From Niveispirillum sp. (GTDB taxonomy: Bacteria; Pseudomonadota; Alphaproteobacteria; Azospirillales; Azospirillaceae): a stretch of DNA of 64,000 nucleotides. This document shows positions 1 through 64,000 of this stretch, in pieces. Location of the stretch: positions 1-64,000 of the forward strand of contig NZ_JAGOGJ010000003.1 in assembly GCF_017996735.1 (NCBI RefSeq), written 5' to 3'. The notes beneath the pieces are model-generated. The model made no database searches. It saw only the letters and a program-made list of their open reading frames with translations, and was not told the origin of the DNA. The translations under genes were made by a program, and so were the position numbers. The number at the start of each line of letters is the position of its first letter. The stretch's first letter is position 1.

Positions 1-619
1 GGTCGGTTCCCGTCAAATCGGGGTAACCTGTCACCCAGGTGACCCCGTCCGCCGTTTCGACCCCTGCGCCGAACCGGCGCAGCAGGGTCAGCGCGGGTTC
101 CAGTTCCGGCAGCGCATCCACGCCGGTGCGCCCGGGGCTGTTCAGTCCCGCCAGCAGGATCGGCAGGGCCGCAGCACCGTCCAGACCCGCATGGTGGGCC
201 GGCAAGGGCCAGGCGGCACCGGTGATCGAACCGGGCAGTTGGTCACCCCGCCCCAGCACCAGCCGCGCCCCCACCCGCTCCAGCGGGGCACGCAATGCCG
301 CCAGCGACAGGGGAGCTTGGCCCGAGTCGGCGGCCAGGACGCAAGGAAAGGGCAGGGTGGCCAGCATTCCCGCCAGCAATGCCGCCGCCCCTGGCACCAG
401 ACCCAGTTCCAGCACCCGCCCCGGTTCCCGCCAGCCGCCGGTGCCCGTGCCCCGCACGGTCCAGCAGCCCTGGCCATCATCGTCCAGGCGGGCCCCCAGG
501 GCCGTCAGCGCCGTGGCCAGTTGCCTTGCGCCATCCCCCTTGCCACCGGAAAGCCGCGTTGTGCCACGGGCGGCGGCGGCCAGGATCAGGGCCAGGGAAG
601 AGAGGTCCGTTTGCGCCAT
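1..619 (-). CDS. EPSP-synthase-like protein, catalytically degenerate, C-terminus outside the window
   Basis: The frame is open from an ATG at 619, which has an AAGG 7 bases upstream, to the window edge: 206 codons with no stop. Its order of short blocks follows the class II (CP4-like) EPSP synthases: LAAAARGTTRLSG, a TGTGGW stretch where CP4 has a GNGG stretch, LLAGLNSPG where CP4 has LLAGLNTPG, then RRFGA, ADGV and LTG. The active-site blocks are gone. The PGDKS lysine/serine motif is missing from the N-terminus, and the FGNAxT, KRPM and SAQ motifs are replaced by unrelated residues. It diverges from the TIGR02300 gene, a place where I recall alphaproteobacteria keeping aroA. It probably cannot make EPSP; a non-catalytic role or slow decay are both possible. 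The CP4 comparison is from memory. Confidence 0.72.
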   Translation of the reverse strand, partial: MAQTDLSSLALILAAAARGTTRLSGGKGDGARQLATALTALGARLDDDGQGCWTVRGTGTGGWREPGRVLELGLVPGAAALLAGMLATLPFPCVLAADSGQAPLSLAALRAPLERVGARLVLGRGDQLPGSITGAAWPLPAHHAGLDGAAALPILLAGLNSPGRTGVDALPELEPALTLLRRFGAGVETADGVTWVTGYPDLTGTD

Positions 620-817
620 CGGTCTGCCTTGCGTGACATCGGGTGCCCGCCGGGCATAGCATGGAAGCCGGGGGCCGGGAAGCCGGCCGCCGGTGCCCGC
701 ATGGCCGTAACACGCACGAACCGTCACACTTCCGTTTGACAGGGGGCGCCAGCCATGGCAGATGCGGCCACAACCGCGGCGCATTTCCAGGCGCGCGTGA
801 TTTACGGAGGTATTGCC

Positions 818-1222
818 GTGGCCAAACCCGAGTGGGGTATCAAGCGTATCTGCCCGAATTGCGGCGGACGTTACTACGACATGAAGAAGGACCCGCCGAC
901 ATGCCCGTCGTGCGGCACCGTCTTCGATCCCGAGGCGCTGCTGAAGTCGCGCCGCGCCCGTCCCCTGCCGGTGGAGGACACCAAGAAGGTGGTCGCCCCG
1001 CGTGACGAGGAGGCGCTGGATACGGAGGTCGAGGAAGGACTGGACGAGGTCGCAGAGGACATTGTCGATGACGATGTCGACGTCGCCGACGAGTTGGAGG
1101 CCGACGAGGTCGATGACGGCGTGGGCGAGGACGAGGACGTCCTGCTGGAGGATGCCGACGAGCTGGATGACGGCGACGACATGGGTGAAGTCGTCGATGT
1201 CGAAGGCGAGGAAGAGGTCTGA
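818..1222 (+). CDS. TIGR02300 family protein (zinc-ribbon-like head, acidic tail)
   Basis: 134 residues. The start is a GTG at 818, chosen because a strong ribosome site (ACGGAGG, 804-810) lies 7 bases upstream and because family members begin with the same AKPEWG stretch; the upstream in-frame extension to 755 lacks such a site. Two CxxC pairs (CPNC, CPSC) flank a RYYDM motif, the local version of the family's KFYDLN, and probably bind zinc. From about residue 65 the chain is dominated by Asp and Glu. Function is unknown for the whole family. It sits between the degenerate EPSP-synthase-like gene and tRNA-Ala. Confidence 0.9.
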   Translation: MAKPEWGIKRICPNCGGRYYDMKKDPPTCPSCGTVFDPEALLKSRRARPLPVEDTKKVVAPRDEEALDTEVEEGLDEVAEDIVDDDVDVADELEADEVDDGVGEDEDVLLEDADELDDGDDMGEVVDVEGEEEV

Positions 1223-1348
1223 TCGGACCGTCGGGCCTGCGGCAGGAGAAATCCACCGCCGGCCCGAATTTTCCACTTGCATCCGCGGGCGAGTTTCTAG
1301 ATAAACCCGCGCACGGCGCTGACGACCCAGACGGCGCCAAAAGGTTTC

Positions 1349-1424
<76 letters not shown>

Positions 1425-1431
1425 AAACAAA

Positions 1432-1466
1432 GGCTCCGCCGGCAACGGCGGGGCCTTTTGTCTTTT
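1432..1466 (+). terminator. Rho-independent terminator after tRNA-Ala
   Basis: A 10-bp stem (1432-1441 with 1446-1455, one G-T pair) closes a GCAA tetraloop and is followed by TTTTGTCTTTT. This is a textbook intrinsic terminator for the tRNA transcript. Confidence 0.92.
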
Positions 1467-1840
1467 CCGCCGTTGCCGGTGGTGCCACTGGCATCCCGGC
1501 CGGGGGAGCCACCCGACCGCCCTCGCGCCTTTTTCGGCCCCCGGCGACACCGCAAACTGTGCGCCCTGCCCGGTTTCGTTACAGTTTTGCAATAAAATGG
1601 CACTTCTTAAGCGTGATTGGCTCCATGCCCGTGGGTCTTCCTGGCATTTGCGCTTTTCATGGGGGAAATTTATAAGAAAAGAAGGGGCGTTTACTTGGTT
1701 GTGTTTCAACTGTTTCATATTTTCTCGTCATGGGTGGCGTTATTTCATGGATCGGCCTTCGGCTGGACATGGATCGGCCATGATCGGCGACAGAATGAAC
1801 CAGCAGGGGCGGCAACCATCCTTTGCGGATTGAAAAGAAC
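1467..1840. other. AT-rich non-coding stretch upstream of the RTX gene
   Basis: No convincing gene. Roughly 1560-1745 is clearly AT-richer than the surroundings, as expected for a promoter region. A 12-bp direct repeat (CATGGATCGGCC) occurs at 1746-1757 and 1768-1779, 22 bp apart, about 60-95 bp before the RTX start codon, and could be a regulator site. I could not assign -35/-10 boxes with confidence. Confidence 0.6.
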
Positions 1841-2959
1841 ATGTCTGGCACCTTGCGGGCGGGAACGCCCAATGACGACACCCTGCTTTCCCAGTCCCCG
1901 CGCGACACGCTGTCGGGCGGGGCCGGCGACGACATCTATGACATCGCCCATTATGGCGTGGTGATCCGGGAAGAAGCGGGCGGCGGCCACGATGTGGTCG
2001 TCACCCATATCGACTATGTCCTGCCCGACTTCGTGGAGGATATGAGCCTGGACTATGCCTGGCGCGGCCATGTGCCCAACCCGGCCAATGCCGGCGCCCT
2101 GATCGGCATCGGCAACCGCCTGGACAATGCCATTGCCGGCAACGGCCTGGACAATATCATCAAGGGTATGGCCGGCAACGACACGCTGCTGGGCAATGCC
2201 GGGGATGACAGCCTGGATGGCGGCGACGGTAACGACCTGCTGACCGGCGGTTCGGGCAATGACACGCTGATCGGCGGGGCCGGCAATGACGATCTGGCCG
2301 GCGGGCCGGGCGACGATCTCTTCATCGGTGGCGCCGGTGACGACCGCATCTTCGGCAATGACGGGCTGGATATCGTCCGGTACGACGGGCGACTGGGCTT
2401 TGTCGGCGGCGATCATACGCTGGTCCGCGATCCCGACGGCACCATGACCATCACCAACCTGAACGGCGACGGCACCGACATCCTGAAAGGGATCGAGATC
2501 GTCACGTTCGGACTGGAGGTCGTGCTGAACAGCCGGCCGGCGGCGGACGCGGCGCGCAACGGCTTTGACGAGGCGCTGTACCTGTCCCGCAACAGCGATG
2601 TGGCCAACGCCGTGCGCAACGGCACGCTGACCAGCGGTTGGGACCATTTCCGGTTCTATGGGGAGAAGGAGGGGCGCGACGCCAACGCCCTGTTCGACAC
2701 GGATTATTACCTGGCCCATAACCGCGACGTGGCCACCGCCGTGGCGCGGGGCGAGGTCACGGCGTGGGGCCATTATAACAGCTTCGGCTGGAAGGAGGGG
2801 CGGGACCCGTCCGCCTACTTCAATACCCGCGCCTATATGGACACCAATGCCGACGTCGCGGGGAGCGGCCTGAACCCGCTGCTGCATTTCCTGCATATCG
2901 GTGCCTCCGACGGACGGACGGCCCAATTGTCGAACACGACCCTGGACTGGATCGGGTGA
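1841..2959 (+). CDS. RTX (hemolysin-type calcium-binding repeat) protein, probable type I secretion substrate
   Basis: 372 residues from the ATG at 1841; a TTG at 1823 would add six residues. Residues about 94-176 are consecutive GGxGxDxx nonapeptides (for example GGSGNDTLI and GGAGNDDLA), with another copy near residue 26. Such repeats form a calcium-binding beta-roll, and RTX proteins usually leave the cell through an ABC type I exporter without a Sec signal; none is seen here. Residues about 242-359 hold three copies of a second, roughly 40-residue unit centred on YLxxNxDVAxAVxxG and ending EGRD, the last copy divergent. No exporter gene and no catalytic domain are visible, so the role (adhesin, matrix protein, other) is open. 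Confidence 0.85.
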   Translation: MSGTLRAGTPNDDTLLSQSPRDTLSGGAGDDIYDIAHYGVVIREEAGGGHDVVVTHIDYVLPDFVEDMSLDYAWRGHVPNPANAGALIGIGNRLDNAIAGNGLDNIIKGMAGNDTLLGNAGDDSLDGGDGNDLLTGGSGNDTLIGGAGNDDLAGGPGDDLFIGGAGDDRIFGNDGLDIVRYDGRLGFVGGDHTLVRDPDGTMTITNLNGDGTDILKGIEIVTFGLEVVLNSRPAADAARNGFDEALYLSRNSDVANAVRNGTLTSGWDHFRFYGEKEGRDANALFDTDYYLAHNRDVATAVARGEVTAWGHYNSFGWKEGRDPSAYFNTRAYMDTNADVAGSGLNPLLHFLHIGASDGRTAQLSNTTLDWIG

Positions 2960-3092
2960 CGAGCGATGCACCGTCCGCGTCCATTTGTCCGATGACAAGG
3001 GACGCGGACGGGCGTAGCTGTGGGGAACGGTCGCGCCGCTGGATGGGCGTCCGTTTCCCCTTTTGCGCAGCCGCTTCTATCGAAGGTGCGTC

Positions 3093-3218
3093 ATGTATGT
3101 TGTCTATATGCTGCTGGGCATGCTGATCGGGCTGCCCTTTGCCGGTGTCTTCTATTTCGCCTTCTGGACCTTCCTGACGGGCGGCGACCCCGGCGGTGGC
3201 GACGGCAGCCCCTTCTGA
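3093..3218 (+). CDS. Small single-span membrane protein, 41 residues
   Basis: Reads MYVVYMLLGMLIGLPFAGVF and continues through a hydrophobic stretch of about 27 residues to a short Gly/Asp-rich tail (ending DGSPF). A GAAGG sits 7 bases before the ATG. The stop is 10 bases before the start of the serine protease gene, so the two may be co-transcribed. No family recognised. Support is the ribosome site, the clean transmembrane pattern and the spacing; a chance ORF cannot be excluded. Confidence 0.55.
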   Translation: MYVVYMLLGMLIGLPFAGVFYFAFWTFLTGGDPGGGDGSPF

Positions 3219-3228
3219 TCCGGCCGCC

Positions 3229-3969
3229 ATGCGCCGGCTGATCCCCGCCATCCTGGCCCTGTCATTGTCGGCCGCGCCTGCGTCCGCACAGGCGGTGCGC
3301 GCGCCCGGTGTGTCGCAAGAAGACAGCCGTCAGATCGTCGATATCTCGACGCCACCCTGGAACAGCGTGGCGCGGGTGCAGACCAATATCGGCGGCAAAT
3401 GCACCGGGACCGTCATCGGCCCCCGGCTGGTGCTGACCGCCGCCCATTGCCTGTACAATCCCCGGACCCGCCGCCTGCTGGAGGCCGGTTCCCTGCATGT
3501 GCTGCTGGGTTATGAGCGGGGGGAGTACAAGACCCACCTGACGGTCGAGCGGATGCATGTGCCTTCCAGCTATGACGGCACGCGGCCGGGTTTCAGCGGG
3601 CGTTTCGACTGGGCCCTGCTGCGCCTGTCGGATGTCGCCCCCGTCCCCGCCCTGGCGCCCGCCCCCCGGGCCGCCGCGCAAGGGGATGTCGTGGCCCTGG
3701 CCGGGTTCAGCCAGGATCGTGTCCATCTGCTGATGGCCGACCGGGACTGTGCCGTCGTCGGCCAGGCGACGCATCCCGATGCCGGGATGGTGCTGGTCTA
3801 TCACAATTGCTCCGCCAGCCGGGGCACCAGCGGTGGGCCGCTGCTGGTGCGCATGGGCACTGAATGGCGGGTGGGCGGCGTGAACATCGCCATCGTCCAG
3901 CAATCCGTCAACCTGGCCCTGTGGCCCGACGGTCTGGACGCTGCCATCCGGACGCTTTCAAGCCCCTGA
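3229..3969 (+). CDS. Secreted trypsin-like serine protease
   Basis: 246 residues. The ATG at 3229 gives a classical signal peptide (MRRLIPAILALSLSAAPASA, then QA) and is preferred over a GTG at 3196 that would bury it. The chymotrypsin-fold triad is visible: His73 in TAAHC, Asp127 in FDWALL, Ser201 in GTSGGPL. The signal predicts a periplasmic or extracellular enzyme; similarity is to the V8/trypsin-like bacterial group. Substrate unknown. It lies just downstream of the 41-residue membrane protein. Confidence 0.87.
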   Translation: MRRLIPAILALSLSAAPASAQAVRAPGVSQEDSRQIVDISTPPWNSVARVQTNIGGKCTGTVIGPRLVLTAAHCLYNPRTRRLLEAGSLHVLLGYERGEYKTHLTVERMHVPSSYDGTRPGFSGRFDWALLRLSDVAPVPALAPAPRAAAQGDVVALAGFSQDRVHLLMADRDCAVVGQATHPDAGMVLVYHNCSASRGTSGGPLLVRMGTEWRVGGVNIAIVQQSVNLALWPDGLDAAIRTLSSP

Positions 3970-4054
3970 CGGCGGGGACTCTTTTCCTGCGCCGCGGAAA
4001 TCCCTATAGTCGCGGCAGTCACATTTCCCCCTGGCGCGGAAAGAACCGATCCCT

Positions 4055-4357
4055 ATGCCCGACCCGATGTCCGGCGACGATATCGACCGTTCCTCCATCC
4101 TGTCCGTGCCGGTGCAGGTTTCGGTGCGCCTGGGCCGGCGGCGCCTGCGCATCAGCCAGCTTCTGCGCATGGGGCCGGGCGACATCGTGGATCTGGAACG
4201 GGTGGTGGGCGATCCCGTCGACGTCTATGTCAATGACCGCATGGTGGCGCGCGGCGAGCTGGTGGTGGTCGATGGCCGCCTGGGCCTGACCATCGTGGAA
4301 CTGATGCCGCAGGCCACGCGCGGCCGTGAGCCCCTGGGCCCCGGCCCCGGCGAGTGA
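4055..4357 (+). CDS. fliN: FliN-family flagellar motor switch protein
   Basis: 100 residues, nearly all a FliN/FliM C-terminal (SpoA) domain: the typical LSVPVQVSVRLGR opening, then LLRMGPGDIVDLE and VYVNDRMVARGEL, ending in a Pro/Gly-rich tail. FliN forms the C-ring with FliM and FliG and helps CheY-P reverse the motor. It is unusual in standing apart from other flagellar genes and in heading an operon with a response regulator. A SpoA-domain protein of a type III secretion system would look alike, but no such genes are nearby. Confidence 0.85.
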   Translation: MPDPMSGDDIDRSSILSVPVQVSVRLGRRRLRISQLLRMGPGDIVDLERVVGDPVDVYVNDRMVARGELVVVDGRLGLTIVELMPQATRGREPLGPGPGE

Positions 4358-4368
4358 CCGGGGGCGTC

Positions 4369-5046
4369 ATGGACACCGCGCCCAAGCGCATCCTGCTGAT
4401 CGAACCGGACGAAACCCTGCGCCAGACGCTGGCCGAGCAATTGGCGGCGCAGCAAAGCCTGTGCCCGTTTCCCGCCGCCACGGGGGAAGAGGCCCTTGCC
4501 AATCTGGCGCTGCACGGGGCGGATGGCGCCCTGCTGGATGCCACGCTGGCCGTGGACGGGCTGATCCCGGCCTTGCGCGCGGGCGGTCTGGCGGGACCGC
4601 TGCTGCTGCTGCTGCCAGCGGGCATGGGCCTGCCGGCCGGGGCCGACGACCATCTGGCAAAACCGATCCGCCTGGGCACGCTGCTGGCCCGGCTGAAGGC
4701 GCTGCTGCGCCGGGCCGACGCCCTGTCGGCCGCGACGGCGGGGGAGGTCCTGTCCATCGGACCCTACCGCTTCCTGCCGGCGGCCAAGCGGCTTGAGGCG
4801 GCCGACGGCACACGCATCCGCCTGACGGAGAAGGAGACGCAGATCCTGGACCATCTCTGCCGCCGGGGGGGAACCGCCCCGCGTGAGGATCTTCTGGGTG
4901 CGGTCTGGGGCTATGGCGCCGGGATCGACACCCATACGCTGGAAACCCACATCTATCGTCTGCGCCGCAAGCTGGCGGTGGGCCAGCCGCTGCTGATGCG
5001 GGTCGATGGCGGCTACCGGCTGGCGATGGAACCGGTGCTTGCATGA
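4369..5046 (+). CDS. OmpR-type response regulator with atypical receiver
   Basis: 225 residues from the ATG at 4369; a GTG at 4354 that overlaps the fliN stop is the alternative start. The receiver domain (about 1-120) keeps the phospho-acceptor Asp57 (LLDATL) and Lys98 (LAKPI), but the switch Ser/Thr that normally follows the fourth strand is a proline (LLLLLPAG), so phosphorylation coupling may be altered. The C-terminal winged helix (about 130-222) is typical: RLTEKETQILDHL, then THIYRLRRKL and GGYRL. No histidine kinase lies nearby. It overlaps the next gene by 4 bases, implying one operon with fliN and two envelope genes. Confidence 0.85.
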   Translation: MDTAPKRILLIEPDETLRQTLAEQLAAQQSLCPFPAATGEEALANLALHGADGALLDATLAVDGLIPALRAGGLAGPLLLLLPAGMGLPAGADDHLAKPIRLGTLLARLKALLRRADALSAATAGEVLSIGPYRFLPAAKRLEAADGTRIRLTEKETQILDHLCRRGGTAPREDLLGAVWGYGAGIDTHTLETHIYRLRRKLAVGQPLLMRVDGGYRLAMEPVLA

Positions 5047-5627
5047 TCCCGACGCCTCGCCGTGCCCTTCTGGCGGCCCTGCTGCTGTTCCCCCTGGCTG
5101 CCTGTTCCACCCGCCCGCCCGTGGCCGAGGAGGAGGAGGGGCCGCCCCCCGACCTGCCACCGCTGCCCGCCGTCCGCCGCATCGTGCTGGCCCATGTGAA
5201 AAGCGGGGAGATGGTGGATGTCATCTATTTCCACAATGATACCTATGATCCTCGCGCCATGCAGCAGATCGATCATCTGCTGCGCGACCGGCGCACGGGG
5301 CAGGTGGGGCGCATCGACCCGCTGCTGATGGATTTCATGTTCGACCTGTTGCAACGCACGGGCCTGCCGCCCACGACCGTGGTGCAGGTGACGGACGGGT
5401 TCCGTTCCCCCGGCACCAACACGGATCTGATGCGCAACAATCCCAATGCCGCCCGCGAAAGCTACCACCTGCAGGGCCGGGCCATGGATTTCAAGGTACC
5501 GCTGCTGCCCGGCGCCGCCCTGGGCGAGATCGCCAAAACCATGCAGCGGGGCGGTGCCGCCTTTTATCCCACCACCGGCCATACCCATATTGATACGGGA
5601 CCCAACCGCACCTGGAAAACACGATGA
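5043..5627 (+). CDS. DUF882/M15-type peptidoglycan peptidase, probable lipoprotein
   Basis: 194 residues. A short signal with lipobox (FPLAACS) suggests acylation at the Cys. The body matches the DUF882 (YcbK/MepK) group of zinc metallopeptidases: DGFRSPGTN, the metal-binding SYHLQGRAMDF with His and Asp, and a distal HTHIDTG. E. coli MepK cleaves peptidoglycan crosslinks; the same role here is inference. The ATG overlaps the regulator's stop (ATGA), and the next gene overlaps in the same way. Confidence 0.84.
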   Translation: MIPTPRRALLAALLLFPLAACSTRPPVAEEEEGPPPDLPPLPAVRRIVLAHVKSGEMVDVIYFHNDTYDPRAMQQIDHLLRDRRTGQVGRIDPLLMDFMFDLLQRTGLPPTTVVQVTDGFRSPGTNTDLMRNNPNAARESYHLQGRAMDFKVPLLPGAALGEIAKTMQRGGAAFYPTTGHTHIDTGPNRTWKTR

Positions 5628-6319
5628 GGCGCCGGACCCTTCCCCTGCTGCTGCTGCTGGCCCTGGCGCTGGCCGGGTGCAAGCCCGTGCTGACATCACG
5701 GGTGCCCGTGCTGCCCACGGGGGAGGAGGTGCCGGCGGGCGCCATGCCGCGCGACCTGCCCACCGGCACGGGCGACACGCTGACCGTGATGGAGGAGAAG
5801 ATGCGCGTCGGCGTGCGCTATGTGGTCAGCGCGCCCGGCGGCCGTGTCGGTTCCATTGCGTTCCTGCCCATGCCCGGCGTGCCGCTGTCGGCCATCCAGG
5901 TGCCGGGCGGGGAGGCGCGGGCCCTGTATCTGGCCCAGGGCCGGGTGACGCAGACGGGGCTGGAGCGCCTGCTGCACGGCACCCGCCATGCCAAGGATCT
6001 GGCCCGCACCCTGACCGATGACGGGGGCAATGCCGAGGAACGCTATCTGTTCGGCTTTTTTGCGCTGATGCGCCAGGGAACGGATGCGCCGCGTCTGGCG
6101 CTGGTTCAGTGCGGACCCAGCCATGCCGGCCAGGAACCCATCGCCGCCGCCCTGCGCGCCCAGGCGGCGCGGCAGGGGCTGAAACTGGATGCCGACGGAG
6201 ACCTTGCCCGCCTGCCCAACCGCGACCTGGCCCTGTCCGTCCTGGCGGCCGCCCTGCGGGATGCGGTGGCCAAGGGGGATTGCCGCGCAGACCTGCCGCT
6301 GCAACTGCCGGACCTGTAG
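5624..6319 (+). CDS. Putative lipoprotein of unknown function
   Basis: 231 residues with a leucine-rich signal and lipobox LALAGCK. The mature part has no motif I recognise; a segment near residues 55-105 (VRYVVSAPGG to VPGGEARALYLAQGRV) looks beta-rich, followed by a more helical C-terminus. Four-base overlap (ATGA) with the DUF882 peptidase suggests translational coupling and an envelope role, perhaps as partner of that peptidase. Function not assigned. Confidence 0.75.
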   Translation: MRRRTLPLLLLLALALAGCKPVLTSRVPVLPTGEEVPAGAMPRDLPTGTGDTLTVMEEKMRVGVRYVVSAPGGRVGSIAFLPMPGVPLSAIQVPGGEARALYLAQGRVTQTGLERLLHGTRHAKDLARTLTDDGGNAEERYLFGFFALMRQGTDAPRLALVQCGPSHAGQEPIAAALRAQAARQGLKLDADGDLARLPNRDLALSVLAAALRDAVAKGDCRADLPLQLPDL

Positions 6320-6367
6320 AATTATACCGTGCCGGCCCCGTCCGCATGGCAATGAATCGCGCTCACG

Positions 6368-6396
6368 CTTGCGCTTGCCATGAGCTTGCCCCATAT
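6368..6396 (+). promoter_or_regulatory. Possible heat-shock (RpoH) promoter of htpG
   Basis: CTTG at 6368-6371 is followed by CCCCATAT at 6389-6396, resembling the RpoH pattern (CTTG-rich -35, CCCCATnT or CCTATnT -10). It lies about 60 bases before the htpG start. HtpG is a heat-shock chaperone, so the context fits. The spacing (17 bases from CTTG to the -10) suits the alphaproteobacterial consensus better than the E. coli one; several overlapping CTTG words make the exact -35 uncertain. Confidence 0.5.
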
Positions 6397-6455
6397 CCAG
6401 CAGCGGCTTCAACGCCACCCTCATTGGATGTAAATCGCAGAGCAAGGTGAGAGAG

Positions 6456-8336
6456 ATGAGCGAGGAACGGCTCAGTTTCCAGGCCGAGGTCAGCCGCCTG
6501 CTGGATATCGTGGCGCACAGCCTCTACTCGGAGAAGGAAGTCTTCCTGCGGGAACTGATCTCCAACGCGTCGGACGCGTGCGACCGGCTGCGTTACGCGG
6601 CGCTGACCGACGGGTCGCTGCTGGGGGACGACCGCGACTTCAAGATCCGGCTGATCGCCGACAAGGACGCCAAGACCCTGACCCTGGTCGATAATGGCAT
6701 CGGCATGAACCGCCAGGATCTGGTGGATAATCTGGGCACCATCGCCCGGTCGGGCACGTCGGCCTTCGTCAAGAACCTGTCAGGCGACAGCAAGAAGGAT
6801 GTCAGCCTGATCGGCCAGTTCGGCGTCGGCTTCTATTCCGCCTTCATGGTGGCGGAAAAGGTCGAAGTGTTCAGCCGCAAGGCGGGCGAAGCCGCCGGCT
6901 GGCGCTGGGTCAGCGACGGGCAGGGCAGCTTCACGGTGGCCGAGGATGACAATGCCCCGGCGCGCGGCACCCGCATCGTCATGCATATCCGCGAGGCCGA
7001 GACGGAGTTCCTGGAGGAACACCGCCTGCGCCATGTCATCAAGACCTATTCCGACCATATCGCGGTGCCCATCCTGCTGGGGGCCGACACCACCGACAGC
7101 GTGAACGCCGCTAACGCCCTGTGGAGCCGGTCCAAGTCGGAGATCACGGAAGAGCAGTACAAGGAATTCTATCACCATGTCGGCCACGCCTATGACGAGC
7201 CGTGGCTGACCCTGCATTGGCGGGCCGAAGGGGTGATCGAATATACGGGCCTGCTGTTCGTGCCGCAGCAGCGGCCCTTCGACCTGTTCGATCCGCGCCG
7301 CGCGCATCATGTGAAGCTCTATGTCCGCCGCGTCTTCATCACGGACGAGGCGGAAGGGCTGGTCCCGCCCTATCTGCGCTTCCTGAAGGGCGTGGTGGAC
7401 AGCGAAGACCTGCCGCTGAATGTCAGCCGCGAGATGCTGCAGAACAATCCGGTTCTGGCCAAGCTGAAGGCCGGGATCGTGAAGCGTGTCCTGGGTGATC
7501 TGAACAAGAAGGCCGCCGATCCGGAGCAGGCCGCTGATTATGCCCGTTTCTGGGACGCGTTCGGCGCCGTGCTGAAGGAAGGGCTGTATGAGGATTATAC
7601 CCACCGCGACGACCTGTTGAAGCTGCTGCGTTTCCGGACCACGGAGAGCAAGGGCGAGCTGGTCAGCCTGGCCACCTACATTTCCCGCATGAAGGAAGGC
7701 CAGGACGCCATCTACTACATCACGGGCGATGAGAAATCGGCCGTGGATCGCAGCCCGCAGGTCGAAGGTTTCCGCGCCAAGGGCGTGGAGGTGCTGCTGC
7801 TGACCGATCCGGTGGATGAATTCTGGGTCGGGTCGGTGCGCGAAACCGACGGCAAACAGTTCAAGTCGGTCACGCGCGGCGGCGCCGATCTGTCCAAGAT
7901 CAAGGGCGAGGAGAAGCCGGAAGAGGCACAGAAGGAAAAGGCGTCCGACGGCGACCTGTCCTCCCTGACGGCCCTGCTGAAGCTGACCCTGGGCGAAGAG
8001 GTGAAGGACGTCCGGCGTTCAGAGCGGCTGACCGACAGCGCCGTCTGTCTGGTGGCCGATGATGGCGACATGGACATCCATCTGCAGCGCCTGTTGAAGC
8101 AGCATGGGCAATTGGGGGCCGATGCCGCGTCCAAGCGTGTGCTGGAGATCAATCCCGGCCACCCGCTGATCCGCCGTCTGGCGGAAAAGGCCACGCAGGA
8201 CGGGGCGGCCACCTCGCTGGAGGATGCGGCCTGGCTGCTGCTGGACCAGGCGCGCATCCTGGAGGGCGAGACGCTGCCCGACCCGCTGTCCTTCGCGCGG
8301 CGCATGGCGGCGTTTGTGGAGAAGGGTCTGGGCTGA
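6456..8336 (+). CDS. htpG: Molecular chaperone HtpG (Hsp90)
   Basis: 626 residues, full length. The ATG at 6456 has AAGGTGAG just upstream; a GTG at 6447 inside that site is rejected. The N-terminal GHKL ATPase domain shows NASDACDRLR, VDNGIGM and GQFGVGFYSAF; the middle domain has VRRVFI and NVSREMLQ; the C-terminal dimerisation part contains INPGHPLIRRL. HtpG remodels client proteins in the cytosol with ATP hydrolysis. It is a single-gene unit behind a possible heat-shock promoter, converging on the GGDEF-EAL gene. Confidence 0.97.
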   Translation: MSEERLSFQAEVSRLLDIVAHSLYSEKEVFLRELISNASDACDRLRYAALTDGSLLGDDRDFKIRLIADKDAKTLTLVDNGIGMNRQDLVDNLGTIARSGTSAFVKNLSGDSKKDVSLIGQFGVGFYSAFMVAEKVEVFSRKAGEAAGWRWVSDGQGSFTVAEDDNAPARGTRIVMHIREAETEFLEEHRLRHVIKTYSDHIAVPILLGADTTDSVNAANALWSRSKSEITEEQYKEFYHHVGHAYDEPWLTLHWRAEGVIEYTGLLFVPQQRPFDLFDPRRAHHVKLYVRRVFITDEAEGLVPPYLRFLKGVVDSEDLPLNVSREMLQNNPVLAKLKAGIVKRVLGDLNKKAADPEQAADYARFWDAFGAVLKEGLYEDYTHRDDLLKLLRFRTTESKGELVSLATYISRMKEGQDAIYYITGDEKSAVDRSPQVEGFRAKGVEVLLLTDPVDEFWVGSVRETDGKQFKSVTRGGADLSKIKGEEKPEEAQKEKASDGDLSSLTALLKLTLGEEVKDVRRSERLTDSAVCLVADDGDMDIHLQRLLKQHGQLGADAASKRVLEINPGHPLIRRLAEKATQDGAATSLEDAAWLLLDQARILEGETLPDPLSFARRMAAFVEKGLG

Positions 8337-8361
8337 CGGCAGCCCGGTAACGGACCCGCGT

Positions 8362-8397
8362 GAAAACCCCGTGGACCGGTCGCTGCCGGTCCACGGG
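8362..8397 (-). terminator. Terminator between htpG and the GGDEF-EAL gene
   Basis: A perfect 12-bp stem (8368-8379 with 8386-8397) with a 6-base loop. Read on the minus strand it is followed by GTTTTC, so it suits the GGDEF-EAL transcript; the same stem may also stop htpG transcripts from the other side. Confidence 0.8.
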
Positions 8398-8425
8398 TCT
8401 GGGCTCCATGGGTCGGGGCCTGGAT

Positions 8426-10429
8426 TCAGGCTGTGGCGGCGATTTCCATCAGGAACTCCCGCTCGAACCGCTCGGCGGGCATCGGTTTCGCCAGGAGGAA
8501 GCCCTGGGCCAGGGTGCAACCTTCGGCCCGCAGCCATTCAAGCTGACTGACGGTTTCCACTCCTTCGGCGATGGTGGTCAGCCCCAGGCGTTTGCCCAAC
8601 GCCACCACCGTCGCGGCAATGGCCGGATCACCGGGCAGGTCGTTCACGAAGCTGCGATCGATCTTCAGCATGGTGACAGGAAGCTGACGCAGGTAGGAGA
8701 GCGACGAATAGCCTGTGCCGAAATCATCGACGGCAACGCCGAACCCGAACCCGCGCAGCGCTTGCAGGACCGCCAGTTGCCGGGTCACGTCACGCATGAC
8801 CACCGTCTCGGTGATTTCCAGGACGAATTGCCGGGGAAGCAGCCCCGCTTCGGAGACAAGGCGGACAGCCCGTTCCGGGAAATCGGGCTCGGCCAATTGC
8901 CGGGCGGATACATTGACCGCCACGGTCACCGACCCGCGCAGATGGCGCCAGCGCGCGGCATCCCGGCTCGCCCGGCGCAGGACCCATTCGCCAAGCTCCA
9001 CGATCAGGCCGGTTTCCTCCGCCACGGGAATGAACTCTGCCGGGGATATCATGCGGTCGCCATGGGGCCAGCGCACCAGCGCCTCCACCCCCGCCAGACG
9101 GCCGGTGGCCAGATCGATCTTTGGCTGGTAGTAGAGCTGAAGCTGATCGCCGGCCAGAGCGTCGCGCAGACTCGCCTCCGTGCGCAGCATCACCAGCGCC
9201 CGTTCGGTCATGGCCTTGTCGAAAAATTTGAAGGCGCCGCCGCCCGTTGCCTTGGCTGCATACATGGCGACATCCGCATGGCGCATCAGCGTGACCGCAT
9301 CATCGCCGTCCTGCGGATGCATGGCGATGCCGATGCTGGCCCCCGCATGCACAACCTGCCCGGCCACCCCGAACGGCCGTGACAGCGCGGTGAGCAGCCG
9401 GGAGGCGGCCTGGGCCACTTCCTCCACCGTGCCCGTATTTTCCAGCAGCACCAGAAACTCGTCGCCCCCCAGACGGCCGATGACATTGCTCTGCCTCAGG
9501 ACACCGCGCAGGCGTCCGCCGATTTCCCGCAGCAGTTCGTCGCCGGCGCCATGGCCCAGACTGTCATTGACATGCTTGAAACGGTCCAGGTCCAGGAACA
9601 GCACGGCCAGATGCGTCGCCTCCCGCCCCGCCCGCTCCAGCGCCACATTCAACGTTTCCGTCATCAGGACGCGGTTGGGAAGATCGGTCAGCGGGTCCCG
9701 TGTTGCCAGCCGCCGCAGTTCCACCTGGGACCGGTGCAACTGGGCCAGCAGTTCGTTGATGCGGGAGGCCACATAGCCCAGTTCGTCGCTGCGATGGCCG
9801 CTGGGCACGCGGATCGGATTGGCCAGGGGTTCGGTCGGCCGCACCCTGATCAGGTCTCGTCCCAGGGCGATGAGGGGACGTGTCAGGAACAGGTGGAAAA
9901 TAACCGACAGCAACGCCCCCAGCAGCAGGTTGCGCAACAGGCCGCCGACCAGCGTGCTGATGATGTAGGTTCTCAGATCCTCGCCCAGCGCCACGGGATC
10001 GATATGCAGGATCAGGGTGCCGATCTCCTGACCCGCACCATCATTGCCGATGATGGAAAGCGGCCGGCTGACCCGCAGCAGATCCCCGAAGATCAGCCGC
10101 GACCAGGCGTCGGCGCCACCCACCCTTCCATCCGCGGCAAATTCCGTGCCCGTCAGGTCACGTATTTCGATCCGGTCGACGATGTCCAGCGCAAGGACCG
10201 GCGCGAAAAGATTGCGGGCCAGGCCATCGTCGAAATTCCAGAGCGCAGTGGCGGCCGATCCGGCGATCAGATTCATGATCTGGTCGATGCGCCGCGCGGC
10301 CTTTTCCCGCTCCCGCGCCACGGCGAAACCGCCTTCCGCCAGGGTGATCAACAGGCCGATGACCAGCGCACCGGTGATGGTCACCAACACCTGCCGCCAG
10401 GTCAGACTTCTGAGCGTGCCGCGCGCCAC
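8426..10429 (-). CDS. Membrane-bound GGDEF-EAL c-di-GMP enzyme
   Basis: 667 residues from a GTG at 10429. A transmembrane helix (about 13-33), a periplasmic sensor region, a second helix (about 160-185) and a HAMP-like segment precede GGDEF (about 232-395) and EAL (about 405-655). The cyclase motif RLGGDEF is intact, but no RxxD inhibitory site stands five residues before it. The EAL motifs are complete: VEALVRW, VNVSARQL, EITETV, DDFGTGYSSL, KIDRSF, AEGVET. Both synthesis and breakdown of c-di-GMP are therefore possible; which dominates cannot be read from sequence. Monocistronic. Confidence 0.93.
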   Translation of the reverse strand: MARGTLRSLTWRQVLVTITGALVIGLLITLAEGGFAVAREREKAARRIDQIMNLIAGSAATALWNFDDGLARNLFAPVLALDIVDRIEIRDLTGTEFAADGRVGGADAWSRLIFGDLLRVSRPLSIIGNDGAGQEIGTLILHIDPVALGEDLRTYIISTLVGGLLRNLLLGALLSVIFHLFLTRPLIALGRDLIRVRPTEPLANPIRVPSGHRSDELGYVASRINELLAQLHRSQVELRRLATRDPLTDLPNRVLMTETLNVALERAGREATHLAVLFLDLDRFKHVNDSLGHGAGDELLREIGGRLRGVLRQSNVIGRLGGDEFLVLLENTGTVEEVAQAASRLLTALSRPFGVAGQVVHAGASIGIAMHPQDGDDAVTLMRHADVAMYAAKATGGGAFKFFDKAMTERALVMLRTEASLRDALAGDQLQLYYQPKIDLATGRLAGVEALVRWPHGDRMISPAEFIPVAEETGLIVELGEWVLRRASRDAARWRHLRGSVTVAVNVSARQLAEPDFPERAVRLVSEAGLLPRQFVLEITETVVMRDVTRQLAVLQALRGFGFGVAVDDFGTGYSSLSYLRQLPVTMLKIDRSFVNDLPGDPAIAATVVALGKRLGLTTIAEGVETVSQLEWLRAEGCTLAQGFLLAKPMPAERFEREFLMEIAATA

Positions 10430-10563
10430 GTATCACCCGCATCGTCACAGGGGGCCGGTGCATCGTATGCCGATGATGCCGGGCCGCCGACTATGGCATT
10501 GCAACCATGACCGGCTGATGACGGTCCGGCGCATGCGGGTGACAGTATGGTGTCAGGCGCGCT

Positions 10564-11022
10564 TCAATTCTCCGTCGGCAGCCAGGGAATGCTGGCCACG
10601 GGCACGCCCTCCTCGCGCAGGGCTTCGGCCTGCTCCACCGAGGTTTCGCCATAGATGGCGCGGCCTTCCGCCTCGCCATAATGGATTTTGCGGGCTTCGT
10701 CGGCGAAGCGCTCACCCACATAATCAGCATTCTTTTCCACATGGCTGCGCAGTTCGCGCAGGTGGCGCAGGATTTCCGCCTGGGCTGCCTTTTCCGTGTC
10801 GGACGCGGGGGGCGGTGGGGACGGCGGGGCCGCCACATCCTTTTCCCGGACACGGGCCCCCTTGGTGATGGCAGGCGCCATGGGCGCCTTGTCGACATGG
10901 ACATCGCCGCACAGGGGGCAGGTGATGGCGCGCGCGGCGGCTTGCGCCTCATAGGCGGCGCCGTTGCGGAACCAGCCTTCGAACCGGTGGCCCTGGCTGC
11001 ATTTAAGGTCGAAGAGGATCAT
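10564..11022 (-). CDS. DUF1178 family protein
   Basis: 152 residues starting MILFDLKCSQGHRFEGWFRN, the family's signature opening, with an AGGAAC site upstream. Cys8 and the CPLC pair near residue 35 may form a zinc site. A Pro-rich linker and a helical charged segment follow, then the conserved end KIHYGEAEGRAIYGE to IPWLP. Function unknown. It is divergent from the DNA methyltransferase gene. Confidence 0.9.
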   Translation of the reverse strand: MILFDLKCSQGHRFEGWFRNGAAYEAQAAARAITCPLCGDVHVDKAPMAPAITKGARVREKDVAAPPSPPPPASDTEKAAQAEILRHLRELRSHVEKNADYVGERFADEARKIHYGEAEGRAIYGETSVEQAEALREEGVPVASIPWLPTEN

Positions 11023-11184
11023 GTGACGGATAAAGGTTCCTGTGATGACAGATAGATGGACTTTCGCGGCGCCGCGGGCAAGCCCCATGCGAATCCGGCA
11101 CGTCCCGACGGGATGGCGCTTGCGTCCGCCGGGACCCTGAACGATCATGGAACATCCTGAACCCGTGCCGCCCGTGACGCCATT

Positions 11185-12975
11185 TTGCCCCGCCGCCTGA
11201 ACCCGCCCGCCGCGACGAAGCCGGCCCCGACCGACGCCCCCGAACCGGGGGCGTTGCTGTTGGCCGCTGTCGCATCGCTGTCGGCCCAGCAGCGCCGGCA
11301 CGGGGCCGCGCTGGTGCAGCAGGTGGTGCGAAGCTGGTGGCAGGCGCTGGACACCGGGCTGGATCTGGCGCTGCCGCCCGCCGCGCTGCGTGGGCAGTCG
11401 GGACTGGAAACCGATGTGGCCGCCGTGGCGCGGGCCTATGGTGAAAGCTTGGCCCCCCTGCCCGTGGCACAGGTGGCCGACCGGATCGGCGCCCTGCGTG
11501 CCGGACTGATGCCGGGGGAGGAGCGGGCCCGCCACGGTGTCTATTACACGCCGCCGGCCCTGGCCGCCCGGCTGGTCGATCTGGCCGAACAGGGCCGGGT
11601 CGACTGGGCCACGGCCCGGGTGCTGGACCCCGCCGCCGGCTGCGGCGCCTTCCTGGTGCCCGTGGCGCTGCGCATGGCCAAGGCGCTGAAGGGCACGGAA
11701 CCGGCCCTGGCGCTGCGCTCCATCGCCAACCGCCTGCGCGGGCTGGAACTGGACCCCGTCGCCGCCTGGATATCGGGCGTGATGGTGGAAGCGGCCCTGC
11801 TGCCCCTGGTCCGCGCCGGGGGGCAGCGCCTGTCCCCCTGCCGAGCCGGCGATGCGCTGTCGGCCCCTGTGGCGTCGGACTATGATCTGGTGATCGGCAA
11901 CCCGCCCTATGGCCGCCTGACCCTGGCGCCCGAAATACGGGCGCGGTTCGCGCGCAGCCTCTATGGCCATGCCAATCTTTATGCGCTGTTCATGGATCTG
12001 GCCGTGCGCTGGGCCGTGCCGGGCGGGCTGGTGGCGTTTCTCACCCCGTCCTCCTTCCTGGCCGGTGATTATTTCAAGCATCTGCGCCGCACCCTGTCGG
12101 ACCTGGCCCCGCCGCTGACCCTGGATTTTGTCGATGAACGCAAGGGCGTGTTCGACAATGTGCTGCAGGAAACCGTGCTGGCCACCTATCGCCGCACCGG
12201 CCCGCGCAAGAAGCGGCCGGAACGGGCCCTGGTCAACATGATCCGCGCGGCCGGGGAGGGGGCGGGCCTGACCATCCTGGGTTCCGGTTATTTCACCCTG
12301 CCCGACGAACCCACGGCCCCCTGGATCCTGCCCCGCCATGCCAGCGAGACGGGGCTGGCCGCCCGGCTGCGGACCCTGGACAGCCGTCTGGCCGACTGGG
12401 GCTATCGCGTCGCCACCGGCCCCCTGGTCTGGAACCGCTACAAGCCGCAGATCGCGGACAAGGCGGGACGGGGGGCCGTGCCCCTGGTCTGGGCCGAAAG
12501 CGTGACGCCCGATGGCCGCTTCGCCTATCGGTGCGAGAAGACCAACCACAAGCCCTGGTTCCACCCGGCCGCGAAGGGCGATGAATGGCTGCTGACGCGC
12601 CGGCCCTGTGTGCTACTGCAGCGGACGACGGCCAAGGAACAGGCGCGCCGCCTGATCGCCGCCGAAATGCCCCTGTCGTTCCTGGCCCGGCATCCGCGCG
12701 GCGTGACGGTGGAAAACCATCTGAACATGCTGCTGCCGCTGGATGACGGCCCGCCGCCGGTGCCGCCCGCCGTGCTGGCCGCCTTCCTGAACAGCCGGGC
12801 CGCCGACCGCGCCTTTCGCTGCATTTCCGGCTCTGTCGCCGTATCGGCCTATGAGCTGGAGGCCATGCCCCTGCCCAACCCGGCGGCGCTGAAGGAACTG
12901 ACGGCGCTGGTGGTGGCGGGCGCCGCGCGCGACCGGCTGGATCAGGCGGCTGACCGGCTGTACGGGATCGCCTGA
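11185..12975 (+). CDS. Type II adenine-N6 DNA methyltransferase
   Basis: 596 residues if it begins at the TTG at 11185; no ATG occurs in frame before about residue 109 and no clear ribosome site marks the start. The SAM-binding motif I is LDPAAGCGAFL (about 147-157) and the catalytic motif IV is GNPPY (238-242), the order of gamma-class N6-adenine enzymes such as M.TaqI. A C-terminal target-recognition region follows. Its stop overlaps the start of the restriction enzyme gene (TGATG), so it is the cognate protective methylase. Alternative: orphan methylase, unlikely given the pairing. Confidence 0.88.
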   Translation: MPRRLNPPAATKPAPTDAPEPGALLLAAVASLSAQQRRHGAALVQQVVRSWWQALDTGLDLALPPAALRGQSGLETDVAAVARAYGESLAPLPVAQVADRIGALRAGLMPGEERARHGVYYTPPALAARLVDLAEQGRVDWATARVLDPAAGCGAFLVPVALRMAKALKGTEPALALRSIANRLRGLELDPVAAWISGVMVEAALLPLVRAGGQRLSPCRAGDALSAPVASDYDLVIGNPPYGRLTLAPEIRARFARSLYGHANLYALFMDLAVRWAVPGGLVAFLTPSSFLAGDYFKHLRRTLSDLAPPLTLDFVDERKGVFDNVLQETVLATYRRTGPRKKRPERALVNMIRAAGEGAGLTILGSGYFTLPDEPTAPWILPRHASETGLAARLRTLDSRLADWGYRVATGPLVWNRYKPQIADKAGRGAVPLVWAESVTPDGRFAYRCEKTNHKPWFHPAAKGDEWLLTRRPCVLLQRTTAKEQARRLIAAEMPLSFLARHPRGVTVENHLNMLLPLDDGPPPVPPAVLAAFLNSRAADRAFRCISGSVAVSAYELEAMPLPNPAALKELTALVVAGAARDRLDQAADRLYGIA

Positions 12976-14039
12976 TGCCCGTCCTTCCCCCGCTGCTGGA
13001 CCGGGCGGAGGTGGCCCGCCGCCTGCGCCTGATCTTTCCCGAAGGCACACCGGAGCGGGACAAATGCGTGCGCGACGCCGCCGCCGCGACCGTGGCCGCC
13101 TTTCTTTACATCGGGGCGGTGGAGGGGGCGGATATCTGGCTGAACCCGGTGCATGTGGTGCGGCTGGGCGATACACGCATGCTGTTCAGCGCGGATGAGG
13201 CCGCGCGTGCCGACTATGCCAAGGCGCCGCGCGCCACCGGCGAACGCTGGTATCAGGATAACAGCCGCGAGCAGGTGCGCGACGAGGTGATCCGCCAGGG
13301 ATTGATCCCCAACGGCGCCGTTATCGAGCGCACGGGCGTGCCCACCACATCGTCGAAGCCGCGCTATGCCCTGGCCGCCCCCTTCGCCGCCCTGTTCGAT
13401 CCGGCCTTGCAGGGCGCGGCCCTGTTGACGGCGGCGAAGACCTGGGCCGATGTGACGCTGAACCCCATGGCGCTGGCCCGCATCGTCAGCTTGCGCGGGT
13501 CCACCGACCGTGACGGGGCCGATATCCTGGTTCGTTTTCCCAATGGGGAGACGCGGCTGCTGGCGCCCGGTCCCAGCAGCCGCATAGCCCAGGCCGTGGT
13601 CGAACTGTTCGCGCCGCGCTTCCTGACCGATCCCGTGGTCCTGTGGCTGTCGGAAAGCGCGGCCAAGGTGGCGGCCCGGGATGAGGGCTGGATCAAGCGC
13701 CTGCGCCTGCGCATCACGCCCGACCGCACCCTGCCCGACATCATCCTGCTGGACCGGGGACGCAGCGCCGCCGATTTGAAGCTGGTCTTCGTGGAGGTGG
13801 TGGCGACCGATGGCCCCGTGACCGAACAGCGGGCCAGGGCCTTTCTGGACATCGCGGCCGAGGGCGGGTTCGACGCCAGCCGCGTGGCCTGTGTCACCGC
13901 CTTCCTGGACCGCGACCGGGCCGAGGTGAAAAAGGCCCTGCCATCGCTGGCCTGGGGCGGCCATGTCTGGTTCGCGTCGGAGCCGGACCGGCTGATCCGC
14001 CTGCTGCCCGAACCGGGGCCGTTGCAGGGAATGGGGTGA
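12975..14039 (+). CDS. BsuBI/PstI-family type II restriction endonuclease
   Basis: 354 residues. The C-terminal half matches the BsuBI_PstI_RE family: LPDIILLDRG (253-262) followed by LVFVEVVATDGPV with Glu274, the metal-binding centre of this PD-(D/E)XK-like fold, then an FLDRD region. BsuBI and PstI cut CTGCAG; the target here is not known. CTGCAG occurs in the window (for example 5469, 7437, 8082 and 12163 inside the methylase gene). The ATG overlaps the methylase stop by one base, and the stop directly abuts the converging aroA stop. No controller (C) protein gene is seen. Confidence 0.87.
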   Translation: MPVLPPLLDRAEVARRLRLIFPEGTPERDKCVRDAAAATVAAFLYIGAVEGADIWLNPVHVVRLGDTRMLFSADEAARADYAKAPRATGERWYQDNSREQVRDEVIRQGLIPNGAVIERTGVPTTSSKPRYALAAPFAALFDPALQGAALLTAAKTWADVTLNPMALARIVSLRGSTDRDGADILVRFPNGETRLLAPGPSSRIAQAVVELFAPRFLTDPVVLWLSESAAKVAARDEGWIKRLRLRITPDRTLPDIILLDRGRSAADLKLVFVEVVATDGPVTEQRARAFLDIAAEGGFDASRVACVTAFLDRDRAEVKKALPSLAWGGHVWFASEPDRLIRLLPEPGPLQGMG

Positions 14040-15311
14040 TCAGTCCCGCGCCACCAGTTCGACGCCCAGCGAGCGTAAGGCATCCCAGTAGCCGGGATAG
14101 GTCTTGGCCACACAGCCCGGATCCAGGATGGTGATACCGCCGATCTTCAGCCCCGCCAGCGCAAAGCACATGGCGATGCGGTGGTCGGCATAGGTGTGGA
14201 TATCGGTGGGCAGGGTCTGGCCCGCCAGCGACGGGTCGGCCGCCACGATCAGATCGTCACCTTCCTCCCACGCCAGACCGGGCCGGATCTTCGCCAGTTC
14301 GGTGGACAGCGCGCGGGTGCGGTCGCATTCCTTGACCCGCAGGTTGGAAATGCCCACGAAGCGGACGGGATGATTGTTGAACGCGGCCAGCACGGCCAGC
14401 GTCGGCACCGCGTCCTGCATCTGCGATCCGTCGATGACGGAAGGCATGTTCGGGAACTGCGCAATGACGGCCTGGGCACAGGCGTCGGGCTGTGTGAAGG
14501 CATCCGACGGCACACCCAGATCGATATGCCCGCCCGTCAGCACCTCCGCCGCCCAGAGATATGTGGCGGCCGAGGCATCGGGTTCGATCACATAGTCGGC
14601 GGCCCGGTAGCCGGTGGGCAGGACCCGCCAGGTGGCGGCATCCTTCTGCTCCACATCGGCCCCGAAGGCGCGCATGGCGGCGACCGTCAGGTCGATATAG
14701 CCCCGCGCGCCGATATCGCTGCCGGTCAGGGCGATATCGATGGGGCCGGTGGAACAGGCGGCGGCCATCAGGATGGCGCTGACATACTGGCTGGACAGGC
14801 CGGCATCAATCTCCGCACGGCCCCCCGCCAGGGCACCCTGGCCGCGCACCGTGACGGGGGGGCAGCCGGTCGGCGCCTCCAGATCCACGCCCAGCGCCGT
14901 CAGCGCCGTGACCAGCGGGCCGATGGGCCGCTTGCGCATATGCTCGTCCCCATCGACGACCACGGTGCCATCGACGGTCGCAACGGCGGCGGTCAGGAAC
15001 CGCGTGGCCGTGCCGGCATTGCCCAGGAACAGCGACCCGGCCGGTGCCGTCAGCTTGCCGCTGCTGGTCACGATGAAGCTGGTGGCGTCAGGTTCATCGA
15101 CCGTCACACCCATCTGACGCAGGGCGTTGGCCATGTGGCGCGTATCGTCGCTTTTCAGCGCACCGGTCAGGCGGCTGGTCCCGGCGGCCAGCGCGGCCAG
15201 CAGCAGGGCGCGGTTGGTAATGGATTTCGATCCCGGCGGGATGACCCGGCCCGTCAGGGCATGGGTCGGCGGGATGATCGTCAAAGCCGCCTTGCCCGTT
15301 GCCGTCACCAT
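14040..15311 (-). CDS. aroA: 3-phosphoshikimate 1-carboxyvinyltransferase (EPSP synthase), intact
   Basis: 423 residues from the ATG at 15311, with AAGGGG about 8 bases upstream. It joins shikimate-3-phosphate and PEP in the chorismate pathway (cytosol). Active-site motifs are complete: GSKSITNR (Lys29, Ser30, Arg34), LFLGNAGTATR, RKRPI, SSQY, VKECDR, YADHRIAM and AKTYPGYW. The wording LFLGNAGTA and DHRIAMCF resembles E. coli-type class I enzymes rather than the class II (CP4-like) enzymes common in alphaproteobacteria. It sits alone beside the restriction-modification pair rather than beside cmk/rpsA, consistent with acquisition and displacement of the gene at 1-619. Confidence 0.95.
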   Translation of the reverse strand: MVTATGKAALTIIPPTHALTGRVIPPGSKSITNRALLLAALAAGTSRLTGALKSDDTRHMANALRQMGVTVDEPDATSFIVTSSGKLTAPAGSLFLGNAGTATRFLTAAVATVDGTVVVDGDEHMRKRPIGPLVTALTALGVDLEAPTGCPPVTVRGQGALAGGRAEIDAGLSSQYVSAILMAAACSTGPIDIALTGSDIGARGYIDLTVAAMRAFGADVEQKDAATWRVLPTGYRAADYVIEPDASAATYLWAAEVLTGGHIDLGVPSDAFTQPDACAQAVIAQFPNMPSVIDGSQMQDAVPTLAVLAAFNNHPVRFVGISNLRVKECDRTRALSTELAKIRPGLAWEEGDDLIVAADPSLAGQTLPTDIHTYADHRIAMCFALAGLKIGGITILDPGCVAKTYPGYWDALRSLGVELVARD

Positions 15312-15419
15312 CACCCGCACCCCTTTGCTGTCGCCTGCAAAACAGGCCGCGACCCTAGCAAGCGGGCGGGCAGGCGGAAAACCCTTTTGCCATGCCGTTT
15401 GCAACAGGGGCGCGTTGCA

Positions 15420-16658
15420 TCAGAAGCCGGCGGCCGATGCGGGCGCGAATCCCTGCGGTGCCGGTTGCCGGGACAGGGTGACCCGCACCCCATCCTTCCA
15501 CAGGGCCAGATGGCGGGCCGCATCCGCCGCCGCCCCGATATCCGCCACGGGATCGCCCGGCACCAGCAGCAGGTCGGCCGCCGCCCCCTTCACCACCCGG
15601 CCCCGGTCGGGAAAGTCCAGCAGGTCGGCGGCGACAGAGGTGCCGGCCTTCAACGCCGCCAGCGGGTCCATGCCCAGCGCCACCATGTGCCGCAATTCCT
15701 GGGCATTTTCCCCATGGCGGTTGCCGGGGGTGCCGGCATCGGTGCCCATGGCCACGGTGCCGCCCGCCGCGATGAAGCGGCGGAAACTGTCGAAATGCAT
15801 GGAACCGAACCGTTCCGCCTTGGCCCGGACAAAGGCGGGCAGCCGGTCCTTCATCTCCAGCAGGGCCATCATGGCGGCCAGCGTCGGCACCAGCCGCACG
15901 CCCCTGTCGATCATGATGGCGATCTGGTCGTCGGTCAGTTCGAACCCGTGTTCGACCGAGTCGACCCCCGCCGCCACGGCCCGCGCGATGCCGCGCGCCC
16001 CCTGGGCATGGGCCGTGATCTTCAGCCCGAAATCATGGGCCATGCCGACGGCGGCAGCCAGTTCCGCCTCGGCCGGGTGCGGGGCCAACGGGTCCACCCC
16101 ACCCGTCAGCACCCCGCCCGTGGCGATCAGCTTGATGCAGTCGGCCCCGTGTTTGACATTGGTGCGCACGCCGCGCAGCCAGTCGCTGGGCCCGTCACAT
16201 TCGATGCCGATCCAGGCCCCGTGCCCGCCCGTGATGGTCAGGGCCTTGCCGGCACAGCGCATGGACGGCCCCACATGGCGGCCATTGCGGATGGCGTCGC
16301 GCACGGAGATTTCCAGCCATTCGACGCCACCCAGGTCGCGCATCGATGTGATGCCGCCGGCCAGCGTCGCCTGGGCATTTTCCAGCAGGCGCAGGGTCAG
16401 GTCGCCCATCGGGCGCTGGCGCAGGGTGGTGACGACATCGCCCGTCGCCTCCAGCGCCAGATGCACATGGGCGTCGACCAGACCCGGCATCAGGGTGCCG
16501 CCGGTCGTGTCGTGGCGCGGCCCGGCATAGCCCGTGAAATCCCCCACCGGCGCCACGGCGGCGACACGCCCGTCGCTGACCAGCACACCCAGACCGGCCT
16601 GCGGGGCCGACAGCCCGTCAAAGACCAGGCCGCCGGACAGAAGCAATTGATCGGACAT
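15420..16658 (-). CDS. Amidohydrolase family metal-dependent hydrolase
   Basis: 412 residues from the ATG at 16658, with GAAGG upstream. TIM-barrel amidohydrolase motifs: DAHVHL (metal-binding HxH), KLIATGGV with the bridging Lys, ITAHAQG, VEHGF and GTDAGTPGN with the catalytic Asp. The closest general type is the imidazolonepropionase-like/prolidase-like group, cytosolic, acting on cyclic amides or dipeptides; the true substrate is not deducible. A terminator separates it from hppD, so it is a separate unit downstream. Confidence 0.87.
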   Translation of the reverse strand: MSDQLLLSGGLVFDGLSAPQAGLGVLVSDGRVAAVAPVGDFTGYAGPRHDTTGGTLMPGLVDAHVHLALEATGDVVTTLRQRPMGDLTLRLLENAQATLAGGITSMRDLGGVEWLEISVRDAIRNGRHVGPSMRCAGKALTITGGHGAWIGIECDGPSDWLRGVRTNVKHGADCIKLIATGGVLTGGVDPLAPHPAEAELAAAVGMAHDFGLKITAHAQGARGIARAVAAGVDSVEHGFELTDDQIAIMIDRGVRLVPTLAAMMALLEMKDRLPAFVRAKAERFGSMHFDSFRRFIAAGGTVAMGTDAGTPGNRHGENAQELRHMVALGMDPLAALKAGTSVAADLLDFPDRGRVVKGAAADLLLVPGDPVADIGAAADAARHLALWKDGVRVTLSRQPAPQGFAPASAAGF

Positions 16659-16711
16659 GGGGGAACCTTCACCGCCGATGGGAACCGGCCTCCATTCTAA
16701 CCCGGATCGTG

Positions 16712-16755
16712 TCCAAAATGAAAAGAGGGTGGATCGGCCGCACCGATCCACCCTC
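16712..16755 (-). terminator. Terminator of hppD
   Basis: A perfect 13-bp stem (16743-16755 with 16725-16737) and 5-base loop; on the minus strand it is followed by TTTTCATTTTGG. It lies 18 bases past the hppD stop and before the amidohydrolase start. Confidence 0.9.
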
Positions 16756-16772
16756 CTGCCGGCCACAGATGA

Positions 16773-17888
16773 TCAATCGGCCGACAGCACGCCGCGTTCC
16801 ACCTGATCGCGTTCGATGCTTTCGAACAGGGCGCGGAAATTGCCCTCGCCGAAGCCGTCATCGCCCTTGCGCTGGATGATCTCAAAGAAGATCGGGCCGA
16901 TCACCGTGCTGGTGAAGATCTGCAACAGCAGACCGCCACCGGGCGCGCCGTCCAGCAGGATGCCGCGCTTGCGCAGCTCTTCCGTCGGCTGGCCATGGCC
17001 GGGCAGGCGTTCTTCCAGCATGTCGTAATAGGTGGCGGGCGGCGGGGTCATGAAGACCACGCCATTTTCCTTCAGCGCATCGAAGGTCTTGACGATGTCA
17101 TTGGTCGACAGGGCGATGTGCTGGATGCCTTCGCCCTTGTATTCGCGCAGATATTCCTCGATCTGGTCGACGCGGCCCTCGACGCCGGCACTCTCGTTGA
17201 TCGGGATGCGGATCTTGCCGCAGGGCGCGGTCAGCGCCCGGCTCTTCAGGCCCGTCAGCTTGCCTTCGATGTCGAAATAGCGGATCTGCCGGAAATTGAA
17301 GAGCTTGGAATAGAAATCGTACCAGACATCCATGCGGCCGCGATGGACATTATGGGTCAGGTGATCGACCTCCACCAGACCACAGCCGGCGGGGTTCTGC
17401 TCGGCCCCCTCCACCGGCACGAAGTCGATGTCATAGATGGAGGCGGGGGACTTGTAGCGGTCCACCAGATAGATCAGGCTGCCGCCGATGCCTTCGATGG
17501 CGGGGATGTTCAGTTCCATCGGGCCGACGGTGCCCTTCACATCCTTGGCACCCAGTTCCAGGGCGCGGGCGTAGGCAAAGGCGGCATCCTTGACACGGAA
17601 GGCCATGGCGCAGGCGCTGGGCCCATGGTCGCGGGCGAATTGCTGCGCCATGCTGTCCGGCTCGCCATTGACGATGAAATTGATATGGCCCTGGCGATAG
17701 AGCGAGACATTCTTCGACCGGTGGCGGGCCACCCTGGTGAAGCCCAGGGTGGTGAACAGCGTATCCAGCGCCGCCGTGTCGGCCGCCGTATATTCCACGA
17801 ATTCGAAACCGTCGGTGCCCATGGGATTGTCCCACAGGTTGCCCACGATCTGACCATTCTCAACGCGCGCCGTGCCGCCGTCCGCCAT
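16773..17888 (-). CDS. hppD: 4-hydroxyphenylpyruvate dioxygenase
   Basis: 371 residues. Of two adjacent ATGs the second (17888) is better spaced from AGGAG. The Fe(II) ligands lie in [15 protein letters not shown] and FFEIIQR. The enzyme converts 4-hydroxyphenylpyruvate to homogentisate in tyrosine breakdown. It is transcribed away from an Lrp/AsnC gene, with phhA just beyond; together they take phenylalanine to tyrosine and, after transamination, to homogentisate. The rest of the homogentisate pathway is not in the window. Confidence 0.96.
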
Positions 17889-17933
17889 CATGCTCTCCTG
17901 TGAAAACCGGTATTTGGGGGAATTGTTGGCATG

Positions 17934-17966
17934 ATAGGGCCGAAGGCCGGGGCATGTCCTTGCGAA
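17934..17966. promoter_or_regulatory. Shared motif in the hppD/Lrp divergent promoter (copy A)
   Basis: ATAGGGC (17934-17940) and CCGGGGCATGTCCTTGC (17947-17963) recur in the other Lrp divergent region (56364-56394). The larger block begins 59 bases from the hppD start and 84 bases from the Lrp start, the same distances as in the other copy. Likely regulator or RNA-polymerase contact site. A GG-N10-GC spacing would also allow a sigma-54-like reading, but the -24 half is poor. Confidence 0.6.
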
Positions 17967-18030
17967 CTGCATCCCTTTTCTGGCAGTGTCCGGTGAGAAA
18001 TTGCGCTGATCCGTTAATCAGGGGCAGAAT

Positions 18031-18507
18031 ATGAGCAGTGCTGGTTTGGACGCAGCAGATCTTCGCATACTTGCTGCGTTGCAGCGCAATGGGCGCCTGT
18101 CGAATGTGGATCTGGCCGATCAGGTGGGATTGTCGCCCAGCCCCTGCCTGCGCCGGGTGCGCGACCTGGAGGAAAAGGGCTTCATCCAGGGCTATACGGC
18201 CATCCTGGACCGGCGAAAGCTGGGCATGGGCGTCGTCGCCTTCGTCGAGGTGAAGATCGACCAGAATGCCGAGGGTGACGCCGATTTCCGGCGCGGCATC
18301 CTGCTGCTGCCCGAGGTCGTGTCCTGTTTCGTGATGACGGGCACGATGGATTATCTTCTGCAGGTGGTGGTGGAGGATCTGGACAGTTTCGCCGACCTGT
18401 CCATGCGCAAGCTGCTGTCCATCAAGGGCGTGAAGGAGGTGCGGTCCAGCTTCGTGCTGGACGTGGTGAAGCATTCCACGGCGCTGCCATTGCCGAAACC
18501 GACCTGA
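18031..18507 (+). CDS. Lrp/AsnC family transcriptional regulator (aromatic catabolism)
   Basis: 158 residues: N-terminal helix-turn-helix (LDAADLRILAALQRNG, then DLADQVGLSPSPCLRRV) and a C-terminal RAM/AsnC ligand domain (about 65-150, with TGTMDYLLQVVVED). These regulators bind amino acids and form octamers on DNA. Position between hppD and phhA makes it the probable regulator of phenylalanine/tyrosine breakdown, an inference from context. A GGGGCAG ribosome site precedes the ATG. Confidence 0.93.
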   Translation: MSSAGLDAADLRILAALQRNGRLSNVDLADQVGLSPSPCLRRVRDLEEKGFIQGYTAILDRRKLGMGVVAFVEVKIDQNAEGDADFRRGILLLPEVVSCFVMTGTMDYLLQVVVEDLDSFADLSMRKLLSIKGVKEVRSSFVLDVVKHSTALPLPKPT

Positions 18508-18530
18508 TCGGCACAGGATATAGCGTAAAA

Positions 18531-18599
18531 CCCGGTTATACCGGGGTATGAATTGCGCAAATCACCCCTTGCCGGGGCATGTCCGCAAGGAAATGCCCG
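18531..18599 (+). promoter_or_regulatory. phhA upstream region with copy of the shared motif
   Basis: GCCGGGGCATGTCC at 18571-18584 is identical to 17946-17959 in the hppD/Lrp region. Here it forms one arm of an inverted repeat (GGGCAT 18575-18580 with ATGCCC 18593-18598). A smaller inverted repeat, CCCGG/CCGGG, lies at 18531-18545. A probable binding site for the neighbouring Lrp/AsnC protein, about 70 bases before the phhA start. Confidence 0.5.
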
Positions 18600-18653
18600 G
18601 CCACCGGCGCTATCATGGCTCTAACGATTCCCGCATTGTTTGGGGAGGAAGCC

Positions 18654-19565
18654 ATGAACAAGACCAACGCCCCCGCCGGCGATTTCGCCGCCCGCGTCAC
18701 CGATAGCGGCAAGACCGATACGGCCCTGCGCGGCGATTACAGCCATGTGCAGCCGGATTTCACCATCGACCAGGGCTGGGATGCCTATACCAGCGCCGAT
18801 CACGCCCTGTGGCGCACGCTTTACGACCGGCAGTCGGCCCTGCTGCCGCGCTATGCGGCCCCGGAATTTATCGACGGGCTGACCCGGCTGGATGTGGGCG
18901 GCGGCATCCCCGATTTCCGCCGCGCGTCCGATGTGCTGGACAAGGCGACGGGCTGGACGCTGGTGGCGGTGCCGGGCCTGATCCCGGAGCGGGAATTCTT
19001 CGAACATCTGGCGGCCCGGCGTTTTCCCGTCACCAACTGGATCCGCAAGCCCGAAGAGATGGATTATCTGGTGGAACCGGACGTGTTCCATGATTTCTTC
19101 GGCCATGTGCCGCTACTGACCCATCCGGTCTTCGCCGATTACCTGCAGGCCTATGGCGTGGGCGGGGCCAAGGCCATTGCCCTGAACAGTCAGGAACAGT
19201 TGGCCCGGCTTTACTGGTACATGGTGGAATTCGGCCTGATCAATACCGCGGACGGGCTGCGCGCCTACGGCGCCGGCATGTTGTCGTCGCGCGGGGAGAC
19301 GCAGTTCTGCATCGACAGCCCAGCCCCCCACCGCGTCGGTTTCGATCTGGAACGTGTGATGCGGACCCGGTACCGCATCGACGATTATCAGCAGACCTAT
19401 TTCGTGCTGGACAGTTATGAGCAGTTGATGAACGCCACGGCCGTGGATTTCACCCCGCTCTATGCCCGCCTGCGCGACCTACCGGAGATCGATCCCACGA
19501 TGCTGCTGCCCGGCGACCATGTCTTCACACGGGGCAGCCAGGCCGGCGGGGTGAAGGCGGCGTGA
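18654..19565 (+). CDS. phhA: Phenylalanine 4-monooxygenase
   Basis: 303 residues from the ATG at 18654, marked by a strong GGGGAGGAA. The aromatic amino acid hydroxylase core is clear: HDFFGHVP carries the two Fe-binding histidines and WYMVEFGL the Fe-binding glutamate. It converts phenylalanine to tyrosine with tetrahydrobiopterin. Size matches monomeric bacterial enzymes (about 260-300). It follows the Lrp gene and complements hppD. No phhB (pterin carbinolamine dehydratase) is adjacent. Confidence 0.96.
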   Translation: MNKTNAPAGDFAARVTDSGKTDTALRGDYSHVQPDFTIDQGWDAYTSADHALWRTLYDRQSALLPRYAAPEFIDGLTRLDVGGGIPDFRRASDVLDKATGWTLVAVPGLIPEREFFEHLAARRFPVTNWIRKPEEMDYLVEPDVFHDFFGHVPLLTHPVFADYLQAYGVGGAKAIALNSQEQLARLYWYMVEFGLINTADGLRAYGAGMLSSRGETQFCIDSPAPHRVGFDLERVMRTRYRIDDYQQTYFVLDSYEQLMNATAVDFTPLYARLRDLPEIDPTMLLPGDHVFTRGSQAGGVKAA

Positions 19566-19575
19566 GATAGGGAAC

Positions 19576-19962
19576 TCACCGTAACTGCAACAGGTCCCAC
19601 TTGTTGCCGTACAGGTCCTGGAACACGGCCACGCTGCCATAGGCCTCGTGCCTTGGTTGCTCCAGGAATTGCACGCCGGCCGCAACCATCGCCGCATGGT
19701 CGCGGGCAAAATCATCGGTATGCAGGAACAGGAAGACGCGGCCGCCGGCCTGCCGGCCGATCTGCGCCTCCTGTTCCGGCCCCGACGCCCTGGCCAGCAG
19801 CAGCCGGGTCTCCGTGGCCCCCCTGGGCGCCATCAACACCCAGCGTTTGTCCCCACCCAGATCGGTATCGGACACCAGGGTGAAGCCCGCCCGGTCGCGA
19901 TACCAGGCGATGGCCTCGTCATAATCCCGCACCAGCAGGGTCAGGGCGCCGATGGCAGGCAT
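19576..19962 (-). CDS. VOC family (glyoxalase/bleomycin-resistance fold) protein
   Basis: 128 residues from the ATG at 19962. Opening IGALTLLVRDYDEAIAWYRD, the FLHTDD centre and the ending FQDLYGNKWDLLQL are typical of the vicinal-oxygen-chelate fold. Substrate unknown. The start lies 4 bases after the dapD stop, so it is probably the second gene of a dapD transcript. Confidence 0.85.
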   Translation of the reverse strand: MPAIGALTLLVRDYDEAIAWYRDRAGFTLVSDTDLGGDKRWVLMAPRGATETRLLLARASGPEQEAQIGRQAGGRVFLFLHTDDFARDHAAMVAAGVQFLEQPRHEAYGSVAVFQDLYGNKWDLLQLR

Positions 19963-19966
19963 GGGA

Positions 19967-20812
19967 TCAGTCGCGCAGCAGATCGTTGATCGACGTCTTG
20001 GACCGGGTCTGTGCATCCACGCGCTTCACGATCACGGCGCAGGACAGGGACGGGCCGGGCGTGCCATCGGGCAGCGGCTTGCCCGGCAGGCTGCCGGGAA
20101 CCACGACGGAATAGGCCGGAACGCGGCCCACAAACACCTCACCCGTGGTGCGGTCGATGATCTTGGTGGTGGCGCTGATGAACACACCCATGGACAGGAC
20201 GGCGCCCTGTTCCACGATCACGCCTTCCACCACTTCCGACCGGGCGCCGATGAAGCAATCATCCTCGATGATGACGGGGCCGGCCTGCAGCGGCTCCAGT
20301 ACGCCGCCGATACCGACACCACCCGACAGATGCACATTCTTGCCGATCTGGGCACAGGAACCGACCGTGGCCCAGGTATCGACCATCGTGCCCTTGTCCA
20401 CGAAGGCACCGACATTGACGAAGCTGGGCATCAGCACGACGCCCGGCGCCACATAGGCGCTGCGGCGAACGACAGAACCCGGCACGGCGCGGAAACCGGC
20501 CTGGCGCCAGGCATTCTCGTCCCAGCCCTCGAACTTCGACGGCACCTTGTCCCACCAATAGGCGGCACCCGGCGCACCGGAGATCATGGCATTGTCGTTC
20601 AGCCGGAAGGACAGCAGCACGGCCTTCTTCAGCCACTGGTTCACCACCCAGGACCCGTCCCGTTTTTCCGCCACACGGGCATCGCCCGCATCCAGCAGCG
20701 ACAGCGCACGGTTGACGGCGTCGCGCACGTCGCCGGTGGTGGAAAAGCCCAGATTGGCGCGGTCTTCCCAGGCCTGATCGATGGTGCGGGCGAGATCGGC
20801 GAAGCTGCTCAT
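19967..20812 (-). CDS. dapD: 2,3,4,5-tetrahydropyridine-2,6-dicarboxylate N-succinyltransferase
   Basis: 281 residues, normal length. The left-handed beta-helix hexapeptide repeats are visible from about residue 110 ([20 protein letters not shown], then [16 protein letters not shown]). It transfers succinyl from succinyl-CoA to tetrahydrodipicolinate in the lysine/meso-diaminopimelate pathway (cytosol, trimer). dapE is not adjacent. Ribosome site weak. Confidence 0.96.
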
Positions 20813-20935
20813 CGCGGGGTGGTCCTGATGTCGGAGAGGAAGGATCGGCGGCGACTTTGGCGGTGGCCCGCCGGACCTGTCAACGAAGCCGCCCGCAGAC
20901 CGCCCATGCCCGCACGGTCGTTCGCAAACCGGGCC

Positions 20936-21769
20936 TCAGCGCAGACGGGCCGTCAGGTCGGCCAGCCAGGTCTCCACATCCTCGATCACATGATGCACAT
21001 GGTCACCGGGATGCACCGGTTGCGGCGCGACCTCCCCCACCTTCAGGTCGGGGCGGGAAAATTCGCTGTCGGTGCGGACCCAGACGGTGGTCATGCCGGC
21101 CCCGGCGGCGGGCAGGAGGTTGCGGTGCAGATCCTCCACCATGGCGGCGCGGGTCGGATTGATCCCGAAACGGCGGATCATGGTGGCATAGGGGGCGGGA
21201 TCGGGCTTGGGCACATAATCGGCGGCCACGATATCGAAGATGCCGTCGAAATGGTCCGCCACGCCCAGCCGTTCCAGCACATTTTGCGCATGGCGCACCG
21301 ACCCGTTGGTGAAGATCACCTTGCGCCCCGGCAAGGCCTTCAGCGATGCCGCCAGCAAGGGCGAGGGCGCCACCGGCGTCACGTCGATATCATGCACATA
21401 GGCCAGGAAAGCGGCCGGGTCCATGCCATGGTCGATCATCATCCCGCGAAGGGAGGTGCCGTGCAGCCGGTAATAATCTTTCTGCTTGATGCGCGCTGCT
21501 TCCCGCTCCATCCCCAGCGCCTGGGCGATATAGTCGGTGATCCGCACATCCACCTGGGCGAACAGGTTGCACCGGGCCGGGTACAGCGTGTTGTCGAGGT
21601 CGAAGACCCAATGATCGACATGGTCGAAGGTCCCGGCAAGCGGAGCGGCGGACTCAAGCCCAAGCGGAGCGGCGGACCCAACCCCGAGCGGAGCGGCGGA
21701 CCCAACCCCGAGCGGAGCGGCGGAGGGCGCCCCAAGCGGAGCGGCGGTGGTCTGATAAGTGCTAGTCAT
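20936..21769 (-). CDS. HAD-family pyrimidine 5'-nucleotidase with repeat-expanded N-terminus
   Basis: 277 residues from the ATG at 21769 (an ATG at 21775 also fits). HAD motifs: FDLDNTLYP with the nucleophile Asp, FTNGS, the KPDP lysine and VEDLHRN. This combination is typical of the SDT1/pyrimidine 5'-nucleotidase group, which dephosphorylates UMP/CMP-like substrates. Before the core lies an extra stretch of about 40 residues made of repeated APLGxxSA units, encoded by a 24-bp tandem repeat. No in-frame start exists after the repeats, so they are translated. It diverges from the PAS-GGDEF gene, with only about 40 bases between starts. Confidence 0.87.
   Translation of the reverse strand: MTSTYQTTAAPLGAPSAAPLGVGSAAPLGVGSAAPLGLESAAPLAGTFDHVDHWVFDLDNTLYPARCNLFAQVDVRITDYIAQALGMEREAARIKQKDYYRLHGTSLRGMMIDHGMDPAAFLAYVHDIDVTPVAPSPLLAASLKALPGRKVIFTNGSVRHAQNVLERLGVADHFDGIFDIVAADYVPKPDPAPYATMIRRFGINPTRAAMVEDLHRNLLPAAGAGMTTVWVRTDSEFSRPDLKVGEVAPQPVHPGDHVHHVIEDVETWLADLTARLR
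21638..21748. repeat. 24-bp in-frame tandem repeat, five copies
   Basis: The core AAGCGGAGCGGCGGA (or GAGCGGAGCGGCGGA) starts at 21638, 21662, 21686, 21710 and 21734, exactly 24 bp apart; the spacer CCCAACCCC is shared by the middle copies. On the minus strand each unit encodes eight residues (APLGVGSA-like) of the HAD protein. Copy number could vary between strains. Confidence 0.95.
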
Positions 21770-21809
21770 GACCATAAAATGATCAACCGGGGATGTAACC
21801 GCAAGGGCA

Positions 21810-23540
21810 ATGGACCGCAACGCTCCGGTGCGTTACCACTGCATCAGAAATGGTTACCACGGGAGCGCACCGGCCTTGTCATCCCCCTCCGGCTCCATAC
21901 CGGCCAGCGACGCCGTCGATATCGTGGCCCTGCCGGCGCTGCTGGATGGCTGGCCGGGTCCCGGCCTGACACTGGACGCGCAAGGACGGCCGCTGGTCCT
22001 GAATGCGGGCGCGCGGCTGCTGGCCGAGCGGCATGAAGGCTGGCTGCTTGAACTGGGGCGCTGGGCCGCCACCGGTGGGCCGCTGACGGAGCCGCACCGG
22101 TCGGTGCCGGTGGAAACCGGCAGCGGGCCGGGGGTGGTAGAGTTCACCACGGTGCTGCTGACCGAAGGCGGGGTCCTGTGCCTGGGGCGGGAGGTGACGC
22201 TGGAACGGCGTCTGCGCCACGCCCTGACCGAAAGCCGGCAGCGGTACAAGGATCTGGTCGATGTATCGTCCGACTTCGCCTGGGAGGTGGGGCCGGACGG
22301 GCGTTTCGTCTTTGTCTCCGCCGCGGGGGCCATCGGCTATCATCCCGACGATCTGATCGGGCGGCACCCGTCGGAATTCGTGCTGTCGGATTTCGCCGAT
22401 CAGCCGCTGCCCTTCGATACCGGTGTCGGGATCGAACGGACGGAGGTCTGGCTGCGCGCCAAGGATGGGGCGGCGGCCTGCCTGATATCCTCGGCCGTAC
22501 CCCTGATCGGACCGCAGGGTGACTGGATCGGCGCGCGCGGCGCCTGCCGCGACATTACCGAGGCACGGGTCAAGGGCATGGAACTGGCCCAGGTCCGCCT
22601 GCGCGAGAAATATCTGGGCTATATCGTCTCCTCCACCCGCGACGATGTCGATCCCGGCAAGACGCTGGAGATCGCCGTAGGCGTGGCGGTGAATGCCACC
22701 GGTGCCGGGGGCGCGCGCCTCTATGCCCGGACCGGTGACGTGTTCAGCGAGGCGGCGGCGCAATTGCCCATGCCGGTGGAGATCAGGGGCGCCATCGCCG
22801 CCTTCCTGGAACGGGTGGCCGAGGATGGGGAGCCCACCACCCTGGCGGTCGCCGGCCATGTGCTGCTGGCCAGCCGGACCCTGTTCCGGCACGAGGTGAA
22901 CGGCGCCATCCTGGTCTGGCGCGGCGATGAACAGGATTGGAGCGATGAGGACCTGTCCATGGTCCAGGCCATCGCCGATCAGGTGGGCGTGGCCGTGGCC
23001 CAGGCAAGGTACCAGGAACGGTTGAAGACCCTGTCGGAACGCGACGGCCTGACTGGTCTTTACAATCGCCGTACCTTCATGGAGATGCTGGAGACGCGAC
23101 TGGACAAGCAGACGGGCGGCGGTTCTGCCCTGCTTTATTTCGACCTCGACAATTTCAAGGCGGTCAATGACAAGCTGGGCCACGGCGCCGGCGACGATGT
23201 TCTGCGTGCCGTGGGCGAGTTGCTGGGCCGTCTGGCCCGGCCCAGCGACCTGGCCGGCCGTCTGGGGGGTGACGAGTTCGTGCTGTGGATCGACCGCGTG
23301 GACGAGGAACAGGCCGTGGCCGTGGCCGACCGGTTGCTGCGCGAAGCGGCGGAGTTCCTGCGGCCGCTGTCGGCATCACCGGAAAAACCGCTGGGCGTGT
23401 CGGTGGGCGTGGCCTGCTATCGCGGCGGATCGGGAGAACTGGCACAGGGGCTTGTCGACCGGGGTGATCAGGGAATGTATGCTGCCAAGCGCATGGGCAA
23501 GGGCCATCGGGCCCTGGCCCCGCTCTTGGCGGTCGGTTGA
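21810..23540 (+). CDS. PAS-GAF-GGDEF diguanylate cyclase
   Basis: 576 residues. An N-terminal PAS-like region (about 30-135), a PAS domain (about 145-262, YKDLVDVSSDFAWEVGPDGR), a GAF-like domain (about 270-395) and GGDEF (about 400-565). RLGGDEF is intact, and an RPSD inhibitory site stands five residues upstream, so an active, product-inhibited c-di-GMP synthase is expected. No membrane segment, hence a cytosolic sensor with unknown ligand. The start at 21810 has AAGGGC nearby; an internal TTG about 25 codons on is possible. Divergent from the HAD gene. Confidence 0.9.
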   Translation: MDRNAPVRYHCIRNGYHGSAPALSSPSGSIPASDAVDIVALPALLDGWPGPGLTLDAQGRPLVLNAGARLLAERHEGWLLELGRWAATGGPLTEPHRSVPVETGSGPGVVEFTTVLLTEGGVLCLGREVTLERRLRHALTESRQRYKDLVDVSSDFAWEVGPDGRFVFVSAAGAIGYHPDDLIGRHPSEFVLSDFADQPLPFDTGVGIERTEVWLRAKDGAAACLISSAVPLIGPQGDWIGARGACRDITEARVKGMELAQVRLREKYLGYIVSSTRDDVDPGKTLEIAVGVAVNATGAGGARLYARTGDVFSEAAAQLPMPVEIRGAIAAFLERVAEDGEPTTLAVAGHVLLASRTLFRHEVNGAILVWRGDEQDWSDEDLSMVQAIADQVGVAVAQARYQERLKTLSERDGLTGLYNRRTFMEMLETRLDKQTGGGSALLYFDLDNFKAVNDKLGHGAGDDVLRAVGELLGRLARPSDLAGRLGGDEFVLWIDRVDEEQAVAVADRLLREAAEFLRPLSASPEKPLGVSVGVACYRGGSGELAQGLVDRGDQGMYAAKRMGKGHRALAPLLAVG

Positions 23541-23559
23541 GAACAGGTACGGGTCCTAA

Positions 23560-24834
23560 ATGAAAGGTTCCACTCCCACCCCCTTGGATTACGAGATGTC
23601 CAAGAAGCTGGCGGCCAGCGACGACGCGGGCCAGCGGCGGATGGTGGCCGCCCGTGCCGACACGCAGCCGGAAATCCTGTTCTATCTGGCCAACGACGCC
23701 AGCGCGGAGGTGCGTCGCGAGATCGCGCGTAACAACGCCACCCCGCGCCAGGCCGATCTGCTGCTTTGCGGCGATCCGGACGAGGAGGTGCGGTCCGGCC
23801 TGGCGCGCAAGATCGCGCTGCTGGTCCCGTCCCTGCCCGCCGACCGGATCGGGCAGTTGGAACGCATGACCATGGATATCGTGGAGTCGCTCGCCCGTGA
23901 CCAGGCGACCGCGGTGCGCCGGGTGGTGGCCGAAACCCTGAAGGACCAGCCGGGCGCCCCGCCGCACCTGATCCAGCAACTGGCCCGCGATCTGGAACTG
24001 TCGGTCTCCGGCCCCGTCCTGCGCCATTCACCGCTGCTGACCGATGATGATCTTCTGTCGATCATCGGCAGCCAGCCGATGGATGGCAAGCTGGTAGCCA
24101 TCGCCCAGCGCGCCGGCATTTCCGGCGCGGTATCCGAAGCGGTGGCCCGCACGCAGAGCGAGGCGGCGGTGGCGGCCCTGCTGGGCAATTCGTCGGCCCA
24201 GATCCGCGAGGAGACGCTGGACCGCATCATCGACATGGCCCCCAAATTCGAGCCGTGGCATGGCCCCCTGGTGCGCCGCCCCGCCCTGCCGCCCAAGGCC
24301 GCCGCCCGCATCGCCGGCTTTGTCAGCGAACAGTTGATGCGTGTGCTGGAAAACCGCACCGACCTGCCGCCCGATGTGCGTGCCGCCGTGCGCACCGCCG
24401 TTCTGGACCGTGCCCGCACCAACCGCGGCGGCGGGGCCGAACCGCTGGGCATCGATGACGAGGCGGCGGAAGAGGCGCCCAAGGAACGGCCGATGGAGCG
24501 GGCCAAAAAGGCCCATGCCGCCGGCAAGCTGGACGAGGACATGGTGGGTGCCGCCCTGACCCAGGGCGACCGCGGCTTCGTGCTGGCCGCCCTGTCGGTC
24601 AGGGCCAATGTGCCCCTGGATGCGGTCGACAAGATCATCGGCGGGCAGAGTGCGCGCGGCGTCACGGCCCTGTGCTGGCGTGCCAAGCTGTCCATGCGCC
24701 TGTGCCGGCAGATCCAGTTGCGTATCGCCAACATCCCGCCCACATCGGTGCTGAACGCGCGTGACGGCACCCATTACCCGATGTCGGACAGCGAGATGAC
24801 CTGGCAGCTTGAATTTTTCGGCCTGAAGGCATGA
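23560..24834 (+). CDS. DUF2336 domain-containing protein
   Basis: 424 residues, mainly alpha-helical HEAT-like repeats: KKLAASDDAGQRRMVA and the VRREIARN, VRRVVAETL series, then a C-terminal segment ending in a conserved-looking EMTWQLEFFGLKA. DUF2336 proteins are widespread in alphaproteobacteria, often near signalling genes; function unknown. It starts 19 bases after the diguanylate cyclase and 4 bases before cca, so it may be co-transcribed with both. Confidence 0.87.
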   Translation: MKGSTPTPLDYEMSKKLAASDDAGQRRMVAARADTQPEILFYLANDASAEVRREIARNNATPRQADLLLCGDPDEEVRSGLARKIALLVPSLPADRIGQLERMTMDIVESLARDQATAVRRVVAETLKDQPGAPPHLIQQLARDLELSVSGPVLRHSPLLTDDDLLSIIGSQPMDGKLVAIAQRAGISGAVSEAVARTQSEAAVAALLGNSSAQIREETLDRIIDMAPKFEPWHGPLVRRPALPPKAAARIAGFVSEQLMRVLENRTDLPPDVRAAVRTAVLDRARTNRGGGAEPLGIDDEAAEEAPKERPMERAKKAHAAGKLDEDMVGAALTQGDRGFVLAALSVRANVPLDAVDKIIGGQSARGVTALCWRAKLSMRLCRQIQLRIANIPPTSVLNARDGTHYPMSDSEMTWQLEFFGLKA

Positions 24835-24838
24835 CGCC

Positions 24839-26116
24839 ATGACCGGCGGCGCCGATCGGGAAAGCACCACGCTGCACCCTGGTCCGACCGGCCTGATGGC
24901 GGGCACCGCAGCGCGCCGGGTCATGCAGTCCCTGATGCGCACCGGTCAGGAGGCCCGCTTCATCGGCGGCTGCGTGCGCGATGCGATGCTGGGCATCCAG
25001 GCCGCCGATATCGACATCGCCACGCCCCTGCCGCCGGACGAGGTGATGCGCCGGTTGCGCCAGGACGGCATCCGCGTCATCCCCACCGGCATCGACCATG
25101 GCACGGTGACGGCCCTGACCGAAGGCGCGTCGTTCGAGATCACGACCCTGAGGCGGGATGTGGAGACGGACGGCCGCCATGCCGTCGTGGCCTTCACCGA
25201 CAGTTGGCTGGAAGATGCCAGCCGCCGCGACTTCACCTTCAACGCCATGTCGCTGACGCCGGAAGGGGAATTGTACGACCCGTTCGGCGGGGTGCGCGAC
25301 CTGAAGGGCGGGCGGGTGCGCTTTATCGGCCAGGCGCGCGAACGCATCGCGGAGGATGTGCTGCGCATCCTCCGCTTCTTCCGCTTCCATGCCCGTTTCG
25401 GCCAGGGGCGGCCCGATCCGGATGCCCTTGCCGCCTGCGCCACCATGGCGCCGCTGCTGCCATCCCTGTCGGGGGAACGGGTACAGCAGGAGGTGATGAA
25501 GATCCTGGCCCAGGACCGGATGGTGGAAGTCTGGCGCCTGATGATGGATTGCGGGGTGGTGGCGCAAACCCTGCCCCCGGCGACCAACATCACCCGTCTG
25601 GCGGCGCTGGACCGCTTGGAATGGCTGGTGGGGGAAGCGCATCCGATGGCGCATCTGGCGGCGCTGCTGCCGTCGGGCCTGTCGGCGGCGGCGGACACGG
25701 CGGAACGGCTGCGCCTGTCGAATGCCAACCGCGACTATCTTCTGAGCCTGTGCGCACCGCCGGTGGATGTGCATCCCGACCTGACCGTGACCAGTCGCCG
25801 GCACGCGCTGCAGAAACTGGGTCCGGAAACCTATCGCGACCTGCTGCTGCTGTCCGCCGCCACCCGCGCCACCCCGGCGGTGGAACTGCTGGAAGCGCTG
25901 GCCGAGGCCGCCACCTGGGTTGTCGTGCCCTTCCCCCTGAAGGGCCGGGACGTGCTGGAACTGGGCATGGCGCCGGGACCGGAGGTCGGGGTCGTGCTGG
26001 CGGCGATGGAGGGCTGGTGGGCGGCGCGCGACTATCGGCCCACGCGGGAGGATTGCCTGATCGAGCTGGCACGACGCATCCAGGAGCGCAAGGCACGGGA
26101 GCAGGGAACGCCTTGA
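24839..26116 (+). CDS. cca: CCA tRNA nucleotidyltransferase
   Basis: 425 residues. The nucleotidyltransferase head has FIGGCVRDAML and DIDIATPLPP (the catalytic DxD), followed by DGRHAVVAFT, the RRDFTFNAM motif and the ERIAEDVLRILRFFRFHARF region. It adds or repairs the 3' CCA of tRNAs using CTP and ATP. Lack of an HD domain and the length suit the alphaproteobacterial class II type. A poly(A) polymerase would look similar. Four-base gap from DUF2336. Confidence 0.93.
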   Translation: MTGGADRESTTLHPGPTGLMAGTAARRVMQSLMRTGQEARFIGGCVRDAMLGIQAADIDIATPLPPDEVMRRLRQDGIRVIPTGIDHGTVTALTEGASFEITTLRRDVETDGRHAVVAFTDSWLEDASRRDFTFNAMSLTPEGELYDPFGGVRDLKGGRVRFIGQARERIAEDVLRILRFFRFHARFGQGRPDPDALAACATMAPLLPSLSGERVQQEVMKILAQDRMVEVWRLMMDCGVVAQTLPPATNITRLAALDRLEWLVGEAHPMAHLAALLPSGLSAAADTAERLRLSNANRDYLLSLCAPPVDVHPDLTVTSRRHALQKLGPETYRDLLLLSAATRATPAVELLEALAEAATWVVVPFPLKGRDVLELGMAPGPEVGVVLAAMEGWWAARDYRPTREDCLIELARRIQERKAREQGTP

Positions 26117-26132
26117 CCCTGGTGAAATGATT

Positions 26133-26267
26133 CCATCGGTCAAAATTCTTGACCGATGGTACGGCGGGACTGCCGCCGCGCGGCCCATGCCGCGTAGCCA
26201 AGGGCGCGGATGCGCCCGCCGGCGGTTGAGGCGCACGAAATCTTGACCAGCGGTCATGATTTCGTGC
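26133..26267. repeat. Stack of four palindromes in the cca/DUF924 gap
   Basis: Four hairpins follow one another: (1) 11-bp arms 26133-26143/26149-26159 around AATTC; (2) GGCGG 26163-26167 with CCGCC 26173-26177; (3) GGGCGC 26202-26207 with GCGCCC 26212-26217; (4) a near-perfect palindrome 26233-26267 (outer arms GCACGAAATC/GATTTCGTGC, inner TGACC/GGTCA). The first and last share CTTGACC-N3-GGT. This could be a terminator cluster, a REP-like element or the core of a structured RNA. The remainder of 26117-26386 shows no gene. Confidence 0.75.
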
Positions 26268-26386
26268 CGCTGGTATGATAGCTGAATTTTCCGCCGAACC
26301 ACTGGACATGCGGCCCGGTCGGCGGCATCACTTTAACGTCAACGGCAACAGGTGGTGACGGGCCGCCCGGCCCTGGGAGACGGGAA

Positions 26387-26938
26387 ATGCGGGCCAGTGA
26401 CATTGATGGCGTGCTGGCCTTCTGGTTCCAGGAGGCGGGACCGGCCCAATGGTTCGGCGGCGGGCCGGACTTCGACGTGCTGGTCACCCAGCGCCTGCTG
26501 CCGGCCTATCTGGCCGCCGGCAATGGCGATCTGGCCGACTGGGCCGAAACGCCGGAAGGGGTGCTGGCGCTGTGCATCCTGCTGGATCAGGCGCCGCGCA
26601 ACATGTTCCGGGGCACGCCCCGTGCCTTTGCCACCGACGCGCTGGCCCTGGCCATCGCCACCGACGCGATTGCCCGCGAACAGGATCTGATGCTGCCCGA
26701 CGACCAGCGCCTGTTCATCTATCTGCCGTTCGAACATTCCGAACAGATCGAGGATCAGCGCCTGGCCGTCCGCCTGTTCGCCAACCGCACCCGCGATCCG
26801 CAGCTTCTGGATTATGCCTGCCGCCATCTGGCCGTCATCGCCCAGTATGGCCGTTTCCCCCACCGCAACGCCATCCTGGGCCGCGACAGCACAGAGGCTG
26901 AACTGGCCTATCTGGCCATGCCGGGATCGGGGTTCTGA
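26387..26938 (+). CDS. DUF924 family protein
   Basis: 183 residues. Family signatures: VLAFWF near the start, QWFGGGPDFD, ILLDQAPRNMFRG, LFIYLPFEHSE and QYGRFPHRNAILGR. All-helical, cytosolic, function unknown (TPR-like fold reported for the family). GGGAGACGGGAA precedes the ATG. Confidence 0.92.
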   Translation: MRASDIDGVLAFWFQEAGPAQWFGGGPDFDVLVTQRLLPAYLAAGNGDLADWAETPEGVLALCILLDQAPRNMFRGTPRAFATDALALAIATDAIAREQDLMLPDDQRLFIYLPFEHSEQIEDQRLAVRLFANRTRDPQLLDYACRHLAVIAQYGRFPHRNAILGRDSTEAELAYLAMPGSGF

Positions 26939-26992
26939 CCCCGGTCATTGATCACGTTGCGGGGTGACAAGGGACGGGTAACCCTCCCTCCC

Positions 26993-27844
26993 TCAGCCCA
27001 CGACAAAATCCAGGCCGATATCGAAATTCTTCACCGAATGGGTCAGCCAGCCCAGGCTGATCAGCGTGACACCCGTTTCCGCGATGGCGCGGATCGTGTC
27101 GGGTGTCACCCCGCCCGATGCTTCCGTCACCATGCGGCCGGCCACCATTTCCACGGCCCGGCGCAGGGTCGTCGGGTCCATATTGTCCAGCAGAACGGCA
27201 TCGACCTTCAACTCGATCAGGTCTGCAAGCTGGTCCAGGTCATCCACCTCGACCTCGATCTTCACCATATGGCCAGCGCGTGACCGGGCACGCTGTACGG
27301 CGGCGCGCAGGCCGCCGGCGGCCACCAGATGATTGTCCTTGATCAGGACGGCGTCATCCAGCGCGAACCGGTGGTTACCGCCGCCGCCCACGCGCACGGC
27401 ATATTTTTCCAGCGCGCGCAGGCCCGGCGTGGTCTTGCGGGTGCAGACGATCTGCGCGCCCGTGCCCTCGATCCGGTCGACCAGACGCCGGGTCTCGCTG
27501 GCGATGCCGCACAGCCTTCCCAACAGGTTCAGCGCCGTGCGCTCCCCCGACAGGATGGGCCGCGCCGCGCCCTCCACCGTGGCCAGGGTGGTGCCCTTGG
27601 CCAACCGGTCGCCATCACGCACATGGCGGGTGATCGTCAGGCTGGGGTCGAGCAGGGTGAAGGCGTGAAGCGCTGCGTCCAGGCCGGCACAGACGCCGTC
27701 ATGGCGGGCATTGAACTGTGCCGTGGCGGTGGCGTCGGGCGGCACGCAGGCATCGGTGGTCAGGTCCCCCGCCATGCCCAGATCCTCCGCCAGCGCGGTC
27801 CGGATCAGGCTTTCATACTGGATCGGGTATAAAGGCAGGGTCAT
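26993..27844 (-). CDS. nadC: Nicotinate-nucleotide pyrophosphorylase (quinolinate PRTase)
   Basis: 283 residues from the ATG at 27844, which overlaps the nadB stop (ATGA). Motifs: [54 protein letters not shown] and EASGGV. It forms nicotinate mononucleotide from quinolinate and PRPP, the last step of the nadA-nadB-nadC de novo NAD pathway. Confidence 0.97.
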
Positions 27845-29454
27845 CACATCACCGGCAGGGGGGAACGGGGCGGGGCCACGCGGATACGGGGGGCGGGACC
27901 GGTCAGGGTCACGCGCTGGCGATGGCGCCATTCGGCGCGGGCGTCCGGCCAGTCGGACCGCTGATGCGCGCCACGGCTTTCCTGCCGCGCCAGGGCGGCC
28001 TGCGCGATCAGGGCGGAGGTCAGTAGACGGTTGCGCAGTTCACCCGACAGGCGGATTGCGGCGTGATCATCGCCGGCCGCTTCCCGGTCCAGCCCGGCGT
28101 CCAGCGCCTCCAGCTCCGCGATGGCGCAGGACAGGCCGATACCGTCGCGCAGCAGGCCGACGCTTTCGGCCATGATGTCGGCCGCCTGCATCGCCACGGC
28201 CGCCGCCTGCGGCATCGGGGTCAGCGTGGCGGGCAGCAGCGGCAGGGCCACGGGGCCGGGGCGGGCAGGAGCCGACGCCAGGATGGCATCGGCCGCCCGC
28301 TCGGCAAAGACCAGCGCTTCCAGCAGGGAATTGCTGGCCAGACGGTTGGCCCCATGCACGCCGGTACAGGCCACCTCCCCCGCCGCGTAAAGGCCAGGGA
28401 TGCTGGTGCGGCCATCGGCATCGGTGACCACGCCGCCCATGTGATAATGGGCCGCCGGCGCCACGGGGATGGGCAGGCGGGCGGGGTCCAGCTTCGCGGC
28501 GGCACAGATGCCGGCCACGGTTGGGAACCGGGCGGCCCCGTCGTCGGCCCACAGCGCCCGCAGGTCCAGATAGACGGGCAGGCCGCCCGCGATGCGGCCA
28601 CCGATGGCCTTGGCCACCACGTCGCGCGGCGCCAGTTCGGCAAGGGGGTGGGCCTTCTGCATGAAGCGCCCGCCATGTTCGTCCAGCAGATGGGCACCGG
28701 CCCCGCGCAGCGCCTCCGTCAGCAGCGGTACCTGACCCGTCCGCGTGCCGGCCAGCGCCGTGGGGTGGAACTGCACAAATTCCAGATCAGCCAGATCGGC
28801 CCCGGCGCGGGCCGCCAGCGCGATGCCGTCACCCGTCGCTTCCACGGGATTGGTGGTGTGGCGGTAGAGCTGTCCCACCCCGCCACAGGCCAGCAGCACG
28901 GCACCGGCACGGTGGAACACCCAGCCATCGGCGGCATGATGGGCCAGAACCCCGACCACGCCCTGACGCCCCGTGACCAGATCCCAGGCGAAGGCGCTGG
29001 TTTCGACCGTCACATGACCGGCGGCGCGCACACGGGCCGACAGGTCGGCCATCAGTGTACGGCCCGTGGCATCCCCGCCGGCATGCAGGACACGGGCCGC
29101 CCCATGCGCCGCCTCCCGCCCCAGGCACAGGCGGCCATCCTCGTTCCGGTCGAAGGGCAGGCCACGGTTGATCCAGCGGGTCAGGCGCCGGGCCCCCTCA
29201 TCGGTCAGCAGGGTGGCCATTTCCGGATCGGTCAGGCCGGCCCCGGCCGCCACGGTATCGGCGGCATGTTCCACCGGGTCGTCAGCGGGATCGATGGCCG
29301 CGGCGATACCGCCCTGCGCCCAATTCGACGATCCGCCGGGCAGATCATCCGTCTTGGTCAGCAAGCTTACGCGCAGCGGCGCCAGAGACAGGGCCGCCAC
29401 CATGCCGGCCATGCCGGACCCGATGACAATGACGTCACTGTGCCGCATCTGCAT
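27844..29454 (-). CDS. nadB: L-aspartate oxidase
   Basis: 536 residues. FAD-binding [15 protein letters not shown] at the N-terminus, [26 protein letters not shown] and [20 protein letters not shown] are diagnostic of this succinate-dehydrogenase-like flavoprotein. It oxidises aspartate to iminoaspartate for NadA. Middle gene of nadABC; its 3' end overlaps nadC by 4 bases, and a GAGGGAG ribosome site precedes its ATG. Confidence 0.96.
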
Positions 29455-29466
29455 TTTAACGCTCCC

Positions 29467-29568
29467 TCAGGCGCCGGGCGCCGTCATCCGGCGGCTTGGC
29501 TTACGGCGCACGGGCGCCGGGCCGGCGGGCGCCGGCCTTGGGTGCATAGGACGAGTGATGGTCGCCAT
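29467..29568 (-). CDS. Possible 33-codon Pro/Arg-rich ORF between nadA and nadB
   Basis: The ATG overlaps the nadA stop (TGATG) and the frame ends 12 bases before the nadB ATG, overlapping nothing else. The product is rich in Pro, Ala and Arg (for example RPAPAGPAPVRRKPSRR). The gap itself is GC-rich with repeated GGGCGCC words. It may be a coupling ORF or a chance frame; no family recognised. Confidence 0.3.
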   Translation of the reverse strand: MATITRPMHPRPAPAGPAPVRRKPSRRMTAPGA

Positions 29569-30581
29569 CACTTCTTGCCCACGGCCAGCATGCGCTCCAC
29601 GGCCAGCTTGGCGCGGGCACCCACTTCCGGATCGACATGCACCTGCGGCTGCATGGTCTGGAGGCTTTCCAGGATGTTGGACAGGGTGATGCGCCGCATA
29701 TGCGGGCACAGGTTGCAGGGGCGGACAAATTCCACGGCCGGGTTGGTCGCGGCCAGATTGTCGGCCATGGAGCATTCGGTGATCAGCAGCACGCGCTTGG
29801 GCTGCTGACCTTCCACGTAATCCTGCATCTTGGCGGTGGAGCCGACAAAATCCGCCTCCGCCAGCACGTCGGGCGGGCATTCGGGATGGGCGATGATGGT
29901 GATGTCGCCCTTGAACTGTGTCCGGTAGGCCTTCAACTGCTCACCCGTGAAGCGCTCATGCACCTCACAATGGCCCTTCCAGGCGATGACCTTCTTGGTG
30001 GTCTGCGTCGCCACCCACTTGGCCAGATATTCATCGGGGATGCACAGCACCTCGTCGCCGGGCAGGGAGTTGATCACCTCCACGGCGTTGCCGGAGGTGA
30101 TGCAGACATCGCTTTCCGCCTTCACGGCGGCCGAGGTGTTGACATAGGTGGCGATGGGCACGCCCGGATAACGTTCGCGCAGCAGGCGCACATCGGCGGC
30201 CGTGATGCTGTCGGCCAGCGAGCAGCCGGCATCCATGGCCGGCATCAGCACGGTCTTTTCCGGCGACAGGATCTTCGCCGTCTCTGCCATGAAATGCACA
30301 CCGGCCAGCACGATGACATCGGCGTCGGTTTCCGCGGCCTTGCGGGCCAGCAGCAGACTGTCGCCCACAATGTCCGCCACGGTGTGGAAAATCTCCGGCG
30401 CCTGATAGTTATGGGCCAGGATGACGGCGTTGCGTTCCTTTTTCAGCCGGTTGATGGCAGCCACCAGCGGCGCATGGAACGGCCACTCCACCTCCGGGAT
30501 CACCCCCTTCACCTTGTCATAGATGGGCTTGGTGGCCTCGGCCACGTCGGGACTGTAGGTGAGGTCGAGCGGGGCGGACAT
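29568..30581 (-). CDS. nadA: Quinolinate synthase A
   Basis: 337 residues from the ATG at 30581, with GGAG about 8 bases upstream. The three cluster cysteines are seen in [15 protein letters not shown] and CNLCPHM; ILAHNYQ is the substrate-loop signature. It condenses iminoaspartate and DHAP to quinolinate using a 4Fe-4S cluster. First gene of nadABC, behind paired operator-like palindromes. Confidence 0.97.
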
Positions 30582-30627
30582 GACGAACACTCCGGCGGCC
30601 CGGCAAGCGGGCATGGGACAAGGACTT

Positions 30628-30677
30628 ATGCTCGATTTGAGCATTACTCCCCCTTATGCTCGCTCAGAGTATAAGGG
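30628..30677. promoter_or_regulatory. Paired NadQ-like operators upstream of nadA
   Basis: Two related palindromes: ATGCTC-N5-GAGCAT (30628-30644) and an 11-bp-arm copy (30651-30661 with 30667-30677, one mismatch) containing ATGCTC-N5-GAGTAT. Centres are 28 bp apart, 55-85 bases before the nadA ATG. The sequence resembles the NadQ operator described for nadABC in other alphaproteobacteria, as I recall it; no nadQ gene is in the window. Confidence 0.75.
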
Positions 30678-30784
30678 GTGTCAAGCCCTGGTCACCAGAC
30701 GGTCACGCGTGTGTCACAGTTCGGACAGGCAGGATTCGCATGTGTGCAGCGCAACATCGTTGCGTAGGGAAAGCCGGCACCCGC

Positions 30785-32131
30785 TCAATTCACCGCCATC
30801 AACCCCTTGAAAAGGCTGGTCGCATCGGTGCCGTTCAGGGTCACCTGTCCCTGCGGCGTGATGGTCAGGTCATATTGGTGGGTGGTGCCCTGGCGGCCCG
30901 GTTCCACCCGGCCAAGGCCCTGCAAGGCGTAGAGACCGATGGCCAGAGCCGCCCCGCGCGCGCCCATGGCCTGGTTGACCCCGGCGATGATCTTGTCCAC
31001 CCCGCGCAGGGACAATTCTGCCTGCCCCGCGACGCCGCTGGCATTGCCGGGGCCGTAGCGGAAATCACCTTGACCCAGGATGGTGGATTGCGGGTTGGTC
31101 AGGAACAGGCGGGAAATTTTCACCGCGCTGCCCGATGCCGCCAGCAGGGGTGTCCAGCCCTCGGCCGGCTTTGCTCCGGTCAACAGCGCCTTGGGCAAGG
31201 CTGCGCCATTCACTGTCACCTGCGCCTGCACCGGCAACAGGCCGGGCGCGATGCCGGGGCCGGTATGATCCAGCCCGTCATGGGTCCAGTCCAGGGCCAG
31301 CGCCGCCTTGGCAGCGGTCAGGCCGGACAGGGTCAGCTTGCCCTTACCCATGCGCAGGGCGCTGCGCGTGCCATCATCGCGCACCTGCCGGAAGCCTTCG
31401 ATATCGGCGGACAGGTCGGCTGTGCGGGCCATGCGGTCCAACTGGCCACGGTCACCACTGGCCAGGAAATCGCCCATACGCCGCATGTCCAGCCCATCAG
31501 CCCCGCCATCCAGGCGCAGGCGCTTCACGGCCAGCCGGTCCACCCCCATCGGGTCCTTCAGCGACAGGGCGTCGATGGCCAGCGACACGCGCCCGCTCCA
31601 CAAACCGTCCTTCATGGATTTGGGCGTCAGGACAAGGCGCAGGGCCGACAGGCTGCCGGTGCCCGCCCCCATGGCGGGGGTGAATTTGCCGTCGCCCACA
31701 TCCAGGTCGGCGGACAGTAGTGACCGCCCATCGGCACTGATCGTCATGGAAAGGTTTTGACGGGCCAGCGACAGGTCGCCCAGCCGGAAGCCATTGCCGC
31801 CATACAGTGTCACCCCCTGCGGCAGGCGCAGTTTCAGGCGCCAGGACCCGTCGGGCTGTGGCGTGCCGTCGCCTTCCACCAGCGGCGCCTCCGCCATCCA
31901 GCCATCGGCGGCGGCCAGGCGCAGCTTGGGAATGCGGATCTGGTATTGGCCGGCCTTTTCCGTCACGGCCACATCGGGCACGCGCTCAATATGTAACCGG
32001 TCACGGCTGGCGGCGGATTCCGACAGGCGTTGGGTCAGCATCTCCTTCAGGGATGCGGCCTGTTCGGGGCTGGCCATCGCGGGCGCGGCCAGCGACAGCA
32101 GCAGGGGGAAGAGGAGGAGCGCCTTTTTCAT
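30785..32131 (-). CDS. DUF2125 domain-containing periplasmic protein
   Basis: 448 residues from the ATG at 32131, giving a clean signal peptide (MKKALLLFPLLLSLAAPAMA). The mature chain is dominated by alternating beta strands ending in repeated VTLNG-type edges, matching DUF2125, an alphaproteobacterial envelope family of unknown function with AsmA-like flavour. Monocistronic; divergent from the helicase gene. Confidence 0.83.
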   Translation of the reverse strand: MKKALLLFPLLLSLAAPAMASPEQAASLKEMLTQRLSESAASRDRLHIERVPDVAVTEKAGQYQIRIPKLRLAAADGWMAEAPLVEGDGTPQPDGSWRLKLRLPQGVTLYGGNGFRLGDLSLARQNLSMTISADGRSLLSADLDVGDGKFTPAMGAGTGSLSALRLVLTPKSMKDGLWSGRVSLAIDALSLKDPMGVDRLAVKRLRLDGGADGLDMRRMGDFLASGDRGQLDRMARTADLSADIEGFRQVRDDGTRSALRMGKGKLTLSGLTAAKAALALDWTHDGLDHTGPGIAPGLLPVQAQVTVNGAALPKALLTGAKPAEGWTPLLAASGSAVKISRLFLTNPQSTILGQGDFRYGPGNASGVAGQAELSLRGVDKIIAGVNQAMGARGAALAIGLYALQGLGRVEPGRQGTTHQYDLTITPQGQVTLNGTDATSLFKGLMAVN

Positions 32132-32212
32132 GCCCCATGATCTGTCCCTGACAGATGGCTTTTCCATGGCCGGGCTTGCATTATCACAGCCATCCGCCCA
32201 TGGATAAGCACC

Positions 32213-34812
<2,600 letters not shown>

Positions 34813-34816
<4 letters not shown>

Positions 34817-35688
34817 GTGGCTTGATCGCGCTTTCCCCCCTGCTGCGTGCGGCGGAGGAACGGCTGACGGCATTGGGCGTGGAGGACGCCCGCCTGGACC
34901 TGCTCTATCTGGCCGAACGCGCCTTCGCCATCCCGGTCGGCCGCCTGCGCCGGGCGGACGGGGTGCAGGTGCCCGTGGATACCGTCGCCAGCTTTCAGGC
35001 CCTGGTCGACCGGCGGGCCGCGCGGGAACCGGTGCAGCGCATCCTGGGCGACTGGGAATTCTGGGGCCTGACCCTGGCCCTGGGTCCGGAAACCCTGATC
35101 CCCCGGCCCGACACGGAAACGCTGGTGGAAGCGGTGCTGAAGGCACGGCCCGACCGGGCGCGGCCCTGGCGTATCCTGGATCTGGGCACGGGCACGGGCG
35201 CCATCCTGCTGGCCCTGCTGTCGGAATACCGGCAGGCCTTTGGCGTCGGTGTGGACCTGTCGCCCGATGCGGCGGCCGTGGCGGCCGGCAATGCCCGGTC
35301 CCTGAGGCTGGCCGACCGGGCTTCGTTCCTGGCGGGGTCCTGGGTGGACGCGGTGGCCGGCCGGTTCGACATCATCGTTTCCAACCCGCCCTACATCCCC
35401 GATGCGGATATCGCGGGCCTGGCGCCGGAGGTGGCACGGTTCGAACCCTGGCGCGCGCTGGCAGGCGGGGCGGATGGCCTTGACCCCTATCGCCATCTGG
35501 TGCGGGTACTGCCGGCCTTGCTGTGCGATGGCGGCCTGATCGGGTTCGAACATGGGGCGGACCAGGGGCTGGCCGTCGCCGGCCTTCTGCGCGACACCGG
35601 CCTTGCAGGCGTTTCGACCATCCGCGACCTGGGCGGGCGCGACCGGGTGGCCCTGGGCCAGCGGCCGGCGGGGTTGCGTGCCGGTTGA
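34813..35688 (+). CDS. prmC: Release factor glutamine methyltransferase
   Basis: 291 residues. Helical N-terminus, then IPRPDTETLVE, the SAM motif ILDLGTGTGAILLALL and SNPPYIP (NPPY 191-194), all PrmC hallmarks. It methylates the Gln of the GGQ motif in RF1/RF2. Usually prfA lies upstream; here the ATG overlaps the helicase stop instead (ATGA). Confidence 0.93.
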
Positions 35689-35769
35689 CGGGACCGACGA
35701 CCGCTCCCTATCCTCCGCCCGCCCAGAAAGGCCGGCGGATGCACGCCGTGCCGTTGTAAGGAGAGGAAA

Positions 35770-36153
35770 TTGTTCAGCCACGTCATTCTCGGTGCCAATG
35801 ATATCGAGGCATCGAAGGCCTTTTACGATACGGTCCTGGCAACCCTGGGCATCAAGCCCGGCACCATAGACCCCAAGGGCCGGGTCTTCTATCGTACCCA
35901 GACGGGCATCCTGGGCATCACCAAGCCGATCAACGGCGAACCGGCGACGGGGGCCAATGGCGGCACCATCGGTTTCGCGGCGTCATCGCCCGAACTGGTG
36001 GATGCCTGGCATGCGGCCGGCATCGCCGCCGGGGGCACGACATGCGAGGATCCGCCCGGCGTGCGCAGCATGGGGGAGATGAAGCTCTACCTCGCCTATC
36101 TGCGCGATCCGGCCGGCAACAAGCTCTGCGCCCTGCACCGTCTGTCGGCCTGA
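35770..36153 (+). CDS. VOC family protein with TTG start
   Basis: 127 residues. The start is a TTG at 35770, supported by AAGGAGAGG 3-4 bases upstream and by homologous openings FSHVILGANDIEASKAFYD. The glyoxalase/bleomycin-resistance fold is shown by the N-terminal beta-alpha-beta unit and the C-terminal AYLRDPAGNKLCALH. No substrate can be assigned. Confidence 0.87.
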   Translation: MFSHVILGANDIEASKAFYDTVLATLGIKPGTIDPKGRVFYRTQTGILGITKPINGEPATGANGGTIGFAASSPELVDAWHAAGIAAGGTTCEDPPGVRSMGEMKLYLAYLRDPAGNKLCALHRLSA

Positions 36154-36172
36154 TCGGCACCGATAATCGTCG

Positions 36173-36199
36173 CAGGCGGGGGAATTTGCCTCCTGCCTG
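36173..36199 (+). terminator. Possible terminator after the VOC gene
   Basis: A 10-bp stem with two G-U pairs (36173-36182 with 36190-36199) and a 7-base loop, 20 bases after the stop. No U-run follows, so it could be rho-assisted or a leader element for DUF4167. The rest of 36200-36430 shows no gene. Confidence 0.4.
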
Positions 36200-36430
36200 T
36201 TACGGGGCCGCAAAAAAACCTTGGAATGCAAGGCGACTATCGCTAGGGTCCGCAGCGGACGGCAGCAGCGCGTGGGGCGCCTGCCGTGGCAAAGCCCTCG
36301 GACCGGGGCTTATGCGTCCCAGGGCAGGGCGATGTTTCGCCGCCCGAAAGGTCAAGGCCGATAAAAACGGATAAGACGGGACGACAGGATGTCCGGGGGC
36401 TCGAAAAACCAGGGGCCGAGCATATAGCGA

Positions 36431-36862
36431 ATGAGACAGGGACCCAATCAGCGGCGTGGTCGCGGTCGTGGCGGTAATGGCGGCGGCGGCGGCAACGGTG
36501 GCGGTAACAATGGCGGTGGCAACAATGGCGGCAATCGCCGTCAGAATGTCCCGCTGCGTCACCAGAATTTCGACAGCAGCGGCCCGGATGTCCGTATCCG
36601 TGGCAACGCCTTCCAGGTCTATGAGAAGTATCAGGCCCTGGCGCGTGATGCCCATACGTCCGGTGACAGGGTGGCTGCGGAAAACTATCTGCAGCATGCG
36701 GAACATTATTACCGCATCATCTGCCAGATCAATGAACAGGAAGGCCGCGCGCGTCAGCCCGTGCCCCGCCATGATGGCGGGTATGAAGGCGACGAGGCCG
36801 ATGGCAATGACGATGGTGGCATCGACGGTTCGGACGCCGAAAGCGACCAGCCGGCCGCCTGA
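36431..36862 (+). CDS. DUF4167 domain-containing protein
   Basis: 143 residues. A basic Arg/Gly start (RRGRGRGGNGGG) and Gly/Asn-rich run precede the conserved FDSSGPDVRIRGNAFQVYEKY domain (about 45-100), followed by an acidic tail. The family is found next to prmC in many alphaproteobacteria; the RGG-like start suggests RNA binding, unproven. The ribosome site is weak. Confidence 0.9.
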   Translation: MRQGPNQRRGRGRGGNGGGGGNGGGNNGGGNNGGNRRQNVPLRHQNFDSSGPDVRIRGNAFQVYEKYQALARDAHTSGDRVAAENYLQHAEHYYRIICQINEQEGRARQPVPRHDGGYEGDEADGNDDGGIDGSDAESDQPAA

Positions 36863-36898
36863 ACAGGCAACCGGCCGCTATGCCGGCCGGTCCGGTTC
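36861..36898 (+). terminator. Terminator after DUF4167
   Basis: Arms 36870-36877 and 36884-36891 (ACCGGCCG/CGGCCGGT) with 6-base loop, extended by outer GAAC/GTTC; it begins just at the stop codon. Only a short T-rich stretch follows. Confidence 0.65.
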
Positions 36899-36935
36899 TG
36901 TCATCCTGACCCGTCTTTGAACGGGCATTGGTGTC

Positions 36936-37835
36936 ATGGCGGAAACGGTGTCCAGGTGGGACCGGGCGGTTGACGACTGGTCCTCTTCCCTGCTGGGGAT
37001 GCTGACGGCACCGGAATCGGTCCTGTGGTGGCCGGGACTGGCCATCGCCCTGGCGGCGGCCCTCTGTTTTGGGCGCGAGCGTGACCTATGGGGTCGCGCC
37101 CGTGACTATTGGCGGGAACTGCCCATCGACGCGGGCTGTTTCCTGGCCAATTCCGCCCTGCCCTTCCTGCTGGCCCCCTGGCTCTACACCCTGTCCCTGA
37201 TCGGCAACCGGCTGGGCACCGCCTTTGCGGCGGCCCTCAGCGGGGCCACCCCGGCCGGGGAGCCGGGCTGGCCCCTGTTGCTGGTCGCAGCCCTGGCGGC
37301 CTTCGTGGCGGGCGATTTCGCGCTTTACTGGACCCACCGGCTGTTCCATGCGGTCCCCCTGCTCTGGCGCAGCCACCGGCTGCACCATGCCCCACCCGTC
37401 CTGACACCGCTGACTGCCTTTCGCTTCTGGCCGTGGGAGCAGGTGGTGCATCTGTCGGGCAACATGCTGGGGCAGGGGCTGGGTCTGGGGTTTGTTGCAG
37501 GAATGGCGGGTACGCAGGTGCCGCCGCTGACCGTGCTGGGTGTCAATGCCTTCATGCTGATCTGGGGGCTGGCCTTTGCCCACCTGCGCCACAGCCCCGT
37601 GCCGATGCCCTTCCCCCGCCTTCTGTCGGGCTGGCTGATCTCTCCCCACATGCATCAGCTTCACCATTCCCTGGCCGATGAACACCGGGACCGGAATTTC
37701 GGCACGGCGCTGGCCATCTGGGACCGGATGTTCGGCACCTATGCGCTGCCGGCGAAGGGGGAGCGTTTCCGGTTCGGCGTGGGTGCGGCCGAACCGTCAT
37801 CCCGGTCGGTCGCCGGGCCAGGCGGCCAGGGTTGA
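36936..37835 (+). CDS. Sterol desaturase/fatty acid hydroxylase family membrane protein
   Basis: 299 residues with about four membrane spans. The histidine boxes of the di-iron family are present: HRLFH, HRLHH and HMHQLHH. It should hydroxylate or desaturate a membrane lipid; the substrate (fatty acid, hopanoid or carotenoid) cannot be told. Its last 39 bases overlap the converging membrane-protein gene. Confidence 0.88.
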   Translation: MAETVSRWDRAVDDWSSSLLGMLTAPESVLWWPGLAIALAAALCFGRERDLWGRARDYWRELPIDAGCFLANSALPFLLAPWLYTLSLIGNRLGTAFAAALSGATPAGEPGWPLLLVAALAAFVAGDFALYWTHRLFHAVPLLWRSHRLHHAPPVLTPLTAFRFWPWEQVVHLSGNMLGQGLGLGFVAGMAGTQVPPLTVLGVNAFMLIWGLAFAHLRHSPVPMPFPRLLSGWLISPHMHQLHHSLADEHRDRNFGTALAIWDRMFGTYALPAKGERFRFGVGAAEPSSRSVAGPGGQG

Positions 37836-38645
37836 GGCCGTGGCCTCGGCCATGCGCCCCAATATCCAGAACAGCAGCAGCGGCAGCAGCACGATCTTGG
37901 CCACATAGGCGATGGTCAGGTCGATGACGATGTCGGCCAGATCGCCCATGGCCGCCACCATGCGCGATACCGCCCCCGTGGCATCCCCCAGCGACCGCAA
38001 CCGGTCCATCATCCCGCCCCCGTCCCCATCCGCCGGGACCGGCGCCGCCGCCATCGACAGCGCGTCCAGCCGCGCCTGTGCGTCCATGATGGTCGGGTCC
38101 AGCAGATGCGCCGACAGGGCCACCGATCCCACCACCACCAGCGGCACCCCGACCTTCAGCACCAGGGCCGCAAACAGCAGGAACGTGCCCAGCCGCCGCG
38201 TGAAGAAGGACGCCATGCCCGGCAGGGCCCAGGACAGGGCCGCCAGCAGCAATCCCGCCGGCAGCAGCAGGGCCAGCCCCAGCATGTCGCCGGCCTTAAC
38301 CAGCAGCACGGCCCCGCCCAGCACGATGGTTGCCCCCAGCATCATGGCGGAAAACCGTTCCACCAGATCGTTGACGGGGTCCAGCACCTGTCCGGGCTGT
38401 ATACCCAGCCCCGCCGACACCTCCACCGTCTGCGCCACCGACACCGCCGCGTCGATCACCCGCGCCGTGGCAAACACGGCCGTGGCCTGGGCCAGATTGT
38501 CCTGCAGCGCCTGCTGGCTGGCCGCCGCCAGCGTCTGCGGCAGCAGCGCCCGTTCGGCCCGGTCCAGCAGGCCCAGGGCCGCGATGATGGCGATGACGGA
38601 CAGGATCAGGCTGTAGCGCAGGCGGGATCGGGTCTCGGGCTGCAT
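37797..38645 (-). CDS. Multi-span membrane protein of unknown function
   Basis: 282 residues from the ATG at 38645, well marked by AAGGAG. An N-terminal anchor (about 10-28) is followed by a helical soluble segment (LLPQTLAAASQQALQDNLAQ and on), then hydrophobic stretches near 105-165, 175-200 and 245-265. No family recognised. It converges on and overlaps the sterol-desaturase-like gene. Confidence 0.8.
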   Translation of the reverse strand: MQPETRSRLRYSLILSVIAIIAALGLLDRAERALLPQTLAAASQQALQDNLAQATAVFATARVIDAAVSVAQTVEVSAGLGIQPGQVLDPVNDLVERFSAMMLGATIVLGGAVLLVKAGDMLGLALLLPAGLLLAALSWALPGMASFFTRRLGTFLLFAALVLKVGVPLVVVGSVALSAHLLDPTIMDAQARLDALSMAAAPVPADGDGGGMMDRLRSLGDATGAVSRMVAAMGDLADIVIDLTIAYVAKIVLLPLLLFWILGRMAEATASTLAAWPGDRPG

Positions 38646-38772
38646 GGGTACTCCTTTTCGGGCCGGGCGCGCAAACTGTCCGCATGCCCGTCCCAACGGG
38701 GCTGTGCGTTGACCGTTCCCGGCCTTGGGCCTAGTTTTGCGGCGTTGTTTTTCTCTATCTGGTGATAACGCG

Positions 38773-40353
38773 ATGAGCAGTGAACAGGAACTGGCGCTTG
38801 GGGCGAAGGCTTGGCCGTTTGAGGAGGCGCGCAAGCTGGTCGCGCGCCTTGGCGGCAAAGCCCCGCCCAAAGGCTATGTCCTGTTCGAGACGGGGTACGG
38901 CCCGTCGGGCCTGCCGCATATCGGCACCTTTGGAGAGGTGGCGCGCACCACCATGGTGCGCCGCGCGTTCGAGATGATGATGCCGGGCGTGCCCACGCGC
39001 CTGTTCGCCTTTTCCGACGATATGGATGGCTTGCGCAAGGTGCCGGACAATGTGCCGAACCGCGACCTGCTGACCGCCAACCTGCAGAAGCCGCTGACCC
39101 AGGTGCCGGACCCGTTCGGCAAGTTCGAAAGCTTCGGCCACCACAACAACGCCATGCTGCGCGACTTCCTGGACCGGTTCGGTTTCCAGTACGAGTTCCA
39201 GTCGGCGTCGGACTGGTACAAGTCGGGCCGCTTCGATGCAGCCCTGCTGGCCGTGCTGCGCCATTATGATGAGATCATGGCCGTGATGCTGCCCACCCTG
39301 GGTGCAGAGCGGCAGGCGACCTACAGCCCGTTCCTGCCGATCAGCCCGACCTCCGGCCGCGTGCTGCAGGTGCCGCTGCTGGAGCGCAATGTCGATGCCG
39401 GCACCATCGTTTACGAGGATGAGGACGGGAAGAAGGTCGAGACCCCCGTCACCGGCGGTGCGGTGAAGCTGCAATGGAAGCCCGACTGGGCCATGCGCTG
39501 GTTCGCGCTGGGCGTGGATTATGAAATGGCCGGCAAGGACCTGATCCCGTCGGTGGAACTGGCGGCCAAGATCGTGAAGATCCTGGGCGGCACCCCGCCC
39601 GACGGCTTCAATTACGAACTGTTCCTGGATGAAAAGGGCCAGAAGATCTCCAAGTCGAAGGGCAATGGCCTGACGATGGAGGAATGGCTGCGCTATGCCC
39701 CGCCGGAAAGCCTGGCGCTGTACATGTTCAACAAGCCGCGTGCGGCCAAGAAGCTCTATTTCGACGTGATCCCGCGCGCCGTGGACGAATATCTGTCCTT
39801 TGTGGACAAGTTCGATGCGCTGGAACCCGCGCAGAAGCTGGAAACCCCCGTCCATCATATCCATGGCGGCACCATCCCGGCCGATGTGAAGGGTACGGCG
39901 GGCCTGTCCTTCGGGTTGCTGCTGAACCTTGCCGGCGCGGCCAATGCCGAAAGTGCCGATGTGATGTGGGGCTTCATCCGCCGCTACGCGCCGGGTGCGT
40001 CGCCGGAGACGGCGCCATTCCTGGACAAGCTGGTCGGTTACGCCGTCACCTATTACCAGGACTTCGTGAAGCCCACGAAACAGTACCGCAGCCCGTCTGA
40101 GCAGGAACGCGCGGCCATCACCGACCTGCGCGCCGTGCTGGCCGATATCGCCGTCGATACACCGGCCGACCAGTTGCAGAATCAGGTCTTCGAAGTGGGC
40201 AAGAAGCACGGCTTCACCGAGCTGCGCGCCTGGTTCCAGGCCCTGTACGAGGTGTTGCTGGGCCAGACCACCGGCCCGCGCATGGGCAGCTTCATCGCGC
40301 TGTACGGCGTGAAGGAGACGGTGGCGATGATCGACGCGGCCCTGTCACGCTGA
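38773..40353 (+). CDS. lysS: Lysyl-tRNA synthetase, class I
   Basis: 526 residues from the ATG at 38773. HIGTFG (about 49-54) and KISKSKG (about 296-302) are the HIGH and KMSKS signatures of a Rossmann-fold class I enzyme. Class I LysRS replaces the usual class II enzyme in archaea, spirochaetes and many alphaproteobacteria. It charges tRNA-Lys. A good terminator follows. Confidence 0.96.
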
Positions 40354-40380
40354 GCATTGTTCAATATTGAGGGATGAAGA

Positions 40381-40412
40381 CGGGCGGGTCGGCAACGGCC
40401 CGCCCGATTTTT
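40381..40412 (+). terminator. Terminator of lysS
   Basis: CGGGCGGGTC pairs with GGCCCGCCCG (40381-40390 with 40397-40406, one G-T) around GGCAAC, followed by ATTTTTA, 28 bases after the lysS stop. Confidence 0.92.
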
Positions 40413-40544
40413 ATGCCGACCCTGCCCCCAAATGGCCCCAATCCCGACCAAACGCCGCCTTGCGCGGTTGGTGTTCTGGGTCTGTCGCCCGCTGGCTTCC
40501 CGCCCCGAACCAGTACGGCGACTTCCTGTCGGAGGATGACCGCC

Positions 40545-40754
40545 ATGACCAGCCGCACCTTGGAACGCACCCTTTCCCGCATCGACCGTCAGAAGCTGTC
40601 GGCCATGGGTCTGGTGTTGACCACCGCCCTGCTGCTGGTCATGGCGGGCGTCGCCGCCAGCAATGCCAAGCCCGACCGCGCCCGGATCGCCACAGCCAGC
40701 ATCGATGCCGCCACCGTGAAGGCGGAAATGCTGGAACGCAGCCTGGGCCGCTGA
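40545..40754 (+). CDS. Small membrane-anchored protein, 69 residues
   Basis: The ATG at 40545 has GGAGG 9 bases upstream. Charged N-terminus (RTLERTLSRIDRQKL), one membrane span (LVLTTALLLVMAGVA) and a short C-terminal tail. No family recognised. It converges on rnr, with 3 bases between stops. Confidence 0.65.
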   Translation: MTSRTLERTLSRIDRQKLSAMGLVLTTALLLVMAGVAASNAKPDRARIATASIDAATVKAEMLERSLGR

Positions 40755-40757
40755 CCC

Positions 40758-43070
40758 CTACCGCCGCCGGCGGGGGGGCTTGGGCGCGTCGATGCCCGAT
40801 GGTTCGGCCTCAGCCCGTTCCCGCCGCCGTTCGGGCCGTCCGCGACGGCTGGCGCCTGTGCCCGCGCTGCGCCCGCCCGGCATCTCCGTCCCATCCGCGT
40901 TCAGCAACCGGAACACCATGGAGCCGGTGATGGCATCAGCCTCGATCAGGCGGATCTTCACCCGCTCGCCCAGCTTGAACACACGACGGTGACGACGGCC
41001 CAGCAGGCAGTGATGCACCGCGTCATGGTCATAGAAATCGTCGGGCAGGGTGGAAACGGGCACGATGCCGTCCGCCCCCGTTTCATCCAGGGTCACGAAC
41101 AGGCCGAAATTCGACACGCCGCTGATCTTGCCGCTGAAGGTGGCACCCACCCGGTCGGCCAAGTATGATGCGACATAGCGGTCCAGCGCGTCACGTTCCG
41201 CATCCGCCGCCCGGCGCTCGGTCCCGGAAATCTGCTCCCCGATCTTGTCCAGCTTGCCCATCTCCTCGTCGCTGAGGCCGCCATCCCCCAGATGATAGGC
41301 GCGGACCAGCGCACGATGAACGATCAGGTCGGCATAGCGGCGGATGGGGCTGGTGAAATGGGCATAGCGTTCCAGCGCCAGACCGAAATGGCCGATATTG
41401 TCGGGCTGATACACGGCCTGCGCCTGGGAGCGCAGGATGACGGTGCTGATCAGTTCCGACTCGGGCGTGTCCCTGGCCTTGTCCAGGATATTGGTGAAGG
41501 CGGTGGGCCGCATCACGGTACCCTTGGCCAGATTATAGCCCATGGTTTTCAGGAACTCGCGCAGCGGTTCCAGCTTGTCCAGCGCCGGCTCGGCATGGAC
41601 ACGGTAGAGCAGGGGCGTGTCGCGCGCCTCCAGCGCCTCTGCCGCCGCGACATTGGCGGCGATCATGAATTCCTCGATCAGGCGGTGGCTGTCGAAGCGG
41701 GCGCGCACGCCGATCTCCGCCACCTTGCCATCCTCCCCGATCCGCACCTTGCGTTCCGGCAGGTCCAGTTCCAGGGTCCCGCGCCGTGACCTTGCATGGG
41801 CCAGCACGGCATAAGCGCCATAGAGCGGGCGGATGACCGGGTCCAGCAGCGGGCCGGTCAGATCATCGGCCGCACCGTCGAACGCCTCCTGTACCTGTTC
41901 ATAGGTCAGGCGGGCGGCCGACCGCATCAGGCCGCGCACGAACCGGTGCCGCTTGATCCGGCCGCCCGCGTCGATCCAGATATGGACGGCCAGACAAGCA
42001 CGGTTGACACCGGGCTTCAGGCTGCACAGCTCGTTCGACAGCGCTTCGGGCAGCATGGGCACGACGCGGTCGGGGAAATAGCAGCTATTGCCGCGTTCCA
42101 GCGCCGCCTTGTCCAGCGGGCTGCCCGGCGTGACATAGGCCGACACGTCGGCAATGGCGACCAGCAGGTGCCAGCCACCCGGATTGTTCGGGTCCGTATC
42201 GGGTTCGGCAAAGACGGCATCGTCGAAATCGCGCGCATCGGCCCCGTCGATGGTGACCAGCGGGATATCACGCAGGTCGGTGCGGCCCGACAAGGTCGGT
42301 TCCGTCGCGGTCTCGGCCTGCTCGATCGCGGCGGGCGGGAAATGTACCGGGATGCCATGCTGGTGGATGGCAATCAGGCTGATGGCCCTGGGCTGGTCGA
42401 TGCCGCCCAGCACCTCCACCACGCGGGCCTGTTTCAGGCCGTGGCGGGAGGAGGGCAGGACCTCCGCCACCACCAGATCGCCGGGGGCGGCATCCATGGC
42501 GTTCTGTGGCAGAATGACGAACTCCGCCTTGGCGCGGCGGTCGGCGGGGCGCAGGCGGCCGCCATCGGGACCCAGTTCATACACGCCCACCATCTGCGCC
42601 GTCTGATCGCCGCCCAGCTTCTTGATGGTGCGGCCTTCATACAGGTCGTCGCGGACGCGGGCCAGCCGGGCCAGCGCGCGGTCGCCCTCGCCCAGGGCCG
42701 GGGTGCCACGCCGTTCCGGCTTCATCAGGATGCGCGGCGGCTCCCGGTCCGGGTCGGACCAGTTCAACGGCCGGGCAATCACCTCCCCGTCGATGTCGAC
42801 GCCCGTCACGATCACCACGCCCACGGGTGGCAGGCTGGCCGGCGGGGCCAGACGGCGGCGCCCGCCCTTCTCGATCGCGCCATCCCCTTCCAGATCACGC
42901 AGCAATTCCTTCAGCGCGACACGGTCATCGCCGCTGATATGAAAGGCGCGCGCAATCTCCCGCTTGCCCACCGGGTACGGACTTTCCCGGATGAATTCCA
43001 GGACCTGATCCTTGGTGGGGAAGGGGGCTTCTTTCTTGGGATTTTTCAAGGGGATGATGTCCACATGCAC
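40758..43070 (-). CDS. rnr: Ribonuclease R
   Basis: About 770 residues. The N-terminal helix-turn-helix-like region (PFPTKDQVLEFIRES), cold-shock domains, the RNB core with DGADARDFDDAVF (catalytic aspartates), HFTSPIRRYADL, and a C-terminal S1 domain (KISGVSNFGLFVTL) with a basic Arg-rich tail. A processive 3'-5' exoribonuclease for structured RNA. The start is uncertain: the open frame runs to a TTG at 43121 inside a strong hairpin, and GTGs at 43070 and 43064 fit family length better; none has a good ribosome site. Confidence 0.93.
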   Translation of the reverse strand: MHVDIIPLKNPKKEAPFPTKDQVLEFIRESPYPVGKREIARAFHISGDDRVALKELLRDLEGDGAIEKGGRRRLAPPASLPPVGVVIVTGVDIDGEVIARPLNWSDPDREPPRILMKPERRGTPALGEGDRALARLARVRDDLYEGRTIKKLGGDQTAQMVGVYELGPDGGRLRPADRRAKAEFVILPQNAMDAAPGDLVVAEVLPSSRHGLKQARVVEVLGGIDQPRAISLIAIHQHGIPVHFPPAAIEQAETATEPTLSGRTDLRDIPLVTIDGADARDFDDAVFAEPDTDPNNPGGWHLLVAIADVSAYVTPGSPLDKAALERGNSCYFPDRVVPMLPEALSNELCSLKPGVNRACLAVHIWIDAGGRIKRHRFVRGLMRSAARLTYEQVQEAFDGAADDLTGPLLDPVIRPLYGAYAVLAHARSRRGTLELDLPERKVRIGEDGKVAEIGVRARFDSHRLIEEFMIAANVAAAEALEARDTPLLYRVHAEPALDKLEPLREFLKTMGYNLAKGTVMRPTAFTNILDKARDTPESELISTVILRSQAQAVYQPDNIGHFGLALERYAHFTSPIRRYADLIVHRALVRAYHLGDGGLSDEEMGKLDKIGEQISGTERRAADAERDALDRYVASYLADRVGATFSGKISGVSNFGLFVTLDETGADGIVPVSTLPDDFYDHDAVHHCLLGRRHRRVFKLGERVKIRLIEADAITGSMVFRLLNADGTEMPGGRSAGTGASRRGRPERRRERAEAEPSGIDAPKPPRRRR

Positions 43071-43091
43071 AAGGTGATCTGAAGGCAAAAA

Positions 43092-43143
43092 AATAGGCGA
43101 GACGCCGATAGGTTCCTTCAAGAGGAATCAGCGTTCGCCTATT
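43092..43143 (-). promoter_or_regulatory. Hairpin in the rnr leader
   Basis: Nine-bp outer arms AATAGGCGA/TCGCCTATT (43092-43100, 43135-43143) enclose an inner hairpin with 7-bp arms (43111-43117 with 43123-43129). Read on the minus strand it lies just before the likely rnr start, so it may control translation or stability of the transcript. Confidence 0.6.
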
Positions 43144-43205
43144 CTATTCCTCGTGGTGTAACAGGGGGCGGATTGGCCACCCCCCGCCACACAGGAGCGA
43201 GAAGG

Positions 43206-43292
43206 ATGCTTACCGAAACTAAGCAACCCCGTTCCATAGAACTGGTGTTCAAAGGCTTCGGCATCAGCCTGCGCCTTGTGATCCGGTTCTAA
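43206..43292 (+). CDS. 28-residue ORF with strong ribosome site
   Basis: Starts MLTETKQPRSIELVFK and ends in LRLVIRF; amphipathic, net positive, one hydrophobic face. GGAGCGAGAAGG lies immediately upstream, a better site than many real genes here have. It is preceded by a hairpin and followed 6 bases after the stop by another. No family recognised. It could be a small membrane-active protein, leader peptide or toxin-like peptide; only the ribosome site and framing hairpins support it. Confidence 0.55.
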   Translation: MLTETKQPRSIELVFKGFGISLRLVIRF

Positions 43293-43298
43293 GGGGGA

Positions 43299-43324
43299 GC
43301 CGGGGCAGTTGGCGCTGCCCCGGC
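43299..43324 (+). terminator. Hairpin after the 28-residue ORF
   Basis: Perfect 10-bp GC-rich stem (43299-43308 with 43315-43324), 6-base loop, followed by AACCTTCTC. Terminator-like though the U-run is poor. Between it and the converging sulfite-oxidase-like gene nothing else is seen. Confidence 0.6.
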
Positions 43325-43386
43325 AACCTTCTCAAATATAAGCCCGACGCCGCCATCTGGCAACGGACCGAATCGGTTACCCCGGC

Positions 43387-44049
43387 TCAGCTATAGCGCT
43401 GTTCGGTCCAGGGATCGCCCTCGTTATGGTAACCGCGTTCTTCCCAGAAGCCGGGCCGATCCTCGGCCACGAATTCGATACGGTTCACCCATTTGGCGGA
43501 TTTCCAGAAATAGAATTTCGGGATGATCACCCGCACCGGCCCGCCATGTTCGGTCGTGATCGGCTTGCCTTCCCAGCCATGGGCCAGCAGCACATCGGCA
43601 TCATCGAAAACCGACAGGGCCACATTGGTCGTGTAGCCATCATAGGAATGGAAAACGACGTGCCGGGCCTCCGGCAGTGGCTTCACCACCTCCAGGATAT
43701 GCCTGGCCGACACGCCTTCCCAATGATTGTCGTAGCGTGACCAGGCCGTGACGCAGTGGATGTCCGACACGTCGGTAAAGGGGGGCTGGCTCTTGAACTG
43801 CGCCCAGCCCCAAATGGTGGGGTTTTCCACCAGCCCGTCGATGGTCAGTTCCCACTGATCCAACCCGATCTCCGGCTGGATTCCCAGGTCCAGCACAGGC
43901 CAGTTCTTCACCTCCCGTTGGCCAGGGGGCAGGCGGTCGGCGCGCGGGGCGGGATTGCCCGTCATCAGGCGGCCTTCCTCGGCCCATTTCTGCTTGGATT
44001 CCACCAGCTTGGCGTTGGGCGGGTTTTCAGGCGTGTCGGCGGGGAGCAT
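43387..44049 (-). CDS. Sulfite-oxidase-like molybdopterin oxidoreductase
   Basis: 220 residues. The Oxidored_molyb domain is marked by WELTIDGLV, the molybdenum-ligand Cys in DIHCVTAWSRYDN, and HGGPVRVIIP, followed by FYFWKSAKWV and FWEERGYH. No Tat signal, so probably cytosolic, of the YuiH-like short type. Substrate unknown; it is shorter than eukaryotic sulfite oxidase and lacks a heme domain. Confidence 0.9.
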   Translation of the reverse strand: MLPADTPENPPNAKLVESKQKWAEEGRLMTGNPAPRADRLPPGQREVKNWPVLDLGIQPEIGLDQWELTIDGLVENPTIWGWAQFKSQPPFTDVSDIHCVTAWSRYDNHWEGVSARHILEVVKPLPEARHVVFHSYDGYTTNVALSVFDDADVLLAHGWEGKPITTEHGGPVRVIIPKFYFWKSAKWVNRIEFVAEDRPGFWEERGYHNEGDPWTEQRYS

Positions 44050-44110
44050 GGGTCATCCATAGGTTTGTTGGATTGCTTAGCCCCTTACATAGCGTGCGCC
44101 TTGCCCCACC

Positions 44111-46936
44111 TCAATCCAGGTTACTGATGAAGGTTCGCTTGCCCCGTTTGCCGAAATCCAACGTGAAGAAGACATCCGGCTGTTGCCCGCCATCAACAAC
44201 CTGCGCCAGCATCTGCATGATGCCCATGAATGCCACAGGCAGTGATTTCAGTTTTTTGCCCACCGGCGCCCCCACGCCCGTCCATGGCACCAGCGCAGCA
44301 AGCGCCTGCTTCTGACATTGGTCCATCTCCTCTCGCAGCGACTCGATCGCAGCCTGGGAACGATTAGGATTTGCCTGGAAGCTTTCAGCGATATCCAGGG
44401 CCGCGTTGGCCTTTTCGAAGAAAATCCTCAGTTTTCGTAGCCCATCATAGGCATTAAACATCGTGCTTTGGAAATTTTTCAACGGAATATATTTCAGCTT
44501 TTCGCTGGATTTTTGAGCGTCATCATATAATTTTTTCAAAACTTTGGGCCAAACGCCATCATCCGGCTGTAACAGTTTCTCATAATCGATGATCAGCTTT
44601 CCATCCTTGCGACTAATCGCGGGCGACATATCCGGCAGGTCTTGAAGAAACGGCCACAAGACCGTTCGCATGGCGCCGGGGGTGGCAACGAACCAGTGGT
44701 GAATTTCGGCCCGCATGCCGCTGGCTTCGAACATCGATCGGGCGGCCAGCGCGTGTAGCTGATCGGCCAAGGGTGCCTGGGCCGCCGCACGGATGAGGCG
44801 CGTGGCGGCGGCGTCATCGATATTCAAAAGCGCGCTGAATACGGGATTGAACTTGCCACCTATATTTGGTTCCTGGCGCTTCATTTCATAGTAACGCATG
44901 ATTTCATCACGGGCCACATCATCAACATCGACGCCATTCTGGGCAAAACCATTGATGAAGCCGACGGCTTCACCAAGGTTCCAATTCTCCTCCGTCTGGC
45001 TGAAATTGATTTGGAAGCGGGATTTGCTTTCGGTGCCGATGCTGGTGAAGTTGCTGATGACAATGCTTCTGCTTTCATCGCCGAATGTTTGGGTCTTCTC
45101 CAGCGTACCTTTCGCGTCGATGGTAACAACACCACCGATCACGGTGACTTCCAGTTCCGTCAACAGTTTTGTACGGGCGGATATCCCGAACGAAAGGATG
45201 TTCAGTCCGAACACCTCTTCGGTGAGATCGCTGAACTTGCCGGTGAACTGATCGCTGATCAGGGTGACGCCGGCCGGCGTGGCGGACAGCAGCAGCGGCA
45301 ATGTGCGATCGGGCAACAGGACCAGATCGCGATAATAAGCGCCTGCGGTCGCATCGAACCTGAAATGCGCGCCATAGGACAGGTTGGCGGTCCGCCGGCG
45401 GGAGCGGCTCCAGTTGATGGCAATCAGTTCCTGATTGGCCTGCTCCACCGCTTTGACCACCTTGTCCAGCAGGGACCGCATCTGGTTCAGCAGTTCGCCG
45501 ATGGCCTTCTTGATATTGCTGACACTGCTGCCCAGCGCCTTGGACAGGATATTCTGGTCCAGACGCAATGCCAGTTCGTCGATGGCGCTATCAATCCTGC
45601 CTGAAACCATGGCCAGCGCCTGCTCGATGAAGGCACGTACCTTCGCCTGCAGCGGATCGCTTATCCCTTTCAGTATTTCATCGCGCGCCGTGTTAAGCAC
45701 CCCCGGCAGCGGCAGCTTGGACAGGTCATCGATCACATTGGCCAGCCAGTCGGTGGCACGCTTTGCCGCACTATCGCCGGTTCCGGCACCCAGCACCTCC
45801 TTCAAGAGGTCGTCAAGAATGCCCGGCCCATCGGCGGTGTCTGCAAAGGCCGCCACCTTGTCGGCGATTTCCTGTTTCAGCCAGTCGCCGGGCTTCAGCA
45901 GATGCGCCAGCTTCTTTTCCGCTTTGTCCAGATCATTGTCGATCTTGTCCAGCACCCCCTTGACCTTGTCCAGTTTGCCCAGCAGCCGCGGCGCCAAACC
46001 TGGTGCCAGCGAGGACAGGCCCAAACTGTATCGCAAGGACAGGTCGTACCCTCGTTCCTCGCTCTTGTTCAGTTCGACCTGCACGTCCAGGGCAACGGCG
46101 GGGGCGGCGGGCACGGCCGGCGGTACGACCGCGATCGTCACCTTGAAATCATGCTCCAGGTTGGCGAAGGCCTTGAATGCGGCCTCCACCGTGCCGCCAA
46201 CTGATCCCACGTCCAGCTTGGCGTTCGACGCCCCTTTGAAACCCGTCGTACCGGCATAAGTCAGGCTTTTCATACTGGCCTGGGTGGCCAGGACGTCGCC
46301 GACAGGCCCTACAGCCAAGGGCGGTCCATTGAACGCGTCCAGAACATCGTCGAAATTGTGGAATGGCTGGGCAACACGGGTCAGGGCATTGCCCAGGGCC
46401 TGGAACGTGTATGAATTCTGATCATAGCCGAACAGCCACGAGAGGCTTCGCTGCACATCCATGCTCAACGAGGTGCCGAGCGCACCGGCCGATGCCGCGA
46501 AAGAGCCTGACAGCCTTCCCGCCACTTTAAACCGGATCAGCGCTTCGTCCAGCGCCTCGGGCGTGACGTCATCATCGGCCAGAATTTCGAAACCGATCGC
46601 CGCGTCGCCCTTGATGCCCAGCGTCAGCGACGAACCGCCGGCCACGGCCGCGTCGAATGTCAGATCGCCCCAGCCGAACCACCGCTCTTCCGCCGTGCCG
46701 CCTTCCAGCAATTTCAGGGGCACGATGAACCGCCGGTAGGGGCCGGCGTCCACCTGCTCTCCCAGAAGATAGCGCGCGAGGGTCTCAACATCCGTCGATG
46801 GAGGATTCGCGACAAGGGTTTTGAGGCGATCCAAGACACCCGCGCCATTGCCCACCCGCTGCGTCACGAGATCGAACAGGTCCGCAACATTGGACCCCAC
46901 CATCAACGCCTTGGAACGATTGATAAGCCAGGCCAT
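44111..46936 (-). CDS. Large protein of unknown family, 941 residues
   Basis: Start at the ATG 46936, after GAGGTG; an in-frame start at 46990 would add 18 residues. No signal peptide. Residues about 90-310 look beta-rich (SLTLGIKGDAAIGFEI; VALDVQVELN), about 318-345 and 425-505 are amphipathic helices with heptad-like spacing (LDKVKGVLDKIDNDLDKAEK), about 515-660 are beta-rich again, and the C-terminus is helical. Local base composition is AT-richer than neighbours, especially 44380-44560, suggesting horizontal origin or rapid evolution. It stands alone behind an AT-rich promoter region with a palindrome. I recognise no domain and assign no function. Confidence 0.8.
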   Translation of the reverse strand: MAWLINRSKALMVGSNVADLFDLVTQRVGNGAGVLDRLKTLVANPPSTDVETLARYLLGEQVDAGPYRRFIVPLKLLEGGTAEERWFGWGDLTFDAAVAGGSSLTLGIKGDAAIGFEILADDDVTPEALDEALIRFKVAGRLSGSFAASAGALGTSLSMDVQRSLSWLFGYDQNSYTFQALGNALTRVAQPFHNFDDVLDAFNGPPLAVGPVGDVLATQASMKSLTYAGTTGFKGASNAKLDVGSVGGTVEAAFKAFANLEHDFKVTIAVVPPAVPAAPAVALDVQVELNKSEERGYDLSLRYSLGLSSLAPGLAPRLLGKLDKVKGVLDKIDNDLDKAEKKLAHLLKPGDWLKQEIADKVAAFADTADGPGILDDLLKEVLGAGTGDSAAKRATDWLANVIDDLSKLPLPGVLNTARDEILKGISDPLQAKVRAFIEQALAMVSGRIDSAIDELALRLDQNILSKALGSSVSNIKKAIGELLNQMRSLLDKVVKAVEQANQELIAINWSRSRRRTANLSYGAHFRFDATAGAYYRDLVLLPDRTLPLLLSATPAGVTLISDQFTGKFSDLTEEVFGLNILSFGISARTKLLTELEVTVIGGVVTIDAKGTLEKTQTFGDESRSIVISNFTSIGTESKSRFQINFSQTEENWNLGEAVGFINGFAQNGVDVDDVARDEIMRYYEMKRQEPNIGGKFNPVFSALLNIDDAAATRLIRAAAQAPLADQLHALAARSMFEASGMRAEIHHWFVATPGAMRTVLWPFLQDLPDMSPAISRKDGKLIIDYEKLLQPDDGVWPKVLKKLYDDAQKSSEKLKYIPLKNFQSTMFNAYDGLRKLRIFFEKANAALDIAESFQANPNRSQAAIESLREEMDQCQKQALAALVPWTGVGAPVGKKLKSLPVAFMGIMQMLAQVVDGGQQPDVFFTLDFGKRGKRTFISNLD

Positions 46937-47022
46937 TTTCACCACCTCATGCGATATCTCGGCGGGGTGGCGTCCCTGTTTTCTCGCCACATGATCACAT
47001 CATACAACCATTCGTGACTTCG

Positions 47023-47042
47023 TTAACCATAATTTTGGTTAA
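47023..47042. promoter_or_regulatory. Palindrome TTAACCA-N6-TGGTTAA
   Basis: Perfect 7-bp arms 47023-47029 and 47036-47042 in the AT-rich gap between the 941-residue gene and the MscS gene, 87 bases from the first and 116 from the second. Probable operator or promoter element for one or both. Confidence 0.55.
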
Positions 47043-47157
47043 AATATCGCTTCAATACTTAACAGGCATAGACCTTATGATCGCCTTGGTGAGGACATGG
47101 GCGGAGCGTTGATCCTGCCCCTGGAGGGCCCTAGAGTGCAGCCGCCCCAATACAGGG

Positions 47158-49461
47158 ATGATGGAAATGGAGCGGACGTTGAGCAGGCTGTTGGCCCGCG
47201 GGCTGCTGGTGATCATGCTGACAATGATCATGTCGACAAATGCCCCCGCCCAGGATGCCCCGGCAGCCGACCAGCCCAGCGCGGCCGAGGTCGACGGGCT
47301 GATCACCACGCTGGAGGACCCGGCCAAGCGCGATGCGCTGCTGGCGCAGTTGAAGGCGCTGAAAGCCGTGGAGAAGCCGGCAGCGGAGCCGGAGACGATT
47401 AGCAGCCGGGCGTTGGATACATTGTCCGACCGGATCGACCTGTTCAGCCAGCAGGTGGCCGCGGCCAGCCGCGCCGTCATCGACGCGCCCCACGCCATCC
47501 GCTGGCTGAACCAGCAAGTGTCCGACCCGGTCCGGCGCGATGCCTGGGGCCTGCTGGCCCTGCATCTGGCGGGCATCATCGGCGGCGGCTATGCGGCACG
47601 GTTCGCCATGATCTGGCTGCTGTCCCGGCCACGGGCGGCACTGGGCGCGCGGGCGCCGGGCGGGTTGCCGGCCAAGCTGCTGCTGCTGCTGGCGCGGCTG
47701 GTGATCGACCTGCTGCCCATGGCGTCCTTCGCGCTGGCCGGGTTCGGCCTCTTGTCGGCGACGGAGGCGCCGCGCGCGGTGCGGCTGGCATCCCTGACCA
47801 TTCTGAATGCCAGCCTGATCGTGCAGGGTGTGCTGGTGGTCAGCCGTGTGCTGCTGTCACCGAGTACGGCCAATCTCCGGCTGGCCCGTGTCACGGATGA
47901 GACGGCGCAGTATCTGCTGATCTGGACCCGCCGCATCACCATCATCGGCGTCTACGGTTATTTCGCGGGCGAGGCGATGCGGGTGCTGGGCCTGCCGCCC
48001 GTGCCGCATGCGGCCTGGCTGAAACTGGTGGGCCTGCTGGTGACCGCCATGCTGATCGTCCTGATCCTGCAGAACCGTGACGCGGTGGCCCAGACCCTGC
48101 GCGGCCGGCCCGCCCCCGGCCCCGACGGGCGCGACGATGCGCTGCGCGCCCTGCTGGCCGGCGAGGCGGCGGGGGACGAGCCCTTGCCCGCCCCCAGTGC
48201 AGCCCAGATCCGCCGCCATGCCGCCCTGTCCCTGGTGCGGCAGCGGCTGGCCGATGTCTGGCACATCCTGACCATCTTGTATCTGGGGGCCGTCTATCTG
48301 ATCTGGGCGCTGGAGATCGCGGGCGGGTTTGATTTCGTGCTGCGTGCCACCCTGGTCACGGGCGCCATCCTGGTCGTGTCCCGTCTGCTGTCGGAGGCGC
48401 TGGACCGGCTGGTGGTCCACGGCCTGAAGGTTCCCGACGATGTACGCGCGGCCTATCCGGGGCTGGAGGAACGGGCCAACCGGTACCTGCCCTTCCTGCG
48501 CCGGGTGGCACAGGTGGTACTGGGCCTGTTCACCGTGCTGCTGCTGTTGCAGGCCTGGGGCGCCGACGCCCTGTCCTGGCTGGGGTCCGATCTGGGCCAG
48601 CGGGTGGCGTCCAGCGCCGTCACCATCCTGGTGGTGCTGAGCCTGGCGCTGGTCGTCTGGGAAATGGTCAATGGCGCCATCCTGCGCTATCTTAACGCCA
48701 CGGACGACCAGGGCGTGCGGCTGGTACGCAGCGCGCGGATGCGCACCTTGCTGCCGCTGCTGCGCAATGCGCTGACCATCTTCCTGGTCACCATGGCCGG
48801 GCTGATCGTGCTGTCGGAAATGGGGGTGAATATCGCGCCCCTGCTGGCCGGTGCCGGCGTCATCGGTCTGGCCGTCGGTTTCGGGGCGCAGACCCTGGTC
48901 AAGGATGTCATCACCGGCCTGTTCATCCTGATCGAGGATACGATCGCGGTGGGCGACAGCGTCACGGTCGGTGGCCTGTCGGGCGGGGTGGAGGCCATGT
49001 CGATCCGGTCCATACGCCTGCGCGGCTATGACGGGGCCGTGCACACGATCCCGTTCAGTTCCGTGACCACTGTGACCAACAGCACCAAGGATTTCAGCTT
49101 CTATGTCCTGAACGTCACCGTGGATTACGCGGTGGATACGGACAAGGTGGTGGATGTGCTGAAGGAACTGGGGGCGGAGATGCAGGCCGAACCCGCCTAT
49201 GCCGCCGCCATCCTGGGTCCGGTGGAAATCGCCGGTGTCGATGCGTTCCAGGACAGCGCCGTGCTGATCAAGGGCCGCATCAAGACCCGCGCGGGCCAGC
49301 AATGGGGTGTGGGCCGCGAATTCAACCGTCGCATGAAAAAGCGGTTCGATGCCCAGGGCATCACCATTCCCTTCCCGCAGCAGGTGCTGCATATCAGTTC
49401 CGGCGCCGCGGCAAGCCCGTTCGTGGCCGGCATGGATGGCGCCTCGCGCACGGATGCATGA
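47158..49461 (+). CDS. MscS-family mechanosensitive channel, large YbiO-like type
   Basis: 767 residues. Signal-like start (LLVIMLTMIMSTNAPAQ), a periplasmic helical region, about ten membrane spans, then the MscS pore and beta domain: LLAGAGVIGLAVGFGAQTLV (TM3) and EDTIAVGDSVTVGGLSGGVE, IRLRGYDGAVHTIPFS. The long multi-span N-terminus matches the YbiO/MscM-type channels of osmotic downshock. The start codon may be the ATG at 47158 or 47164. The next gene overlaps by 4 bases. Confidence 0.93.
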   Translation: MMEMERTLSRLLARGLLVIMLTMIMSTNAPAQDAPAADQPSAAEVDGLITTLEDPAKRDALLAQLKALKAVEKPAAEPETISSRALDTLSDRIDLFSQQVAAASRAVIDAPHAIRWLNQQVSDPVRRDAWGLLALHLAGIIGGGYAARFAMIWLLSRPRAALGARAPGGLPAKLLLLLARLVIDLLPMASFALAGFGLLSATEAPRAVRLASLTILNASLIVQGVLVVSRVLLSPSTANLRLARVTDETAQYLLIWTRRITIIGVYGYFAGEAMRVLGLPPVPHAAWLKLVGLLVTAMLIVLILQNRDAVAQTLRGRPAPGPDGRDDALRALLAGEAAGDEPLPAPSAAQIRRHAALSLVRQRLADVWHILTILYLGAVYLIWALEIAGGFDFVLRATLVTGAILVVSRLLSEALDRLVVHGLKVPDDVRAAYPGLEERANRYLPFLRRVAQVVLGLFTVLLLLQAWGADALSWLGSDLGQRVASSAVTILVVLSLALVVWEMVNGAILRYLNATDDQGVRLVRSARMRTLLPLLRNALTIFLVTMAGLIVLSEMGVNIAPLLAGAGVIGLAVGFGAQTLVKDVITGLFILIEDTIAVGDSVTVGGLSGGVEAMSIRSIRLRGYDGAVHTIPFSSVTTVTNSTKDFSFYVLNVTVDYAVDTDKVVDVLKELGAEMQAEPAYAAAILGPVEIAGVDAFQDSAVLIKGRIKTRAGQQWGVGREFNRRMKKRFDAQGITIPFPQQVLHISSGAAASPFVAGMDGASRTDA

Positions 49462-50102
49462 TGATTTCCACCCAGACCCTGGTCATTTTCCTGACGACCT
49501 GTTTTTTCCTGTCGGCGACGCCCGGTCCCAACATGCTGTCGGCCCTGTCGATGGGCATGCGGCACGGGCTGGCGGGGGCCGCCTGGGGCGGGATCGGCAT
49601 GTGCCTGTCGCTGGGCCTGCTGGCCGGCCTGTCGGCGCTGGGGGTCGGCGTGCTGCTGAAGACCTCGCCGCTGGCCTTCACCATCTTCAAATGGGCCGGC
49701 GTGGCCTATCTCACCTGGCTGGGCGTCCAGGCCTGGCGCGCGCCGATCCGGGATGAGGCGGCGGATGTGGATGCCGCCGTGAAGGCGGGACCGGACCGGC
49801 GCGGACAGATGGGGCTGCTGGGCCAGGGGCTGCTGATCACGCTGTCCAATCCCAAGGCACTGGTCTTCATGGCGGCCTTTTTCCCGCAATTCATCGACCC
49901 GCAGCGGCCGATGGCGCCGCAATTGACCATCCTGGTGGTCACCATGCTGATCATCGAATTCGGCTGGATCATGACCTATGCCGTGGGCGGCAAGGGTCTG
50001 GCCGTGCGCCTGACGGGACCCGTGGCGCAACGCTGGCTGAACCGGATGACGGGGGCCCTGCTGGTAGGGGCCGGCCTGCTGCTGGCCATGGCGTCGCTTT
50101 GA
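49458..50102 (+). CDS. LysE/RhtB-family amino acid exporter
   Basis: 214 residues with six predicted spans. SATPGPNML near the N-terminus is the family signature and SNPKALVFMAAFFPQF a second one. Two adjacent ATGs (49458, 49461); the first overlaps the mscS stop (ATGA), implying translational coupling. Substrate among amino acids or derivatives is unknown. Pairing with an osmotic channel suggests solute efflux, an inference. Confidence 0.92.
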   Translation: MMISTQTLVIFLTTCFFLSATPGPNMLSALSMGMRHGLAGAAWGGIGMCLSLGLLAGLSALGVGVLLKTSPLAFTIFKWAGVAYLTWLGVQAWRAPIRDEAADVDAAVKAGPDRRGQMGLLGQGLLITLSNPKALVFMAAFFPQFIDPQRPMAPQLTILVVTMLIIEFGWIMTYAVGGKGLAVRLTGPVAQRWLNRMTGALLVGAGLLLAMASL

Positions 50103-50190
50103 CCTAAGCCTTTTGGTCAGGTGGCGGGCCTTTCCCGCCTGATCCTGGCCGGGCATAGTGGCCCGGTTTTCGCGGTTTCGAACCTGTCTC

Positions 50191-53100
50191 ATGTCCCCAC
50201 CCTTGCCGTCGCGCGCCGGGCTGTCTTTCCTGGTTCGCCTTTTTGTTCTGCTTTTCATGCTTCCGGCGCCTGCGATGGCAACCGGGGCCGAGGCGGAGCC
50301 ATGGGGCGATTTCCCCGTCCTGAACTTCCGTGATCTCACCACGGATGACGGGCTGCCCAACGACACGATCAGCGCCGTGGCCCAGGACAAGGCGGGGCTG
50401 ATCTGGATCGGCACCTTTGCCGGCCTGGCCCGGTATGACGGCTATCGCCTGCATCAATGGCAAAGCGACCCGGACGATCCCGACCGGTTGCCGGAGATCT
50501 ATGTGCGGGCGCTGCTGCCCCTGTCGGACGGCGGCATGCTGATCGGCATGGGGGCGGCGGGGCTGGTCCGCTATGATGCACAGACGGACAGGTTCCGGCG
50601 GCTGACGGCCGCCAACGGGCCGGGTGCGCGCACCTATGCCATATCCTCGGCCCGCGACGTGCAGGGCGATGCTGCCTGGGTGGCGGCCGATGACGGGCTG
50701 TTCCTGTGGCGGGCGCCCGATAATGCGGTGCATCCCGTGCCCCTGCTGGACGCCCAGGGCCACCCCCTCAACCCCCGTCTGTTCGCGGTGATGGAAGAGG
50801 CCAATGGCGACCTGTGGATCGGTGGCATGGGCGGGCTGATGCTGCGCCGCGCGGGGCAGGATTTTTTCACACCGGTCCGGGTGGATGGCCCCGCCGCCGG
50901 TACGATCAATGGAGAGGTCTGGGTCATCCACCGCGATCCGGAGGGGCGGCTGTGGATCGGGTCGGGCGACGCCGGCGTGGCCTATCTGATGCCCGATGGC
51001 AGCGCCCATGCCGTGGCCGGCCTCACCGGCGGCACGGGCCTGGCGGGGCGCCGCACCATCCGGTCCATGGTGGATGTGCCGGGGCAGGGGCTGTGGATCG
51101 CCACGGACGGGGCCGGCCTGATCATCCTGGACCCGGCCACCGGCCGCCTGCGTCAGGTGCGGCATGACCCGGTTCTGCCGGGAAGCCCGAACGGCGACCG
51201 GCTGCGCAACATCATGCGGGATCGCACCGGCAATGTCTGGCTGTCCACCGACCAGGGCGTGGAACGGTATGATCCCTATGCCGACCGGTTGCGTGTGGTG
51301 CCGGCCACCCCCTTGTCGCCGCTGGGCCTGAGCAACCCGGAGATTTATGTCGCCCACACCGATACCCGGTCGCGCGTCTGGCTGGGTCTGGCCAATGGCG
51401 ATGTCGATGTGCTGGACCTGCCCGCAGGCCGGGTGGAACGGCTGCGCATGCCCCCGCCCAACAATGGCCGCGACGTGCGGGCGCTGGTCCCGATGGGGGA
51501 CGGAAGGCTGCTGGCCGCGACGCGCGGCGTGGCCGCCATCGACATGGCGACGATGACCACCACCCCGTCGGTCATCCCCTGTCTGGAAGGGCAGGTCATC
51601 AATGTGATGATCGCCAACGGGACGGAGGTGATCGCCGGCAGCTTCGAAGGGCTGACCCGGTTCGACAGCACCACGGGCGAATGCCGGCGATTCAGGCACA
51701 ACCCGGCCGACCCGTCCAGCCTGCCCAATGACAATGTCCGATCGCTGCTGGTGCTGAGCAATGGCCGGCTGGTGGTGGGTACGGCGGCGGGGCTGGCCGT
51801 TTCCGACGGCCGCAGCGGGTTCCGCAGTCACCGGCCCGACATGTCCGACCCCGACAGCCTGTCGCATGCCTATATTACCGGCCTTGCCGAGGATCAGCAC
51901 GGCCGGCTGTGGCTGTCCACCGCCGGCGGCGGGCTGGTTGTCACCGATGTGGAAGAACTGGGCGGCAAGCCGCACTTTCGATCCATCCGCCGCCGCAACG
52001 GCCTGCCGCACGACAATGTCGGCGGCATCGGCGTGGACGAGAAGGGGCGCGTCTGGTTCACCACCCCGTCCCGCGTCGGCATGCTGGACCCGCAAAACAG
52101 CCGCTTCACCCTGTTCGGGGAACGGGAAGGCGCCAACCTGAAATTCTATGTCCTGAACAGGCTGGTCAAAGGCCCGGGCAACCACATTCTGCTGGGCGGG
52201 CTGGGGGGGCTGGCCATCCTGGACATGGCCAGTGACAGGCCGCCACCGCCGCCGCCCGTCCTGCGCATCACGGGCATGGAGATCAATCACCAGCCCGTGG
52301 CGCCGGGGCAGCTTCCGGGACCGAACGGCAGGCTGTTGCTGGCCAGCGAACAACGCACCTTGTCTCTGGCCTTTTCCCTGCTGGATTTCCGGGCGGGGGG
52401 CGACCTGCGTTACCGCCACCGTCTGGAAGGGTTCGACCAGGACTGGCTGGACAGTTCCAACCGCGCACCGGGCGCCCTCTATACCAATCTGCCCGCCGGT
52501 TATTACGTGCTGCGGACAGAGGTCTATCAGATGGGACAGGAGGTGCCGCTGGCCACCCTGTCGCTGCCCATCCGGATCGATCCTTTCTGGTACGAGACGC
52601 TGTGGGCGCGGCTGGGCGGATTGGTTCTGGCCGTCCTGGCCGTGGCCGGCATCGTGCAGGCCCGCACGGCGGCGCTGCGCCGGCAGCGCCGCCGTCTGGC
52701 GGCCGAGGTGGCCGACCGCACCCGCGACCTGCTGGCCGCCAATGCCAGGCTGGACATGCTGGCCAGTACCGATCCGCTGACCGGCCTGCTGAACCGCCGC
52801 CGCTTCCTGGAACTGGCGGCGGCCGAACAGACGCGCGCCGGCCGGCACAACCGCCCCCTGTCGGTCCTGCTGATCGACCTGGACCATTTCAAGCGCGTGA
52901 ATGATGCGCATGGGCATCGCATGGGCGATGCCGTGCTGCGGACGGCGGCAGCCGTGCTGTCCGGCGCCGTCCGCACCTCTGATCTGGCCGCGCGCTTCGG
53001 CGGGGAGGAACTGGTGCTGCTGCTGCCGGAAACGGATCTGGCCGGTGCCGCGGGCATGGCCGAACGGCTGCGCCAGGCCTTCGCCTCCGCGCCGACCCTG

Positions 53101-53262
53101 CTGGACGGGGTGGAGGTCCGCGTCACCGCCAGCCTGGGCGTGGCCGCGTGGCGGGGGCCTGCGGAAAGCCTGGACGGATTGCTGCACCGCGCCGATCAGG
53201 CCCTGTATGCCGCCAAGAATGCCGGGCGCGACCGGGTGATGGTTGCCACCGGCATGGCCTGA
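50191..53262 (+). CDS. Two-component-propeller/Y_Y_Y diguanylate cyclase
   Basis: 1023 residues from the ATG at 50191, giving a signal or anchor (LSFLVRLFVLLFMLPAPAMA); a GTG at 50158 is the alternative. About a dozen propeller units follow (for example GLIWIGTFAGLARYDG, GRLWLSTAGGGL), then a Y_Y_Y domain (FRAGGDLRYRHRLEGFDQDW), a membrane span (about 810-830), a short coil and a C-terminal GGDEF. The catalytic motif reads GGEEL rather than GGEEF, and an RTSD inhibitory site stands five residues before it. A periplasmic sensor linked to c-di-GMP synthesis; ligand unknown. Confidence 0.9.
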   Translation: MSPPLPSRAGLSFLVRLFVLLFMLPAPAMATGAEAEPWGDFPVLNFRDLTTDDGLPNDTISAVAQDKAGLIWIGTFAGLARYDGYRLHQWQSDPDDPDRLPEIYVRALLPLSDGGMLIGMGAAGLVRYDAQTDRFRRLTAANGPGARTYAISSARDVQGDAAWVAADDGLFLWRAPDNAVHPVPLLDAQGHPLNPRLFAVMEEANGDLWIGGMGGLMLRRAGQDFFTPVRVDGPAAGTINGEVWVIHRDPEGRLWIGSGDAGVAYLMPDGSAHAVAGLTGGTGLAGRRTIRSMVDVPGQGLWIATDGAGLIILDPATGRLRQVRHDPVLPGSPNGDRLRNIMRDRTGNVWLSTDQGVERYDPYADRLRVVPATPLSPLGLSNPEIYVAHTDTRSRVWLGLANGDVDVLDLPAGRVERLRMPPPNNGRDVRALVPMGDGRLLAATRGVAAIDMATMTTTPSVIPCLEGQVINVMIANGTEVIAGSFEGLTRFDSTTGECRRFRHNPADPSSLPNDNVRSLLVLSNGRLVVGTAAGLAVSDGRSGFRSHRPDMSDPDSLSHAYITGLAEDQHGRLWLSTAGGGLVVTDVEELGGKPHFRSIRRRNGLPHDNVGGIGVDEKGRVWFTTPSRVGMLDPQNSRFTLFGEREGANLKFYVLNRLVKGPGNHILLGGLGGLAILDMASDRPPPPPPVLRITGMEINHQPVAPGQLPGPNGRLLLASEQRTLSLAFSLLDFRAGGDLRYRHRLEGFDQDWLDSSNRAPGALYTNLPAGYYVLRTEVYQMGQEVPLATLSLPIRIDPFWYETLWARLGGLVLAVLAVAGIVQARTAALRRQRRRLAAEVADRTRDLLAANARLDMLASTDPLTGLLNRRRFLELAAAEQTRAGRHNRPLSVLLIDLDHFKRVNDAHGHRMGDAVLRTAAAVLSGAVRTSDLAARFGGEELVLLLPETDLAGAAGMAERLRQAFASAPTLLDGVEVRVTASLGVAAWRGPAESLDGLLHRADQALYAAKNAGRDRVMVATGMA

Positions 53263-53399
53263 CCGCCACTGGTACCGGCATCATCGCAAACCCCCCATGA
53301 CATGGATTTGTCACGCCGGTCTGGACAGCGACCTTCCGTACCGTCATGTTGCGAGCGCACATTCCGGTCTGCCGACCTTCCGTTCATGCGGGGCGCATC

Positions 53400-54110
53400 A
53401 TGCTGAAGGATCTGATCGAAGGGTTCCGGGAATTCCGGCGCACGAATTTCAAGCAGCAGCGGGGCCTGTTCCGCACGCTGGCCTGGGCAGGCCAGAAGCC
53501 GAAGGCGGCCCTGATCACCTGCTGCGACAGTCGCGTCGACCCGACCCTGATTTTTGCGGCCCAGCCGGGCGACATTTTCGTTGTTCGAAACGTCGCCAAT
53601 CTGGTTCCGCCCTATACACCAAACAAGGATTACCACGGCACCTCGGCAGCGCTTGAATTCGCCGTGCGCGAGCTGGGCGTGCAGTTGCTGGTCGTCATGG
53701 GCCATACACAGTGCGGCGGCGTCGCGGCCCTGCCCAAGGACCGCAGCGACCAGAACTCGGACTTCGTCGATCACTGGATGTCGATCGCCGAGCCGGCCCT
53801 GGCCAAGCTGCGCGCCGGGTTGCCGGCGGGGACGGACCCCGACCTGCCGGAACTGGAACGCGCCGTGGTCCGCCTGTCGCTGGACAATCTGCGCACCTTC
53901 CCCTGGATCGCGGAGGCGGAGAAGGCGGGCAAGCTGTTGCTGTGCGGCATGCTGTTCGACGTGGCCGATGCGGAACTGCATGTGCTGGACAATGCCACGG
54001 GGCAGTTCCAGCCCGTGTCCCCGCCGCGCCCGCGTTTCCATTCCGCCCTGTCGGCCACGACGACGGCCGCGGTCAGCGGCCGTCCCGAAGATGGCGCCGC
54101 CCATACATAA
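53400..54110 (+). CDS. Beta-class carbonic anhydrase
   Basis: 236 residues from the ATG at 53400. Zinc ligands are in CCDSRVDP (Cys) and GHTQCGG (His and Cys); RNVANLVPPY and SAALEFAV are family motifs. Interconverts CO2 and bicarbonate in the cytosol. GCGGGGCGC upstream is a modest ribosome site. Monocistronic. Confidence 0.94.
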   Translation: MLKDLIEGFREFRRTNFKQQRGLFRTLAWAGQKPKAALITCCDSRVDPTLIFAAQPGDIFVVRNVANLVPPYTPNKDYHGTSAALEFAVRELGVQLLVVMGHTQCGGVAALPKDRSDQNSDFVDHWMSIAEPALAKLRAGLPAGTDPDLPELERAVVRLSLDNLRTFPWIAEAEKAGKLLLCGMLFDVADAELHVLDNATGQFQPVSPPRPRFHSALSATTTAAVSGRPEDGAAHT

Positions 54111-54141
54111 TCCGGCCATGATCGGCGGCTAGAAAGCCATT

Positions 54142-54783
54142 ATGCGCAAGATCATCCTGGCCTTTCTGGCCGCCGCCGCCCTGACCCTTCCCGCCGCCGC
54201 CCAGAACCGGGGCAAGGCCCCGCCGCCGCCCGCCCTGTCGGCGGAGGAACAGGCACGCCTGCCGGCGGTCGAAGCCTATCTGAACGATATCCGCAGCCTG
54301 AAATCGCAGTTCGTGCAGTCCAGCGATGATGGCGCGCCGCTGTCCACAGGAACGTTTCAGTTGCTGCGGCCCGGCCGCATGCGCATCGATTATGACGGCA
54401 ACGGCAATTACATCGTCGCCGATGGCCGTTTTGTTTATTTCTGGGACGCGGAGGTCAAGGAGCAGCAGAACGCCCCCATCGGCAGCACGCTGGCCGATTT
54501 CCTGCTGCGCGAGAAGATTACCCTGTCAGGCGATGTCACCGTGACCCGCCTGGGCAATGATGATGGTCTGCTGGAAGTGACCCTGGTTCAGACCAAGGAA
54601 CCCGGTCAGGGCAGCCTGACCCTGGTGTTCGAAGAGAAGCCCTTCGGCCTTCGCAAATGGCGGGTGCTGGATGCGCAGGGGCGGACCACCGAAGTGGCCT
54701 TGCAGAACCCGCAATTCGGCGTCAGCCTGGACAAGGATCAGTTCTATTTCCGCGAACCCGGCCGCCGTCGGGGCCGCGACTGA
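54142..54783 (+). CDS. lolA: Outer-membrane lipoprotein carrier protein LolA
   Basis: 213 residues. Signal peptide MRKIILAFLAAAALTLPAAA, then the LolA fold: YLNDIRSLKSQFVQ, GTFQLLRPGRMRIDY, DGRFVYFWD, TLVFEEKPFGLRKWRV and a final FYF. It ferries lipoproteins across the periplasm from LolCDE to LolB. The next gene starts 20 bases after its stop. Confidence 0.93.
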   Translation: MRKIILAFLAAAALTLPAAAQNRGKAPPPPALSAEEQARLPAVEAYLNDIRSLKSQFVQSSDDGAPLSTGTFQLLRPGRMRIDYDGNGNYIVADGRFVYFWDAEVKEQQNAPIGSTLADFLLREKITLSGDVTVTRLGNDDGLLEVTLVQTKEPGQGSLTLVFEEKPFGLRKWRVLDAQGRTTEVALQNPQFGVSLDKDQFYFREPGRRRGRD

Positions 54784-54803
54784 CCTTCCGGAGCATCCCG
54801 ATC

Positions 54804-55577
54804 ATGACCAAGCCCGCCCCCACCGTCCGCAAACCGCTGGTCGGGCTGCCCTGCGATGCGCGTGAACTGGGCCCGCACCCGTTTCATGTGGTGGGCGACA
54901 AATATATCCGCGCCGTCAGCCATGGGGCCGATTGCCAGCCGCTGCTGATCCCGGCGCTGGGTGATTGGTGGGACGTGGATGCGCTGCTGGACCGGCTGGA
55001 CGGGCTGTTCTTCACGGGCAGCCCCAGCAACCTGCATCCCGGCCATTACGGCCTGCCCGACGATGTAATCACCCCGCCGCTGGACCCCGCCCGCGATGCC
55101 ACCACCCTGCCGCTGCTGAAGGCGGCGCTGCTGCGCGGCATCCCGGTCTTCGCCGTCTGCCGGGGTTTTCAGGAACTGAACGTGGCGCTGGGCGGCACAC
55201 TTTTTCCCCGCATCCAGGAGGTGCCGGGCCGCATGGACCATCGGGAGCCGAAAGAGGCGCCAGTGGATGTGCAATATGCCCCCGTCCATCCCGTCGCCCT
55301 GACACCGGGCGGCATCTTCGCCCGCGTCACAGGCGTGGCGGAGATGATGGTCAATTCCCTGCACCAGCAGGGGATCGACCGTCTGGCCGACAGCCTGGCG
55401 GTGGAAGCCGTGGCGCCCGACGGACAGATCGAGGGTGTCAGCTTCACGGGCGGACTTGGCTTCGCGCTGGGGGTGCAATGGCATCCCGAATGGCGCTTCT
55501 GGGAGAACCCGCCCTACGCCGCCCTGCTGCGCACGTTCGGCGACGCGGTCCGCGATCACGCCGCCGCACGCGGCTGA
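54804..55577 (+). CDS. Gamma-glutamyl-gamma-aminobutyrate hydrolase family peptidase (C26)
   Basis: 257 residues. Class-I-glutamine-amidotransferase fold with catalytic Cys in VFAVCRGFQELN and His-Glu in GVQWHPEW; FFTGSPSNLHPGHYG is typical of the PuuD group. PuuD releases GABA from gamma-glutamyl-GABA in putrescine breakdown; no other puu gene is here, so the substrate is open. Possibly co-transcribed with lolA. Confidence 0.9.
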   Translation: MTKPAPTVRKPLVGLPCDARELGPHPFHVVGDKYIRAVSHGADCQPLLIPALGDWWDVDALLDRLDGLFFTGSPSNLHPGHYGLPDDVITPPLDPARDATTLPLLKAALLRGIPVFAVCRGFQELNVALGGTLFPRIQEVPGRMDHREPKEAPVDVQYAPVHPVALTPGGIFARVTGVAEMMVNSLHQQGIDRLADSLAVEAVAPDGQIEGVSFTGGLGFALGVQWHPEWRFWENPPYAALLRTFGDAVRDHAAARG

Positions 55578-55616
55578 TATTGCCCGTCTCCCCTGACCGT
55601 GAGCGACGGGGGCGGG

Positions 55617-55964
55617 TCAGGCCGACAGGGCGTCCGCTTCCATGACGCGGTGGCGTTCCGACGTCAGCACCTGACGCACCAGCGGCTGGGCCCGCAGGCA
55701 ACGGGCGATATAGTCGCTTTCATCGCGGGTCAGGGTACGGACCTGCACATCCACATGCAGGCATTCCTCCGCCTCGAAATGCCGGGCCTGGACAGAGGCC
55801 GGGACCAGTCCGCGCTTGGCGAAGAATTCCAGCACACGCGGCAGGCTGCCGGGATCGGGGTCGGCCAGGACCGCGAAACAGGCGGTGCGGTTGGGATCGG
55901 TGGGGCGGGCCTCGGCCGGCGGCGGGGCCAGGACGGGCATGACGGTGGCGGTCGCTGCATTCAT
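55617..55964 (-). CDS. ACT-domain-like protein
   Basis: 115 residues from the ATG at 55964. After a Pro-rich start, ACFAVLADPDPGSLPRVLEF to VDVQVRTLTRDE reads as a beta-alpha-beta-beta-alpha-beta ACT fold of the acetolactate-synthase small-subunit type. ACT domains bind amino acids. It starts 5 bases after the stop of the upstream 115-residue gene, so the two form one operon, divergent from an Lrp/AsnC gene; an amino-acid sensing role is likely but unproven. Confidence 0.7.
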   Translation of the reverse strand: MNAATATVMPVLAPPPAEARPTDPNRTACFAVLADPDPGSLPRVLEFFAKRGLVPASVQARHFEAEECLHVDVQVRTLTRDESDYIARCLRAQPLVRQVLTSERHRVMEADALSA

Positions 55965-55969
55965 GATCG

Positions 55970-56317
55970 TCACTCCGCCGCGACGGCCGGATGGGCCGGC
56001 TTGCTGGCGCCACGCATTTCCGGCCCGACCGACAGCCGGTCCAGATCGGCGCGCTGGAAACAACGGGACAGCACACCCACCGGGTCGGTCATGCTGCCAT
56101 CCTGCTCGGCCGGTACCAGCATGGCGAAGGCGCGGGTGGAACGGGCGGCGCGCATCGCCGCTTCCACCGCCTCATCCAGGCCCACACCGGGTAGCCTCTG
56201 CCAGGGCACCGGGGTAATCACACCGCCCGCCGCACGATGCACGGCCAGCGCAATCTGTGCGCCGGTGGCGTGGTCGCGATAAACGGTCAGGCTGGCGGGG
56301 TGTTCCTGGGTGCTCAT
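55970..56317 (-). CDS. Uncharacterised 115-residue protein, first gene of the ACT operon
   Basis: From the ATG at 56317 with GGAG 5 bases upstream. Sequence begins MSTQEHPASLTVYRDHATGA and contains an Ala/Arg-rich helical middle (EAVEAAMRAARSTRAFAMLV). No signal peptide or membrane span, no recognised family. It is read away from the second Lrp/AsnC gene and precedes the ACT-like gene by 5 bases. Confidence 0.7.
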   Translation of the reverse strand: MSTQEHPASLTVYRDHATGAQIALAVHRAAGGVITPVPWQRLPGVGLDEAVEAAMRAARSTRAFAMLVPAEQDGSMTDPVGVLSRCFQRADLDRLSVGPEMRGASKPAHPAVAAE

Positions 56318-56363
56318 CTCCGGCTCCAAATCTCGGGTCTGCCGCTTGTGCGGTGCGATAACC

Positions 56364-56394
56364 ATAGGGCAAGCACCGGGGCATTTCTTTGCAA
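56364..56394. promoter_or_regulatory. Shared motif in the second Lrp divergent promoter (copy B)
   Basis: ATAGGGC (56364-56370) and CCGGGGCATTTCTTTGC (56376-56392) match copy A at 17934-17966: 16 of 19 bases across the larger block. The block lies 59 bases from the minus-strand start and 84 from the Lrp start, as in copy A. A separate inverted repeat TGACAT/ATGTCA (56407-56412, 56438-56443) lies between it and the Lrp start. Confidence 0.6.
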
Positions 56395-56459
56395 GTTTTG
56401 TCCACCTGACATAATCTGCGCATATGTAATGCTTAAAATGTCAAACAAGGGGATAAATT

Positions 56460-56933
56460 ATGCAGAAGCCGTTGGATGGGTTGGATTGGCGCATCCTGGA
56501 TTGCCTGCAGAAGGACGGGTCCGCGACGGCGGCGGAAGTGGCCGAGCAGGTGGGGTTGAGCCAGAGCCCCTGCTGGCGCCGTATCCAGCGGCTGGAGGAG
56601 GATGGCATCATCAAGCGGCGCGTGGCCCTGCTGGACCGCAAGGCGGTCGGGCTGAATGTACTGATCTTCAGCCATGTGAAGCTGGAGGCGCATAGCGGTG
56701 ACCTGCTGACCGATTTCCGCGAGGCCATCCGCCGCATCGCGGAGGTTCAGGAATGTTTCGTGCTGATGGGGCAGGTGGATTTTATGCTGCGCATCGTCAC
56801 CAAGGATATCGAGGCCTATGAGGCGCTGTTTTTCGAAAAACTGTCGAAGCTGCCGGGCGTGCGCGAAATCAACAGTATGATCGCCGTTTCCACGGTCAAG
56901 GAGACGACGGAGCTGCCCCTGCCGGGATTGTGA
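56460..56933 (+). CDS. Second Lrp/AsnC family transcriptional regulator
   Basis: 157 residues: helix-turn-helix (LDGLDWRILDCLQKDG, EVAEQVGLSQSPCWRRI) and AsnC ligand domain (about 65-150, with LMGQVDFMLRIVTKD). AAGGGGATAAATT precedes the ATG. It resembles the regulator at 18031 in layout and promoter architecture. Likely targets are the divergent two-gene ACT unit and itself; an amino acid effector is expected for the family. Confidence 0.92.
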   Translation: MQKPLDGLDWRILDCLQKDGSATAAEVAEQVGLSQSPCWRRIQRLEEDGIIKRRVALLDRKAVGLNVLIFSHVKLEAHSGDLLTDFREAIRRIAEVQECFVLMGQVDFMLRIVTKDIEAYEALFFEKLSKLPGVREINSMIAVSTVKETTELPLPGL

Positions 56934-56944
56934 TACCCTGTCCC

Positions 56945-56964
56945 GGTGATCGTAACCGATCACC
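56945..56964. terminator. Hairpin between converging genes
   Basis: GGTGATCG (56945-56952) pairs with CGATCACC (56957-56964) around TAAC, 12 bases past the Lrp stop and in front of the converging MmyB-type gene. No clear U-run. Confidence 0.5.
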
Positions 56965-57021
56965 TTGCCTCCATCACCGGCGGCCCCATCCGTGGCCTGG
57001 CTACGCGCAACGTGGTCTACC

Positions 57022-57840
57022 TCACGCCTCCGGTTCGGGCAGCAGCATGACCAGCCGCAGGTCGGGTCTGGTTTCCACCGACAGGGTCATCTGGCGAAAG
57101 CGCAGCAGGCCCCGCACCGGATGCTGAAACAGCCGTTCGCCGCCTTCGCGGCCCCTGATGTCGGCCCCGGCCCAGCGGCTGGCGAAATCGCGGCTGCCGG
57201 CGCGCAGATCAGCGATCAGGGCGGCAAGGCCAGGATCCTGCAGGTGCCGGCCATGATCGGCACGGAATTCGGCCAATACCCTGGCCACCCGTGCCGGCCA
57301 GTCCACCAGCAGGCGGCGCGCCCCATCATCCAGGAACAGGTAGCGCAGCAGATTGTGCGGGCCCGGCCGGTCCAGCCAGCCGGCGAAAAGTTCCTCCGCC
57401 GGCCCGTTCCAGGCCAGCAGGTCCTGACGATGGTCCAGCGCATAGGCCGGCACCGTCAGGGCGGCCACGGCAGCCCGCAGCCGGCCCTGCTGGGCAGCGG
57501 GATCATCGGCCGTATCGGGCTGTCGCGGGTCGCGGCGGCCCGACAGTTGGAACAGATAGGATCGCTCGGCCGCATTCAGGCGCAGGGTGCGGGCCAGCCG
57601 GTCCAGCGCCTGGGGCGAGGCCTGGATATCGCGCCCCTGTTCCAGCCAGGTCAGCCAGGTGGCGCTGATGCCCGCCAGCATCGCCACCTCCTCCCGCCGC
57701 AAACCGGCAGTGCGGCGGCGGCCAGTGACCGACAGGCCCAGCGCCGCCGGGTCCAGCCGCCCGCGCCGGTCGCGCAGGAAGGCGCCCAACAGGCGACGCT
57801 GGTCATTCACGGTATCGGCGGGCGGCATGGTGGTGTTCAT
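57022..57840 (-). CDS. Helix-turn-helix regulator with MmyB-like ligand domain
   Basis: 272 residues from the ATG at 57840. An XRE-type helix-turn-helix (GLRREEVAMLAGISATWLTW) is followed by the MmyB-like ligand-binding domain (YALDHRQDLLAWNGPAEEL; LLRYLFLDDGARRL; FQHPVRGLLRF). The RTAGLRREE start is characteristic of this group. It diverges from a methyltransferase gene, its probable target; effector unknown. Confidence 0.9.
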   Translation of the reverse strand: MNTTMPPADTVNDQRRLLGAFLRDRRGRLDPAALGLSVTGRRRTAGLRREEVAMLAGISATWLTWLEQGRDIQASPQALDRLARTLRLNAAERSYLFQLSGRRDPRQPDTADDPAAQQGRLRAAVAALTVPAYALDHRQDLLAWNGPAEELFAGWLDRPGPHNLLRYLFLDDGARRLLVDWPARVARVLAEFRADHGRHLQDPGLAALIADLRAGSRDFASRWAGADIRGREGGERLFQHPVRGLLRFRQMTLSVETRPDLRLVMLLPEPEA

Positions 57841-57921
57841 ACCAGGATAATTGCTTATCTTGTACCCGTTTGGACAGAGGCATAAACCGGATGCACCCCC
57901 ATCCCCGACCCGGACCAAACC

Positions 57922-58701
57922 ATGACCCAGCCCCGTGACAGCCAGCACGACCTCGTCGTGCAGCAATTCGGCCCCCGCGCCGCCGCCTATGCCAGCAGCC
58001 CCACCCACGCGGCCGGCCCCGATCTGGCCGCGTTCCAGGCGATATTGCGCGCGGCACCCGTGGGGTCCCTGCTGGACCTGGGCTGCGGCGGCGGGCATGC
58101 CAGCTTCCATGCCGCCCCCCATGCGGGGGAAGTGGTGGCCTATGATCTGTCGGCCGACATGCTGGGCACTGTGGCGACGGGCGCCGCCGCGCGGGGCCTG
58201 ACCAATATCCGCACACAGCAGGGCAGGGCCGAGCAGGTACCCTTCACCGATGACCATTTCGACATGGTGGCCAGCCGCTACAGCGCCCATCACTGGCGTC
58301 AGGTGCCGGTGGCCCTGGCGGAGGCGGCGCGTGTGCTGCGGCCGGGCGGGCGGTTGGTGATGATGGATGTCTTGGCCCCGGCCGACCCGCTGCTGGACAG
58401 CTTCCTGCAAACGGTGGAGATGGTGCGCGACCCCAGCCATGTCCGCGACTATTCCCTGTCGGAATGGCGGGACATGCTGTCGGCGGCGGGTATGACGCCG
58501 CAGGGGCCGGCGGAAACCTACCGCCTGCGCCTTGAGTTCCAGCCCTGGGTAGACCGGATCGGCAGCCCCGAAAGCCACCGCCCGGCCCTGCGGTCCCTGC
58601 TGGCCGGTGCGGCGGCGGAGGTGAAGCAGCATTTCGCGGTGGAGGCGGATGGCAGCTTCACCATCGATACGATGCTGATGGTTGCCGTGAAGGAAAGCTG
58701 A
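57922..58701 (+). CDS. Class I SAM-dependent methyltransferase
   Basis: 259 residues, Methyltransferase_11 type: SAM motif I SLLDLGCGGGHASF, AYDLSADML, then HFDMVASRYSAHHW and ARVLRPGGRLVMMDV. Small-molecule or ubiquinone-like substrate; the match to COQ5/UbiE is only general. Divergent from the MmyB-type regulator, 81 bases between starts. Confidence 0.88.
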   Translation: MTQPRDSQHDLVVQQFGPRAAAYASSPTHAAGPDLAAFQAILRAAPVGSLLDLGCGGGHASFHAAPHAGEVVAYDLSADMLGTVATGAAARGLTNIRTQQGRAEQVPFTDDHFDMVASRYSAHHWRQVPVALAEAARVLRPGGRLVMMDVLAPADPLLDSFLQTVEMVRDPSHVRDYSLSEWRDMLSAAGMTPQGPAETYRLRLEFQPWVDRIGSPESHRPALRSLLAGAAAEVKQHFAVEADGSFTIDTMLMVAVKES

Positions 58702-58750
58702 GGGGAATCGGCGCTTGACTTAGGCGCCGGATCGGCGGCGAGATAATCCT

Positions 58751-59044
58751 ATGATCATTCCGTCGCAACCGCCGCCGCTGCCCACCGCGCAGCCGCCTTC
58801 GACCACGCCGCAGAACAATGCGGCGCTGGCGACGGCTGCCGTTGCCGCACAGAAAATCGCCCGCCCCACCCAGACCCAGACCAAACGCGCCCCGTCGGCC
58901 GTGGCCCAGGGAGAGGCTTCACGCGAAGGCACCGACAGCGCCTTTGTCGGCCGCGCCTATGACAGCGAAGCCGCCGCCGTGGAAGCGCGCACCAACCGCG
59001 CGCCGCCGCGCGGCCGCGGTGATCGCCTGGATGTCAGTGTTTGA
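58751..59044 (+). CDS. Small Ala/Pro/Thr-rich protein, function unknown
   Basis: 97 residues, low-complexity start (PPPLPTAQPPSTTPQNN), no cysteine and no membrane span; the middle contains a helical stretch (AALATAAVAAQKIA) and a charged end. GGCGAGA lies upstream of the ATG. Codon use fits the neighbourhood, but no family is recognised; a disordered cytosolic protein is the best description. Confidence 0.55.
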   Translation: MIIPSQPPPLPTAQPPSTTPQNNAALATAAVAAQKIARPTQTQTKRAPSAVAQGEASREGTDSAFVGRAYDSEAAAVEARTNRAPPRGRGDRLDVSV

Positions 59045-59352
59045 GCTTCAGGGACGTTTCAAAAATTCTCGCGTCGATGGACTCGGGTGCGGGTTTTACT
59101 TATATTGCGAAGGAAGGTGGGACGGAGGTTGCTGCTCCGACCCACCCTCTCCTAGGCCCTTACCCCAGCATGATGGTGACGTGCAGGACACGCCGCCGCC
59201 AGATGGGGATACGGAGCACCAGGAGACACGACAGTTTATGCATGTCGTACCTCTATAGACGGCGGGCAGGGGAATTCCGGTCCGCCGTTTTCATATTCGC
59301 TGTAAATACGATTACAAGTATATGAGATTTCCCCTTAACGGGGAGATCGGCA
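59045..59352. other. Non-coding region with strong hairpins
   Basis: No convincing gene in 308 bases. A large hairpin (GGTGGG-A-CGGAG, 59116-59127, with CTCCG-A-CCCACC, 59135-59146; one A-A mismatch, 7-base loop) and a second stem, ACGGCGG/CCGCCGT (59259-59265, 59282-59288) followed by TTTC, which could end the preceding transcript. The second half is AT-richer. Possible structured RNA or decayed gene. Confidence 0.5.
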
Positions 59353-60381
59353 TCAGAACTGCCAGGTCACGGCCACCGCGCCATATTCGTCGCCTTCCTT
59401 CTGCCCGCTGAACTCGCGGGTCCGGAAGACATGGGTGTAGGTGATGCGGGCGTCATAGATGTTCAGCGCCACACCGGCCTGGACATCCGCGACCCAGACC
59501 TTGCGGTCCACGGACCGGCTGTCGCGGAAGCTGTTGCCATCCAGGAAGATGTTGCGGGCCACGGCCCGGCCGGAGAAGCCCAGGAACCCATAGAAGCCGA
59601 CGGGATGGCGGGCGTCGCGTTCGAAGAAGCCGCTGCCCGGCAGGCTGGGCTGGATGCGGGCCGGCCCGAAATCGGCCGGCAACTGCCACCCCGCCCGCAG
59701 CATGAAGCCCGCATCGGCGTAGGTAGAGATATTGCCGACGGCCCCCCCCACATGCGGCATGATATCCACGCCGAAGCCGGTGCTTTCCAGCAGGTCATAA
59801 CGCCAGGAGCGTTGATAGGTGATGACCAGACCCGGCTCGTTATGCAGTTGCGTGTCCCAGCCCATGGGCTTTGGCGCGTCGGTCAGGCGATGCACGAACT
59901 TCTGCGCCGGTTCAGCCAGCGACGCCGGGCCGACCATGCCCAGCGTCAATTGCACCTGATCCATCCGCCGGTTGGTTTCGTTGATCAGGCCGGCCGACCC
60001 ATGCAGCCAGCCGGCATAGGGCCGTTCCGTCAGGGGCGGGTTGCGGGTTTCGATATCGCTGGGCGTGTACATGTTCTGGCCCAGCGCGAACACGGCCCGC
60101 ACATGGCCATCCTGGGCGAAGAAGGGCACCCAGCGTGCCCAGCGGCGGGTCCAGTCCGGCACCTCGTCCCGCGCCGTGGTCCACACCGCCTGCACCCCGT
60201 TCGTGTAGTGGCGATCCAGGTTGTAGAACAGGTCGTTTTCCAGGATCAGGGTCAGGGTGCCGGTCTGTGCGCCCGCCGTCGGCCCATTAATCTCTGCCCT
60301 ACCCGGCCCGGTCAGGGCCAAGCCGGCCAGCACGCACAGGGACAGAAGGCGGGTGGGACGGGGCATCGTCGGGGTGAGCAT
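59353..60381 (-). CDS. LpxR-family outer-membrane lipid A deacylase
   Basis: 342 residues. Signal peptide (LLSLCVLAGLALTGPGRA), then the LpxR/DUF2219 signature LILENDLFYNLDRHYTNGVQ and repeated amphipathic strands ending in a terminal Phe (AVAVTWQF), as in a 12-strand barrel. LpxR removes the 3'-acyloxyacyl group of lipid A in Salmonella; the same activity here is inferred from family. Start at 60381 or the ATG at 60366; no good ribosome site. Confidence 0.87.
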   Translation of the reverse strand: MLTPTMPRPTRLLSLCVLAGLALTGPGRAEINGPTAGAQTGTLTLILENDLFYNLDRHYTNGVQAVWTTARDEVPDWTRRWARWVPFFAQDGHVRAVFALGQNMYTPSDIETRNPPLTERPYAGWLHGSAGLINETNRRMDQVQLTLGMVGPASLAEPAQKFVHRLTDAPKPMGWDTQLHNEPGLVITYQRSWRYDLLESTGFGVDIMPHVGGAVGNISTYADAGFMLRAGWQLPADFGPARIQPSLPGSGFFERDARHPVGFYGFLGFSGRAVARNIFLDGNSFRDSRSVDRKVWVADVQAGVALNIYDARITYTHVFRTREFSGQKEGDEYGAVAVTWQF

Positions 60382-60438
60382 TGTTCAAATCTGGTTAACG
60401 GGGATGGACTACCTGCACCCGTCCCGCAGTGACGCCCC

Positions 60439-61347
60439 TCACACCGGTGCATTTATGGGCGTGCCCGGCGACAAAGCGAGACCATCCGCCGCACTTCCCA
60501 CCCCCATGAACTGCCGGATCAGGGCAAAGGTGGCGTCGGGATCGTCACGGAAGGTACCGTGCCCGCAATGCGGGAACCGGTGCAGGCGGCTGGTGGCCTT
60601 GGGCAGCAGGGCGATGATTTCTTCCGAACATTCCCAAGGGGTGATCGGGTCCTGATCCCCGCAGAGCACCAGCACGGGGCTGGCTGCTCGCGGCAGGCTG
60701 TCGCGGAAATCCATGCCCCACATTTCCCCGCCCCGACCGGAGAAATGCTGCAGAACCTCTGGCCGCATGATGGACCGCGCCCGGCCCGGCCCGTCCATCG
60801 GGGCCTTCACGGTGTAGAAGGGCATCACCTGCGCGGCATAGGGCAGGACCTTGTCAGCGGAGATGTCGGACCAGAAATCCTGGGCAGCCTGCCCGATCTC
60901 CGGCCCGCCACGCCGGGCGAAGGCCTTCACGATCAGGTCCAGTTGCATGCGCGCCGCCGTGGAGGACAGGACAACCCCCGCCGCATGGCCCGGATGGCGG
61001 CGCATATATTCCATGGCCACAAAGCCGCCGAAGCTGTTGCCCAGCACGAACGGCTTCTCGATGCCCAGCGCGTCGCAGAAACCCTTCACATCATCGGCCC
61101 ATTGCGCCAACGTCCAGGTGGCGGGATCGCTGCCACCGCTGCGCCCCTGGCCGCGATGGTCCAGATAGATCACCTGGGCGTGGTCGGCCAGCGCACCGAA
61201 GGTCGGCTTGAAACTGGCATGATCGAAGCCTGGGCCGCCATGCAGCAGCAGCAGCGTCGGCTTCTTTCGCAAGGACCCGCCATCGGGCACCAGCTCCGCC
61301 CCTTCGACATCGAAATAGAGCGGCGCACCATTGACCATCACCCGCAC
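60439..61347 (-). CDS. Proline-iminopeptidase-like alpha/beta hydrolase
   Basis: 302 residues. The GTG at 61347 is chosen because GGGAG sits 8 bases upstream; an ATG lies three codons later. LLLHGGPGFDHA is the oxyanion-hole motif, GNSFGG holds the nucleophile Ser, GDQDPI the Asp and HCGHGTF the His. The HGGPG form is typical of proline iminopeptidases, but related hydrolases share it. Cytosolic. Confidence 0.87.
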   Translation of the reverse strand: MRVMVNGAPLYFDVEGAELVPDGGSLRKKPTLLLLHGGPGFDHASFKPTFGALADHAQVIYLDHRGQGRSGGSDPATWTLAQWADDVKGFCDALGIEKPFVLGNSFGGFVAMEYMRRHPGHAAGVVLSSTAARMQLDLIVKAFARRGGPEIGQAAQDFWSDISADKVLPYAAQVMPFYTVKAPMDGPGRARSIMRPEVLQHFSGRGGEMWGMDFRDSLPRAASPVLVLCGDQDPITPWECSEEIIALLPKATSRLHRFPHCGHGTFRDDPDATFALIRQFMGVGSAADGLALSPGTPINAPV

Positions 61348-61517
61348 GATCACATCTCCCGGAGACAAGGATTTCACGCAAGCTGGCACGGGGTATAGGC
61401 CGGCTGCAAGGGTTGCCGGCAGAAGGCGGCGGACGTAAAAGCAAAGGCGCTGGGAAACCTTCAATCAAACAGACCGGGCGAAGGCCCGCAATCCAGGCAC
61501 AGGAAGGCAATCGGACA

Positions 61518-63299
61518 ATGGTTCAGAAGACCAGGCGCGGGCTGGCCGCGCTGCTGCTGGGGGCGTTGAGCGTCATGCCGATCATCACGGAAACCGCCGT
61601 CGCCGCCGATTATGTGGACGGTGCGCAGGCCGGGCGCGGTGACCGTCTGGTCGGCGCCAATTTTGCCGGCCGGTCGGAGATCATCGCCAGGAACGGCGCC
61701 GCCGCGACCAGCCAGCCGCTGGCCACCCAGGTCGCTCTCTCGATCCTGCAGCAGGGCGGCAGCGCCGTTGACGCCGCCATTGCCGCCAATGCCACCCTGG
61801 GCCTGGTGGAACCAACGGGCAGCGGCATGGGCGGCGACCTGTTCGCCCTGATCTGGGATCCCAGGCAGAACAAGGTCGTGGGCCTGAACGCCTCTGGCCG
61901 CGCACCGAAGGGCCAGACGCTGGACGATCTGGTCAAGCGTCTGGGACCGGGCAAGATGATCCCGTCACACGGGTCCCTGTCGGTCACCGTTCCCGGCGCC
62001 GTGGCCGGCTGGTTCGAACTGCACAAGAAATACGGCAAGCTGCCCATGGAGAAGGTGCTGGCCCCGGCCATCGCCTATGCCAATGACGGCTTCCCCCTGT
62101 CGCCCTTTATCGCCAAAGGCTGGGCCGCCAATTTCCGCCGCTTCGACCAGATGGGCGGGGTCATCGAGGAATTGGACAATGCCCGGAAGACCTATCTGAT
62201 CGACGGTAAGGCACCCGTCGCGGGTCAGGTATTCCGTAATCCCGATCTGGCCAAGTCGCTTGCCATCGTCGCCAAGGGCGGGCACGACGCCTATTACAAG
62301 GGGCCCATCGCCAAGACCATCGATGCCTATATGAAGCGCATCGGCGGCCCGCTGCGGTATGAGGATTTCGCGGATTTCAAGGCGCAGTGGGTGGAACCCA
62401 TCTCCACCAATTATCGCGGCTACGACATCTGGCAGATCCCGCCCAACGGCCAGGGTCTGGCGACCTTGCAGATGCTGAACATCCTGGAAGGTTACGACCT
62501 GAAGGCCATGGGCCATAACAGCGCCGATTTCATCCATGTCTCGGTGGAGGCCAAGAAGCTGGCCTTTGCCGACCGGTCCCGCTGGTACGCCGACCCCGAA
62601 TTCGTGAAACTGCCCATCAGCACCCTGATTTCCAAGGAATACGCCGCCAAGCGCCGCGCCCAGATCGACATGAAGAAGGCGGGGGCACCGGAAACCGGCA
62701 TCATGCCGGAAAGCCATGACACGATCTTCCTGTCCACCGCCGACAAGGATGGTCTGATGGTGGCGCTGATCCAGTCCAACTATCGCGGCATGGGGTCAGG
62801 CCTGGTGCCCGACGGGCTGGGCTTCATGCTGCAGGACCGTGGCGAGCAATTCGCGCTGGACCCTTCGCATCCCAATGTCTATGCGCCCGGCAAGCGCCCC
62901 TTCCACACCATCATCCCCGGTTTCGTGACCAAGGATAACCAGCCCTTTGCCGCCTATGGCGTGATGGGCGGGGGCATGCAGCCGCAAGGCCATACCCAGG
63001 TCCTGGTCAACATGATCGATTTCGGCATGAATGTGCAGGAAGCGGGCGACGCCGCCCGCTGGCAGCATGAAGGATCGCCCGAACCCACCGGCGAGGCCGG
63101 GGAAGGTATCGGGATCGTTTATGTCGAACAGGGCGTGTCCCCGGCCGTCATCGAAGAGTTGAAGAAGCGCGGCCACAAGGTGGAAGTGAAGCCGGGCCTG
63201 CATTATGGCAGCTATGAAGCCATCGTCCGCGACCATCCCAACGGCGTCTACCGCGCCGGCACGGAGATGCGGGTGGATGGCCACGCGGCCGGGTATTGA
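61518..63299 (+). CDS. Gamma-glutamyltransferase family protein
   Basis: 593 residues from the ATG at 61518 with AGGAAGG. Signal peptide (LAALLLGALSVMPIITETAVA) predicts export to the periplasm. The N-terminal nucleophile fold is clear: GGSAVDAAIAANATLGLVEP, GSGMGGD; self-cleavage should occur before Thr402 (SHDTIFLSTADKDG), with GFMLQDRG and GVMGGGMQPQGH downstream. The residues after the nucleophile (TIFLS, not TTHYS) place it in the YwrD-like subgroup, whose substrate may differ from glutathione. Confidence 0.93.
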   Translation: MVQKTRRGLAALLLGALSVMPIITETAVAADYVDGAQAGRGDRLVGANFAGRSEIIARNGAAATSQPLATQVALSILQQGGSAVDAAIAANATLGLVEPTGSGMGGDLFALIWDPRQNKVVGLNASGRAPKGQTLDDLVKRLGPGKMIPSHGSLSVTVPGAVAGWFELHKKYGKLPMEKVLAPAIAYANDGFPLSPFIAKGWAANFRRFDQMGGVIEELDNARKTYLIDGKAPVAGQVFRNPDLAKSLAIVAKGGHDAYYKGPIAKTIDAYMKRIGGPLRYEDFADFKAQWVEPISTNYRGYDIWQIPPNGQGLATLQMLNILEGYDLKAMGHNSADFIHVSVEAKKLAFADRSRWYADPEFVKLPISTLISKEYAAKRRAQIDMKKAGAPETGIMPESHDTIFLSTADKDGLMVALIQSNYRGMGSGLVPDGLGFMLQDRGEQFALDPSHPNVYAPGKRPFHTIIPGFVTKDNQPFAAYGVMGGGMQPQGHTQVLVNMIDFGMNVQEAGDAARWQHEGSPEPTGEAGEGIGIVYVEQGVSPAVIEELKKRGHKVEVKPGLHYGSYEAIVRDHPNGVYRAGTEMRVDGHAAGY

Positions 63300-63312
63300 T
63301 CAACAGCGCCAA

Positions 63313-63347
63313 CCGGTCTGCCGAGGGTCGGACCCTCGGCAGACCGG
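63313..63347. terminator. Terminator between converging ggt-like and ilvD genes
   Basis: A perfect 15-bp stem (63313-63327 with 63333-63347) around TCGGA, between two converging genes; probably stops transcription from both sides. Confidence 0.85.
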
Positions 63348-63354
63348 CATCAAG

Positions 63355-64000
63355 TTACCGGCGCCGCGTGAGCTGACCCACATCGCGCACCGCCCCCTTG
63401 GCGGCCGAGGTGGTCAGCGCGGCATAGGCCTTCAGCGCCTGCGACACCACACGTTCACGCGGGGCCAACGGCTGCCAGGCAGCCACGCCCTTGGCTTCTT
63501 CCGCCGCGCGGCGACGGGCCAGCTCCTCATCCGACACGGCCAGATGGATGCGGCGGTTGGGGATGTCGATCTCGATCCGGTCGCCTTCCTCCACCAGACC
63601 GATGGTGCCACCCTCGGCGGCTTCCGGGCTGGCATGGCCGATGGACAGGCCCGACGTGCCGCCGGAGAAGCGGCCATCGGTGATCAGGGCGCAGACCTTG
63701 CCCAGACCCTTCGATTTCAGATAGCTGGTCGGGTACAGCATTTCCTGCATGCCCGGCCCACCCTTCGGCCCCTCATAACGGATCAGGACCACGTCGCCGG
63801 CCTGGATGCGGTTGCCCAGGATGGCCGAAACAGCGGCATCCTGGCTTTCGAACACGCGGGCGGGACCGGCGAAGACCAGGGCGGAGGCATCGACGCCCGC
63901 CGTCTTCACGATGCAGCCTTCCTCCGCCAGATTGCCGAACAGCACGGCCAGACCGCCATCCTTGCTGAAGGCGTTCTCGACGGAGCGGATCACGCCCTTG
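63355..64000 (-). CDS. ilvD: Dihydroxy-acid dehydratase, C-terminal part (runs past window end)
   Basis: The last 215 codons; the start lies beyond the window. [23 protein letters not shown] contains the Cys associated with the Fe-S cluster, followed by [27 protein letters not shown] and [18 protein letters not shown], all IlvD/Edd-family blocks. The wording fits IlvD of valine/isoleucine synthesis better than 6-phosphogluconate dehydratase. The C-terminal tail is Arg-rich. Confidence 0.93.

Follow-up and report, generated by a model that had tools for sequence, protein, structure and literature searches.

How does a reading frame that resembles EPSP synthase come to stay open when every catalytic motif of the enzyme has been replaced? 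EPSP synthase, the target of glyphosate, is a textbook enzyme of two domains, both of which are needed for its active site. A sequence-only reading of the window, which is the whole stretch of 64,000 nucleotides from a Niveispirillum genome analysed here, had described at its first positions an open but catalytically dead copy of this enzyme, either retained for a non-catalytic role such as chorismate-pathway regulation or decaying slowly. Our findings identify a gene of one domain only, held under purifying selection, and the features on which the argument depends are the following.

1..619, minus strand: gene of a probable single-domain EPSP-synthase-like pseudoenzyme, 206 codons in the window and 211 aa in total, with the last codons and the stop at contig C76:1-45
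620..754, no strand: divergent intergenic region between the pseudoenzyme gene and the TIGR02300 gene, with a conserved CATGCTATGCCCG block
755..1222, plus strand: TIGR02300 / FYDLN_acid gene, the ancestral divergent neighbour of aroA
14040..15404, minus strand: working AroA, a divergent EPSP synthase (TIGR01356, 334 bits; all catalytic motifs intact)

The same part of the window also carries a tRNA-Ala (GGC) at 1349-1424, downstream of the TIGR02300 gene, and an ORF at 1823-2959 in which RTX-like glycine/aspartate nonapeptide repeats precede a dissimilar C-terminal part.

The frame runs on the minus strand from an ATG at 619 to position 2 without a stop, and position 1 is the edge of contig C248. 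The start of contig C76 of the same assembly overlaps the start of C248 (1-28) by 28 bases with one mismatch and continues past the overlap with five further codons (LTAGP) and a stop, so the full protein has 211 aa and a single domain. Next comes an SDR gene, on the other strand and tail to tail with the pseudoenzyme gene; the extension past position 1 that the sequence-only reading had proposed reveals no C-terminal domain, and neither cmk nor rpsA follows. The frame also begins at the PGDKS loop, which means that the first strand of the enzyme is absent; in the EPT fold this strand packs in the other domain. The picture of a full-length dead EPSP synthase must therefore be abandoned, since the protein lacks its first N-terminal strand as well as the C-terminal domain. 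A stop just outside the window had been counted in advance against the reading, and one is indeed present, but it is the conserved end of the one-domain gene shared by all six relatives and not a stop produced by decay. With a size of 7.47 Mb and 4.3% contamination, the assembly may be a mixture of closely related strains.

Membership in the EPT/EPSP synthase superfamily, on which the sequence-only reading depended, is borne out by profile searches. The window protein matches Pfam EPSP_synthase (PF00275) at E 1.9e-6 and 27.3 bits, above the curated cut-off of 22.8 bits, over profile positions 19-227 of 417, and five of the six relatives match the same profile at an E-value of at most 1, G003 alone falling under the cut-off with 19.8 bits. 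The TIGR01356 aroA profile matches at 3.1e-8 and 32.8 bits, below its equivalog cut-off of 287 bits, while a profile of the one-domain family matches EPSP synthases in the PDB at 2.5e-20. In a scan of the genome contigs, the window protein alone as query gave no match; the alignment as query recovered four relatives and the canonical enzymes.

A functional enzyme has two domains around its active site, and here the frame of every species stops after 205-216 aa. The catalytic and substrate residues of a functional enzyme (KS, R, NSGT, KRPM, SAQ, RDHTE) are all replaced in the five complete copies. For instance, the PGDKS-xSHR (PGDKSISHR) position now reads MAQTDLSSL or similar in all complete relatives, the NSGTAAR block has become, e.g., LVPGAAA, and none of these relatives retains the KRPM, SAQ or TRDHTE block. 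The persisting landmarks are LLAGLNSPG (LLAGLN-PG), FGA (LLRRFGA) and several Trp/Gly/Leu positions. What had been claimed of the motifs in the window alone, catalytic blocks gone and LLAGLNSPG and FGA kept, consequently extends to all complete relatives.

A comparison of the five complete copies with 98 canonical enzymes shows which residues were kept. Among 77 columns that are at least 95% conserved in the canonical enzymes, the five copies all retain 30, which are mostly fold residues (Gly, Leu, Pro, Ala, Trp and Phe), and the substrate-binding and catalytic positions are lost. At 14 columns that are at least 90% conserved in the canonical enzymes, all five copies have a different residue in common (L to W63, Y to H143 and E to L177 are examples), and 24 further shared new residues occur at less conserved columns. 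Some of these shared replacements may have been fixed on the stem, without time to change since, and the omega test described below is the stronger evidence.

The one-domain form, of 205-216 aa, occupies the same site in 6 of 11 Niveispirillum genomes, including those of Niveispirillum lacus 1-14 and strain AAP38 and two metagenome assemblies. Its length is 211 aa in G003, 216 in G008 and 205 in both G010 and G006. Start, end and neighbours (TIGR02300 divergent, SDR convergent) are common to G000, G003, G006, G008 and G010; G005 agrees by its visible part, a matching tail. In five genomes the one-domain gene and the SDR gene have directly adjoining stop codons; in G008 about 30 bases separate them. 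In a murA tree, the six carriers form one clade (support 95) with G001, G002 and G009 as sister group (98). The shared SDR junction indicates a single truncation before the species split, and all divergence among the copies is accordingly post-truncation.

As the ancestral divergent neighbour of aroA, TIGR02300 identifies the locus as the place where the class II aroA used to stand. At this site, three other genomes of the genus (G001, G004, G007) and two of the family (G012, G019) carry TIGR02300, a full-length class II aroA, cmk and rpsA, with a GST gene intervening in this order in G007. In the six carriers, cmk and rpsA are located elsewhere. A division of the old gene into two complementing halves is ruled out: in the genomes examined (G000, G002, G006, G008), the neighbourhood of cmk contains no C-terminal part of aroA, and Pfam detected none elsewhere. 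The SDR-HTH pair that abuts the one-domain gene sits elsewhere in G001 and G002, so that one side of the rearrangement can be located.

Upstream of the pseudoenzyme start, the CATGCTATGCCCG block and an AAGG are kept in all five complete species. A similar block, CCCCATGCTATGC, lies upstream of TIGR02300 in G009, a genome without the one-domain gene, so CATGCTATGCCCG may belong to the TIGR02300 promoter. A promoter scan returned a single site only, on the opposite strand.

EPSP synthesis itself falls to another gene. A second full-length aroA with intact motifs is present in all six carriers, 14-110 kb from the one-domain gene. It is about 67% identical to the enzyme of another Azospirillaceae genus (G014) and patchy in the family, and for both reasons it looks horizontally transferred: judged by sequence, the working AroA looks like a divergent xenologue that took the place of the class II enzyme. 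Two genomes of the sister group, G002 and G009, possess the second aroA and retain nothing of the one-domain gene; a search for a hidden copy beside TIGR02300 in G009 found none (best E 0.32).

This co-occurrence bears on the idea that the protein, as a single domain, regulates the replacement AroA or some other shikimate or chorismate enzyme, or helps to assemble it. The replacement AroA accompanies it in all six carriers, and the isolated N-terminal domain of E. coli EPSPS can bind shikimate-3-phosphate (S3P) according to Stauffer 2001, as cited in PMC3411725. A shikimate partner is nevertheless not indicated, because the residues that contact S3P and PEP are gone, the genes stand far apart, and G002 and G009 use the same replacement AroA without the protein. 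Chorismate-pathway regulation, as suggested by the sequence-only reading, gained nothing specific from our analysis; a role in either pathway is possible, and we consider it doubtful. The absence from G002 and G009 without apparent loss also suggests that the one-domain gene is dispensable at the scale of the genus.

Structure prediction is consistent with a free-standing domain. An AF2 model reached a mean pLDDT of 91.5 and a pTM of 0.90 with a 43-row alignment made up mostly of canonical enzymes, which favours the EPSPS fold. This model matches EPSPS crystal structures with a TM-score to the query of 0.84-0.88 (E 5e-19), and matches 3ti2, an isolated EPSPS N-terminal domain, almost end to end (TM 0.87 by query, 0.82 by target). 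The model from an alignment of the one-domain copies only is poor (pLDDT 60), yet it still finds EPSP synthases first (E 3.8e-12). The domain is thus predicted to have the EPT fold, and the E. coli EPSPS half in PDB 1p88/1p89 folds alone.

Retention and slow decay were the two outcomes that the sequence-only reading had left side by side, with dN/dS named as the arbiter. Under decay, the frame would be a class II aroA pseudogene kept open by GC-rich codon usage, and the loss of the catalytic residues, the complete loss of the gene in G002 and G009, and a protein that evolves faster than any neighbour are all in keeping with it. The substitution patterns are not. Every pair of copies has a pN/pS within 0.39-0.61, whereas simulated neutral evolution of the same sequence gives a 99% interval of 0.75-1.64; even the recent G010-G006 pair falls outside this interval. 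A codon model gives a maximum-likelihood omega of 0.174 (lnL -2707.2), and fixing omega at 1 is worse by 117 log units (lnL -2824.1, the best among the kappa values tried). Every indel has a length divisible by three, and internal stops and frameshifts are absent from all copies over a tree that spans about 1.8 synonymous substitutions per site; neutral simulation on the same tree predicts 4-13 stops over the five tips, and all frames stayed open in at most 3% of neutral runs, even with halved branch lengths and a GC of 0.83. New residues fixed where the canonical enzymes are conserved also speak against decay.

A pseudogene lacks purifying selection on its frame; this reading frame has been under such selection since the truncation, and neutral decay is rejected. 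With omega well below 1, the test chosen in advance favours retention, and slow decay becomes improbable. The constraint is weaker than that of ordinary and neighbouring genes (omega 0.17 versus 0.04-0.12), which gave 0.04 for the second aroA, 0.05 for SDR, 0.06 for HTH, 0.12 for TIGR02300 and 0.07 for canonical class II aroA.

The DNA might instead be conserved for another reason, such as an opposite-strand gene or a regulatory element, and a long plus-strand frame is in fact open at 39-659. This is highly improbable, given that the translation is homologous to EPSP synthase and that pN/pS is 0.40-0.43 in the minus-strand frame versus 0.43-2.4 across the five remaining frames, where the minimum belongs to the antisense register that shares third positions. 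An assembly or contamination artefact, suggested by the start of the window at a contig end and the one difference in 28 bases from the overlapping contig, is refuted by independent assemblies, in which the one-domain gene is embedded in long contigs (G006, 3.4 Mb; G010, 306 kb; G008, 298 kb), and its probability is negligible.

Taken as a whole, the locus very probably encodes a selected, non-catalytic, one-domain protein. In the explanation that we favour, the ORF is the remnant of an ancestral alphaproteobacterial class II aroA. Once a second, divergent aroA had taken over EPSP synthesis, a rearrangement put the SDR gene inside the old aroA, and what stayed behind was the stretch between the PGDKS loop and the inter-domain crossover, precisely one of the two globular domains of an EPT enzyme. 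A bolder reading, to which we give a probability of roughly 0.55, is that this natural free-standing EPT domain, its catalysis lost after enzyme replacement, has been put to a new use in binding, with new residues fixed at positions that were formerly highly conserved. If translated and folded as a free domain, this protein would bind rather than catalyse, its partner most likely being another protein that sits at the face once covered by the second domain. That it works specifically by binding a protein partner has, in our judgement, about an even chance.

The short form appears confined to this clade. None was found outside it among 82 genomes of the family, and in 289 sampled alphaproteobacteria no short form was confirmed elsewhere among the matches listed. 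Two short frames among those matches were rejected, both having intact motifs: one in G227 lies at a contig end, and one in G131 is a frameshifted canonical aroA. In the open-access literature, outside which most subscription journals lie, we found no description of an EPT pseudoenzyme, a single-domain natural EPSPS or a truncated aroA of this group. If the favoured explanation is true, the locus would offer a dated example, in steps, of an enzyme that was replaced, lost a domain and may have taken on a new role; it is directly testable, as a single genus holds carriers, intact ancestors, losers and cultured strains.

Three known systems place this protein in context. The replacement AroA of the same genome likewise belongs to the EPT family and matches the EPSP synthase profile, but it is full length with intact motifs, and the one-domain protein is only about 30% identical to it. 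The class II (CP4-type) AroA of Azospirillaceae is closer, being homologous (38-41% identity over the shared part) and alike in its TIGR02300-side locus and domain fold, whereas the one-domain protein is half as long, lacks the C-terminal domain and the first strand, and retains none of the catalytic and ligand residues of the region. The isolated EPSPS N-terminal constructs of E. coli (1p88/1p89) and V. cholerae (3ti2) have domain limits that match it almost end to end; these are laboratory truncations with intact S3P residues, whereas the Niveispirillum protein is encoded by a natural gene from which those residues are gone.

What the first reader, a model, noticed from the sequence alone, without database searches (positions are those of the whole stretch)
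44111..46936. 941-residue protein of unrecognised family with beta/helix/beta/helix layout
No signal peptide, two beta-rich regions around a long amphipathic helical centre, atypically AT-rich stretches, and its own palindrome-bearing promoter. The layout recalls pore-forming or lipid-binding proteins, but nothing in sequence proves it. It is the best candidate for an undescribed function here.
Basis: partly seen in the sequence, partly recalled or inferred. Interest (0 to 1): 0.65.

Follow-up and report, generated by a model that had tools for sequence, protein, structure and literature searches.

The report
Large acquired bacterial orphan protein
A real, probably recently acquired bacterial gene for a 941-residue protein with no detectable relative in the collections searched; what it does cannot be read from its sequence alone.

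Summary
The reading frame is real: 46936..44111 on the minus strand, 941 codons, ATG start with a ribosome-binding site. Shuffles of the same stretch never exceed 272 stop-free codons. No family library, PDB sequence search, phage, plasmid, viral-contig or genome search found a relative. The sub-threshold matches I examined are chance hits or generic helical similarity. The best-supported new fact is genomic: in 9 of 9 genus mates examined, the two flanking genes lie next to each other with no such gene between them. In this genome about 3.1 kb carrying this gene alone sits there, with atypical codon usage. It is therefore a stand-alone, probably horizontally acquired ORFan. The beta/helix/beta/helix layout is moderately supported by amphipathicity statistics. 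AlphaFold2 without an alignment failed (mean pLDDT 37 and 44), so no fold was obtained. The 'pore-forming or lipid-binding' reading has no positive support. The palindrome is real and occurs once in the genome, but nothing shows that it regulates the gene. My working mechanism, a leaderless protein that binds a membrane or partner surface through its amphipathic helices as an accessory conflict gene, is a low-confidence inference. The finding is unusual mainly for the size of the ORFan.

The parts
44111..46936 (-). ORFan gene, 941 aa, single cistron
46942..46948 (-). ribosome-binding site (GAGGTG) about 6 nt before the ATG
   Evidence: read directly
47023..47042 (.). 20-bp palindrome TTAACCATAATTTTGGTTAA, one site in the genome at the pattern TTAACC-N8-GGTTAA
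46999..47026 (-). weak sigma-70-like match TTAACG-16-TATGAT, no more than chance
44095..47256 (.). outer bounds of the stretch without counterpart in genus mates (homology ends at 44094 and resumes at about 47257; right edge uncertain)
46007..46756 (-). first beta-rich region, residues 61-310
45413..46006 (-). central amphipathic helical region, residues 311-508
   Evidence: (low confidence)
44987..45412 (-). second beta-rich region, residues 509-650 (weak statistic)
44114..44986 (-). C-terminal helical region, residues 651-941
   Evidence: (low confidence)
43387..44049 (-). flanking molybdopterin oxidoreductase-like gene (MsrP/sulfite dehydrogenase-type match below cut-off), conserved in the genus
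47158..49461 (+). flanking MscS-type mechanosensitive channel gene, conserved in the genus

Best explanation
SHOWN: a genuine protein-coding gene that stands alone between two conserved genes in this genome, is absent from that place in nine genus mates, and has no detectable relative in what was searched. INFERRED, strong (about 0.85): it was gained by this lineage, probably by horizontal transfer, because its codon usage and base composition differ from the neighbours. INFERRED, weak (about 0.2): the product is a leaderless protein that acts in the cytoplasm. In this reading a beta-rich body carries a long amphipathic helical segment (residues 311-508) and a helical C-terminal part, and works by binding a membrane or a partner protein through those helices. 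As a one-gene cargo seen in one species only, it most likely serves a conflict or stress role (for example single-gene phage defence) rather than housekeeping. The confidence given is for the whole statement.
For: Flanking genes adjacent (243-450 bp between the aligned parts) and no orphan in 9 of 9 genus mates fetched. Left junction mapped to 44094. CAI-like index 0.565 against 0.66-0.83 for ten of the eleven comparison ORFs; the eleventh, 0.482, was probably a wrong frame; the index was built from those same eleven ORFs, which favours them. GC3 0.71 against 0.78-0.87 for the same ten. No relative in 81 other genomes of the order or in plasmids and phages. Helix moment z = 5.9 and 3.9 in the two helical parts, strand moment z = 3.3 in the first beta part. 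No hydrophobic leader and no transmembrane-like stretch: the highest 19-residue Kyte-Doolittle mean is 1.55, at a Pro/Ala-rich segment.
Against: Nothing in sequence, neighbours or structure points to membranes, phage or any partner. Amphipathic helices are just as typical of ordinary coiled coils and helical bundles. The second beta region is barely above chance (z = 1.3). A gene that looks foreign by codon usage could also be an old, fast-evolving gene lost in the mates. No terminal repeat or target duplication marks the insertion and no donor was found.
Confidence: 0.22

Rival explanations
1. A generic long-helix scaffold (coiled-coil or structural protein) without membrane or conflict role.
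For: The library matches in residues 311-508 are to coiled-coil-like or helical families (Baculo_PEP_C, DUF948, ATG17-like, apolipoprotein), all below their cut-offs.
Against: Does not explain the beta-rich parts or the presence in a single species.
Confidence: 0.25
2. A far-diverged member of an existing large-protein family whose relationship lies below sequence detection, for example the leaderless beta-rich DUF6603 proteins that two relatives carry in other places.
For: DUF6603 proteins of 1625 and about 3240 aa exist in 2 of 59 genomes searched, one of them in the same genus; like the orphan they are large and, by eye, rich in amphipathic strands.
Against: phmmer with all filters off: best E 0.58. 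hhalign probability 0.1%. Own genome has no DUF6603 match. The Pfam scan of the orphan shows no DUF6603 match.
Confidence: 0.15
3. A helical membrane-perforating protein of the alpha pore-forming kind.
For: 12.1-bit match of residues 798-887 to NCBIfam's alpha-xenorhabdolysin A model, E 0.087; amphipathic helices.
Against: The cut-off is 125 bits, and only 91 of 339 model positions match. The annotated neighbours include no partner gene. No hydrophobic insertion segment was found. Such weak scores are common for helical stretches.
Confidence: 0.06
4. A relic of a prophage structural gene (tape-measure or tail protein).
For: 12-bit match to a tape-measure family over the helical part, E 0.1.
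Against: No match in 50,697 phage records nor in six viral-contig scans. The flanking genes are conserved in the genus. Tape-measure proteins often carry transmembrane helices (recalled); none here.
Confidence: 0.06
5. Not a functional gene: a spurious or decaying frame.
For: No homologs, so selection cannot be measured.
Against: 941 codons without a stop against at most 272 in shuffles; coding-type codon-position GC; ribosome-binding site; no significant Pfam match for the six other frames tested.
Confidence: 0.04

Closest known systems
Bacterial ORFans (taxonomically restricted orphan genes)
   Same: No detectable relative, seen in one species of the genus, atypical composition, placed between conserved genes.
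   Different: 941 aa is, by recall, much longer than typical ORFans; no length distribution was measured here.
DUF6603 proteins (PF20248)
   Same: Large proteins, rich by eye in amphipathic strands, in the same family of bacteria.
   Different: No sequence similarity to the orphan; those sit among other large genes, this gene stands alone.
Alpha-xenorhabdolysin A family (NF033928)
   Same: Helical stretch with a 12-bit match.
   Different: One tenth of the cut-off score; no partner gene among the annotated neighbours; different size and beta content.

Membership tests
ORFan gene | no detectable homolog in the databases examined | tested here: met
   chance hits explained. Coverage is partial: phyla other than its own were reached only by the peptide-pattern scans of genome contigs and by plasmids, phages and viral contigs.
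ORFan gene | is a real coding sequence | tested here: met
Horizontally acquired gene | absent at the orthologous site in relatives | tested here: met
   9 of 9 genus mates fetched; the tenth mate, G003, had no match to the flanking gene and its site was not examined
Horizontally acquired gene | donor or mobile-element signature | tested here: not met
   no long related DNA in the genus, none in plasmids; no terminal repeats; none of the ten neighbours scanned matches a mobile-element family
DUF6603 | match to PF20248 over its cut-off of 27 bits | tested here: not met
Alpha-xenorhabdolysin A | match over the NCBIfam cut-off of 125 bits | tested here: not met
   12.1 bits
Alpha-xenorhabdolysin A | membrane insertion and pore formation | not testable with these tools
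   needs protein
Phage tape-measure protein | phage gene neighbourhood and family match | tested here: not met
Known anti-phage defence protein | PADLOC family match covering the protein | tested here: not met
   only LeoBC, 12.8 bits, E 0.012, over residues 322-513

The most novel reading that the evidence does not exclude
The gene is the first seen member of a new protein family with its own fold: a one-gene conflict system in which a beta-rich leaderless body holds amphipathic helices in check and releases them on a membrane or target when triggered by phage or stress, with the unique palindrome as operator of its own control.
Probability: 0.07. Interest if true: 0.65.

Novelty: new member of a known kind. 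Interest (0 to 1): 0.27.

Why it matters
A 941-residue protein with no relative found in its order, in large samples of its class and phylum, or in phages and plasmids is a good subject for structure determination: it would either expose a relationship invisible to sequence or show a new fold. The single-gene gain in one species also makes a direct deletion test easy.

Tried and rejected
Library searches on the whole protein (Pfam, NCBIfam, PHROGs, PADLOC, PDB sequences) and on four pieces (Pfam): only sub-threshold matches. Weak genome hits: G254 (4.4e-4) is an Ig-like repeat protein by eye; G715, G756 and G410 lie, by my reading of their sequences (G715 and G756 printed, G410 seen only as an alignment there), in an FAD-linked oxidase, enolase and a pyridoxamine-phosphate-oxidase-like protein. 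These are unrelated to each other, so I count all four as chance; the family names are from recall.

DUF6603 was tested because the flavour of the sequence recalled it; rejected. Internal duplication: blastp and Smith-Waterman between the four parts gave nothing beyond the stretches the parts share by construction. Six other frames in and beside the stretch: no significant Pfam family. No Rfam family in 43300-47400; the window's one tRNA is at 1349.

Structure prediction: whole protein mean pLDDT 37.1, pTM 0.24; residues 634-941 mean pLDDT 43.8, pTM 0.33. No fold search was run, since a low-confidence model gives meaningless matches. DNA-level matches of the stretch in genus mates are 38 and 29 bases only, E 9e-5 and 6.8e-4.

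Papers: DUF6603 gave 0 papers (listing only). An orphan-gene search gave a listing with abstract openings; of PMC2447361 I saw one passage, in the reference list, of no use. I make no claim that the gene is or is not in print.

Full report
The observation. The minus-strand frame 46936..44111 translates to 941 residues. A GTG further upstream would add 18 residues, but the ATG is the one preceded by GAGGTG at about 6 nt (read). It is a real gene: the longest stop-free run in 200 shuffles of the same stretch is 272 codons, and codon-position GC is 0.62/0.41/0.71, of coding type. Its codon usage departs from the neighbours: the CAI-like index is 0.565, against 0.66-0.83 for ten of the eleven comparison ORFs. 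The eleventh (19952..22036, 0.482) was picked only as a long ORF and is probably not the true frame; I give it here but do not rely on it. The index was built from those eleven ORFs themselves, which favours them somewhat. GC falls to 38% over residues 781-840.

The layout. Amphipathicity statistics support helix in residues 311-508 (z = 5.9) and 651-941 (z = 3.9), and strand in 61-310 (z = 3.3). For 509-650 strand is weak (z = 1.3). The low-confidence AlphaFold models place most helices in the same parts, but mean pLDDT of 37 and 44 forbids any reading of fold. There is no leader and no transmembrane-like stretch.

Family. No library gave a match near a curated cut-off (Pfam; NCBIfam), nor a strong match in PHROGs, PADLOC or PDB sequences. 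Most of the sub-threshold matches fall in the helical centre and name unrelated coiled-coil-like families. The toxin-family match is 12.1 bits against a cut-off of 125.

Distribution. The protein was searched in whole genomes as follows (samples overlap): 0 of 98 relatives besides its own genome; 0 of 81 other genomes of its order; in the phylum sample 1 of 397 others, and that a chance hit to an Ig-like repeat protein; in its class 3 of 384 others at E <= 0.01, all judged chance hits to unrelated proteins; in the class of G254, 1 of 48, the same chance hit; in the class of G101, 0 of 369; in the order of G130, 0 of 397. In the large samples only the two best candidates per genome were scored, and the tool warns for that an empty answer by itself shows nothing. 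Plasmids and phages: no match. Genome contigs, all phyla, was scanned twice by peptide patterns with no relative confirmed, and viral contigs six times. Pattern scans need a nearly exact short peptide, so relatives of moderate identity in other phyla can have been missed. This is the main gap.

Gain at a conserved site. The flanking oxidoreductase-like gene was found in 10 of 11 genus genomes, own included. In the nine others I fetched 7.6-12.6 kb around it. In all nine the MscS-type gene lies next to it, with 243-450 bp between the aligned parts, and no match to the orphan. In the window the same interval is about 3.1 kb. Four empty sites were compared at base level; the output shows three of them before it was cut. 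In those three, homology stops at window position 44094, 17 bases beyond the orphan's stop codon; on the right it resumes at 47257 in two and at 47275 in the third, inside the MscS-type gene. So, measured on one mate (G005), about 214 bp of ancestral sequence, including the first codons of that gene, is replaced by about 3.1 kb. The right edge is thus uncertain. No long DNA match of the stretch exists in the genus or in plasmids, and no terminal repeats or target duplication were found. Gain, rather than loss in nine mates, is an inference, the simplest one, and codon usage agrees with it.

Upstream. A 20-bp palindrome lies at 47023-47042. Its pattern with free centre occurs once in the whole 7.47-Mb genome. 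It lies in the stretch without counterpart in the mates; the four empty sites printed do not contain it. The single promoter-like match next to it is no more than shuffles give. Autoregulation or a dedicated regulator is possible but untested.

What it most likely does. The evidence fixes what kind of gene this is (a stand-alone ORFan gained by one species) much better than what it does. From the anatomy I infer a leaderless protein working in the cytoplasm, whose amphipathic helices bind a membrane or partner. From the one-gene, one-species distribution I infer a conflict or stress role. Each step after 'real acquired gene' is inference, and I give the whole about 0.22. A plain helical scaffold is at least as likely. 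The pore-forming reading has no positive evidence.

Verdict. But an absence of relatives is not a mechanism. ORFans are common (established knowledge), and the distinctive point here is size. Interest 0.27.

Noticed in passing
L028 8476-18201 (-) and L029 8731-13608 (-): Two related genomes carry DUF6603 proteins (about 3240 and 1625 aa) beside other very large proteins, several without a Pfam family, next to a lipase-domain protein in one and a DUF4135 protein in the other. No paper in the library holds the term DUF6603.
   Followed up: partly
window 47158-47256: The first codons of the MscS-type gene (its leader region) do not align with those of the genus mates, as if replaced together with the gain of the orphan.
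   Followed up: partly
G000 whole genome: At 7.47 Mb it is the largest of the 11 genomes of its genus searched (others 4.7-6.1 Mb), so much accessory DNA may have been gained, or some contamination is present (4.34% estimated).
   Followed up: no
window 44417-44596: The AT-rich stretch of residues 781-840 has distinctly worse codon fit (0.35) than the rest of the gene, as if the gene were itself mosaic.
   Followed up: no
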